Virus record (IMG/VR): IMGVR_UViG_3300042691_008285
Span: 1 to 35,830 of that record
DNA: 35,830 nt
Reading direction: 5' to 3' (one strand)
DNA from: a virus
The notes under the pieces were generated by a model, which did not search any database, was not told the DNA's origin, and saw only the letters and a list, made by a program, of their open reading frames with translations. Within the stretch, counting starts at the first letter, position 1. Each line of letters starts with the position of its first letter. Below are positions 1-35,830 of this stretch, piece by piece. Position numbers and translations under genes: made by a program.

Positions 1-69
1 GCTTTCCTCCATCTGATGCCTCTTTCACATTCATGTATTCATCAATGGTCATGGTGCAATTTTCAGCAA
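1..69. repeat. Terminal direct repeat, left copy
   Basis: The first 69 bases are identical to the last 69 (35762-35830). The terminase reading frame runs through both copies without interruption. This is what a circular assembly gives when its overlap is not trimmed, so the unique genome is about 35,761 bp. It does not by itself show physical terminal repeats of the virion DNA. Confidence 0.95.
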
Positions 70-1270
70 TCAAAAAAGACACAGGCAATTTTCCCTGCCA
101 AATGGCATTGATGAAATTGATTCGCATTGCAGGATTTGGTGCAACTTTGGCCTGCCTCATTATTGGCCTGAGAGATTTCAATGTCTTTTCAATGATGTGA
201 AAATCATTATGACCTTGCTCTGTCCGAGTGTCCTCCCTCCTGCCGGATGGGTCACCATAAACATACACCATGCCGTTGTGATGCCCGTATTTCATTAAGA
301 ATTGATTGCAAACTGCCTCTGTCCTGTTATGCGGATAAATGCCCAAACATTCATCAATCTGCCTGATATTCTTTCCCTCTGCCTGATGGATGGTGATGGT
401 AACGTATGGCCGTGTATTGAAATCGAATGAAAGGTGCAATGGCTGCATGGCATCGTATGATGTGCTAATGACATGATGTTGCCGGGAAAAGCACCGATAG
501 GCCAATCCATCAACATCCCTTTTGCCCCATACACCATCAATGTACACTGATGCATAATACGGATTGCGCTGCCTTAGCGACAAAAGGTCTGCAATGTATT
601 CCGGAGAGAGAAATCTGTTGTGCTGATATGTGGAATGATGAACCCTGACAATTCTTTTAACAATCTCATTCCTTTCTGCCACCTCAATTTCATCGGTGAA
701 TGTGAATGACCTTTCAATCTGACCTTCAAAAAATCTTTTCCAAAACCAATGTTCCTGATAATTGCCCTGCACCTCCGGATTGATTGAAAATACTTCCTGA
801 ATATATCGTGCCTTTTCTGACCTTAATGATAGTGAAATGGTGATGTAATCTGATTCATCCGGTATATCTTCCTCCCACCATATCATTGTCGGGTCTTTGA
901 TTGATTTCAGTTTTGTTGGCTCGTCCAACCCTCTGAAAAGAATCTGATTGCCATTGTTGCAGATGATGCGGTGTGGTGAGGTATAAAACCTGAATAATGC
1001 CGAAATGCCCCATTCCTCAATGATAGATTTCAATGTATCATAACACGATGCGGAAATGGTGTTGTAAGATTTGCGAATGCAAACGGCCTTAAAATAGCTT
1101 TCCCGGAGGATGGGCAGGATCACCTTTGCCGCTGCCGCAAAAGATGATTTTGAACTACCTCTGCCACCATAAAGGATGATGATTCGCGATGTATCATCCA
1201 CCAATTGGATGAAATGGCTATTGAATAAATCTTCGTATTCCGGAAATTGAATGATTGTTGGATGATTCAT
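1..1270 (-). CDS. terL: Terminase large subunit, N-terminal 423 codons (gene wraps round the window end)
   Basis: This is the packaging motor ATPase and nuclease that cuts and translocates DNA into proheads. Joined to its remainder at 35583-35761, it gives a protein of about 482 residues, normal for Terminase_3/PBSX-type TerL. Visible motifs are Walker A GGRGSSKS at residues 35-42, a Walker B region MIWWEED at 129-135, and nuclease acidic residues in SFDFN (Asp283) and YGDPSG (Asp340). The ATG at 1270 starts 8 bases after the small terminase stop; a nearby ATG at 1274 is in another frame and soon meets a stop. The reading frame is open at base 1 because the circular genome was opened here. 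Confidence 0.96.
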   Translation of the reverse strand, partial: MNHPTIIQFPEYEDLFNSHFIQLVDDTSRIIILYGGRGSSKSSFAAAAKVILPILRESYFKAVCIRKSYNTISASCYDTLKSIIEEWGISALFRFYTSPHRIICNNGNQILFRGLDEPTKLKSIKDPTMIWWEEDIPDESDYITISLSLRSEKARYIQEVFSINPEVQGNYQEHWFWKRFFEGQIERSFTFTDEIEVAERNEIVKRIVRVHHSTYQHNRFLSPEYIADLLSLRQRNPYYASVYIDGVWGKRDVDGLAYRCFSRQHHVISTSYDAMQPLHLSFDFNTRPYVTITIHQAEGKNIRQIDECLGIYPHNRTEAVCNQFLMKYGHHNGMVYVYGDPSGRREDTRTEQGHNDFHIIEKTLKSLRPIMRQAKVAPNPAMRINFINAIWQGKLPVSFLIAENCTMTIDEYMNVKEASDGGK

Positions 1271-1278
1271 TCATGGCA

Positions 1279-1677
1279 TTATTTTTTCCCTACCTGAACA
1301 ATGATTTTGCCAACATCACCCTCAATTGGTTGTGTTGCCTTGCCAATTGACCTGTCCAACATCTTTTCGACAATATCAAATGCCTCTCCCTCAATGATTG
1401 CCTTTGCAACTGCCGTGATAATCATGGGTTGGTCTTTGTCATTTCGAATTTCCCTGATTTCTGATTCAGTCAAATTTATTAGCCTCATGTATATTGATTT
1501 CACATCCAATGCCGTTGCAGGTGTTACACCATTGCTTTCAAGAAATTCATTGACGTGCTTAATGGTAATTCTCCCAACACCTCTCGGATTTCCCGATTCT
1601 CCTTTCTGCCATACTTTTGCACCCGGTGGCGCAACACCTTTCACCCAATTCGGATTTCCCTTTTTGCCTTTAGCCAT
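1279..1677 (-). CDS. terS: Terminase small subunit-like protein (132 aa)
   Basis: Probable DNA-recognition subunit of the packaging complex. It lies directly upstream of the large terminase with an 8-base gap. The N-terminus carries a basic Gly-Asn-Pro-rich stretch (KGESGNPRGVGR, about residues 25-36) like that of DUF5681-type proteins found next to TerL. A helical region follows, then a motif FDIVEKMLDRSIGKATQP (about 100-117) like the 'LLDRxxGKP' segment of small terminases. The family is inferred from these motifs plus position; sequence similarity among small terminases is weak, so another packaging-associated role is possible. It is probably co-transcribed with 1689-1874. Confidence 0.75.
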   Translation of the reverse strand: MAKGKKGNPNWVKGVAPPGAKVWQKGESGNPRGVGRITIKHVNEFLESNGVTPATALDVKSIYMRLINLTESEIREIRNDKDQPMIITAVAKAIIEGEAFDIVEKMLDRSIGKATQPIEGDVGKIIVQVGKK

Positions 1678-1688
1678 TTTTGTGTATT

Positions 1689-1874
1689 TTATTGTTTTTT
1701 TGGCTCAAAAATGCTGTTTTTTGGCTTTTGACTATCCTCCAATACATTCACCTCCACAATGCCACATGATTCAATTTTTGGCATATTTATGCCAATCACC
1801 TCCCTGCGTATTGCTTTGATTCGTGCTGCCCTATCTTTAGGCGGCAATATGTTTCTGCCATTCTTGCTGAACAT
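1689..1874 (-). CDS. Small basic hypothetical protein (61 aa), probably leaderless
   Basis: Function not recognised. The product is a short Lys/Arg-rich protein with no membrane segment or cysteine motif, rich in Arg over residues 16-24 (RAARIKAIRR). The start is fixed by a promoter box TACATTTG that ends 5 bases before the ATG (TACATTTGTTTCCATG), so transcription should begin at or next to the start codon. The same TTTGTTTCCATG junction is found before the gene at 20618. It lies 11 bases upstream of the small terminase and may be the first gene of the terminase operon. A small DNA-binding or packaging accessory is possible but unproven. Confidence 0.65.
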   Translation of the reverse strand: MFSKNGRNILPPKDRAARIKAIRREVIGINMPKIESCGIVEVNVLEDSQKPKNSIFEPKKQ

Positions 1875-1879
1875 GGAAA

Positions 1880-1912
1880 CAAATGTACAAAGTTTTCTGA
1901 AAAAATTTACAA
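1880..1912 (-). promoter_or_regulatory. Bacteroidota-type promoter abutting the start of the 1689-1874 gene
   Basis: On the minus strand TACATTTG (1887-1880) fits the TAnnTTTG -7 consensus, with a TTG at 1912-1910, 22 bases upstream. The spacer contains the A-run/CTTTG palindrome-like element that recurs at 5905, 6715 and 20635. The box ends 5 bases before the ATG, predicting a leaderless or nearly leaderless mRNA. Confidence 0.6.
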
Positions 1913-2209
1913 TGCAATTCTATCATCTGTGCCTTTGTAATACAATGCTCTGCCTTTTACCTCCACATCACCAATGGTAAGGTCATGCATTTGGATGGTG
2001 TTCAGCAATTCATTTTCTGTATTGTCTTTTTTTGGCAAATGCTTAGTGGCACGATATGCCTCCACTTCATGGTCAAATATCATGTTGGCAATTCTCACCT
2101 TGATGCCCATTGGATGCCTTTTGAATTTTTCTCCAATTTGTTCCGGTGTGAATCCCTGCATGTGCATCTGCCATAATTCGTCATTGGTTGGTTTTTGTTC
2201 AATTCCCAT
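1907..2209 (-). CDS. Small HTH-like hypothetical protein (100 aa)
   Basis: No family recognised. Residues 8-42 (from TNDELWQMHMQGFTPEQIGE onwards) read like a helix-turn-helix: two short helices separated by a Gly-Phe-Thr turn, then a basic recognition-like helix. This resembles small HTH proteins often found upstream of terminase genes, so a terminase-adjacent DNA-binding role is plausible. The C-terminal half is polar, with an acidic DNTENE stretch. The start codon follows an A-rich, Shine-Dalgarno-free leader. It directly follows the cassette-like block and its base composition returns to that of the phage. The HTH assignment is by eye only. Confidence 0.6.
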   Translation of the reverse strand: MGIEQKPTNDELWQMHMQGFTPEQIGEKFKRHPMGIKVRIANMIFDHEVEAYRATKHLPKKDNTENELLNTIQMHDLTIGDVEVKGRALYYKGTDDRIAL

Positions 2210-2307
2210 TGTTTTTTGTTTTTGTTGTTGTTAAACATTCGCATTATATTCCAAAATGGACGTATTTGCGAACAAAAGGTGCGCGTATAAATGAGTTAGC
2301 AGTAATT

Positions 2308-2580
2308 CTAAAGACCATCACGCCAAGTAATCATCATTGCTTCTAATTTATCCCCAAGTATCGGACTGCCATAGTTTTCAAACTTCATTTTAATTGAAGG
2401 ATAAACTTCTAATCCATTTGGACATTGTGTTTTTAATGGTAGCTTTCGTTTATCTTCTGAAACTTGTAACGCTTCTAAAATGAAGTCATTCAAACTTTTA
2501 TCTTCGGAAGAAGAACTACGGCTAACATTGTATTGGCGAATATTGCCAGCTTCATCTGTTATTTGAACTTTGTATTCCAT
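2308..2580 (-). CDS. Cassette-type hypothetical protein (90 aa)
   Basis: No family recognised. It is a small soluble protein: the N-terminal strand-like segment (YKVQITDEAGNIRQYNV, residues 3-19) is followed by a serine-rich stretch (SRSSSSEDKS), then a helix (about 29-40) and a polar C-terminus. The ATG lies inside the loop of the inverted repeat 2520-2650, and the frame reads through its right arm. The leader is A-rich with no Shine-Dalgarno. Codon use differs from the neighbouring phage genes, as for the other genes of this block. After the stop comes a half-site CTAAC...TATACGC (about 2284-2299) but no complete repeat. Confidence 0.6.
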   Translation of the reverse strand: MEYKVQITDEAGNIRQYNVSRSSSSEDKSLNDFILEALQVSEDKRKLPLKTQCPNGLEVYPSIKMKFENYGSPILGDKLEAMMITWRDGL

Positions 2581-2650
2581 ATCAACTTTTGTTTAAATTT
2601 TGAACTTTTGTTTTTCAAATTGGCAACATCGCCAATACCCATACGTTACC
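2520..2650 (-). repeat. attC-like imperfect inverted repeat 1
   Basis: On the minus strand the left arm begins GGTAACGTATGGGTATTGGC and continues GATGTTGCCA (2650-2616). The right arm runs TGGCAATATTCGCCAATAC and ends ATGTTAGCC (2548-2520). The arms pair over ATTGGCGA/TCGCCAAT and TTGCCA/TGGCAA with bulges, as in attC sites. The outer end GTAAC and inner end GTTAGCC resemble the R'' and R' core sites. The gene 2615-2743 ends in the left arm and the gene 2308-2580 starts in the loop. Confidence 0.5.
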
Positions 2651-2743
2651 TGCCATTATAAACAACGACAAACCCGACTTTAAACCACCAACGCCACCAA
2701 ATGAAGCGAAAAGTAACCATACAATGATTCCCAATTTGCTCAT
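2615..2743 (-). CDS. Tiny hydrophobic membrane protein (42 aa) of the cassette block
   Basis: The product begins MSKLGIIVWLLFASF and ends VWVLAMLPI, with two hydrophobic stretches (about residues 4-19 and 26-41) joined by a short Gly-Lys turn, so it could form a membrane hairpin. It ends in the left arm of the following inverted repeat, where cassette genes commonly stop. I prefer it to the overlapping 86-codon frame at 2646-2906, which starts inside the previous repeat, is very Trp/Arg/Phe rich and looks like translated repeat DNA. Function unknown; a toxin-like or membrane-stress peptide is possible. There is no clear ribosome site (few Bacteroidota genes have one). Confidence 0.4.
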   Translation of the reverse strand: MSKLGIIVWLLFASFGGVGGLKSGLSLFIMAGNVWVLAMLPI

Positions 2744-2828
2744 TCCAAAATTCTATTGCAGGTAAAATTTGCCTGTACTTTTCACATACATAAGGGTTAC
2801 TTTTCCCAAAAACCCACCGCTTAAAAGA

Positions 2829-2972
2829 ATAACGGCAGGTAACAGCACCTACCCAAAAGCGGGGGCTGAGTACGTTAAATGATATTTTGTTTCCTGATTT
2901 ATACATAGTGCTTAAATTAAAATTTCGTTTTCAAAATCCCCGCCTTCGGGTAGCTGCCTACCGTTATATGCA
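2829..2972 (-). repeat. attC-like imperfect inverted repeat 2
   Basis: On the minus strand the left arm is ATATAACGGTAGGCAGCTAC followed by CCGAAGGCGGGG (2968-2938). The right arm is CCCCCGCTTTTGGGTAGG followed by TGCTGTTACCTGCCGTTAT (2866-2829). Reverse-complemented, the two align over CCCCGC-TT-GGGTAG-TGC, TACC and GTTAT, with extra bases in one arm. Such bulged arms mark attC sites. It separates the zinc-ribbon gene 2976-3173 from the membrane gene 2615-2743. Confidence 0.55.
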
Positions 2973-2975
2973 ATG

Positions 2976-3173
2976 CTACGACAAATCAACATTCTTAACA
3001 TCACCACACTCTTCACAGAAATCAAATGTAAGGTCTTTGTATGAGCCTTGCTTGTCATCTATTCCAATTGATTTCTTTTCCCATCTTATTGAATTTTCAG
3101 CACCACAAGCACTGCATATAACAGCCGTTTGCTGCAATGACGGGTTCTGTGGTAAATTTGATGTTTCTTGCAT
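2976..3173 (-). CDS. Zinc-ribbon-like small protein (65 aa) of the cassette block
   Basis: The product carries two CxxC pairs, CSAC (about residues 20-23) and CEEC (about 54-57), spaced like the knuckles of a zinc ribbon, with a lysine-rich middle. No specific family is recognised. The start at 3173 gives a protein of cassette size; the longer upstream frame runs back through the inverted repeat. The ATG lies in the loop of repeat 3114-3249 and translation crosses its right arm, so the first third of the protein is encoded by the repeat. This same arrangement occurs in 2308-2580. The stop is 3 bases before the next repeat's outer end. Confidence 0.55.
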   Translation of the reverse strand: MQETSNLPQNPSLQQTAVICSACGAENSIRWEKKSIGIDDKQGSYKDLTFDFCEECGDVKNVDLS

Positions 3174-3249
3174 CTTATTAAATTTAGTTGTTAAACGAAA
3201 GTCAGTATTTTCTAATCCGCCACTGACAGCAAACGGCAAAACGTTAGGT
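3114..3249 (-). repeat. attC-like imperfect inverted repeat 3
   Basis: On the minus strand the left arm is ACCTAACGTTTTGCCGTTTG followed by CTGTCAGTGGCGG (3249-3217). The right arm is CCGTCATTGCAGCAAACGGC followed by TGTTATATGC (3143-3114). It contains a perfect 11-base inverted repeat GCCGTTTGCTG / CAGCAAACGGC about 90 bases apart. ACCTAAC matches the RYYYAAC core-site pattern exactly; the other end, GTTATAT, is close to GTTRRRY. Confidence 0.55.
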
Positions 3250-3279
3250 ACAAGTTTTAAAAATAAACCCACCGCACCA

Positions 3280-3486
3280 CTAATAATCGTCATCAACGTC
3301 ATTTGCCAATTCAATTTGATTCAATTCATCTTCTGTATTAATCAATACCCATTCACTTTCCATAATGGTATATTTGCAACTCACACAATGATGAACATAA
3401 CTCCACCAAGGCAAAGTGTGTAATACCGTTGCTATTTGTCTTTTGCCACATTCAGGGCATTCTATTTGTTCTATATGTTTTTCCAT
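3280..3486 (-). CDS. Zinc-ribbon-like small protein (68 aa) of the cassette block
   Basis: The product starts MEKHIEQIECPECGKRQIAT and has a second pair in HHCVSCKYT, so CPEC (about residues 10-13) and CVSC (about 34-37) form a probable zinc ribbon. The C-terminus is acidic and ends ANDVDDDY. The start at 3486 is preceded by an A-rich leader and by GTTAGGTGTC at about 3515-3506, which fits the GTTRRRY core site where cassettes begin. No enzyme family is recognised; a small regulator or nucleic-acid-binding protein is possible. Confidence 0.6.
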   Translation of the reverse strand: MEKHIEQIECPECGKRQIATVLHTLPWWSYVHHCVSCKYTIMESEWVLINTEDELNQIELANDVDDDY

Positions 3487-3511
3487 CGCTTTTATTTTTA
3501 AAACCAGACAC

Positions 3512-3703
3512 CTAACAGCACCTATACGCAATTTTCCCACCGCACAAATCCGACTTCGGTATATGTAAAAATAGTTCAGTTTCGGTCATTGATGGGCATT
3601 TGAATCTCTGGATAAATCCGCTAACTGCCACCCACAAAAGCACAGCAACTAACACAGTATATAGTGCATTGCTGGCGTAGTCTTTAATTTTAAATTTGTT
3701 CAT
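3512..3703 (-). CDS. Small single-pass membrane protein (63 aa)
   Basis: The product starts MNKFKIKDYASNALYTVLVA. Residues 12-30 form one hydrophobic segment, preceded by Lys residues (cytoplasmic side by the positive-inside rule) and followed by a polar tail with four cysteines in the last 30 residues. The stop TAG is embedded in the GTTAGG core-site-like sequence, as in cassette genes that run into an attC site. The leader is T/A-rich with no Shine-Dalgarno. It sits at the upstream edge of the foreign block; composition changes back to phage-like at about 3725. Function unknown. Confidence 0.5.
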   Translation of the reverse strand: MNKFKIKDYASNALYTVLVAVLLWVAVSGFIQRFKCPSMTETELFLHIPKSDLCGGKIAYRCC

Positions 3704-3740
3704 TTTATTATTGTTTTTAATTATTTGCGCTGCGTCACCA

Positions 3741-4019
3741 TCACACCTCCACCCATTCATTCACGGGTTTCATCACCTTATACCCATGCGATTTCAGCAA
3801 TTGAATTGCCTCTAAAAGATTGTTGGATTGAACATTATTGTCTTTTTTCCACATCCTGCGCGAATCCATCTGAATTGCATTTTGATGCAGAAATAAGGCA
3901 ATCACACCATTGGAAATTTCTTTGGCAGACAATCCATTCTTTTTTGCCTTTTTGCTGAATTCATTGGAGGAAAAAACTGATTTCATCTCTCCCAATGTCT
4001 TTTTCATTATCTCGCTCAT
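3741..4019 (-). CDS. Hypothetical protein (92 aa)
   Basis: No family recognised. It is a mostly helical, lysine-rich protein: an N-terminal helix (residues 1-25), a segment NGLSAKEISNGVIALFLHQN (about 28-47) that could be a small HTH, and a C-terminal motif LLEAIQLLKSHGYKVMKPV (about 67-85). The start at 4019 is chosen over 4040 because it gives an ATGA overlap with the stop of the VRR-NUC gene and has an unusually good ribosome site, AAGGAGGG, 7 bases upstream. Translational coupling to the nuclease suggests a recombination or DNA-processing role, but this is inference. Confidence 0.7.
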   Translation of the reverse strand: MSEIMKKTLGEMKSVFSSNEFSKKAKKNGLSAKEISNGVIALFLHQNAIQMDSRRMWKKDNNVQSNNLLEAIQLLKSHGYKVMKPVNEWVEV

Positions 4020-4420
4020 CTCCAACCCTCCTTTATGCATTTGCCGGATATGTAATCATCCACCATTGCCTGAAATTCCTCAAACACAATGGAAATATCT
4101 TTGTTCCGGATGACCTCAGATTTCCATCCTTTTATACGCAAATCTGACTGCCACTTCAATTGGTTTTCCGTTGGCCTTGTTGCAACTTTCAATTCAATGG
4201 CCAATCCATGAAATCCACCCCGTGATTCAAAGATTAGAATGTCGGGAATGCCCGGATTACTGCACAATTCTTTCATGCGGAATTGCTCAAATGGTGTTCT
4301 TTTGCCCTCATTCGGAGGATGCGCCCATAGGATGGGAATTCTGTAATGCCGAAGGAATGCAGCACATTCGCGCTGCAATATATCCTCCCGGCTAAAATAT
4401 TTCAGATACGGATTTGCCAT
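4016..4420 (-). CDS. VRR-NUC domain nuclease (134 aa)
   Basis: Stand-alone VRR-NUC nuclease of the PD-(D/E)XK superfamily, the type phages use for branched-DNA or recombination-intermediate cleavage. The core is visible: an HPPNEGKR segment at 34-41, GIPDILIF with Asp60, LAIELK with Glu76 and Lys78, and Gln87 followed by a Trp-rich helix. Length is typical of the minimal phage form. It is 2 bases downstream of the PD-(D/E)XK gene 4423-5187, so two nucleases and an annealing protein form one recombination cassette. A Holliday-junction role is plausible but only the fold is supported. Confidence 0.85.
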   Translation of the reverse strand: MANPYLKYFSREDILQRECAAFLRHYRIPILWAHPPNEGKRTPFEQFRMKELCSNPGIPDILIFESRGGFHGLAIELKVATRPTENQLKWQSDLRIKGWKSEVIRNKDISIVFEEFQAMVDDYISGKCIKEGWR

Positions 4421-4422
4421 TA

Positions 4423-5187
4423 TTACATTTTTAACATGATTCTCAATTCCTCTGCCCTCTGCCTTGCCCGTGTGACAATTTTCTCCACGTTCCCGGCAAA
4501 TTCTGCATCAATGTTGCAATTCTTTATGCAGATTCTTTGTTCCAATTCCCATTCCTGAAACAACATCAATTCATCACTCCCTGCCTTGTCAATGGTAGGG
4601 CAAATTTCCTGCACTAATCTGTCGAATGTTTCAAAATCGTACACATGATTGCGGATGATTCTGATTTTTCTGTAATCCGGCATTGCTTCATCGCCTCCCC
4701 ATTTGAAAGATTCCATGTAAATCTGATGCCTGATGTCTTCATCCGGTGTATTTGTCAATACATAGGCAATTGCACCATGATTTCTGCCATACAACCTTTG
4801 GTAATCTTTTATCTGCCATTCATAACCCTTGTCCAATTCCTTAATGGCAACCTTTGTGAATGTTGTCCAATCGTAACTGCATTTGATGTCATAAATGATG
4901 TCTGCATCTTGCACATCAATGTCGCATTCTCCGGTGGTGAATTCATCTGCCATCCGGGTGTGATTTTTTTCCAATGGCAATTGCAGGTAATTGGATAGCA
5001 TCTGAATGCCCTGATGCTCGTTCTTTGTGCCTTTGATGGTGAATTTGTTTTCGCGGTCATTAACCAATCGTTTTGCATTGAATATGATATTTTCAATGAT
5101 GATTTGGTCTGCGGTGTCTGATGGCCATTTTTGCGTGGCCAATCCTCCGATGGATGATGATCTGAATAACATTGTGGTGGTGTCCAT
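4423..5187 (-). CDS. PD-(D/E)XK exonuclease-like protein, YqaJ/Cas4 type (254 aa)
   Basis: Probable 5'-3' exonuclease partner of the adjacent annealing protein. Key features are Glu57 in the helix KNEHQGIQML, the acidic pair GECDID (Glu87/Asp89), the catalytic strand IIYDIKCS with Asp100 and Lys102, and a later helix EWQIKDYQRLYG with the Gln/Tyr pattern of RecB-like nucleases. It has no helicase domain. The start ATG overlaps the upstream stop as TAATG. The C-terminal 50 residues are helical and basic. Which subfamily (YqaJ, Cas4-like or other) cannot be settled from motifs alone. Confidence 0.8.
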   Translation of the reverse strand: MDTTTMLFRSSSIGGLATQKWPSDTADQIIIENIIFNAKRLVNDRENKFTIKGTKNEHQGIQMLSNYLQLPLEKNHTRMADEFTTGECDIDVQDADIIYDIKCSYDWTTFTKVAIKELDKGYEWQIKDYQRLYGRNHGAIAYVLTNTPDEDIRHQIYMESFKWGGDEAMPDYRKIRIIRNHVYDFETFDRLVQEICPTIDKAGSDELMLFQEWELEQRICIKNCNIDAEFAGNVEKIVTRARQRAEELRIMLKM

Positions 5188-5879
5188 TAGCCAATTCTTT
5201 TTGTTAGGATTGATTTTTTGTTTTCGATTTCTGCCTGTTGTTCCGGTGATATGTCGGGAAATTCCTCAATCGCTGCCAATTGTTCTATCGTGTTCGCTTT
5301 CTTGATTTGAAGCCAAATTGATGCGCTTCCTGCATTATTGCGGATGTTGGCAAAGGTCTGATTTTGCTCAAATCCTAATGAGGACATTCTGCCGATGTTC
5401 GCACCAAAAAGATTGCCCAAATGGTCGCAGGCATCTTTGATTGCGTATGATTTTGCCGCAGGCAATGCCTTTTGTACTGCACCCGGATTGATGTTGGCAA
5501 GGTCTGCAGGTGATGCACCTTTCTTTGTCTGCACCTCCATTGCCCCAACACCATCATGGAAATCCCATTCTCCGGTGATTGGATTAAGGTAATGCACCCG
5601 GATAGTAACGGCAATTGAATTAAAGAATGTTGATGTGCTGATGACCTCAATTCGATAGCGTTTGAATATCCTTTTTAACAGATATTCTGTGACCTCAATT
5701 GGAATGTACGGCACGGGTGTTCCATCCGCTTTCTTCGCCATTGGATGCTGCTTCACCCATTCAGGACGAGGATTGGAATTCAACAGTGCTTGCAGGCCGT
5801 CTAATTTGGCTGCTTGCTCTAAATTGCCCTCATACAATTCTTCAATTGATGGCAATTGTGGTTTGGTGATTTGTGTCAT
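5187..5879 (-). CDS. Single-strand annealing protein, Rad52/Erf-like (230 aa)
   Basis: Probable phage recombinase that anneals complementary single strands. The core lies between residues 55 and 165: a strand-rich section with PYIPIEVTEYLLKRIF and TVRVHY-like strands, then the helix ALPAAKSYAIKDACDHLGNL followed by FGANIG, which fits Rad52-superfamily phage proteins. The C-terminal tail is Gln/Glu rich, as in proteins that bind SSB or nuclease partners. The start ATG at 5879 is chosen because the longer frame begins with TTG inside the promoter box. It is first in the recombination operon with the two nucleases. Confidence 0.8.
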   Translation of the reverse strand: MTQITKPQLPSIEELYEGNLEQAAKLDGLQALLNSNPRPEWVKQHPMAKKADGTPVPYIPIEVTEYLLKRIFKRYRIEVISTSTFFNSIAVTIRVHYLNPITGEWDFHDGVGAMEVQTKKGASPADLANINPGAVQKALPAAKSYAIKDACDHLGNLFGANIGRMSSLGFEQNQTFANIRNNAGSASIWLQIKKANTIEQLAAIEEFPDISPEQQAEIENKKSILTKRIG

Positions 5880-5900
5880 GGTGACTGAATTTTGATGTGG

Positions 5901-5935
5901 CAAATATAAAAAAAGTTTTTAGAAAAAAACTATTT
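5901..5935 (-). promoter_or_regulatory. Promoter of the recombination operon
   Basis: On the minus strand TATATTTG (5908-5901) matches TAnnTTTG, preceded by CTAAAAACTTTTTT, the same palindrome-like spacer as at 1890, 6715 and 20635. It ends 21 bases before the ATG at 5879, giving a short leader of about 15 bases without a Shine-Dalgarno. No clear TTTG -33 box is seen. Confidence 0.6.
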
Positions 5936-5942
5936 GCCTGAA

Positions 5943-6125
5943 TTATTTTTTTGAATTGAATTCTTTGATCTTTTCACAGAAAAATTCTTCCCTTTCTTTT
6001 AGGTGACATTGCTTGTATTTCCTTCCACTACCACATGGGCATGGCTCATTCCTGCCAATTGGTGGCTCACCTTTCCAATTTTTTTGCTCGATGAAAAGAA
6101 CTCTGCGTTTGGGATTATTGCTCAT
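5943..6125 (-). CDS. SEC-C motif protein (60 aa)
   Basis: This tiny protein is essentially a SEC-C zinc-binding motif, [19 protein letters not shown] at residues 23-41, with Cys29, Cys31, Cys40 and His41 as the presumed ligands. It has a basic N-terminal tail and a Glu/Lys helical C-terminus. SEC-C motifs occur at the end of SecA and in many small proteins thought to bind other proteins or nucleic acid. Its role in the phage is unknown. The start lies within the last codons of the upstream HTH gene (11-base overlap), so it is co-translated with it. Confidence 0.85.
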
Positions 6126-6408
6126 TGTCTGTTGTTTGATTCATGATTTTGTCTGCCGCATCCATGATGGCATAATGATGTTCCCGGAGGACTTTCACTT
6201 TTCCATGCAGGACAAATCTTATTAGCGGATAGGTGTAGCCACATTCATCTGAGATTTGTTTCACTTTCGATGTGCCAATGGTGTTCTTTTTCCCGGCCTT
6301 GATAACCTGATACAAAACATTGGTGAACCATTCTCTTTTTTGTGATTCATCCATGCTCTGCCATCTTTGGCGAAAGGATGAATTATTTTTTGTTCTTTTT
6401 GTTGGCAT
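6115..6408 (-). CDS. LacI-like helix-turn-helix protein (97 aa)
   Basis: The C-terminal half, roughly residues 40-85, reads [20 protein letters not shown] followed by [20 protein letters not shown]. This closely parallels the LacI-family headpiece (AxxaGvSxxTVsrvLnGk...i..aa). No ligand-binding domain follows, so it is a stand-alone DNA-binding protein and a candidate phage regulator. The start is uncertain: 6408 gives the shortest overlap with the preceding gene, while ATGs at 6420 and 6453 are also in frame. The N-terminus is basic and rich in Asn/Ser. It could repress one of the palindrome-containing promoters, but this is untested. Confidence 0.65.
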
Positions 6409-6703
6409 CGTATCTGTCATAAAAGTGGTCGCAATAGCTTTGGTAATTGGCATCGCAGATGTAGAGAGTAATTATGTTTGAGAGAATTATAAGTATGGAA
6501 ATTGCTGCCATCAGGTAATTGCCATTTGTGCCGTATTCCTCAATCATTGATTCATGGATATTCACCCATTGCCATTCACCGGAATAAGACGGGAATCCGA
6601 ATAAAAGGATAAACAAATTGGCAAATACATAGATGATTTTAGCCTTTTCTTTTTTCCATAACCATTCTCTGAATGTCATGGGTATTGAGTTGTGTCTTTT
6701 CAT
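6383..6703 (-). CDS. Two-helix membrane protein (106 aa), probably leaderless
   Basis: The product starts MKRHNSIPMTFREWLWKKEK and has hydrophobic segments at about residues 22-38 and 64-82, with a charged, aromatic C-terminal tail ending NKKNKK. No family recognised. The start at 6703 is set by the promoter box TACATTCG, whose last base is 4 bases before the ATG; the longer upstream frame runs through the promoter. It is a membrane gene transcribed alone at the head of the HTH/SEC-C group. A superinfection-exclusion or host-membrane role is possible. Confidence 0.65.
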   Translation of the reverse strand: MKRHNSIPMTFREWLWKKEKAKIIYVFANLFILLFGFPSYSGEWQWVNIHESMIEEYGTNGNYLMAAISILIILSNIITLYICDANYQSYCDHFYDRYDANKKNKK

Positions 6704-6707
6704 TTCG

Positions 6708-6740
6708 CGAATGTAGAAAAGTTTTTTGAAAAAATTATTT
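6708..6740 (-). promoter_or_regulatory. Promoter abutting the start of 6383-6703
   Basis: On the minus strand TACATTCG (6715-6708) is one base off TAnnTTTG. It is preceded by CAAAAAACTTTTC and followed after 4 bases by the ATG. The layout matches the promoters at 1880 and 20624 and predicts a leaderless transcript. Confidence 0.5.
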
Positions 6741-6902
6741 TTTATTTCCCTGCATCCGCTGCCGGGCATCTCTGAGGAAATGTTGCCAATCGTTTTCATC
6801 CATGTCCATCGCAATGATGTCCAATTCAGTTAATACAGGTGCAACCTGTTTGAATTCCTTTTGCCTTTTCTTTTGCTGATTTCTCAATTTTTGTGGTGTC
6901 AT
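6735..6902 (-). CDS. Small helical basic protein (55 aa)
   Basis: The product starts MTPQKLRNQQKKRQKEFKQ and consists of a strongly basic N-terminal helix followed by an acidic C-terminal half (DIIAMDMDENDW). No family recognised. The start at 6902 is preferred to 6953, which lies inside the methyltransferase gene; 6902 follows its stop by 7 bases. It may be an accessory or regulator, co-transcribed with the methyltransferase. Its 3' end overlaps the promoter for the next gene. Confidence 0.5.
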   Translation of the reverse strand: MTPQKLRNQQKKRQKEFKQVAPVLTELDIIAMDMDENDWQHFLRDARQRMQGNKK

Positions 6903-6909
6903 GTTGTGA

Positions 6910-7731
6910 TTAAAAAAGTGTTGGATGTTGTTTATCAATTTTTGTTTTAGCATAACCTAATTCTGCAATTTCCTTTCGTGTTTGCCTTTCAGATTCAAGC
7001 CATGCATTTGCTTTCTGCCAAAATTCCTTCTTTATCTCAAATCCAAATGCTTTCCTTTTTATTTGTTCTGCCGCAATTAAGGTGCTGCCACTTCCTGCAC
7101 ATGGATCAATAACAACATCACCCTCATCCGTGAAAATTTCAATCAATCTTTTCAATAATTCAACGGGCTTCTGTGTGGGATGCAATTTTTCATGCTTATT
7201 GTCTCTCGGCCAATCCATGCAATTAAAAATCATTTTGCCATTGTTGTTAAATTTTGGCAATCTATCGCGATAAAACAAAACTGCATATTCGCAATTTCCG
7301 ATAATTTTCATATTTGCTTTTAACACTTGTGCTGAGAAATTTTTGCGGAAAACTAAATTGATATACCTATTGAGGCCGTATTTTTTAGCAAGTTCAATCA
7401 GATAGAATTGTTGTTCAAATTCACAAAAAACAATCATACATGGGGCATTACTTTTTGCTCTTTTGCCATCTTCGGCAGGTCGCTTATCTTCTTTTTTAAG
7501 CATGGTTGAGCAAAAATGCATGAATTCTGCAGGCCTGAAATCTTTATCCGTATCAAAAAATTCTTTTCCCGCTAATTCGCTTTCTCCATTCTGATTGTCT
7601 CCATCCTTATACCATGCAGGATTGGAGGCATAGGCATTATTGCCTAAATTGTAAGGAATATCCGCAATAATCAATTGTGCTTTGGGTATTGCATATCCTT
7701 TGTAGTTTTGAAAATGGTCTCTGTATATCAT
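6910..7731 (-). CDS. DNA methyltransferase, beta-class N6-adenine/N4-cytosine type (273 aa)
   Basis: Transfers a methyl group from S-adenosylmethionine to an amino group on DNA bases. The motif order is catalytic motif first and SAM-binding last, as in the beta class: DIPYNLG at 24-30 (motif IV), HPTQKP at 184-189, and the SAM-binding loop DPCAGSGST at 209-217. Motif IV has Ile where DPPY/NPPY/SPPY is usual. No restriction partner is nearby, so it is an orphan, probably protecting phage DNA from host restriction. The start at 7731 gives an ATGA overlap with the winged-helix gene; a longer frame to 7800 would overlap it heavily. Target sequence cannot be told. Confidence 0.88.
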   Translation of the reverse strand: MIYRDHFQNYKGYAIPKAQLIIADIPYNLGNNAYASNPAWYKDGDNQNGESELAGKEFFDTDKDFRPAEFMHFCSTMLKKEDKRPAEDGKRAKSNAPCMIVFCEFEQQFYLIELAKKYGLNRYINLVFRKNFSAQVLKANMKIIGNCEYAVLFYRDRLPKFNNNGKMIFNCMDWPRDNKHEKLHPTQKPVELLKRLIEIFTDEGDVVIDPCAGSGSTLIAAEQIKRKAFGFEIKKEFWQKANAWLESERQTRKEIAELGYAKTKIDKQHPTLF

Positions 7732-8060
7732 TTTGTTGTGATTTGATTTCTGATTTCTTCTGCTCTTTTTATCATTTCCATGCCCGCAGATTTTAACCAA
7801 TTGGCAGCATGGGTGATTTCGTCAATGGTGGCATATTGCGTTAATCGGTAACCTTTCTGCCCGGAAATTATCCTCCCTCCGGATGATGCTGCAATGTATC
7901 GGACATCTCTATCTGATATGTTAAGCATTTGCCGTATTTCCTTGTATTTTATCCAATTTCTCCGGGCATGCAGCACATTCATCAATGCCGTGATTTTCTC
8001 GCGCTCAATGTCCGTTTTCGCGGTCTTTTTTGGCTCAGGAAATGTTATTGCGGTCTGCAT
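7728..8060 (-). CDS. Winged-helix-like DNA-binding protein (110 aa)
   Basis: The segment from about residue 25 to 75 (NVLHARRNWIKYKEIRQMLN, then ISDRDVRYIAASSGGRIISG and KGYRLT) has the helix-helix-recognition helix-wing pattern of a small winged-helix domain: the 'RDVRYIA' helix would contact DNA and GRIISGQKGYRL would be the wing. The rest is helical. Similar proteins in Bacteroidota phages sit beside replication or modification genes. It is coupled to the methyltransferase by ATGA. Function beyond DNA binding is not evident. Confidence 0.6.
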   Translation of the reverse strand: MQTAITFPEPKKTAKTDIEREKITALMNVLHARRNWIKYKEIRQMLNISDRDVRYIAASSGGRIISGQKGYRLTQYATIDEITHAANWLKSAGMEMIKRAEEIRNQITTK

Positions 8061-8478
8061 AGGCTATGTCTTTGAATTTTGGATTAAATGCCGATAGATA
8101 AGTGAATCGCGGATATTTTTGCGGACAAAACTTGCCGGGCATCGTGGCAATTTTCGATGGATGGAGGAAAATGTCACCGAATTTTGCCGTGATGTAATCC
8201 TGAATGATTTGCCTTTTTTGTTTTAGCATTCCGGAGAAATTCACCGGGAAATCGTCATCCCGATGAATTTCAACATAAGAATGCTCTAATGGTATATTGC
8301 AGATGAATTTGCCTGATTTCCGGTTGTAAAGGTAAATGTGTGATCTTTTCATCATGCCTGTGAATTCGCCATACATATCGAATGCGCTCTCCGTGTCCAT
8401 CATTCCACTTTGAATTGGCTCATTCACGATGACCAATAATGGTCTTGTCCAATATCGTACAATAACGTAATGCGCCAT
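8035..8478 (-). CDS. Hypothetical protein (147 aa)
   Basis: No family recognised. It is a mixed alpha/beta protein with a strand-rich N-terminus (MAHYVIVRYWTRPLLVIV), a central basic stretch KRSHIYLYNRKSGKFICN (about 44-61) and many aromatic residues. It has two cysteines, no membrane segment and no signal peptide. The start overlaps the upstream stop as TAATG, and the 3' end overlaps the next gene by 26 bases, so it lies inside the long early operon. Nothing allows a function to be assigned. Confidence 0.7.
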   Translation of the reverse strand: MAHYVIVRYWTRPLLVIVNEPIQSGMMDTESAFDMYGEFTGMMKRSHIYLYNRKSGKFICNIPLEHSYVEIHRDDDFPVNFSGMLKQKRQIIQDYITAKFGDIFLHPSKIATMPGKFCPQKYPRFTYLSAFNPKFKDIAYADRNNIS

Positions 8479-8696
8479 TAGTACTCAGGATTTAAGATTG
8501 ATTCCAACAGAAACAATTTTGATTGCTCTTTTTTCCGCATTTCTTTTGCAGATACATCTAATGCATTGTCTGCGATTACTTCATTAAGCATGGCAATGTC
8601 ATCTGATATTTCCCGGTGTTTTTTCATCAATTCGGCAACAATCTCTGCATTCCTTTGTGCAATTGCCGGATGCGTTGGCGTGAATTCATTGCTCAT
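8478..8696 (-). CDS. Small coiled-coil protein (72 aa)
   Basis: The product starts MSNEFTPTHPAIAQRNAEIV. Residues 15-65 are a continuous charged helix with hydrophobic positions spaced in heptads, so it is probably a coiled coil. No family recognised. It overlaps the upstream gene by 11 bases and the downstream gene by TAATG, so translation is likely coupled along the row. Confidence 0.65.
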   Translation of the reverse strand: MSNEFTPTHPAIAQRNAEIVAELMKKHREISDDIAMLNEVIADNALDVSAKEMRKKEQSKLFLLESILNPEY

Positions 8697-8922
8697 TTGT
8701 GGCAGGTGTTAATGTTTGCTGAATGATTTTGTTGCAATGAAATTTGATTGCATCTGCAATGCCGGAAAGGATTAGTATGTCATCAGGGTTGTCAAATTTG
8801 AAGTCGCTGATTTCGCATAGTTCTCCGCGATGGTACATCCATACTTGACCATTTGATTCGATTTCGATTTTCAAGCCTTCCACTGGCTCGTAAATGTGGG
8901 TTTTTTTGGTGTAGTGTTTCAT
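8686..8922 (-). CDS. Hypothetical protein (78 aa)
   Basis: The product starts MKHYTKKTHIYEPVEGLKIE. It has a strand-rich centre (LKIEIESNGQVWMYHRGEL) and a C-terminal helix ending in TNEQ. No family recognised. The start at 8922 is preferred to 8988 because it forms an ATGA overlap with a 27-codon ORF upstream and has the A-rich leader common in this genome. Function unknown. Confidence 0.65.
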   Translation of the reverse strand: MKHYTKKTHIYEPVEGLKIEIESNGQVWMYHRGELCEISDFKFDNPDDILILSGIADAIKFHCNKIIQQTLTPATNEQ

Positions 8923-9002
8923 TTTGTTTGATTGATTACTTCGATTAATACTACCGCTGAGCGTACTGATTCGGGCATTTCGCCCCATGTGATGGTGTTC
9001 AT
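8919..9002 (-). CDS. Tiny coupled ORF (27 aa)
   Basis: The product starts MNTITWGEMPESVRSAVVLI and ends EVINQTK. The stop TGA overlaps the next gene's ATG as ATGA, and its own start overlaps the stop of the 28-codon ORF upstream in the same way. Its leader CAAAATCACACAAAATG matches the leader element seen before 12130, 9847 and 9525. It may be a translated peptide or serve only to couple translation. Confidence 0.45.
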   Translation of the reverse strand: MNTITWGEMPESVRSAVVLIEVINQTK

Positions 9003-9085
9003 TTTGTGTGATTTTGGTTTTTGTTTGATTTATATCCCCATCTGAGTAGGGCGATGAATGTTGCGGTGAAAATGATGGTGTGCAT
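8999..9085 (-). CDS. Tiny hydrophobic ORF (28 aa)
   Basis: The product starts MHTIIFTATFIALLRWGYKS: residues 3-14 are hydrophobic and the tail is Lys/Asn-rich, so it could be a short membrane peptide. It begins 5 bases after the stop of 9091-9525 and ends in an ATGA overlap with the 27-codon ORF. Position and coupling argue that it is real; its small size makes this tentative. Confidence 0.4.
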   Translation of the reverse strand: MHTIIFTATFIALLRWGYKSNKNQNHTK

Positions 9086-9090
9086 GGTGA

Positions 9091-9525
9091 TTAGCCTACA
9101 ATGTGTGATTCAATGATTTCTCCCGTTTCGTTGCAAATTATCTGCACAATGCCGCCTTTGTAGTTAGCAAAGTATGATTCATCCGTGCCATTATTGAATT
9201 GGATGTAGTTTTGGCAAAATTCCAATGATTCGGCAAAGCCTTTGAAATCTGATGTGGTTTCATCGTGAAATTGGACATCGTAGGTCATTTTGGCATCAGC
9301 TTCAAAATATCCTCCATCGTGCTTGATGTAGTCTTGATTTGTTTCACAGATGGTCATGCCGTTTGCATCTTTGATGCTGCCGTCATCTTGCGGGAAATAT
9401 CTGTCGTTAATACGTTCAGAAAAAAATTTGATTACTGCCTCGCGTGCGTTGTTGGCATTTTGTTCGATGCAAAGATTTTGAAATCTTGAATCATTTCCGG
9501 TGTAGGTGATTTTGTAGGTGTTCAT
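9091..9525 (-). CDS. Hypothetical protein (144 aa), paralogue of 9602-9847
   Basis: The N-terminal 30 residues (MNTYKITYTGNDSRFQNLCI onwards) match the N-terminus of the next gene upstream (MTTFKITYTGNDSRFKNLST), so the two arose by duplication. The rest is polar with a strand-helix pattern, three cysteines and many Asn residues, ending IIESHIVG. No known family. The leader CATAACACACACACAATG is a form of the CACACACAATG element seen before other early genes. It is probably a cytoplasmic early protein. Confidence 0.7.
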   Translation of the reverse strand: MNTYKITYTGNDSRFQNLCIEQNANNAREAVIKFFSERINDRYFPQDDGSIKDANGMTICETNQDYIKHDGGYFEADAKMTYDVQFHDETTSDFKGFAESLEFCQNYIQFNNGTDESYFANYKGGIVQIICNETGEIIESHIVG

Positions 9526-9555
9526 TGTGTGTGTGTGTTATGGTGGTTAGGTTTA

Positions 9556-9577
9556 GCACCCGACCATTGCCGAGTGC
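9556..9577. other. Hairpin between the paralogous genes
   Basis: A 7-bp stem (one G-U pair) of GCACCCG and CGAGTGC encloses an 8-base loop, between the stop at 9602 and the ATG at 9525. On the minus strand it is not followed by a T-run, so it is a structural element or attenuator rather than a clear terminator. Confidence 0.35.
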
Positions 9578-9601
9578 CTCCCCTTGTTTCCTTTTTCTTC
9601 A

Positions 9602-9847
9602 TTAGTCATTCAAATATTTCATTAACGCTATGTCTGCTTTTGCGTTTGCATATTCGTAATTTTCTCCATCAAACGCTCTGTCATAAGCATCGTTAAAAAT
9701 TTTTAATGCTTCTTGTTCATACTCTTTGTAGCAAGTCATTCCGTTAGGAAGATTTACTTTTTCTCTTGCGGTGTTGGCATCTTGTGTGGTGGAAAGATTT
9801 TTGAATCTTGAATCATTCCCGGTGTAAGTGATTTTGAAAGTTGTCAT
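9602..9847 (-). CDS. Hypothetical protein (81 aa), shortened paralogue
   Basis: It shares its first 30 residues with 9091-9525 (KITYTGNDSRFKNL motif, then ANTAREKV) but then diverges into a helical tail (KEYEQEALKIFNDAYDRAFD, ENYEYANAKADIALM). The tail looks like a different domain, so this may be a duplicate whose C-terminus was replaced. Its leader CAAAACCACACACAATG carries the CACACACAATG element. No known family. Confidence 0.65.
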   Translation of the reverse strand: MTTFKITYTGNDSRFKNLSTTQDANTAREKVNLPNGMTCYKEYEQEALKIFNDAYDRAFDGENYEYANAKADIALMKYLND

Positions 9848-9885
9848 TGTGTGTGGTTTTGATTGGTGAATTTTGATTGATTTGA

Positions 9886-9982
9886 TGATGCAAATATCAA
9901 TAAACTTTTTTGATATGCAATACCTCCGAAAAAGTTTTTTTGTAAAAAATACCTAAATCGCTGAAAATCAGCGCAAAAAATT
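9886..9982 (-). promoter_or_regulatory. Control region with inverted repeat and hairpin
   Basis: This is the gap between 9983 and 9847. On the minus strand TTGCATATCAA and TTGATATTTGCA (9938-9892) form an inverted repeat around AAAAGTT; the second half contains the box-like GATATTTG. CGCTGA-AAA-TCAGCG (9959-9973) is a perfect 6-bp hairpin that may end the upstream transcript. A similar arrangement (AAACTTTTTT, taccc, TCGCTGAAAAT) recurs at 12150-12235. It is probably the promoter and operator of the 9847-8478 genes. Confidence 0.5.
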
Positions 9983-10192
9983 TCATTCTTTGCCGGATAA
10001 TAATCCCAAATATCCCTCCCGAATGACCTCCACAACCTGCAATTTATCCTTTTCCAATACACGGTGATGCCGGGAAACAATCCTCTCCCATGCCTGCATT
10101 TCCTTTGGATTTTCGGCAGAATCAGGCAAAATTATCTCATACAAAATGCCATTCACCCGGTATTTCACCCGGCATTTCCATACATAATTCAT
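9983..10192 (-). CDS. Small hypothetical protein (69 aa)
   Basis: The product starts MNYVWKCRVKYRVNGILYEI. Strands dominate the first 25 residues and a charged helix follows (KEMQAWERIVSRHHRVLEKD). No family recognised. The ATG overlaps the upstream stop as ATGA. This frame, rather than the opposing-phase frame 9844-10080, is chosen because it keeps the operon overlap and has a balanced composition. It is last in the replication-gene group. Confidence 0.65.
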   Translation of the reverse strand: MNYVWKCRVKYRVNGILYEIILPDSAENPKEMQAWERIVSRHHRVLEKDKLQVVEVIREGYLGLLSGKE

Positions 10193-10857
10193 AAATCAAT
10201 GCCCTTTTCCATCAATTCTACCAACACCTGATGCCTGCATCTTTGCTCTGCAATTGTTCCCTTTCCTGCATTTGCCGTTAATTGCTCAATAATGCCGTGA
10301 ATTTCAAATCTTCTGCCGTGTGATGCCGTGATGGTCAATTCTGACCTTAAGTCTGCCAAAATTGAATCTTTGTGCCTTTCCCATGCATTTTCCGGGATGA
10401 TTCCGTGTTTCACCATGTTCCTGTACATGATGCCACCACCATCAATGAATGTTCCATATTGTTTCCAATCATCTTTCATCCTCTGCCATAGTGCGGGGTA
10501 ATCCACAACCCTCTGGACGTTTTCCTCAGTTTTCTTTGCGATCATGATGATGTTATCTTTCAGCCATTCTCCCCTCTGCTCACTTCGTTTGTAAACTTTA
10601 ATCCAATCATTGATTGTTTTCCCGGCAATGGTTTTAAACTCTCCCAATTCTCCCTTTGCGCCTAAATTGAAAATTAATGGCAATTCCTCACGATACAATG
10701 TCGAATGCAGCATATTGATGTCAATGGCAATGTGCCTGGCAATGGTTGCCAATTGTGATGCCTCAGGAATGTGCCACCCGATGTACTCATACACGAATGT
10801 GAGCAATGGCATGATTTGCTCTGATGTCACCGGGTTTTGTTTGATTATTGCTTTCAT
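10189..10857 (-). CDS. Hypothetical replication-group protein (222 aa)
   Basis: Largely helical, with segments such as GELGEFKTIAGKTINDWIKV (about 70-89) and a C-terminal HQVLVELMEKG. No catalytic motif or family is recognised. It overlaps the replication-initiator-like gene by 4 bases (ATGA), and Bacteroidota phages often pair these two. A helicase-loader or initiator-partner role is conceivable, but the sequence gives no direct support. It has one Cys and no membrane segment. Confidence 0.65.
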   Translation of the reverse strand: MKAIIKQNPVTSEQIMPLLTFVYEYIGWHIPEASQLATIARHIAIDINMLHSTLYREELPLIFNLGAKGELGEFKTIAGKTINDWIKVYKRSEQRGEWLKDNIIMIAKKTEENVQRVVDYPALWQRMKDDWKQYGTFIDGGGIMYRNMVKHGIIPENAWERHKDSILADLRSELTITASHGRRFEIHGIIEQLTANAGKGTIAEQRCRHQVLVELMEKGIDL

Positions 10858-11711
10858 TTGAATTCAGGAATTAAGGATTGCCCACTTTGAAGAATTTCCA
10901 TTGCCTCTTTGATTTTTTCTTTGTTTGATTGCTTTTTTGCCTCATGGCTGATGTCGGGGAAATCCCTGCACCATGAGCGCAATGTCAAAAATGCAGATTT
11001 ATATTTTTTGACGGCATCTTTTTTATTCTCCAATGCCTCCATTTTTTTGTGAACTGCATCCCTGCCAAATTCTTCCACCAATCGCATCAATTGTTCCTCC
11101 GTTAATGGTTTCTGCATTTTTAGAACTGATGGATAATGATGCAGGACGTATTCACGTTTTTTTTCATCCGGCCAATCAGAATTTATTTCGCGTTTTATTT
11201 CTAATTTATTTTTTTTTGAAATTACTATTTCATTATCAATTTCATATTCACTTTCATATTCATGATTTTGCTTTCTTTTTGCTTTAGATTTTGCTTTACC
11301 AAAAGTTGAATCAAAATTAACATCCTTTTGTTGTGATTTTCTTCCTCCTTTACTTCCTGCCTCGCTTCTGATTTCGCTGATTTCACCATCTTTTTTCATC
11401 CGTTTCTGACACAAAAAATCCCCATCAAAATACATCACCTTTGCCTCTAATAATTCTTTCAATGCAGATTCAATTTCATGCACATTAAAAGGTAATAACC
11501 GGGCAAACAATTGTGCAAAATTTGTGATTTGGTTGTCACTTTGCTTAAATTTTTGCTTAAGCAAAATTCCACCATAGGTTTCTGACTTGTGCAAAAGGCA
11601 CATTATTTTAATATAAACACCTTGCGCTGATGCGCTGCATTCGTTCAGTTTTTCATCTGTTAAAAAATCCTGAACATACAATGGCAAATATGGTTGGTCT
11701 CTTAGTGCCAT
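10854..11711 (-). CDS. Replication-initiator-like protein (285 aa)
   Basis: The N-terminal domain, MALRDQPYLPLYVQDFLTDE followed by KLNECSASAQGVYIKIMCLL (residues 1-40), is the winged-helix start of phage replication or DUF1376/DUF7833-like proteins that read 'dpaFLfYp.DFl.de.l..ls.eaqG.yirLLc'. A basic linker (KSQQKDVNFDSTFGKAKSKA, about 127-146) leads to a helical C-terminal domain with the repeated pattern QLMRLVEEFGRDAVHKKMEA. It probably recognises the origin and recruits host helicase. An in-frame ATG at 11765 is possible; 11711 matches the family start. Confidence 0.75.
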   Translation of the reverse strand: MALRDQPYLPLYVQDFLTDEKLNECSASAQGVYIKIMCLLHKSETYGGILLKQKFKQSDNQITNFAQLFARLLPFNVHEIESALKELLEAKVMYFDGDFLCQKRMKKDGEISEIRSEAGSKGGRKSQQKDVNFDSTFGKAKSKAKRKQNHEYESEYEIDNEIVISKKNKLEIKREINSDWPDEKKREYVLHHYPSVLKMQKPLTEEQLMRLVEEFGRDAVHKKMEALENKKDAVKKYKSAFLTLRSWCRDFPDISHEAKKQSNKEKIKEAMEILQSGQSLIPEFK

Positions 11712-11810
11712 AAAAAAGAAAATCCCGGCATCCATGCATCGGAAAGGCCTGTATCGCGAGGCCATGCATTTCCACCGGGAAAAAGATTGTTTGTTTTCAT
11801 TCGATACTTT

Positions 11811-11839
11811 GCCGACACATTTCCGATGTGTTTTCCGGC
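11811..11839. other. Leader hairpin of the replication gene
   Basis: GCCG-ACACAT-TTCCG-ATGTGT-TTTC-CGGC forms a two-part stem inside the 130-base leader, just downstream of the promoter box at 11843. Such a 5' structure may stabilise or regulate the mRNA; no riboswitch class is recognised. Confidence 0.4.
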
Positions 11840-11842
11840 ATT

Positions 11843-11873
11843 CAAATATAGCAATTATTTTTCAAATTCCAAA
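11843..11873 (-). promoter_or_regulatory. Canonical Bacteroidota promoter of the replication operon
   Basis: On the minus strand TTTG (11873-11870) and TATATTTG (11850-11843) are separated by 19 bases, an exact fit to the -33/-7 consensus. The expected start is about 11836-11838, giving a leader of about 125 bases. The promoter overlaps the end of the zinc-finger gene 11855-12130, so the two units are separable. Confidence 0.7.
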
Positions 11874-12130
11874 CGGCAATCAGGGCATCCATCAAATAAT
11901 GATGTATTTTCACATTCAACAATGATGCTGCATTCACCATTGCAATGATTGCAGGTTATCCGGCCATTGGCCTTTCGCGGTGAATCCTCGCATGGCTCAT
12001 GGTCAATTTTACCATCAATGCAATGTGGGCATTCTATTTCAATATGATGGGCATCTGCCCTGCCAAATACCCGGACAGATGCAAATTCATTTTTTGAAAT
12101 TCTGATGGTGGTGGTGTATGGTAAGGTCAT
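11855..12130 (-). CDS. Zinc-finger protein with DnaJ-like CxxC motifs (91 aa)
   Basis: The pairs CPHC (about residues 34-37), CNHCNG (about 60-65) and CPDC (about 82-85), with further Cys at about 47 and 67-74, give a layout like a shortened DnaJ-type zinc-binding region. The N-terminal 30 residues form strands. The leader CAAAATCACACACAATG carries the recurrent CACACACAATG element. It is first of the leftward early genes and may bind nucleic acid or protein; no specific role can be assigned. Confidence 0.7.
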   Translation of the reverse strand: MTLPYTTTIRISKNEFASVRVFGRADAHHIEIECPHCIDGKIDHEPCEDSPRKANGRITCNHCNGECSIIVECENTSLFDGCPDCRLEFEK

Positions 12131-12150
12131 TGTGTGTGATTTTGATACCG

Positions 12151-12245
12151 CAATTATCGGAAAACTTTTTTAATAAATACCCATCCAAACAAAAAAAACT
12201 TTCTTTTTCCCGTAACTCGCTGAAAATTAAAGCATCTAATTTTAA
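12151..12245 (-). promoter_or_regulatory. Control region before the zinc-finger gene, similar to 9886-9982
   Basis: On the minus strand GATAATTG (12158-12151), preceded by TAAAAAAGTTTTCC, is a weak -7-like box 20 bases before the ATG at 12130. The stretch shares with 9886-9982 the order AAACTTTTTT, TACCC and TCGCTGAAAAT. It lies between divergent transcription units, so it could also be part of an origin, but there is no direct evidence. Confidence 0.4.
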
Positions 12246-12266
12246 GAAAACTGCCGAAAATTGGCC

Positions 12267-12274
12267 TATCTTTG
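12267..12274 (+). promoter_or_regulatory. Plus-strand promoter box TATCTTTG
   Basis: TATCTTTG exactly fits TAnnTTTG and is followed by CATTCTCC and an ATG at 12283. The -33 region is only weakly matched (TTTTAAG near 12240). It is the likely promoter for the small transcript 12280-12354, with read-through to 12368-12934. Confidence 0.55.
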
Positions 12275-12279
12275 CATTC

Positions 12280-12354
12280 TCCATGTGTGGTGGTGACCTC
12301 TCATGTGTGAATTTTGATTCCGATGTCGGATAATACCCGGCATCGGTTTTTTTT
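12280..12354 (+). ncRNA. Candidate small RNA or leader with attenuator (about 75 nt)
   Basis: Transcription from TATCTTTG (12267) would begin near 12280 and meet a full terminator at 12320-12354, giving a transcript of about 75 bases. It holds a 16-codon ORF (MCGGDLSCVNFDSDVG) starting at 12283, whose stop overlaps the terminator stem. This is either an independent small RNA or a leader peptide-attenuator for the downstream lysis-region gene at 12368. Not homologous to any RNA family I recognise. Confidence 0.4.
12320..12354 (+). terminator. Rho-independent terminator
   Basis: CCGATGTCGG and CCGGCATCGG form a 10-bp stem (one G-T) with a 7-base loop, followed by eight T. It is a textbook plus-strand terminator, placed before the ATG of the downstream plus-strand gene. 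Confidence 0.75.
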
Positions 12355-12367
12355 ATACCTTAATCAC

Positions 12368-12934
12368 ATGAAAATATCCCAAATCTCCATCATCCTTGCC
12401 GTGAATATCCTTACGGCAGTAATCGTGTATTTCCTTGCAAAAAATGGCCGGGAAAACATCGCCACCTCCACCACAACCATTCATCGTGACACCACAACCA
12501 TTGTCACCAATTACCCAACCCGATACATCACACAGAATTTCAACATTGATTCATCAAAGGTGATTATTCCGGATGTGATTGATACGGCAGCAATCATTGC
12601 CCGATTTTTCACGTCAAAAAATTATGCCCAAACAATCAATGAAAATGATGTGGAAATTTCCATCAATGATTCAATCTGCATGAATTCGCTTCTAAACAGA
12701 AAAATCTACGTCAAAAATAACCGGGAAACGCTAATACAAACAATATTGCCTACACCTGAAATGCAATCATTTGTCTTTTATGGTGGCATCCGGGCAGGCT
12801 ACATTCAGAAAGGACAATCACCCGTGATGGTGCAACCTGTGATTGGAATTGATTACAAAAGAAAATGGAAATTAGATGCAGGATATGACTTGCTTAATAA
12901 TGCTGCCGTAATCGGAATTTACCGGAAATTCTAA
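12368..12934 (+). CDS. Membrane-anchored lysis-region protein (188 aa)
   Basis: The product starts MKISQISIILAVNILTAVIV: residues 5-24 form one membrane anchor or signal-anchor, followed by a Thr-rich linker (TSTTTIHRDTTTI) and a strand-rich C-terminal domain with alternating hydrophobics ending AAVIGIYRKF. This fits Bacteroidota phage proteins encoded beside the endolysin and thought to act at the envelope, perhaps as a spanin. The start at 12368 is chosen because upstream ATGs lie within or before the terminator. It is convergent with the endolysin gene, overlapping by 4 bases, and is one of two plus-strand protein genes in the genome. Confidence 0.65.
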   Translation: MKISQISIILAVNILTAVIVYFLAKNGRENIATSTTTIHRDTTTIVTNYPTRYITQNFNIDSSKVIIPDVIDTAAIIARFFTSKNYAQTINENDVEISINDSICMNSLLNRKIYVKNNRETLIQTILPTPEMQSFVFYGGIRAGYIQKGQSPVMVQPVIGIDYKRKWKLDAGYDLLNNAAVIGIYRKF

Positions 12935-13455
12935 CCCCTATCCACCTTGCACCATACATCTCGGCCTGCCATTATCTGCCGCATCACCATAGGGTAAAAT
13001 TTTTCCGTGTAAAACAACCTGCTCTGGACAACTGCATCGCGGCCATTAACAACTCCAATCCTTGCCCCAACTAATGGGCATCCTAATGATTCCTTGTCCG
13101 TATTTCCCCAATGAAACATCACATGTTGAAATCCGGGAATGCCGGAAATCTCAATCATTGGATGGTTTGGCCTAAACCTTATCAATTCAGGATTTTTTTC
13201 TCCACCTAAGGCATTGTATTGTTTCCTTCCCATCAATTCAAATGTTGCCTTATCATAGAGATATTCATGGCTCATTGCAGGTGAATGCCGCGATGTTAGG
13301 CGATACATGCCCGGCCAAATCGCTGTTTCGCCATGCACCTTTTGTTCTCTTATTTCATCCTCACAGACATATCCAATTGCCCTGCCATCAATCTCCAATG
13401 GTGAGATTGTCCAATCTTCCTTTTTTATTATTGGTGGTGCAATCCTTACAATCAT
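12931..13455 (-). CDS. DUF5675-type endolysin-like protein (174 aa)
   Basis: Probable peptidoglycan-active lysis enzyme. The signature is HVMFHWGNTDKESLGCPLVG (residues 111-130), with His115 and Cys126 in the pattern HxGN...x(6)GCxLxG of DUF5675 proteins, which resemble L,D-transpeptidase-type domains. The N-terminal region (residues 1-60) supplies strands and a TSRHSP segment. No signal peptide, so release needs the adjacent holin. The ATG overlaps the upstream stop (ATGA). It ends the leftward late operon. Confidence 0.8.
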   Translation of the reverse strand: MIVRIAPPIIKKEDWTISPLEIDGRAIGYVCEDEIREQKVHGETAIWPGMYRLTSRHSPAMSHEYLYDKATFELMGRKQYNALGGEKNPELIRFRPNHPMIEISGIPGFQHVMFHWGNTDKESLGCPLVGARIGVVNGRDAVVQSRLFYTEKFYPMVMRQIMAGRDVWCKVDRG

Positions 13456-13703
13456 TTTTCTTCCGGTTGCGAGTCTGCCTCTTTTTTATTCATCAATGTG
13501 ATCACCTGCTCTGCGGTCACAATTCCCAATGCAACCAATATTACAACACAATCAGCAATTAAAAAAGAAACCGGGTCAATGCTCGCGCATTTCCAATGGA
13601 GGAATGCCGCAAAAATAACAAATGCAAATGCCGTTAATTTTCGCGCTGATGCATAGTGCCCACCATTGGCTGTAAAACCAAAATACCTAAATACTTTTTT
13701 CAT
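13452..13703 (-). CDS. Putative holin (83 aa)
   Basis: Two hydrophobic segments, about residues 24-40 (LTAFAFVIFAAFLHW) and 47-66 (FLIADCVVILVALGI), with a charged C-terminus ending EADSQPEEK, give the size and shape of a small phage holin. It lies directly upstream of the endolysin gene with an ATGA overlap, which supports the call. Family not recognised beyond this. Confidence 0.7.
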   Translation of the reverse strand: MKKVFRYFGFTANGGHYASARKLTAFAFVIFAAFLHWKCASIDPVSFLIADCVVILVALGIVTAEQVITLMNKKEADSQPEEK

Positions 13704-14062
13704 TTTAATTTTTCCGTGATCTCAATTTTGTATTTGTAATGTTCATCTTTCAGGTGGTCAATTTTATCATGTAGCTTTTCCATTGCCTCATGCATTTCCC
13801 TGCCTTGTTCCTGAATAAATATCCTGAGGTTTGTCTGCATTTGTCCAATGTGCTTTTCCAAATGTGTCATGTCACCACTCAACTTTTCAATGGCTTTGCG
13901 GAATGCCTCGCGGTCATCATTGGTGGCCTTTTCAATTGCCTCTGCCCTAAATTCCAATTTGTCAATTCTCGAATTCAAACGAATTAGCATCCCGATAGAT
14001 GTCACGGCAATTGTTAATGCTGATGCTGCCACACTTATGAATATTACAGGATTTTCAATCAT
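13700..14062 (-). CDS. Membrane-anchored coiled-coil protein (120 aa), spanin or holin accessory
   Basis: The N-terminal membrane segment (about residues 6-26, VIFISVAASALTIAVTSIGM) is followed by a continuous charged coiled coil (about 30-118). This is the architecture of inner-membrane spanins and XhlA-like proteins. It sits between a multi-pass membrane protein and the holin, with ATGA overlaps on both sides. It may span the periplasm during lysis; the topology suggested is N-in with a periplasmic coil. Confidence 0.6.
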   Translation of the reverse strand: MIENPVIFISVAASALTIAVTSIGMLIRLNSRIDKLEFRAEAIEKATNDDREAFRKAIEKLSGDMTHLEKHIGQMQTNLRIFIQEQGREMHEAMEKLHDKIDHLKDEHYKYKIEITEKLK

Positions 14063-14460
14063 TTTTGGTTAAATAAAATTGCAACATAGGCGAAGCATCC
14101 AATAGCGAAAAGGATAAATCGGACGTTGTACGAAAAATTTATTTCCGCTGAAGATGTTGGAGATGGTTCACTTTGCCATCTATCTTCATAGAGATCTGAA
14201 TCAATGTCATTGCGATGTGAATACATTGCCCCACTATGTATGAAAGGAAATACCAATGCATGGGCAAAGAACAACAATGGATTTGAAATCGATGCCAAAA
14301 TAATGATTGCCAATCTGCGATACATCAACAATTTTGTTTTGTGTGGGTTAAACCCAAATATTGGGGTTCGCGCCCAAAGATGCCACAATATCGCCTCAAA
14401 TCTGCCCTCAAAGATGCAGAAGAAACACCAACATATTATGGAAATCACAACTGCAATCAT
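14059..14460 (-). CDS. Multi-pass membrane protein (133 aa)
   Basis: Hydrophobic stretches lie near residues 2-20, 48-72 and 112-129, with a polar acidic loop (NDIDSDLYEDRWQSEPSP) between the last two. No family recognised. The start at 14460 gives an ATGA overlap with the upstream gene, whereas the longer frame reaches into that gene. Located at the head of the lysis genes, it may be a second holin or anti-holin. Confidence 0.6.
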   Translation of the reverse strand: MIAVVISIICWCFFCIFEGRFEAILWHLWARTPIFGFNPHKTKLLMYRRLAIIILASISNPLLFFAHALVFPFIHSGAMYSHRNDIDSDLYEDRWQSEPSPTSSAEINFSYNVRFILFAIGCFAYVAILFNQK

Positions 14461-15068
14461 GCCTCTACAAGCTGAGCTGTGATGTAAACTTTCACCGTAC
14501 CATCTCCTGCCGTTGGTGGGTTGCTGCATTGGGCAATAAGTCGGGTGTTTGCGATGTATTGTTCTCCGTTTGTAATACTACCTGTGGTATTTATTGCTGA
14601 CCGAAAAATCGCACTTCCTGCGCCTAACGTGTCCAAATCTTTCAATTCATAGAGATAGGTACCTGCACCATCAATTAACACTTGAATATCTGCAGGGGTA
14701 TCAAACCCCGTGGTGTTCCAATTAACTTTCACCTGGCAATCGAGGACACTCCAATAATGCCCCGAAACGGCAGGCAAAATTTGCTTTGGATTTCCCGATG
14801 CCAACTCCGCTGCGCTTAAATTAACAGTATAATTTTGAGGAACTTTTTTTAATGCTGTTGTGCCAATTATTGAAGCAATTGCCCCACTTGTCGGCACTTC
14901 ATTATTGTTATTGTTCAATGTTGTTTTAACATCATCAACCCAATTCACACATGAATCACTCAATGCATCCTCAACTGCCCGGTGCAATGCAGGTGTAATT
15001 GCCTCAGATGTGTTATCTGCGATATTCGCTAAAATCAATGCCGCTAATGCTGCCCTGCTTTGTGCCAT
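14457..15068 (-). CDS. Tail or fibre-like structural protein (203 aa)
   Basis: The N-terminal 60 residues form helices (MAQSRAALAALILANIADNT...) and the remainder is a strand-rich domain with Gly/Thr/Asn-rich loops and segments such as HYWSVLDCQVKVNWNTTG. This composition is typical of virion surface proteins. It follows the LysM-like and gp25-like baseplate genes, so it is likely a baseplate or fibre component. No specific family is recognised. Confidence 0.6.
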   Translation of the reverse strand: MAQSRAALAALILANIADNTSEAITPALHRAVEDALSDSCVNWVDDVKTTLNNNNNEVPTSGAIASIIGTTALKKVPQNYTVNLSAAELASGNPKQILPAVSGHYWSVLDCQVKVNWNTTGFDTPADIQVLIDGAGTYLYELKDLDTLGAGSAIFRSAINTTGSITNGEQYIANTRLIAQCSNPPTAGDGTVKVYITAQLVEA

Positions 15069-15071
15069 GTG

Positions 15072-15578
15072 TTAATTGTAGCCTGATGAATATGCATTTT
15101 CCTGATAACTCTTTCCGGTGACATTGGTGGACATATCAATCGTGCCACCTGCTGCCGTACCCGGTTGCCGTAAAAATAAATACAGATTAAGGTCACTCAA
15201 ATTATTTAAGTTAAAATTGAACACACGGCCATCGGCCAAAATGTTATTCATCGGCAATCCATCTGAATTTCTAACCAACTCGACAACCCTGTCAATTGTT
15301 CCCAATGTCATCAATGCTACATCGAAAATGCTTTGATTCGCAATTCCGGTCATTGTCCTGTTTCCATCATCCTGCACATCCTGCACCAACTGCACACCCG
15401 GCACAATTGCCACAACCATAGATTCATCAAAGATGGCCACACCCGGAATGGTGGTGTTCCAATCCGGGAAAATAGATGGATTATCCCCCAACATTTTCAC
15501 GGCCATTGAAATATCTCCATAGGCCATGATTGCCGCATCAAATACATCCATGCCATCCAATATCTGAATCTGTGCCAT
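15072..15578 (-). CDS. LysM-like tail protein with two repeats (168 aa)
   Basis: Two similar blocks, VFDAAIMAYGDISMAVKML (about residues 12-30) and IFDVALMTLGTIDRVVELVR (about 84-103), have the 'sifDialq.yG....v..l' pattern of LysM-like modules in Bacteroidota phage tails. Comparable LysM proteins (P2 gpX type) sit at the tail hub and may aid cell-wall contact. The rest is strand-rich with Gly-Thr-rich ends. Order after the gp25-like gene supports a baseplate role. Confidence 0.65.
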   Translation of the reverse strand: MAQIQILDGMDVFDAAIMAYGDISMAVKMLGDNPSIFPDWNTTIPGVAIFDESMVVAIVPGVQLVQDVQDDGNRTMTGIANQSIFDVALMTLGTIDRVVELVRNSDGLPMNNILADGRVFNFNLNNLSDLNLYLFLRQPGTAAGGTIDMSTNVTGKSYQENAYSSGYN

Positions 15579-15886
15579 TACTGCCTGATTGCCGTTATCT
15601 GATACGAAAATGAATTGTCAATGATTCGCGGTGTGATGATAATGTCCGAAAAACCATCAATCTGCAATTGTTCCAAAATGATTCTTTCGAATTCCTGCGA
15701 TGGTCTATTGTTGCTGAGATACAACCCGGCTGAACAACCCATTGCCGGGTATTCTTTCCACCATGTGGGGAATGCCTCCACCACATCCTGAATGTGCTGA
15801 TTATTGGAGGCCTGAATGCCGAAATCACCATCCACCGGAATGATGTCCTGACCATCCTCTGCAATATCGTATAATTCAATTGCCAT
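15578..15886 (-). CDS. gp25/gpW-like baseplate wedge protein (102 aa)
   Basis: The sequence pattern D-I-I-P-V-D-G-D-F (about 14-22), then HIQDVVEAFPTWWKEYPAMG (about 31-50) and FERIILEQLQIDGF (about 66-79), matches T4 gp25/P2 gpW-like lysozyme-fold wedge proteins ('DGDF.i..g....i...l...pGe....p..G'). It joins hub and tail sheath in contractile tails. Starts 10 bases inside the upstream spike gene and overlaps the LysM gene stop by 1 base (TAATG). Confidence 0.75.
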   Translation of the reverse strand: MAIELYDIAEDGQDIIPVDGDFGIQASNNQHIQDVVEAFPTWWKEYPAMGCSAGLYLSNNRPSQEFERIILEQLQIDGFSDIIITPRIIDNSFSYQITAIRQ

Positions 15887-16433
15887 GCTTAAATTTTTGA
15901 TTTTGAATGTTATTGCTCACCATTGGTTGATACGATGCAATGGATGAATTAAATGCAGCCAAAGACACACCTGCATCAATGCCACTTAATGCGGTGAATG
16001 CCGCAATCGCTGCCTGAATGATTGAATTGCATTGGCCATTAACCGAATTGCTTACATCGTCGGCTTTTACCACGCCACCATAAGATTCATCACCATGAAA
16101 TACGCCATTCTCATTAATGATAAATTCCATTTGTGCAATGGTAATTCTTGCCTCTGACAAATCTGAAAACTGCACCACAAATCGTGGCTTTTTATCGTGG
16201 AATGCAACCCTCACAACACTACCAATTGCAGGAATGCACAAAAAGCCATCATTCGGCTCTGCCGATAGCAATACATTGGGAATGGCTGTCGCGCTCACTC
16301 CATCAATGATTTTCACCTCACATGACCTCGCTGATGCATCCACAGATACAACTTCGCAATCCAATATCACCAACATATCGGATTTTCCAACAATTCTCTG
16401 AATTGCCTCACTTATTTGCCGTGCCTCATTCAT
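15876..16433 (-). CDS. Baseplate spike/assembly protein, gpV-like (185 aa)
   Basis: After a 20-residue helix, the segment from about 20 to 95 has an OB-fold-like pattern of strands (VILDCEVVSVDASARSCEVK, later FLCIPAIGSVVRVAF and KPRFVVQF) as in P2 gpV and Mu gp45 spikes, which puncture the outer membrane. A Gly/Asn-rich tail follows. It sits between the gpD-like hub and the gp25-like wedge, the canonical order. Family is inferred from pattern and order. Confidence 0.75.
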   Translation of the reverse strand: MNEARQISEAIQRIVGKSDMLVILDCEVVSVDASARSCEVKIIDGVSATAIPNVLLSAEPNDGFLCIPAIGSVVRVAFHDKKPRFVVQFSDLSEARITIAQMEFIINENGVFHGDESYGGVVKADDVSNSVNGQCNSIIQAAIAAFTALSGIDAGVSLAAFNSSIASYQPMVSNNIQNQKFKHGN

Positions 16434-17617
16434 AATCCTGCATTGATTTCTGCATCCGTTAATGTGTCAATTCGCATGTCTAATGTCAATATCTGCCTCC
16501 CTCCATCCGTGCCAAACTGATGTTCAACACTTTTTATCATGTATTTCCCTGCCATCTCCGAGATGGCAGGATTTCGTAAAATAACTGCATCCCCATGCTT
16601 TACATGAGGCAATGCAAACGTGGTGATGTTGCCAATATAACCCTGATAGAAAATCCTGTTGTAATTCCTTTTGACTGCATCCTCCAATTTGTTTTCCGGT
16701 GTACGAAACAAATTCAATGTCCTGATTTCTCCCTGAAATCCTGATGGCTTTTCCGGATATATTTTCACCACACCTTTGTCATAGGTTGCAAATCTTTGGA
16801 ATCTTTTCGTTTTCATTTTTGTTGTGCCATCCTTATTTGTGCCGTTGCTCTCATAGGAATAAGAATACACCTCCATCCCCACCTGCTCATCATCAATGCG
16901 CTGATATTTCAAATCATAATCAATGATGTTGTACTGAAAATCAAAAATGTGTTCCTTGCGGTCGTTCGGCCAATACACAATTGGTGAGCATGTCAATAAA
17001 TTGCCTCTAAACCATGATTCAATTTTGTAATCTTTCCGCAACCTCTGCAATACATCCGCAATGGTTTCATTTTCGGTCACAAAATCGCCAATGTCTGTGA
17101 TGATGTCATTTGTCCGTAATTCAAAACCTGTGCCGGATAACAATTCTCTCACCATCTTTTCCAATGTGTATTGTGATGCCCTCCATGTCTTATTGGGTGC
17201 ATTGGTATTTTGCAACACATACATATTATCAACCAATGATAATGTCATTGGCCTTGCCGGGTTGATGTCTGCCACCCATCCCTCAAACTTTGTTTTCAAT
17301 TCAACATAATATCTTTCAATCGTGCCATCATACCATTTGTAACCACATTGAATTTTGATTTTGTCATTCTTCATTATCAATGGTGGTGCAGATGGCTCAC
17401 CAATCACAGATTTGCCATTAAACGTGAATTTCTTATCGTTTTTATCAATGAAATACAGATTGCGTGGTATTGTCAATTCGGCATTGTCGCAAAGATTCTG
17501 CCATGAACTTGTCACGGATAAATCACCCAAAAAATCCATCTTGAACGTATTGTTGCGTGATGGCCAATTGGCATTTGGCTGTTGGGTGATTATTATTTCA
17601 GAAAGCAATTGCAGCAT
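16430..17617 (-). CDS. Tail hub protein, late control D/gp44-like (395 aa)
   Basis: Length and order fit the gpD/gp27 hub, the trimeric ring joining spike and tube. The N-terminal part is strand-rich (WQNLCDNAELTIPR, KIKIQCGYKW), a helical insertion follows (YTLEKMVRELLSGTGFELRT), and the C-terminus contains HVKHGDAVILRNPAISEMAG and a final KYMIKSVEHQF segment typical of hub proteins. It overlaps the spike gene by 4 bases. It has many aromatic residues and no signal peptide. Confidence 0.75.
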   Translation of the reverse strand: MLQLLSEIIITQQPNANWPSRNNTFKMDFLGDLSVTSSWQNLCDNAELTIPRNLYFIDKNDKKFTFNGKSVIGEPSAPPLIMKNDKIKIQCGYKWYDGTIERYYVELKTKFEGWVADINPARPMTLSLVDNMYVLQNTNAPNKTWRASQYTLEKMVRELLSGTGFELRTNDIITDIGDFVTENETIADVLQRLRKDYKIESWFRGNLLTCSPIVYWPNDRKEHIFDFQYNIIDYDLKYQRIDDEQVGMEVYSYSYESNGTNKDGTTKMKTKRFQRFATYDKGVVKIYPEKPSGFQGEIRTLNLFRTPENKLEDAVKRNYNRIFYQGYIGNITTFALPHVKHGDAVILRNPAISEMAGKYMIKSVEHQFGTDGGRQILTLDMRIDTLTDAEINAGL

Positions 17618-18255
17618 TAAACCAAATTCACGATGAAATCCATGTCGCTTTTCGCCTCAATCAAAAATGGCTGCACGCTATATTGCCCCTCATTCTGCGG
17701 AAATTCATAAGACATCACCACCAACCTGAAAATGTTAAATTGATTCAAATACCATGAATTCACTCTCAATGCCTGCGGTGCTTCCAATGCTGCCCAAAGA
17801 TTGTTTATGTTGTTCACACCATTGTAATCGGTTTTTTTACCCGGATAAACTCCCTGCGGTGCAGTCAATACACCTCGTATCTGCACAGAATAATTGGCCA
17901 TGCTGATGTATTCATAAACGCTTCCATTCTTGCCTTGTATGTTGGTTTCAACAATGTTTTTTGCACCCGAAACATTGAACAAAACTGTGTCAAATGCCAT
18001 ATTAGGAAATGATACATCACCATTGATGCCCTTGTATCTGTCCTCCTGAATTTCCAAATTAGACATGACAATGTTGCCCAACATTTTACTCACACCCAAA
18101 TCAATGAAATCCTTCTGCGCTGCCGGTGGTGGCATGCCTGCCTGATATATCAATGATGTGATGCTATCCTGCCCAAATGCCCGTTGTATCTGAATGGCCT
18201 TTTGTAATTCGGCTCTTGCGATGTTTTGCGGAGGAATAATTACCGGATTACTCAT
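17617..18255 (-). CDS. Tail protein between tape measure and hub (212 aa)
   Basis: A structural protein similar in position to Mu gp43 and to DUF6046 proteins of Bacteroidota phages. It is strand-rich with the segment FRLVVMSYEFPQNEGQYSVQ (about 175-194), and ends PFLIEAKSDMDFIVNLV. Probably an adaptor between the tape-measure end and the hub. Overlaps both neighbours (4 bases upstream, 1 downstream). Family call is tentative. Confidence 0.6.
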   Translation of the reverse strand: MSNPVIIPPQNIARAELQKAIQIQRAFGQDSITSLIYQAGMPPPAAQKDFIDLGVSKMLGNIVMSNLEIQEDRYKGINGDVSFPNMAFDTVLFNVSGAKNIVETNIQGKNGSVYEYISMANYSVQIRGVLTAPQGVYPGKKTDYNGVNNINNLWAALEAPQALRVNSWYLNQFNIFRLVVMSYEFPQNEGQYSVQPFLIEAKSDMDFIVNLV

Positions 18256-19742
18256 TGTGCTGCAATTCTTTGTGAATCATTCAATGTTGTTATCAATGCC
18301 TCTGTAACTGCCGCGCTCACCTTTTGCTTGAATTCTGCAGATGCCTGATTGACTTTGACAATTTGGGTTTCAATCAATTTCCCAATGGTGATATTGATTG
18401 TTGTCGGCTTGCTTGCCGTGCTTTTGGGTGCTGATCCGCCTTTTGCACCCGGTGTTCCGGTAACTGCCGTTGCCGATGTTTTTACACCCTGCCCCATCAC
18501 ACCCATGCCTGATGTTTTCATGCCATCCGTCAATGATTGTGTCTTTCTTAATTCGTCATTGTATTTGCTTTGCTCATTGGCCGCATACAACGCAAATCCT
18601 GCGGCTGCAACACCTGCTGCCGCTAATGCAGTCCAATTCATTGATAATGCTGCCGTGACTGATAATGCTGCGGCATAGGCCATTTGCGCTGCCCTTGCAA
18701 TCATTACTGCTTTATTCACCATGTACATTGCCAATGCAAAAGATGTCACAACCCCAATAATTGTTTTGACGAATCCGGGCATTTTATTGTAAATCTCCAT
18801 CAATGTTAATGTCACTCCCACAACTGCCGTGAATACACCATACACCATGTATGCGGCAGGTGCTAATGTATCTCTAAGGCTTGCGCCAAATTCAATGATG
18901 ATTGGAATGTATGGCTTTGTGGCATCCACCAACCTATTAACACCTGATGCAAAATTGCTCAATGCTACAATTGTTCCCTCAATGGCAGGCCTGAATGCCA
19001 TGAACAATGCATTTTTCATTTCATCAAATGCATCGCCCAAATTACTCCGCATTGTCTTAATACTGCCCTGCATTTTTCCTAATCCGTTTTCGAACATCCC
19101 TCCGGCCTTTGCCGCATCTTTCAATGCCTTTGTAAGTAATTCATAACTCACCTCCATATCTCGCACAGATTCGGTGTTTCCTCCGGTGGCATCTGCCAAT
19201 AATTTGTATATGTTGATTCCCGCATAGGCGAATTGCTTCACATCCTGCCCGGTGGCTTTCCCTGTGGATGCAATCTGTTGTAAATTCACCACCATCCTCT
19301 GCAATTCATCATTACCACCTCCGGTGGCACTCACGGCATTTGCCAATGCCAAAACATCCTCCCTTGCCTTATTTGATTCAATGCCGGATGAAATCAATGC
19401 ACGATTAGCCATCAACAATGACTGGACATCAAAAGGTGTTGTTTTCGCATCCTCCCGGATATTTTTGAACACCTCCCTTGCTGCTTCACTACTTTTGAGC
19501 AATGTGGACAATCCAATCTCCATTGCCTCAAAATCCTCACCAACTTTCACAACTGAATTTCCAAATGCAGTCATGGCATATACAGAAAATGCACCTGCCA
19601 ACATATTGCCCATCCCGGCCAATCTGCCCTGCACACTTTGCACACTTGAATTCAACCTATCCGTTGCACTTGTTGCACCTTGTATGCCTTTGGTAAAATA
19701 ATCCTGAAGGCTTATGACGTAAGTAACTTTTTCTGTACTCAT
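18252..19742 (-). CDS. Tape measure protein (496 aa)
   Basis: Sets tail length and is ejected with the DNA. It has the usual N-terminal coiled region with 'YFTKGIQGATSATDRLNSSV' (about 14-33), the tape-measure-like core 'FEAMEIGLSTLLKSSEAARE' (about 73-92), and hydrophobic segments near 318-390, followed by a Gly/Ala/Ser-rich linker (about 420-445). At 496 residues it is short, predicting a tail near 75 nm by the 0.15 nm-per-residue rule (inference). The ATG overlaps the stop of the chaperone frameshift extension (ATGA). Confidence 0.85.
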   Translation of the reverse strand: MSTEKVTYVISLQDYFTKGIQGATSATDRLNSSVQSVQGRLAGMGNMLAGAFSVYAMTAFGNSVVKVGEDFEAMEIGLSTLLKSSEAAREVFKNIREDAKTTPFDVQSLLMANRALISSGIESNKAREDVLALANAVSATGGGNDELQRMVVNLQQIASTGKATGQDVKQFAYAGINIYKLLADATGGNTESVRDMEVSYELLTKALKDAAKAGGMFENGLGKMQGSIKTMRSNLGDAFDEMKNALFMAFRPAIEGTIVALSNFASGVNRLVDATKPYIPIIIEFGASLRDTLAPAAYMVYGVFTAVVGVTLTLMEIYNKMPGFVKTIIGVVTSFALAMYMVNKAVMIARAAQMAYAAALSVTAALSMNWTALAAAGVAAAGFALYAANEQSKYNDELRKTQSLTDGMKTSGMGVMGQGVKTSATAVTGTPGAKGGSAPKSTASKPTTINITIGKLIETQIVKVNQASAEFKQKVSAAVTEALITTLNDSQRIAAQ

Positions 19743-19903
19743 TTTTTTGTACTTATCAATTCGGCCTTAACTAATGCCCCGTAATATCTCGCCCATTCAT
19801 CATCACTAATGCAGGATGTATCAATGTGCAGATAATGCCTGACCAACACATCAGCAACCTGATACCATCCAACATTCTTTTTTGCTTCATCTATTTTTTT
19901 TTT
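19739..19903 (-). CDS. -1 frameshift extension of the tail chaperone (about 51 aa)
   Basis: After the A10 run (19903-19894) the -1 frame reads IDEAKKNVGWYQVADVLVRH and continues to ALVKAELISTKK before a stop that overlaps the tape measure ATG. Without the frameshift, 148 bases before the tape measure would be non-coding. This is the GT-type tail assembly chaperone layout; the fused product would be about 179 residues. Confidence 0.65.
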   Translation of the reverse strand, partial: KKKIDEAKKNVGWYQVADVLVRHYLHIDTSCISDDEWARYYGALVKAELISTKK

Positions 19904-20277
19904 AATTCTGAGGCATAAACAGACACCATCTGATTTGCTTTCAAAATCAATGTCATTCCCAATGTGTCATTCTCAGGATTGCCATTCGGCTCAATGGCAT
20001 CCAATACATCCGCATGATTTTCAGGGATGATGCTTGCTTTCAAAAAATCTTGTGCCGCTAATGAATTACTTTTTGTCTGCATGGCATCAAAAAAAATCAT
20101 CTTTAGCATTCGCGATGGTTGCTTAAAAAATACATTCATTGTGCCGTCCTCTCTTTCTATCTGCCAAAATCCAATCTTTGTTCCCGGTTGAATGGCCTGA
20201 TATTTAGATTCTAATTCTGCCGCAATTTGCTCTGCATTCTGCGGTGTTTGTTGTGTTGTTTGGGGATTTGTCTTCAT
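19891..20277 (-). CDS. Tail assembly chaperone, short form (128 aa)
   Basis: Sits immediately before the tape measure, the place of lambda G/T-type chaperones. The sequence is acidic-helical after residue 20 (AEQIAAELESKYQAIQ), has a strand-rich middle (FWQIEREDGTMNVFF), and ends SVYASELKKK before TAG. The last codons TTA AAA AAA AAA TAG form a long A-run slippery site. It probably binds the tape measure and tube subunits during assembly. The start is close to a -7-like box TATTTTTA 5 bases upstream, though promoter activity is unproven. Confidence 0.7.
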   Translation of the reverse strand: MKTNPQTTQQTPQNAEQIAAELESKYQAIQPGTKIGFWQIEREDGTMNVFFKQPSRMLKMIFFDAMQTKSNSLAAQDFLKASIIPENHADVLDAIEPNGNPENDTLGMTLILKANQMVSVYASELKKK

Positions 20278-20338
20278 GCAGGTAAAAATACGGCATAAAC
20301 CAATTTTTATGCTGATTATTATTTCAGAAATTAACTAT

Positions 20339-20373
20339 AAAAAAAATCCCGGTCAAAATCAATTGCCGGGATT
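20339..20373 (-). terminator. Rho-independent terminator after the 20397-20618 gene
   Basis: On the minus strand AATCCCGG (20373-20366) pairs with CCGGGATT (20352-20345), a perfect 8-bp stem with a 13-base loop. The stem's last two T open an uninterrupted run of eight T, then ATAG. It ends the transcript of the moron-like gene just before the chaperone gene. Confidence 0.8.
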
Positions 20374-20396
20374 CACATTGAGCAATCTGCAACTCA

Positions 20397-20618
20397 TCAA
20401 TGCAGACAACCCATGTATTTGTAGCGCAATCGCCCGGCTGCCCTCTTTGCACCTTTTCGCGCTGAAGATGGTGCGGCATAATCGGTGATCGCGGTGAATT
20501 TCTTCACCTTCTTGTTCGATGGTTCGCAAATCAACACCATTGGTGATTTGTCGGATGCGTATGTCCACCCAACTTGGCCGGGTTTCATCGCTGCTTTGAT
20601 TTTGGATAATGTTGTCAT
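20397..20618 (-). CDS. Moron-like small basic protein (73 aa), leaderless
   Basis: A basic protein with a Lys/Arg-rich C-terminus (SARKGAKRAAGRLRYKYMG, about 52-70) and two strands around residues 18-31, so it may bind nucleic acid; no family recognised. The unit has its own promoter (TATATTTG ending 5 bases before the ATG, TTTG 21 bases further upstream), a leaderless start and its own terminator at 20339. It interrupts the tail operon between tube and chaperone, the definition of a moron. Chosen over a longer frame 20359-20712 because promoter, start and terminator fit this one. Confidence 0.65.
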   Translation of the reverse strand: MTTLSKIKAAMKPGQVGWTYASDKSPMVLICEPSNKKVKKFTAITDYAAPSSARKGAKRAAGRLRYKYMGCLH

Positions 20619-20623
20619 GGAAA

Positions 20624-20656
20624 CAAATATAAAAAAGTTTTTTCATAAAACACAAA
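20624..20656 (-). promoter_or_regulatory. Promoter of the moron-like gene
   Basis: On the minus strand TTTG (20656-20653), a 21-base spacer with GAAAAAACTTTTT, and TATATTTG (20631-20624), which ends 5 bases before the ATG. The box-to-ATG junction TTTGTTTCCATG is identical to that at 1880, and the spacer palindrome is shared with 5905 and 6715. Confidence 0.7.
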
Positions 20657-20675
20657 TGGCCGGAAATCCGGCCAT
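20656..20675 (-). terminator. Hairpin after the tube gene
   Basis: ATGGCCGG-AAAT-CCGGCCAT is a perfect 8-bp stem with a 4-base loop, followed on the minus strand by TTGTGTTTT. It lies between the tube stop (20714) and the moron promoter and could end the tail transcript or insulate the moron. Confidence 0.55.
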
Positions 20676-20713
20676 CGTGTAGGCTTTCGCCCAATTGTCT
20701 CCCCATTGACAAT

Positions 20714-21136
20714 TTATCTCAAAATCTCTCCGATAATGATGGGGATTTCAACCTGAATGCTTGTGTCTCCCTGCGCGGAATCCAATGGATTTTCGAGAAA
20801 TTCACATGCAATCAATCTGTCTGTGGTAGGTGTGTTCCTGCCGGATGTACCCAACACAACCGTGATGGGGAAAGGTGCAATCTCCAATGGCTCGCGATTA
20901 GGTGCTGCGGCAATGATTCTTTTCCATTCCTCTGTGTACAGAGTAATGCTGCCCTCATATTCCACTTTGCCATATCCGCGTGATGTTGGCTTGTAGCCTG
21001 CACCATATAGATTTTCCTTTTCTTGTTTTTTCATGTAGGAAATGGCCGTGATGCCAACAATCGGAAATCCAAACAATACTAATTGAATGCTTCCCCAATC
21101 ATAGCTTACTCCATTTACCAATACTCCTTGTGCCAT
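20714..21136 (-). CDS. Tail tube protein (140 aa)
   Basis: A small strand-rich protein of the size and position of Mu gpM/P2 FII tubes: it starts MAQGVLVNGVSYDWGSIQLV, with patterns like ISYMKKQEKENLYGAGYKPT (about 33-52) and a final hydrophobic IIIGEILR. It forms the inner tube through which DNA passes. It lies directly after the sheath gene (1-base gap). Family call is by position and fold-like pattern. Confidence 0.75.
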   Translation of the reverse strand: MAQGVLVNGVSYDWGSIQLVLFGFPIVGITAISYMKKQEKENLYGAGYKPTSRGYGKVEYEGSITLYTEEWKRIIAAAPNREPLEIAPFPITVVLGTSGRNTPTTDRLIACEFLENPLDSAQGDTSIQVEIPIIIGEILR

Positions 21137-21137
21137 C

Positions 21138-22667
21138 TTATGCCTGTGTTAATTGTGATACGTAGCCAATTTCAATGTTGATATAATCAGCAACACCAAT
21201 TGGCAATAATTCGATTGCCTCGCTGATTGTATTTGTGGCCAAAACATTCTGTGATGGATTCACGATGGTCTGCCCGGCAGACAATTCACCATCGGAAATC
21301 ATTTGACCTAATGCCGTGTCTCCTAATGTTTGCAGATTTTCCACTTGCCAATCAGGTAGTGTTCCATCTGCTTTCAACACAATGGGTGATGATACGGCAG
21401 GCAATGTATTTGCCCTAACCAACCTGATTGCCTTTTGCAATACACGATTCAGATACAAAAATCTAAAATCAGATGTGAGCAATGTTGCCGTGTTTGGTTG
21501 ATTGTTGTATGTTCCGGTGATGCCCTCCAACTTGCGGAGGAAACAATATGCATAGGCATTCAATGATTCCAATTCACCTGCGGAAATGCTTGTGTAGGCT
21601 TCACCATTTGAAAAACCAATCGTGTCCAATTCTGTGCCATTGCTCATGTTGAACTGACCAACCCATGCCCATGATTGGCTCACAGAAGATTGACTCAATA
21701 CACCCAATTTTGCGCCTAAATCGGAGATTGATTTTTGTGTAACTCTCCACAACTCATGACCTCTTGCGCCTCTATCCTGCGAAATCACAACTGACACCAT
21801 TTCTGAATCTAATGTGGAATTATTCGGCAAAGATGATACAGATGCCGTGCCGGAAATCTCCGGTGCAAACAATGCAACCATTGGTCTGTATTGGCCGAAA
21901 ACTTCATCACACCTTGCCTGAATCTTAGTCACCTGACTTGTTGCATAGGCCGTTGAAAAATCATTCATGATGGCCATCTGCCTGATTGCACCATTGGCAA
22001 AGGTTTGCACTAATGTGACCTCTTCAAAATTCGTTCCGTATGCTGCATATAAACCAATGTACAATTGACCATTAGGGCGCAATCGGAAATACTCGCTGAT
22101 GTGATAATACAGAACATTCAACCTGCTCGCAACACCTCCGCTGAATGCTGTTGTTGTTGCGGTGATTGTTCCCACTATCGTGGATGACATTGAAAGGCCA
22201 TTGGGGTAAACGCCTAATCCAAAAGGTGCAGTAAAAGTTATTGCACCTGCGGCATTTGTTGCCGACCATTGGTGAATGTATGTGCCTGCATTAACAATTG
22301 CAACAATGGCTGCGGCCACTAACGTGACGGTGGTTTCTGATGCAGTTTTGGTGTATGTGCCCAAATTGACATTGCCATTCAATCCCGGTGCAAAAATTGT
22401 GATGGTGTCACCATTTGTGCCAATTGCCGTAATAGTTAGCAATCCTGTTGCTCTTGTTTCATCTGCATTCACTTGTCTTATGCCCAATGCATCGGCTTCC
22501 TGTAAGGAAAACACCCTTTTGATTCGGTCATTTGTCGCAAATCCGTGTGGCAAATTTGCATTGGCAACATAGGCGATGAATCCACTAATGTAGTCATCAT
22601 TGGCAGGCCTGCGGCCTAATCCACCTTGCTGAACTTCAAATGTTATCTGTGGTAATGGTAATGACAT
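21138..22667 (-). CDS. Contractile tail sheath protein (509 aa)
   Basis: Contractile tail sheath, DUF2586-like. The N-terminus PLPQITFEVQQGGLGRRPAN (about 4-23) resembles DUF2586 sheath proteins. The centre (about 150-330) is Thr/Ala/Ser-rich, and the C-terminal 130 residues include AYAYCFLRKLEGITGTYNNQ and LNRVLQKAIRLVRANTLPAV, as in sheath C-terminal domains. Followed at once by the tube gene. Its presence fixes the virion as myovirus-like. Length is normal for this sheath family. Confidence 0.85.
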   Translation of the reverse strand: MSLPLPQITFEVQQGGLGRRPANDDYISGFIAYVANANLPHGFATNDRIKRVFSLQEADALGIRQVNADETRATGLLTITAIGTNGDTITIFAPGLNGNVNLGTYTKTASETTVTLVAAAIVAIVNAGTYIHQWSATNAAGAITFTAPFGLGVYPNGLSMSSTIVGTITATTTAFSGGVASRLNVLYYHISEYFRLRPNGQLYIGLYAAYGTNFEEVTLVQTFANGAIRQMAIMNDFSTAYATSQVTKIQARCDEVFGQYRPMVALFAPEISGTASVSSLPNNSTLDSEMVSVVISQDRGARGHELWRVTQKSISDLGAKLGVLSQSSVSQSWAWVGQFNMSNGTELDTIGFSNGEAYTSISAGELESLNAYAYCFLRKLEGITGTYNNQPNTATLLTSDFRFLYLNRVLQKAIRLVRANTLPAVSSPIVLKADGTLPDWQVENLQTLGDTALGQMISDGELSAGQTIVNPSQNVLATNTISEAIELLPIGVADYINIEIGYVSQLTQA

Positions 22668-22673
22668 TGCCTT

Positions 22674-22880
22674 TTATTTTTTTGTGGTTTTTTTTGCCGT
22701 TGGCTCTTTAATCCATACGGCAGTCACATTCTGATTTGAGGCATAATCATCCACAATTTCATGCGTTGTATTGCAAAAGATTGTGCCATCCGAAAAACAA
22801 CATACTGAATCAAATTTTGATTTCAATATGCCTTTTTTCAATGCCAATGCCTCTGCATGCTGAATTGCGAAATCGCTCAT
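22674..22880 (-). CDS. Small hypothetical protein (68 aa) before the sheath
   Basis: The product starts MSDFAIQHAEALALKKGILK, a helix, followed by a strand-rich part with two Cys (SVCCFSDGTIFCNTTHEIVD) and a basic tail KEPTAKKTTKK. No family recognised. It overlaps the upstream gene (ATGA). In position it could be a tail or head-completion protein; the basic tail resembles those of small structural accessories. Confidence 0.6.
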   Translation of the reverse strand: MSDFAIQHAEALALKKGILKSKFDSVCCFSDGTIFCNTTHEIVDDYASNQNVTAVWIKEPTAKKTTKK

Positions 22881-23098
22881 TTTTTGCCTCTTTTCGGTTT
22901 GGTTTCTGCCTCAGATTCCTCAGTAATTTCATCAACGGATTGCCCGGTGATTTCCGATGCATTTACTGCATTTGTGAATTCACCTTTTGACCTGAATAGC
23001 CATTGGCCACTCTCGTTGAAATACACCACTTTGACGTGGCTGCCTGCATCTGATTGAAGAAACTCAACCAATTCAGAATTGAATGTTTTTTTTGCCAT
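22877..23098 (-). CDS. Small hypothetical protein (73 aa)
   Basis: The product starts MAKKTFNSELVEFLQSDAGS with a strand-rich middle (HVKVVYFNESGQWLFRS) and an acidic then basic tail (EESEAETKPKRGKK). The tail is of the sort found in head decoration or neck proteins. No family recognised. It is in the capsid cluster between the signal-peptide protein and the sheath. Confidence 0.6.
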   Translation of the reverse strand: MAKKTFNSELVEFLQSDAGSHVKVVYFNESGQWLFRSKGEFTNAVNASEITGQSVDEITEESEAETKPKRGKK

Positions 23099-23135
23099 GA
23101 TTGCGTTTTTTAATGGGGATTTTTTACGCGGTTAA

Positions 23136-23582
23136 TTAGGGTTGTATGGTTTTGCTAACCATGTGCCACCTACTGCCGTTAAACTTGAAAAAGAACACGG
23201 CAGTTTTGTTTGCAGCAATTGTGTACCTATTAGCAGATGCATCATTGGTGAAAGATGTAGATGGAAATCTTATTGCGCCTGATCCGCTACCTTTGGAGAT
23301 AATCACATACAATTCATCGCCCATGCGACAATTGGTCAATGTTGCCTTTATGTTCACGGAATCGGTGATGTTGCTTGATGGCCTCACAATTGTTTGAAAG
23401 GCATTTGAATTCACGCTGATGGTGTCATTTCCGGCAGCATCATTGGTGGTCACCACTTTATAGTTCAATACTCTCCCGGTGTTGTCTTGCCCTTTGGTTG
23501 TGCCAAATCGCGGTGAGGTAGATTGCGCGAATACTGAAAAAGAAACGGCAATCAGGAATAAAAGAGAAAAAAGTTTTTTCAT
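23136..23582 (-). CDS. Signal-peptide protein in the capsid cluster (148 aa)
   Basis: The N-terminus MKKLFSLLFLIAVSFSVFAQ is a clear Sec signal peptide with an AxA-type site (cleavage probably after FA). The mature part is a strand-rich domain with Thr/Asn-rich loops and the segment TIAANKTAVFFFKFNGSRWH (about 122-141), which resembles virion surface or tip domains. A signal peptide is odd in a phage head operon; the product might be exported by the host or have its N-terminus trimmed in the virion. A terminator-like hairpin (23616-23638) lies between it and the capsid gene. Confidence 0.65.
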   Translation of the reverse strand: MKKLFSLLFLIAVSFSVFAQSTSPRFGTTKGQDNTGRVLNYKVVTTNDAAGNDTISVNSNAFQTIVRPSSNITDSVNIKATLTNCRMGDELYVIISKGSGSGAIRFPSTSFTNDASANRYTIAANKTAVFFFKFNGSRWHMVSKTIQP

Positions 23583-23615
23583 TTTTTTGTTTGTTTGAGA
23601 TTGTGATTTATGAAT

Positions 23616-23638
23616 GTGCCGGGCATCACACCCGGCAC
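23616..23638. other. Strong hairpin after the capsid gene
   Basis: GTGCCGGG and CCCGGCAC form a perfect 8-bp stem with a 7-base loop. There is no T-run on the minus strand, so it is an attenuator or mRNA-end-protecting structure rather than a clear terminator. It may tune the ratio of capsid to the genes that follow. Confidence 0.5.
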
Positions 23639-23647
23639 TTATTCAAT

Positions 23648-24628
23648 TTACGCGGTTTGTGTGGTATAAAGAACTAATTGCTCTCCCCATCCAATTTGAA
23701 CATCCATTTTGAAAAGCCCTTTTGCAAAGAACAATTCAGAATTGGCCTGAAGTCTTTTCAACTCCAATTGGTTGTCCTCTGTTGAATTCATGCCCAACCA
23801 AAGATTTGATTCAACGGATGGTCTTGCGATGGTCACCATGAAAGTATTTTCAGGAATTCCGGCAATGCGCTCAACATTGTAGCCTTTGTATTGGCCATTC
23901 ACAACACCCTCCGGACTTGGCCCTTTGTAGGTGAGGTCAATCAATGCCTGCTCATACTTTTCATAATCCTCGTATGAAAGGAGGAATTTCGTTCCGTTTG
24001 CACCGAACTTTCTCAGCAATGCCTTTGGCAGTAATGCTCTGCCAGCTTCCATTTTGCTGATGATGTTGGCTGATGTCAATGCAATTGGTGTTGAAACATC
24101 AATCACATTAGCATTATCCAATGCCTTTTTTATGAGGCCATCGAAATACTGATATTGTGATGCTGATGCAGGTGCGCCAACTGATGCAGGTGTTGTGCCT
24201 GATGCATAGGCCGTGCGACCTTGCCAAATGTGGCCATCAACAAATTCATCCAACTTTTCCAAGATGTACATCATGAAATACGCTTCAAAGGTCTGTGGCA
24301 ATTCAGCATCCAAAAGTTTTGGATTCAACTGCACAGCATACCAATGTTCCTCAAAATCGCGTGGATTCATTTCCAGATACATCATGAAATCCTGTGGCTC
24401 AATCACTGCACCTGCAACTGTCACATCACCGGATGATGTTGGTGTTGCCTGCCTTGCCTGAATGAAATTCGCGATGTCCAATTTTGGAATGGTGAATTTC
24501 TTTTTTATGCCATCTTTCAGGTAGATGTTGCCACCATTGATGGTGTCTGCACCTGTTACGGCCTTAACAATCATCACCGATGCGGCTTCTCCGGCATAGG
24601 TGGTATCTTGTATGTTTAATGCTTCCAT
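23648..24628 (-). CDS. Major capsid protein (326 aa)
   Basis: The main head subunit. It follows the protease-scaffold gene, the usual order. The N-terminal arm (MEALNIQDTTYAGEAASVMI), the central strand-helix pattern with NPRDFEEHWYAVQLNPKLLD (about 93-112), and the A-domain-like stretch FEAYFMMYILEKLDEFVDGH (about 118-137) fit HK97-fold capsids of Bacteroidota phages. C-terminal strands (FKMDVQIGWGEQLVLYT) complete it. Exact family not named from the sequence. Confidence 0.8.
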   Translation of the reverse strand: MEALNIQDTTYAGEAASVMIVKAVTGADTINGGNIYLKDGIKKKFTIPKLDIANFIQARQATPTSSGDVTVAGAVIEPQDFMMYLEMNPRDFEEHWYAVQLNPKLLDAELPQTFEAYFMMYILEKLDEFVDGHIWQGRTAYASGTTPASVGAPASASQYQYFDGLIKKALDNANVIDVSTPIALTSANIISKMEAGRALLPKALLRKFGANGTKFLLSYEDYEKYEQALIDLTYKGPSPEGVVNGQYKGYNVERIAGIPENTFMVTIARPSVESNLWLGMNSTEDNQLELKRLQANSELFFAKGLFKMDVQIGWGEQLVLYTTQTA

Positions 24629-24647
24629 TGTCTTTCTCTGTTATGGA

Positions 24648-26066
24648 TTACTTTTTCGCTTTGGTTTTTTCCGCAATTCTTGCCATCACTTTCGCGGCAT
24701 AATTTGCAGGAATTTTTGCATCTGTGCTTTGGCCAAAATTGGTCACGGCAGATGGTGCTTTTTTGCTCACAGGAATTAGATTCAGCAATTCCATTGTGCC
24801 ATCAAAATCATTCACCAATTTCTCTGACCATTTGGTGCGGCTTTCTGCATTGTCTGCAATCTTTCCGGCATTAACGGCATTGGTAAGAACTTCGGCCACT
24901 TTGGTTGCCAATACTTCCGCTTGTGCTGATTCAACTTTTTCTTTGAAAGAATCGCGTTCCTGAGAAACGGCATTCAAAGAATTGGTAAGGTCATTAACCT
25001 TGTTGTTTAGGGTGCTGATTTCTGCATCCTTTGCTTTCAGGCTTTCAGATGCTTTGGATGATTTTTCTTTCAGGCTATTGATGGCCTGAGCGATGATATC
25101 CTCCGCTGCACCCTCCTGCAATCCGAGAGCATTTGTAATCTGCTTGTTCATATTGCTGATTTGGTTTTTTAGATTGTTCGTGATGGCAGTAATTTTTTTG
25201 AAAACTGAGGTGGCCATCTCACCATCAATCTGTTTCAATTTCTTTTGCGCCCATGCGATGCCCTCGTCTCCGCCCCATGCATCCCACATCAATTTTCCGC
25301 ATCCCTCTCCGTATGGTGTATCTGAATTCTGTCTGTGTCGCTCAAATGCTGCCATTCTCGCGATTGTGTCGCGGCTGATTGGCTCTTTGTTCGCCAACTG
25401 ATTTGCTCTGATTTTTCCGACATTTGTGCCGCAATCTCCCCATCCATTTTCCTCTGCATATTTCAATGCCCTTTTTGCATTTTCTGTTGCTGCCTTTGGG
25501 TAATCATTGTAAGAATTCGTCAATGCTGCCTTAATCTCTTTCATGCCTCCGGTGATGCTTGTGCAGAATCCTGCCTCCAAACATTCTGATGCAGTCATCC
25601 AATTATCATCACCCATCAATGCAGTAACTTGTTCCCTTGTTCTCTTTCCACTTCTGCACAACATTGTGACCAATGATTCGGTTGCCTTTTGTTCCAATTC
25701 ACCCTCTGCACCCTGAACACCATGAATCATCATGAGTGAATAATCAGCCATTTCCCTTTCATCACCTGCCTGAAAAATCACGGCAGCAATGGAGGCAACA
25801 AGGCCAATGTTCACCATCTTTATTTTGCATTTCGCTTTGGCATTTTCAATTGCGTGGAAAATTGCCATGCCCTCAAACACCTGCCCACCAATGGAATTCA
25901 TGCGTATTTCAATCTCCGATGCACCATTGTCCAATAACATCTGCATTTCGCGCTGAAATTGCCCGGCCATAATGCCATAACCCTCACCATCGAGATATCC
26001 GATGTGCTTGTCAATCATCATGACAGGCTTTTCAGAAAATGGATTTATGGTGTATTGATATTCCAC
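24648..26066 (-). CDS. ClpP-type prohead protease fused to a scaffold (472 aa)
   Basis: The N-terminal ~180 residues are a ClpP/S14-like protease: MNSIGG (56-61), nucleophile Ser92 in VASIA, and His115 in MMIHG. A middle domain (about 237-281) has FERHRQNSDTPYGEGCGKLM, common to Bacteroidota phage proteins. The C-terminal region is a coiled coil (about 330-400, KAKDAEISTLNNKVNDLTNS) and a Lys-rich end, as in scaffolds. It matures the capsid by cleavage. The start is GTG at 26066, 37 bases after the late motif at 26104. Confidence 0.85.
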   Translation of the reverse strand: MEYQYTINPFSEKPVMMIDKHIGYLDGEGYGIMAGQFQREMQMLLDNGASEIEIRMNSIGGQVFEGMAIFHAIENAKAKCKIKMVNIGLVASIAAVIFQAGDEREMADYSLMMIHGVQGAEGELEQKATESLVTMLCRSGKRTREQVTALMGDDNWMTASECLEAGFCTSITGGMKEIKAALTNSYNDYPKAATENAKRALKYAEENGWGDCGTNVGKIRANQLANKEPISRDTIARMAAFERHRQNSDTPYGEGCGKLMWDAWGGDEGIAWAQKKLKQIDGEMATSVFKKITAITNNLKNQISNMNKQITNALGLQEGAAEDIIAQAINSLKEKSSKASESLKAKDAEISTLNNKVNDLTNSLNAVSQERDSFKEKVESAQAEVLATKVAEVLTNAVNAGKIADNAESRTKWSEKLVNDFDGTMELLNLIPVSKKAPSAVTNFGQSTDAKIPANYAAKVMARIAEKTKAKK

Positions 26067-26103
26067 GTTGCAATTCTAATTATGATTTGCCGTGATGCAA
26101 TTT

Positions 26104-26116
26104 TTTTAAGTTAAAA
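26104..26116 (-). promoter_or_regulatory. Late-operon motif TTTTAACTTAAAA before the protease gene
   Basis: The exact 13-base sequence TTTTAACTTAAAA also occurs at 35539-35551, and TTAACTTAAAA at 28405. The gap to the start codon is 37 bases here and at 35551, and 38 at 28405. Upstream is TTTATTGACATTC. It is a candidate phage late promoter or activator site. Confidence 0.6.
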
Positions 26117-26138
26117 GAGAATGTCAATAAAGTTAATT

Positions 26139-26363
26139 TTATTCCCAACTGATTCGCGTTTCATTTCCTGATGTAGTAATCAAAAATCCTTTTGCCTGCA
26201 ATTCTGTGATGGTTTTTAAGGACAATTTTTGTCCTAATACACAATCATAATAATATCTGCCATCATAGGCAGCAATTGATATTGCATTCAGGATTTCATC
26301 CATTTCAGATGTGTTGTCCTGATTTAATGAATCTGCTACTTGTTTTGCTTGTATTGCGTCCAT
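26139..26363 (-). CDS. Small hypothetical protein (74 aa)
   Basis: The product starts MDAIQAKQVADSLNQDNTSE: N-terminal helices, then IAAYDGRYYYDCVLGQKLSL and a C-terminal strand pair ending TRISWE. Similar small proteins ('A..G.y......l......L...Gf.I......I.W') are seen in many phages, often with baseplate genes. Start at 26363 chosen because it follows the fibre stop at once; the ATG at 26390 overlaps the fibre gene. Function unknown. Confidence 0.6.
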   Translation of the reverse strand: MDAIQAKQVADSLNQDNTSEMDEILNAISIAAYDGRYYYDCVLGQKLSLKTITELQAKGFLITTSGNETRISWE

Positions 26364-26364
26364 G

Positions 26365-28038
26365 TTAGAATCGGTATAAGATAACGGCATTGATCGCCGT
26401 TGTGTCGAGTGCGCTTGCGTTTTGAAGGAAAATGTTTAGGTATTGTGTTTGCGTCCAATCAATGACGGAGGTTTGCACGGTCCATGCAGCGTTGGCTACT
26501 TCTGTTTGCGCGTTTGTTGTTCCTGTCAATCCTCGCGTTCCGTTGCCCGTGCCGTTGGCTACTTGAACTTGAAAAATTCGCTCTATCCGGGTAAGTAATT
26601 GTGTTGCGCCTGTTGTTGTTGTAAGAGACATCTGTGTGCCGCCTACACCTGCTGAAGTATGAATAAAAGTTCTAACTGTATAAGCACCATTTGTTAATGT
26701 TTTTGTCGTTAACATTTGGAAATATACTATTGAGTTAGCGGTGTAGGTGTTGGCAGGTATGAGGATGCTTAAAACGCGGTTTGATGTAGTGTTTCCCGTG
26801 TTGGTGTATAGTGCACCATCGGCTGCGACAATCAGGTAGTTTTGAAATGTTTTGTCACCTCTGAAATACTGCAATGAACCTCCTGCGGTGATGGTGTTTT
26901 CTTTGGCATTTAGTGCCGTTTGTGTGGCCGTGCTGATAGGCTTATTTGCATCGCTTGTGTTGTCCACATTCGCCAATCCAACATCACTTTTCGTGCCTGC
27001 TCTTGCCGTCCATAAAGCCGTCACAGAATTGTAAAAAAGGCCATCATTTAGATTTGGATTTTGCGCTGAAACATCATGCAGTTCGTCCATTTCATAACCA
27101 TTCTGCACCCTCACATAAATCTGACCATTGCCCGCATTTGCTCGCTCAACAATACCAACATAAACAAGGTGATTCGGTGCATAAGGCTTTGTTGCCGTAT
27201 ATTGACCATTCGTGTTTGAAAGATACAATGTATCACCCGGATTGAATGCGCCTAAATTTAGGCCATCAATGACACCCTGAGTAATAATATATCCTGTGCC
27301 ATTTGCTGCAATACTTGTTGAAAAAACTACACCAATTGTTTTGGCACTTGTCGCATCGCCTGAATTGTTTGCCAATTTCACAGACATCCGATCACCCTGT
27401 GCCCCAAATGCATAAACAACCTGCCCTTTGGTGATGGTCACGGAATCAGCATTTGTAACAAAGGCAAACATTTGATTAGGTGCAACACCAATTAACTGAA
27501 AGTTTGTTCCATCGTAAATGGCAATGAATTGTTGCCCGGCTGCAATATCACCACCGACAATTGGCACAACATTATTTTTTGAAATGTTGATTGCGCCTAA
27601 ACCATTGATGTTCAATGAGCATGCACCTGTGTTGGCATTCGTGAATCTTACCACATAGGCATCATTGACATTGTATGCCGTAACTCCTGCAATGGTTAAT
27701 GCATAAGTATTTGTACCTGTTGCCGTGCCTCCGGGAATGCCTGATGTTGGAATGCTCGGAAATGTCGCTAAACTGCCATCGCCACGAATGTATTCCGATG
27801 TTGTTCCGGATGGCTGATTAAATTTTGAATTCCATTTTTGCGCCCCGTCAAAGGTGGCAGGTGAAACATATTTATTTGTAATTATTCCGGCATTGACTTC
27901 TGTCTGCGTTGCCGGGTCTACGCCTCCTCCACCTCCACCATTTTCATCAATCTCAATGACAACCTCATGTAATGATGGCACAATATCAATATCAACCTCA
28001 ATTGGTTGCTCTGTAATGTCAATGGAAACATTAACCAT
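26365..28038 (-). CDS. Tail fibre, probable receptor-binding protein (557 aa)
   Basis: A long fibre-like protein. An N-terminal strand-rich head (MVNVSIDITEQPIEVDIDIV) is joined by a run of Gly (ENGGGGGGVDP, about 32-42) to repeats such as SEYIRGDGSLATFP and LQYFRGDKTF, and a spacer NVDNTSDANKPISTATQTAL that is common in phage fibres. The last ~150 residues are a separate Thr/Asn-rich beta domain with different codon use (more CGT/GCG-type codons), likely the exchangeable tip. Overlaps the BppU-like gene by 8 bases. Confidence 0.8.
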   Translation of the reverse strand: MVNVSIDITEQPIEVDIDIVPSLHEVVIEIDENGGGGGGVDPATQTEVNAGIITNKYVSPATFDGAQKWNSKFNQPSGTTSEYIRGDGSLATFPSIPTSGIPGGTATGTNTYALTIAGVTAYNVNDAYVVRFTNANTGACSLNINGLGAINISKNNVVPIVGGDIAAGQQFIAIYDGTNFQLIGVAPNQMFAFVTNADSVTITKGQVVYAFGAQGDRMSVKLANNSGDATSAKTIGVVFSTSIAANGTGYIITQGVIDGLNLGAFNPGDTLYLSNTNGQYTATKPYAPNHLVYVGIVERANAGNGQIYVRVQNGYEMDELHDVSAQNPNLNDGLFYNSVTALWTARAGTKSDVGLANVDNTSDANKPISTATQTALNAKENTITAGGSLQYFRGDKTFQNYLIVAADGALYTNTGNTTSNRVLSILIPANTYTANSIVYFQMLTTKTLTNGAYTVRTFIHTSAGVGGTQMSLTTTTGATQLLTRIERIFQVQVANGTGNGTRGLTGTTNAQTEVANAAWTVQTSVIDWTQTQYLNIFLQNASALDTTAINAVILYRF

Positions 28039-28366
28039 AAACCTGATTCACCTTGATTGTGAATGTTCCCTCAATATATACTTTCACATCACCATTGGAC
28101 AAGGTGAATTGGATTCCGTAATCCCAAACACCATTGTCCCAATCAATGATTTGCTCATCCAAAGTAAAAATACCTGATGCGGCATTTGTGATTGTTGTTT
28201 CAAATTTTCTGACCTTTTTTGAATCGCGCTGCCACCTTGCAACTGCCTCAATGGTTGCGCCCGCTAAATTCAATGGATTTCCATCCACCGAAACTGAAAA
28301 TTCAATTGCCTCCATTGTTGTGCCTCTGATAATGGCAGGAATTGTATATGTTCCAATTGATGGCAT
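28031..28366 (-). CDS. BppU N-terminal-like baseplate protein (111 aa)
   Basis: The pattern MPSIGTYTIPAIIRGTTMEA then GATIEAVARWQRDSKKVRKF (about 36-55), ASGIFTLDEQIIDW and DVKVYIEGTF fits the N-terminal domain of BppU-type baseplate upper proteins. It probably anchors the fibre encoded just downstream to the baseplate. Start at 28366, 38 bases after the late motif at 28405. No signal peptide. Confidence 0.65.
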   Translation of the reverse strand: MPSIGTYTIPAIIRGTTMEAIEFSVSVDGNPLNLAGATIEAVARWQRDSKKVRKFETTITNAASGIFTLDEQIIDWDNGVWDYGIQFTLSNGDVKVYIEGTFTIKVNQVYG

Positions 28367-28404
28367 ATTCTGCGAAATTAGTACACCTATTGCAATCTGA
28401 TTTT

Positions 28405-28417
28405 TTTTAAGTTAATT
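28405..28417 (-). promoter_or_regulatory. Late-operon motif AATTAACTTAAAA before the fibre genes
   Basis: On the minus strand TTAACTTAAAA is followed after 38 bases by the ATG at 28366, the same distance (within one base) as at 26104 and 35539. On the plus strand the same bases contain TAATTTAG, a -7-like box with TTG 20 bases upstream, placed before the gene at 28438, so the region may work both ways. Confidence 0.55.
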
Positions 28418-28437
28418 TAGCCCTCAAAATCACAATC

Positions 28438-28695
28438 ATGGGCAGAAATAGAAAATTACCAACCAATGATGAATTGTTGAACATTAAAAACAATGCTGCC
28501 CGGAGAGTGCAGGCATATTGTAAGCCTACTCCCTACAAAATCATCATGGCACATTGCGAAAACAATGGCATCTCAACTGCCGATTTTGTTTCCCGAATTT
28601 TGGAGGATTATTGCAAAAACCTCCCTGACCGGGAAAGGCAAAATCTGATCAGGAAATATGATGAATTATCTACTAATGGCCGTAACAGATATTAG
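28438..28695 (+). CDS. Plus-strand small DNA-binding-like protein (85 aa)
   Basis: The product starts MGRNRKLPTNDELLNIKNNA. Residues 42-60 (ENNGISTADFVSRILEDYC) look like a ribbon-helix-helix or small helical DNA-binding motif with a basic N-terminus. It lies in the divergent gap that holds the late motif and convergently overlaps the fibre-like gene by 4 bases. It is one of two plus-strand protein genes, so it is a good candidate for a regulator of late genes. No family assigned. Confidence 0.6.
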   Translation: MGRNRKLPTNDELLNIKNNAARRVQAYCKPTPYKIIMAHCENNGISTADFVSRILEDYCKNLPDRERQNLIRKYDELSTNGRNRY

Positions 28696-29549
28696 GAATT
28701 GAATCCGAAATCTGCTTCGAAAATTATTTGTCCTCGCACATCCAAACCTCCGGTAATTGCGGAGTGCAGCGAATTGTTCACCCTTTCGAAATAAATTCTG
28801 TTATCACCTGCGGGAATTTTTACCCGGATGATTTCGTTTGCAGGTGTGTTGTTTCCATTTGTCATGAATGCAAATCCGTATGTGTCGCGGATGGCATTTG
28901 GGGTTACAAATGTGGCTGCGGTTAATACCTGCAAATTAAAAGAAAAATTGGATGTGTTATTACTCAATGTTCCGTTGGTGATTTCGAAATCAACAATCAC
29001 CTTGCAACCCATCTGTGTGGCAAATACGTTGAAATCTGCCGCGCCTCCCGGCAATGTCCATGTTCCGGTGGATGCAAAAAATAATCCTGCATTGTAAGGA
29101 TTCGGATAGCCTTGCATAGAGAATTTGCAGGCAGATAAATTCACATCTCCACTACCTGATGCACCTGCCGACCAAACAATGATTCTATCCATGTTCACAT
29201 TGTTGTTTGCCGCATTGCTGAATTGTACGGGGTCTAACCCTGCACCCGATTGGCTCACCTCCGTAATTGTGCCAATAACTACCTGCCCAACACCCGGTGT
29301 GACGTTTATTGATGCAAACCGATACACCTCACCACTCAAATGCAATGCACCTGCGTCAATTTGATATGTGCCACCAACCAATGAATATCCTCCAAAAAGG
29401 ATTGTTGGATTCGATGAATACTGATAATTGAATGCCCGGAGAATTCTGTTATCTGTTTCTTTCACATTGTCCTGCACCAAATCCAACATTCCACCCTTAA
29501 ATGGCATGGCTGCACCCGGTGCAATTGCTGATGTCTTAATTCTTTTCAT
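28692..29549 (-). CDS. Fibre- or tail-associated structural protein (285 aa)
   Basis: Strand-rich with Gly/Asn/Ser-rich loops over most of its length; contains FASTGTWTLPGGAADFNVFA (about 158-177) and a final DVRGQIIFEADFGFNS. The N-terminus MKRIKTSAIAPGAAMPFKGG has the 'PFK.G.ldhlQ' type start of fibre proteins. It follows the gp48-like gene, as fibre genes commonly do. Not assigned to a family. Confidence 0.65.
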   Translation of the reverse strand: MKRIKTSAIAPGAAMPFKGGMLDLVQDNVKETDNRILRAFNYQYSSNPTILFGGYSLVGGTYQIDAGALHLSGEVYRFASINVTPGVGQVVIGTITEVSQSGAGLDPVQFSNAANNNVNMDRIIVWSAGASGSGDVNLSACKFSMQGYPNPYNAGLFFASTGTWTLPGGAADFNVFATQMGCKVIVDFEITNGTLSNNTSNFSFNLQVLTAATFVTPNAIRDTYGFAFMTNGNNTPANEIIRVKIPAGDNRIYFERVNNSLHSAITGGLDVRGQIIFEADFGFNS

Positions 29550-29567
29550 TTTCGTTTGTTTTTTGCG

Positions 29568-30251
29568 TTAATATGTGTTGATTGAATAAATCAATCCTGC
29601 CGTGTTTATTTGGTCGGCAAATCGCCTCACAATGGCCTCTCTTTCGGGATTTGTAGCACCCAATGCATTGAATACTGCAATTGGCATGTTTATAGAAAAA
29701 TCTGCTGCCCCATACGTTGGATTCCCTTCCGAAATAAATGAAATTGCCTCCCCATTGATGGCAACAATTTCACTACTTTCATTTTCGGCATAACCAATGA
29801 AAAAATCCTGCAAATTGGAATTCAAATCATTGATGTAAATATCACTCACCAATGGTGGCTGACGAAATGTGGTGTCAAACCAAAGATTCAACCCGTATTC
29901 AAATTTCAAATCCTCTGCCGTGAAACGTGACCTGTCCAATACACCAATGAAATTGTCCTGAATCTTTACCCATACAGATGTGTCCAATGGTGTTGTGCCG
30001 GCAACTGCCAATGTGTACATTTCATAAATGCCCTTGCCCCACTTAACTCGGTTGCCAATGGCATAGGTTGTGGCATGATTAAAATCTGCGGTGGAATAAT
30101 CACCAACCCTGTATGATGTGAAAATGTTATCCCACAACCATTGCAATGGCTTCATTAATACTGCCATCCATGCTATCCAAACCGATTTCCGTCGGCTCAC
30201 AGGCAAAAGATTCTGCGCTTGTGTATTTAGATTATTGGTGAAAAAACTCAT
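29568..30251 (-). CDS. gp48-like baseplate/tail protein with a carbohydrate-binding-like module (227 aa)
   Basis: Sits after the baseplate J-like gene as Mu gp48/P2 gpI does. An N-terminal amphipathic helix (residues 1-35) is followed by a module with YAIGNRVKWGKGIYEMYTLA and ...SVWVKI (about 62-97), the aromatic pattern of CBM5/12-type carbohydrate-binding modules. It resembles the YAVGNLVNYEGIIYRC module in the connector gene 34674. The C-terminal part is helical (EREAIVRRFADQINTAG). Overlaps its neighbours as TAATG. Confidence 0.65.
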   Translation of the reverse strand: MSFFTNNLNTQAQNLLPVSRRKSVWIAWMAVLMKPLQWLWDNIFTSYRVGDYSTADFNHATTYAIGNRVKWGKGIYEMYTLAVAGTTPLDTSVWVKIQDNFIGVLDRSRFTAEDLKFEYGLNLWFDTTFRQPPLVSDIYINDLNSNLQDFFIGYAENESSEIVAINGEAISFISEGNPTYGAADFSINMPIAVFNALGATNPEREAIVRRFADQINTAGLIYSINTY

Positions 30252-31105
30252 TAGTAAATTGGGGAATAAGTCAATGTGTCTGCAAAGGTATGTGTTGCCG
30301 TTGTTTCCTCCGTGATGTACCCTGCATAAGATTGATACTGCACACCATTGATGCCCGTACTCAATTGATACAACATCGTACCTGAGGCATAAGAAACAGA
30401 ATCGCGCCTAACTTTTATTTGCGTGATATTTACATCCAATACACCATCAACTGCCTGAATTGCATCGTTTACATCCTGCACCCGGACAATGCCATTGAAT
30501 TCCAATTGTGCAAGGTAATTGGTTAATGCATCCTCCACAGATGCCTGAATGACGGCATTGTATTGGCCATCATAAAATATTGTTCCGACAACCTCAATTT
30601 TATCCGATGGCTCATTCACTATCTGATAATTTACTCCGGCAATGCCCCATTGAGCAACATAGGCCTGCAATGCTGATTGTTCGCTTCCTGACAATTGCGT
30701 TGGTGGGTCTGATTTTGCCACTTTGATTAAAACTGTCTTGTTATTTGTCACCTGCGTTGCTGCTCTTGTAATGATTTGAAATGTTGTATTGACAACCGGA
30801 TATTCAACCACCAATGTTGTTGTGTTCAATTGTGCCACCTGTGTTGCTGCCGTGCTAAATTGGAATTTGCCAACCATCCACCTCACCCATGCCTGTGTTC
30901 CCGGCTTCGCCTCTGCCTGAATGGTCTCAACTTCACTTTTGAACACATCCAATAATTGCTCAAATATGTTGATTGTCTGTGCCACTACCCACAGGAATAA
31001 TCCCCATCGTGATGTTTGGGAATTCGATGTGAATGCGGATAGATTTGATTGCTGATTCTTTTCAGCAACCATCTGATTTTTTATTTCTGCCGTACTTCGT
31101 GCCAT
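30251..31105 (-). CDS. Baseplate J-like protein (284 aa)
   Basis: Similar to P2 gpJ/Mu gp47. The C-terminal part is typical: VQASVEDALTNYLAQ-type helix (about 187-202), then NGIVRVQDVNDAIQAVDGVL (about 204-223) and NITQIKVRR, the 'V...i..yl..l.f......dl...i..v.GV.dv' pattern. The N-terminal part is helical and contacts the wedge. It joins the baseplate to fibres. Start overlaps the upstream stop (TAATG). Confidence 0.75.
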   Translation of the reverse strand: MARSTAEIKNQMVAEKNQQSNLSAFTSNSQTSRWGLFLWVVAQTINIFEQLLDVFKSEVETIQAEAKPGTQAWVRWMVGKFQFSTAATQVAQLNTTTLVVEYPVVNTTFQIITRAATQVTNNKTVLIKVAKSDPPTQLSGSEQSALQAYVAQWGIAGVNYQIVNEPSDKIEVVGTIFYDGQYNAVIQASVEDALTNYLAQLEFNGIVRVQDVNDAIQAVDGVLDVNITQIKVRRDSVSYASGTMLYQLSTGINGVQYQSYAGYITEETTATHTFADTLTYSPIY

Positions 31106-31605
31106 TATTGAAAACTACCTGATGTTGTTAATGTCGGTGATGCCTCCGTATATCCTCGTGGCCTTTGCGCCTGATGGTAGGTGATGGATGTCTCAAACAC
31201 AATTTGATACACATACCAATTGCCGTGATTGTAATCGGGATTTTCCGAAACTCTGTACATCCTTGCCATTTGTTCTGTGCTGAATTCCTGCAATGCCAAA
31301 TATACCTGATTTCGTAATTCAAAAATGCTGATTGCCTCATCCATCAATGCATCATTGCCATCCAATTCCATCTGCCCAATGTGAATGGTCACCTGAATGG
31401 GATTGTAAATTTGAACACCATTATGCAATTGCTCAATGGAGGATGGAGAGAATTCAATCAATGCGGCAGGACTTGCAATGTTATACCCAAAAGGATTGCC
31501 CTCTGCCAACATCTTTGTGAATTGGTCATTGAACACCCGGACATCCTGAATGTATGTCTCATCCTTTATTTTTTGCTTTATGGCTGCGATTATCTCCGGT
31601 GTCAT
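31105..31605 (-). CDS. Tail terminator-like protein (166 aa)
   Basis: Helix-rich N-terminus (MTPEIIAAIKQKIKDETYIQ) then a strand-rich core ending ETSITYHQAQRPRGY (about 137-151). The position between gpG-like completion protein and baseplate genes and the 'WYVYQIVFETSITY' strand suggest a tail terminator or completion protein. Start overlaps the upstream stop (ATGA). Family is a guess from order. Confidence 0.55.
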   Translation of the reverse strand: MTPEIIAAIKQKIKDETYIQDVRVFNDQFTKMLAEGNPFGYNIASPAALIEFSPSSIEQLHNGVQIYNPIQVTIHIGQMELDGNDALMDEAISIFELRNQVYLALQEFSTEQMARMYRVSENPDYNHGNWYVYQIVFETSITYHQAQRPRGYTEASPTLTTSGSFQ

Positions 31606-32135
31606 TTTGCTTTGTATTTGAATTTGCCCGGCATGAAAACATTGGCCAATGCCACACCAATGATTTCACGTTGTTTCTTCTCAACCTCGCTGCCATGCCC
31701 CATGAATTTTCTTTGCGGAATGTTTGCCTTATATGAATAGGATTTAACCACTTGCGGATTGCCTTTGATTCGCCTCGTATGTTTTGGAACTGAAATTGTG
31801 CCTTTAAATCCCTCATTATGAATTTCTGCATAAGGAACATTGGTGGAAATTACCATCCGGGCAAAGGTCTGCGAATTAATTACAATTGACCTCCGCAATG
31901 CACCCGACTGCACCAATATCGCCCGTGTCCTCGCTGCCTTTGTCGCTGAATTGTATGCACTCGTTCCGGGTGTCCTGCGCTTCACCTCTTTCCATTTTTC
32001 CCCATCCCAACCCTGTTTTTTCCATGAATCAACAAAGGTATTTTTGCTCACGTTTGTAAGCAATTTGGGCAATTGTTCTTTGGCCTTTTTCCACCTTGCC
32101 ACAACCTTTGTCATATCCAATTTATTCTTTGCCAT
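31602..32135 (-). CDS. Virion morphogenesis protein, gpG/gpS-like tail completion (177 aa)
   Basis: Matches phage virion morphogenesis proteins: ILVQSGALRRSIVI (about 74-87), VPYAEIHNEGFKG (about 100-112) and IPQRKFMGH (about 143-151), the 'LqrSg.L..Si......pYA.iHneG...PaR.flg' signature. It completes the head-tail joint. Start at 32135 is fixed by a strong Shine-Dalgarno AGGAGGTGA upstream, and overlaps the upstream stop by one base (TAATG). Confidence 0.8.
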   Translation of the reverse strand: MAKNKLDMTKVVARWKKAKEQLPKLLTNVSKNTFVDSWKKQGWDGEKWKEVKRRTPGTSAYNSATKAARTRAILVQSGALRRSIVINSQTFARMVISTNVPYAEIHNEGFKGTISVPKHTRRIKGNPQVVKSYSYKANIPQRKFMGHGSEVEKKQREIIGVALANVFMPGKFKYKAK

Positions 32136-32467
32136 TAGGCATTCACCTCCTGCGAAATATATTGCACATACCATCTTTTGCCACCCATCATTCCGGCATC
32201 TTTGATTTCAACACCATCGAATTCCAAATCAATCAATCCTCTTTCAATCAATTCTGCCTGCTCATCCTCAACCTTTGATATTGCGAATTTTTTGAATTCC
32301 CTGAAATACTCTTTGCACAGATATATTGTCTGCGGCGGCATTCCCCTCCTGCGGTCATAATGGATGATTGCGGCAACTGCATCAACACCGAGATTGCCCG
32401 TTGGCTCATATCCGAATTTCTCGACATACATTGCCCTCTTTGTTGCTTCTGTGTACGTTTTTTTCAT
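32135..32467 (-). CDS. Hypothetical protein (110 aa) in the head module
   Basis: The product starts MKKTYTEATKRAMYVEKFGY; mostly helical with a basic N-terminus and the segment GMPPQTIYLCKEYFREFKKF (about 42-61). No family recognised. It lies between the Mu F-like gene and the gpG-like gene; Mu-like phages often have a small unassigned gene here. Starts 6 bases after the upstream stop. Confidence 0.65.
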   Translation of the reverse strand: MKKTYTEATKRAMYVEKFGYEPTGNLGVDAVAAIIHYDRRRGMPPQTIYLCKEYFREFKKFAISKVEDEQAELIERGLIDLEFDGVEIKDAGMMGGKRWYVQYISQEVNA

Positions 32468-32473
32468 AGTGAC

Positions 32474-33361
32474 TTATGCTGATTTTCTCTGAAATGCAAA
32501 TCTTTCCGGGATGGGCAGATTGAAATTATTTTGGGCATATTCCCGGTACTTCGGCGCAACATTGAAATACGGATGTTTGCCTTTTCCGGTTTCTTTGAAT
32601 ACCAATCTTTCTTTGCCCGGATTGAACATGAATAATTCCTGCATCTGTGGCTCAATCTTTTCACTCACTCTCGTCAATTTCTTTTTGCCCGTCTTTCTTA
32701 CTTCCTCATACTGCGAAATCTTAATCAATCTGCATCTGCAATTGAAATGATTTAATGGTGAAAACTTATTCCAAAATGGATGATTGACGGGCAATGTGAT
32801 GCCCTCCAATGGTCGGCAAATGTCGGATGTGTTCGGGTCAATGATGGCATCATATCTCAGGTATGGAAACAAATCAACATCATCCTCAAATTCCTGCCAA
32901 TCTCTCGCTGATTGTGCGCTGCCTAATGCGGTGTTGTATTCTGTCCTTAACCATTGGTCATTGTACTTACCAATGATTTTTTCTGCCGATTTTTTGAACT
33001 TGTTAAATGGCTGCACTAATCCATCTGGTGCAATGTTGCTCACCAATTCTTTCACCTGTTGAAATGTCTTTGCACCTGAAAATACATACACATTCTCAAT
33101 CAATTCTGACCTCAAAATCTCATCCGGTGTATTGTAAGCAATACCAATGCTCTGTGCAGGTTGTTCCTGCTTTGGCATCCGAAAACCTCCACCCATGCCA
33201 ATCTCCATTGGTCTCGGTGCATCCATGCCATTATTGATAGCCTCAATGAATTTATCTGCCGTTTTTTGGTATAACCCTCGCGGCAAATTCCATTCATCAA
33301 TCGCACCCGAATAAATCGCGGCAATCAATCGCCCAAAATCATATTCAATGAAATTGCTCAC
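32474..33361 (-). CDS. Mu F-like head morphogenesis protein (295 aa)
   Basis: Minor head protein placed beside the portal. The diagnostic segment DPNTSDICRPLEGITLPVNH followed by FNCRCRLI (about 185-220) is the SPP1 gp7/Mu F 'D..t...C..l.G.......f....PP..H.nCRC' motif with Cys at CR and CRC. The start is GTG at 33361, overlapping the portal stop (GTGA). A C-terminal basic tail ends FAFQRKSA. May carry injected or internal head functions. Confidence 0.85.
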   Translation of the reverse strand: MSNFIEYDFGRLIAAIYSGAIDEWNLPRGLYQKTADKFIEAINNGMDAPRPMEIGMGGGFRMPKQEQPAQSIGIAYNTPDEILRSELIENVYVFSGAKTFQQVKELVSNIAPDGLVQPFNKFKKSAEKIIGKYNDQWLRTEYNTALGSAQSARDWQEFEDDVDLFPYLRYDAIIDPNTSDICRPLEGITLPVNHPFWNKFSPLNHFNCRCRLIKISQYEEVRKTGKKKLTRVSEKIEPQMQELFMFNPGKERLVFKETGKGKHPYFNVAPKYREYAQNNFNLPIPERFAFQRKSA

Positions 33362-34671
33362 AAATCAGAATATAGATTCCTCAACCTTGCCTGCATCGCC
33401 TCCGGTTGTGTTAATGTTCCGGAATTTAGCTTACTTACGGGTATGCCAATCCGGTCTGCCACCCACTTTTCATCAGGAGAAAATCCTGCATCGGTGAGCG
33501 TTTTGATAAAATCTGCCACTTGCTTTCTATCCGCATTCTCTGCCATCTGTGCCTCTGCCTTTGCGGTGTCATTTCGCAATGCGAATTTCAGATTTTCAGG
33601 AACGAAAATTCCATTGGCTCGCATCTTTGGAAGAATGATTGAATTCCATGCGTTGGTGAGGAATTTGGAATCATCACCGGCAATCGCATTCAATGCCTTT
33701 TGCACATCCTCATCCTTTGCGCCTAATTTCCCTGCTTTGCTATCCATCGCATCCGCATGGCCTAAAATGACCTTGCTGATTTTCTTTTCCATCCTCTGCT
33801 CAAAGTTATCATACACATCATTGCCCGTTCCACTTCCTTTTCCCTGTATGAATTCGATTTCCTCGTCCGGGTCAATTATCGCATATCCTGAACTGCCCAT
33901 GTCACGGATTGCGGCTTCAAAATCGCCTCTGTCCAAATCGCTTGTCTTTCGCGTTTTGCCAACCCTGAATGGTGCTGCAAACAATTCGATGTAATCGCCA
34001 TTGTAACCTAAATTGTTTCGAAGAAAAATCTCATACAATGCAACCTTATACAACAACCCATATCCGCAATTGCTCTGCCCATTTTCAGATGGTGTTGTCA
34101 AATAGAAAATCCAATCTTTTATTTCCTCAGGTGCATCCTTTCCAATTGGTATTCCTGAAACTGCATACATGAATGCCAAATACTGCTCTCTGTCCGGTGA
34201 CACAAACCATCTTTTCCCCAATGTAAGATTTTCAATGTTTACATCATTTACACCCTCATACCACAAAAAAGTATATCCAAAAAATATGGTGTCCAATACA
34301 TAGGCACTCAACAATTCATATGTCGGATTTTGCAACCATGCCGTCCATTCATCATTCACATTCTCATTCTCATCAACCATGATAATGCCTTTGTGCAATG
34401 TCATTTTCTTTCTCCTTTCCATGCAGGCAAACACATGACCATTCAGGATGGTGTCATTGAAAATCTGCTGCATCTTTACCCTGTGTGGGTAATATGATTG
34501 CTCTGCCTCTCTTATTGCATCGCGCCACTTCCTGACATCCTGCGAAACCCTTTCAATTGGTACTCTGACCGGGTAATTTTTTAACTTTTTTGGCTCAACA
34601 TTCTCCGTGCTAATGTTTGCCTGCTCGGAATAAAAATTGGTCACCGATGAATTCCATTTTTGCTTGCTCAT
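33358..34671 (-). CDS. Portal protein, DUF935/Mu gp29-like (437 aa)
   Basis: Forms the dodecameric DNA gate. Features of the DUF935 family: an N-terminal helical region, the central segment RRKKMTLHKGIIMVDENENV (about 86-105) and a C-terminal helical domain with SKVILGHADAMDSKAGKLG (about 292-310), like the 'lLGqtlT' segment, then a lysine-poor end. Start at ATG 34671 is preferred to the TTG at 34677 and overlaps the connector stop by the usual short distance. It lies between connector and Mu F-like genes. Confidence 0.85.
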   Translation of the reverse strand: MSKQKWNSSVTNFYSEQANISTENVEPKKLKNYPVRVPIERVSQDVRKWRDAIREAEQSYYPHRVKMQQIFNDTILNGHVFACMERRKKMTLHKGIIMVDENENVNDEWTAWLQNPTYELLSAYVLDTIFFGYTFLWYEGVNDVNIENLTLGKRWFVSPDREQYLAFMYAVSGIPIGKDAPEEIKDWIFYLTTPSENGQSNCGYGLLYKVALYEIFLRNNLGYNGDYIELFAAPFRVGKTRKTSDLDRGDFEAAIRDMGSSGYAIIDPDEEIEFIQGKGSGTGNDVYDNFEQRMEKKISKVILGHADAMDSKAGKLGAKDEDVQKALNAIAGDDSKFLTNAWNSIILPKMRANGIFVPENLKFALRNDTAKAEAQMAENADRKQVADFIKTLTDAGFSPDEKWVADRIGIPVSKLNSGTLTQPEAMQARLRNLYSDL

Positions 34672-34673
34672 AA

Positions 34674-35501
34674 TCAATACAGATTATTTCTTTTCAAATT
34701 GCCTCCAAATCGTGTCCGTTGGCCTGCTTTTGGTTGCCTTAATGGAATATCGGCCGTTATGCCATCAATCTGCCCTCCTGCCATCCTCAACCATTCTTTG
34801 GCATTCACATATCTTTCTACCCTTGACTGCGGAACATTTCCCGGTGCAATTCGTGTGTGCAGATGAAACAAAACAATGTCAATCATGCATTGAACAACTT
34901 GTTGGCTACGATTGTCACCAATTACCCAATAATTTGCATTCGTTGGCAATGTTCCTGCCGGGATGGAATATACAACTCCACTTCCCCAAAATTGTGCGCC
35001 TTTGTCGGGGTCATTCGGAAAAACATTCTCCACCTGTGCCTGTGCCGTGTATTCCTTTCCTGCATAGAAAACAATATCACCTGCATCATATTTTTTGTAG
35101 TAATCAAATAATGGCTCAGGCAATTTGCCAAAGTATAATGTGTATTGCAGGCCAATTAACGTGAAATGTGCTGCATCCCATGTGCCTGAATGAATTGTGC
35201 TGCATCTGTATATGATGCCCTCATAATTCACTAAATTACCAACTGCGTATGATTGTGTCGCATCGAAATCAGATGCATCTAAATAAATTCGTGATTCACC
35301 TGTGTATGTTGCCGTTGTGTTACTCCATACGGATGTATGTGTGAATTCCTCTGCCACATTGTATCTCTGTGTGAGATAGCTTACTGCCTCTGCCTCCCCT
35401 GCCCTCTCTGCTAAAATTCTGATGGCATCATTCCCGGAAATCAATTTATCAAATTGTTCCGGTTGGATATAGGTGAAATAATCTGCAATGAAAAGATACA
35501 T
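34674..35501 (-). CDS. gp36-like head-tail connector with two carbohydrate-binding-like inserts (275 aa)
   Basis: The two ends fit Mu gp36/DUF1320 connectors: MYLFIADYFTYIQPEQFDKL at the start and RVERYVNAKEWLRMAGGQID at about 228-247. The middle (about 75-205) holds two aromatic modules: SYAVGNLVNYEGIIYRCSTI with AHFTLI, and YDAGDIVFYAGKEYTAQAQV with NYWVIG, which read like CBM5/12-type binding modules. Such inserts in a neck protein are unusual. First gene after the terminase, 37 bases from the late motif at 35539. Confidence 0.7.
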   Translation of the reverse strand: MYLFIADYFTYIQPEQFDKLISGNDAIRILAERAGEAEAVSYLTQRYNVAEEFTHTSVWSNTTATYTGESRIYLDASDFDATQSYAVGNLVNYEGIIYRCSTIHSGTWDAAHFTLIGLQYTLYFGKLPEPLFDYYKKYDAGDIVFYAGKEYTAQAQVENVFPNDPDKGAQFWGSGVVYSIPAGTLPTNANYWVIGDNRSQQVVQCMIDIVLFHLHTRIAPGNVPQSRVERYVNAKEWLRMAGGQIDGITADIPLRQPKAGQRTRFGGNLKRNNLY

Positions 35502-35514
35502 GGCTCAAAAGTAA

Positions 35515-35534
35515 TGCAGGCAATTTTTCCTGCA
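35515..35534. other. Leader hairpin before the connector gene
   Basis: TGCAGG and CCTGCA form a perfect 6-bp stem with an 8-base loop, between the late motif and the connector ATG (35501). It would lie in the 5' leader of the transcript. Confidence 0.4.
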
Positions 35535-35538
35535 CCTC

Positions 35539-35551
35539 TTTTAAGTTAAAA
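35539..35551 (-). promoter_or_regulatory. Late-operon motif TTTTAACTTAAAA before the connector gene
   Basis: Identical 13-mer to that at 26104-26116, again 37 bases from the start codon. Upstream on the minus strand are two A-run/GTTT elements (TAAAAAAGTTTTC and TAAAAAAGTTTATC) like those in the early promoters. Candidate start of the head-operon transcript. Confidence 0.6.
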
Positions 35552-35582
35552 CTACATTGATAAACTTTTTTAGAAAACTTTT

Positions 35583-35830
35583 TTACCATCCATTTTTTGC
35601 GCGATTGCGCCCAACCTTTGGTGATGATACATTGCCCTTTCTGATGAATGATTGATATTCCTCCCAAAAGAATTCGCATAAGAAATAATCATTGGCATCC
35701 GATATGTGGCCGTATGGCTCATAAGATATTCCGGTCACCTTATCCCTCACCTTTTCTTTGTGCTTTCCTCCATCTGATGCCTCTTTCACATTCATGTATT
35801 CATCAATGGTCATGGTGCAATTTTCAGCAA
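35583..35830 (-). CDS. terL: Terminase large subunit, C-terminal part (wraps to 1-1270)
   Basis: The frame continues from 1-1270 through the repeated 69 bases and ends at 35583 with GRNRAKNGW. It holds the nuclease domain's last acidic motif, HISDANDYFLCEFF (the 'HasDalRY' position), needed for DNA cleavage. The stop is 82 bases before the connector start. Read with the first part it makes one full-length gene; the apparent open end at 35830 is only the window edge. Confidence 0.92.
   Translation of the reverse strand, partial: AENCTMTIDEYMNVKEASDGGKHKEKVRDKVTGISYEPYGHISDANDYFLCEFFWEEYQSFIRKGNVSSPKVGRNRAKNGW
35762..35830. repeat. Terminal direct repeat, right copy
   Basis: Exact copy of bases 1-69. 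Removing one copy gives the circular genome; see the left copy. Confidence 0.95.

Follow-up and report, generated by a model that had tools for sequence, protein, structure and literature searches.

Phage late-gene activators and viral ribbon-helix-helix (RHH) regulators are both already known kinds. Among the activators, Ogr of phage P2 and C of phage Mu are phage proteins that act with the host polymerase on palindromic sites upstream of late promoters, where they replace recognition of the -35 element; their folds and hosts are unlike those considered here. The Bacteroidota, one of the major bacterial phyla, have unusual promoters and do not use Shine-Dalgarno sequences. Promoters of the Bacteroidota primary sigma factor (sigma-ABfr) carry a -33 element, TTTG, which is weak in Flavobacterium johnsoniae, and a -7 element, TAnnTTTG (PMC6847099). 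In F. johnsoniae, transcription begins 4-5 nt downstream of the -7 element, which spans -12 to -5, and leaders are longer than 10 nt in 87% of the mRNAs with a probable promoter (PMC6847099). In the literature searched, we found no paper on RHH late activators or on the late promoters of Bacteroidota phages, nor any description of a late-gene regulator for these phages.

In this study, we analysed a window, meaning the whole stretch of 35,830 nt of phage DNA, in which the late operons share a palindrome upstream of their promoters. The reading that we favour, and to which we give a probability of roughly 60%, is that a dimer of a small phage-encoded RHH protein would bind the palindrome TTTTAAcTTAAAA and activate the late promoters together with the host RNA polymerase, with transcription predicted to begin almost at the start codons. 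Two features show the window to be a closed, circular phage genome: a 69-bp direct repeat at its termini (1-69 and 35762-35830), and ends that fall within the gene for the large terminase subunit (which runs from 1270 to 2 and on from 35830 to 35583). The phage families identified in it include terminase, portal, minor head, protease, tail sheath, tape measure, and baseplate, and the capsid gene (23648-24628) was assigned by a phrog match to virion structural protein and by its position after the protease gene. Relatives turn up among IMG/VR contigs as well as in genome bins of Mucilaginibacter and Hymenobacter, so the host very likely belongs to the Bacteroidota. The closest named phages are Bacteroides phages, with a capsid identity of about 28-30%, and megablast returned no near-identical named phage. 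Three late transcription units on the minus strand concern us here: the head operon, whose first gene encodes the connector (head-tail adaptor, phrog_195; 34674-35501); the capsid/tail operon, whose first gene encodes the head maturation protease (24648-26066); and a fibre cassette (26139-28366) of three genes for 111-aa, 557-aa (fibre), and 83-aa products, which has a putative operator on either side and is missing in the relative L008. The genome lies mostly on the minus strand, and a 206-aa gene on the plus strand (12314-12934), conserved in the contig of relative L003, has no family match.

The earlier note on this DNA had described a late-promoter element heading the head, capsid, and fibre operons, ending 37, 37, and 38 bases before the three start codons and including an identical 13-mer at two sites. 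All of these positions and distances were reproduced exactly. With both strands searched, TTAACTTAAAA has three exact matches in 35,830 bp (26104-26114, 28405-28415, and 35539-35549), all on the minus, late coding strand, intergenic, and at operon heads, where they lie 37 nt before GTG 26066, 38 nt before ATG 28366, and 37 nt before ATG 35501, respectively. The count expected on both strands is 0.023 under a first-order and 0.009 under a second-order Markov model, and the probability of at least three matches is about 1e-7, which bears out a shared element. Across 57 upstream regions, TTAACTTAAAA is also the sole 10- or 11-mer common to at least three genes at one offset. It forms the core of the palindrome TTTTAAcTTAAAA, which we regard as a putative operator. 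The 13-mer TTTTAACTTAAAA is identical at the protease/capsid/tail operon (26104-26116) and at the connector/portal operon (35539-35551), and the third site, which reads AATTAACTTAAAA (28405-28417), separates the 111-aa gene of the fibre cassette from the divergent RHH gene. In close relatives whose contigs cover the sites, the motif is kept while the spacer DNA varies. The connector site is conserved in L052, L053, and L055 and becomes ATAACTTAA in L008 and L056; the cassette site is conserved in L001, L003, L005, and L057-L059; and the protease site is conserved in L001, L003, L005, and L057 and altered in L008. Among these close relatives, L008 differs at one or two motif bases, and L054 is truncated.

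A host-type -7 box follows every site at a constant spacing. On the minus strand, the box is TACTTTTG at the connector (35506-35513), TAATTTCG at the fibre cassette (28373-28380), and TAGAATTG at the protease (26071-26078). It follows the operator by 25, 24, and 25 nt, respectively, and precedes ATG 35501, ATG 28366, and GTG 26066 by 4, 6, and 4 nt. TACTTTTG fits TAnnTTTG, and the other two are one base off; from box to start codon the sequences run TACTTTTG AGCC ATG, TAATTTCG CAGAAT ATG, and TAGAATTG CAAC GTG. By inspection, the window sites have no consistent TTG at the expected -33 position. Of the earlier statement that the motif does not match the Bacteroidota -33/-7 pattern, the part about -33 seems to hold, since a good -33 element appears to be missing, and the part about -7 does not, since a host-type box lies 24-25 nt downstream of each site. 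The absence of a good -33 element is what an activator-dependent promoter would show. Altered sigma use, also raised before, is unnecessary because of the host-type boxes. TTAACTTAAAA is indeed unlike a -33 element, as would be expected if an altered or phage-encoded sigma factor read the motif as a promoter element, but given a host-type box at constant spacing at every site we find this scarcely credible, and no sigma-like gene was recognised among the window genes scanned.

Because the boxes end 4-6 nt upstream of the start codons, the spacing known from F. johnsoniae (PMC6847099) predicts that transcripts begin with the start codon itself or 1-2 nt upstream of it; the same spacing places the centre of the palindrome near -44. 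The late mRNAs would then be leaderless or nearly so, a prediction from box spacing. A transcription start no more than about 2 nt from the start codon would best account for the fixed distance between that codon and the motif.

The layout extends well beyond the close relatives. We aligned on the box a first set of 24 non-redundant regions upstream of protease genes. The exact window motif is absent from the distant relatives in this set, and this led the search to lineage-specific palindromes: most capsid-protease genes of the 24 relatives have the same layout, and at the equivalent place they carry ATGTAACGTACAT, ATGTGGCGTACAT, TTGTAATGTACAA, AAGGTACGGTACTTT, ATTGTAGCCCACAAT, ATGTGTGCACACAT, and others. 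In these 24 relatives, the consensus AAGTRNNNYACTT (position -32 relative to the box) reaches a score of 6.92 of 10 against a shuffle maximum of 5.58, and the maximum of dyad symmetry coincides with its position. The consensus derives from the first set itself and was therefore tested on 72 further relatives found through a capsid profile; a protease start could be used in 62 of these, leaving 45 after redundancy was removed. The fresh 45 score 6.31 at the pre-set position against 4.64 +- 0.17 (z 9.9), and 40% of them reach at least 7, as against 5% in shuffles. With both sets pooled and redundant loci included, scores of at least 8 occur at 27% of protease starts and 0.6% of other ORF starts in the same loci. 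The box behaves similarly: it stands 3-5 nt before the start codon in 29 of the fresh 45, the combination of box and 3-5 nt spacing marks 63% of protease starts versus 5% of controls, and a -7 box score of at least 9 marks 56% versus 15%. A search among related phages, as the earlier note had proposed, upheld the element, which is kept in close relatives and replaced by lineage-specific palindromes at the equivalent place in most others. A distant relative, L175, has exact TTAACTTAAAA upstream of its protease gene, 26 nt before TACTTTTA.

The number of sites differs among phages. L029 and L034 have several, and many relatives have the protease site only. A palindrome at the connector operon is a feature of some lineages rather than of every phage; it is found in the window lineage, L029, and L034, and the match in L008 is not significant alone. 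The window motif consists almost entirely of A and T and lies upstream of -33, as would a UP-like element contacted by the polymerase alpha subunit without a dedicated regulator. Against this very improbable account stand the invariant C and the palindromic form of the word. We rejected it on the relatives, whose palindromes at the equivalent position contain G and C.

The candidate regulator is an 85-aa RHH protein encoded at 28438-28695 on the plus strand, opposite the late genes and divergent from the fibre cassette. A small gene adjoins the protease promoter family-wide, in nearly all first-set loci that cover the place and in 50 of the 62 new loci, and its product has 50-85 aa with RHH signatures. 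The member in L019 scores above the Pfam RHH_1 cut-off, other members match Arc-like PHROGs, and the family profile matches chains of ORF56, CopG, and ParG; the window protein alone matches RHH families only below curated cut-offs. In an AlphaFold2 monomer model (pLDDT 88), the window protein shows the helix arrangement typical of RHH proteins, with a predicted strand region at 22-28 and helices at 30-43 and 47-60, in keeping with the superfamily layout of an N-terminal, DNA-contacting strand and two helices after it. Foldseek searches with this model gave E-values of 0.9 or worse, the better matches being almost all RHH proteins, and tblastn of the protein against phage records gave no match. 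In most of the distant phages the RHH gene points at the protease gene, from just upstream to ~1.2 kb away. No convincing RHH gene was found in L036, L042, L061, or L062. In L008, where the RHH gene is divergent from the protease gene, two TAACTTAA palindromes 22 bp apart lie between them (8782-8814). Compared with L008, the fibre cassette of the window, with a copy of the operator at each end (26104-28417), is inserted between the RHH and protease genes, as if it had arrived between two operators already there.

Across relatives, the palindrome and the RHH protein change together at the capsid-protease gene. In partial Mantel tests given capsid distance, operator distance correlates with the distance between RHH beta-strands (r 0.34, p 0.0004) and between whole RHH proteins (r 0.37, p 0.0002). 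Phages with the strand variant -VFYP- (L010, L019, and L060) have even-length GTGT..ACAC palindromes, and those without it have mostly odd GTRNNNYAC palindromes. This covariation of strand and palindrome lends indirect support to binding by an RHH dimer. Among the new loci, a score of at least 7 is reached in 16 of 27 with a co-directional RHH gene, in 2 of 10 with a divergent one, where the general consensus fits poorly, and in 0 of 8 where none was found, a group that may include truncated contigs. The phage-encoded activator that the earlier note considered plausible now has a candidate that co-varies with its site; its activating role is what we infer.

Adjacency is not proof that the RHH protein reads the palindrome. 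Another regulator, of phage or host origin, could do so while the RHH gene is a conserved neighbour with another role, and L036 has a palindrome with no RHH gene detected in its fragment. One gene that might encode such a regulator lies upstream of terS (1907-2209, minus strand); its 100-aa product is HTH-like by eye, and it is kept in the window clade. We rejected this candidate, as it occurs in the window clade only and its identity drops there to 24-37%. Capsid divergence does not account for all of the covariation between operator and RHH sequences, no strong palindrome is found where the RHH gene was not found, and no early-region gene other than terL is common to the family, all of which makes a different reader of the palindrome quite unlikely.

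In the activation model that we prefer, a dimer of the RHH protein would bind TTTTAAcTTAAAA near -44, beside the would-be -33 contact of sigma, and would recruit or stabilise host polymerase with the Bacteroidota primary sigma at promoters that have no good -33 element. The promoters served would be the weak ones that head the portal, fibre-cassette, and protease/capsid/tail operons. The chief alternative is repression: the RHH protein would bind the palindrome and hold back the late operons until they are needed and, in the window group, its own divergent gene as well. The characterised RHH regulators CopG, NikR, MetJ, and SvtR are repressors, and SvtR of SIRV1 binds most strongly at, and represses, the promoter of a structural tail-fibre gene (PMC5569661). 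Two arrangements in relatives point the same way. In L008, the RHH gene itself has what reads as a TACTTTCG box, with a palindrome ~12 nt upstream of it, and at the connector promoters of L020, L022, L026, L027, and L038, an AAGTGCGTTACTT palindrome directly adjoins a TATATTTG box, a differing geometry that would fit a repressor. At the protease gene, however, the palindrome is held near -44, upstream of a core promoter with a poor -33, which suits activation better, and we consider repression of the late operons rather unlikely.

Under activation, the position of the gene makes an order of events plausible. In many phages, the RHH gene is directly before the palindrome and after the portal-operon genes, so that the portal operon, then RHH, then the capsid/tail operon could be expressed as an ordered cascade; in the window lineage, L029, and L034, the connector-operon site would add positive feedback. 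A further site may serve the end of the late region. The view of the motif as an intergenic element holds for exact TTAACTTAAAA and not for the variant TTTTAACTTAAAT, a fourth copy on the minus strand (15204-15216) that lies inside a 168-aa baseplate-region gene (15072-15578) and precedes the last late genes. The box TATTTTTA (TATTTTTG in relatives) lies 25 nt after it on the same strand (15171-15178). The four codons of this copy are identical in L003, L005, L006, and L008, compared with identical codons at only 17 of 72 conserved-residue columns of the same gene. This moderate evidence suggests that the site is conserved beyond the needs of the protein, and it probably belongs to an internal promoter that serves the last of the late genes.

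We tentatively extend the model to the family, with somewhat less than even confidence: a late switch of Bacteroidota myophages in which an RHH activator of 50-85 aa would replace -33 recognition at leaderless promoters, with lineage-specific, co-evolved, and possibly orthogonal pairs of regulator and operator. In the literature searched, which covered few subscription papers, we found no family-wide system of RHH operators at leaderless or nearly leaderless late promoters in Bacteroidota. If the model is true, it provides a concrete, testable regulator-operator pair and dozens of divergent natural pairs in which to study how RHH proteins choose their DNA. It would also make late promoters predictable in unannotated phages and offer candidate orthogonal expression parts for Bacteroidota.

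Among described phages, hankyphage p00 (BK010646) has a related major capsid protein (28%) and the same protease-capsid gene order, but its terS and protease genes diverge. No RHH gene is annotated beside its protease gene, no such palindrome is seen there by eye, and late promoters are not discussed in the passages found of the hankyphage paper, which has RNA-seq. The window promoters resemble Bacteroidota sigma-ABfr promoters in their -7 element, in the predicted start 4-5 nt after it, and in a -33 region that looks weak (PMC6847099), and differ from them in adding a palindrome near -44 and in having a box that ends at the start codon. The candidate regulator is like the viral proteins SvtR and AvtR (PMC5569661), CopG and ParG of plasmids, and Arc of P22, which are small RHH proteins with inverted-repeat sites; the likeness to SvtR would include action on a late structural gene (PMC5569661). 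Those proteins are mostly repressors; the sites described here differ in lying upstream of the core promoter and in varying from lineage to lineage across a large phage family. In having a shared site at three window operons, together with an internal one, the arrangement resembles the known late-activator systems.
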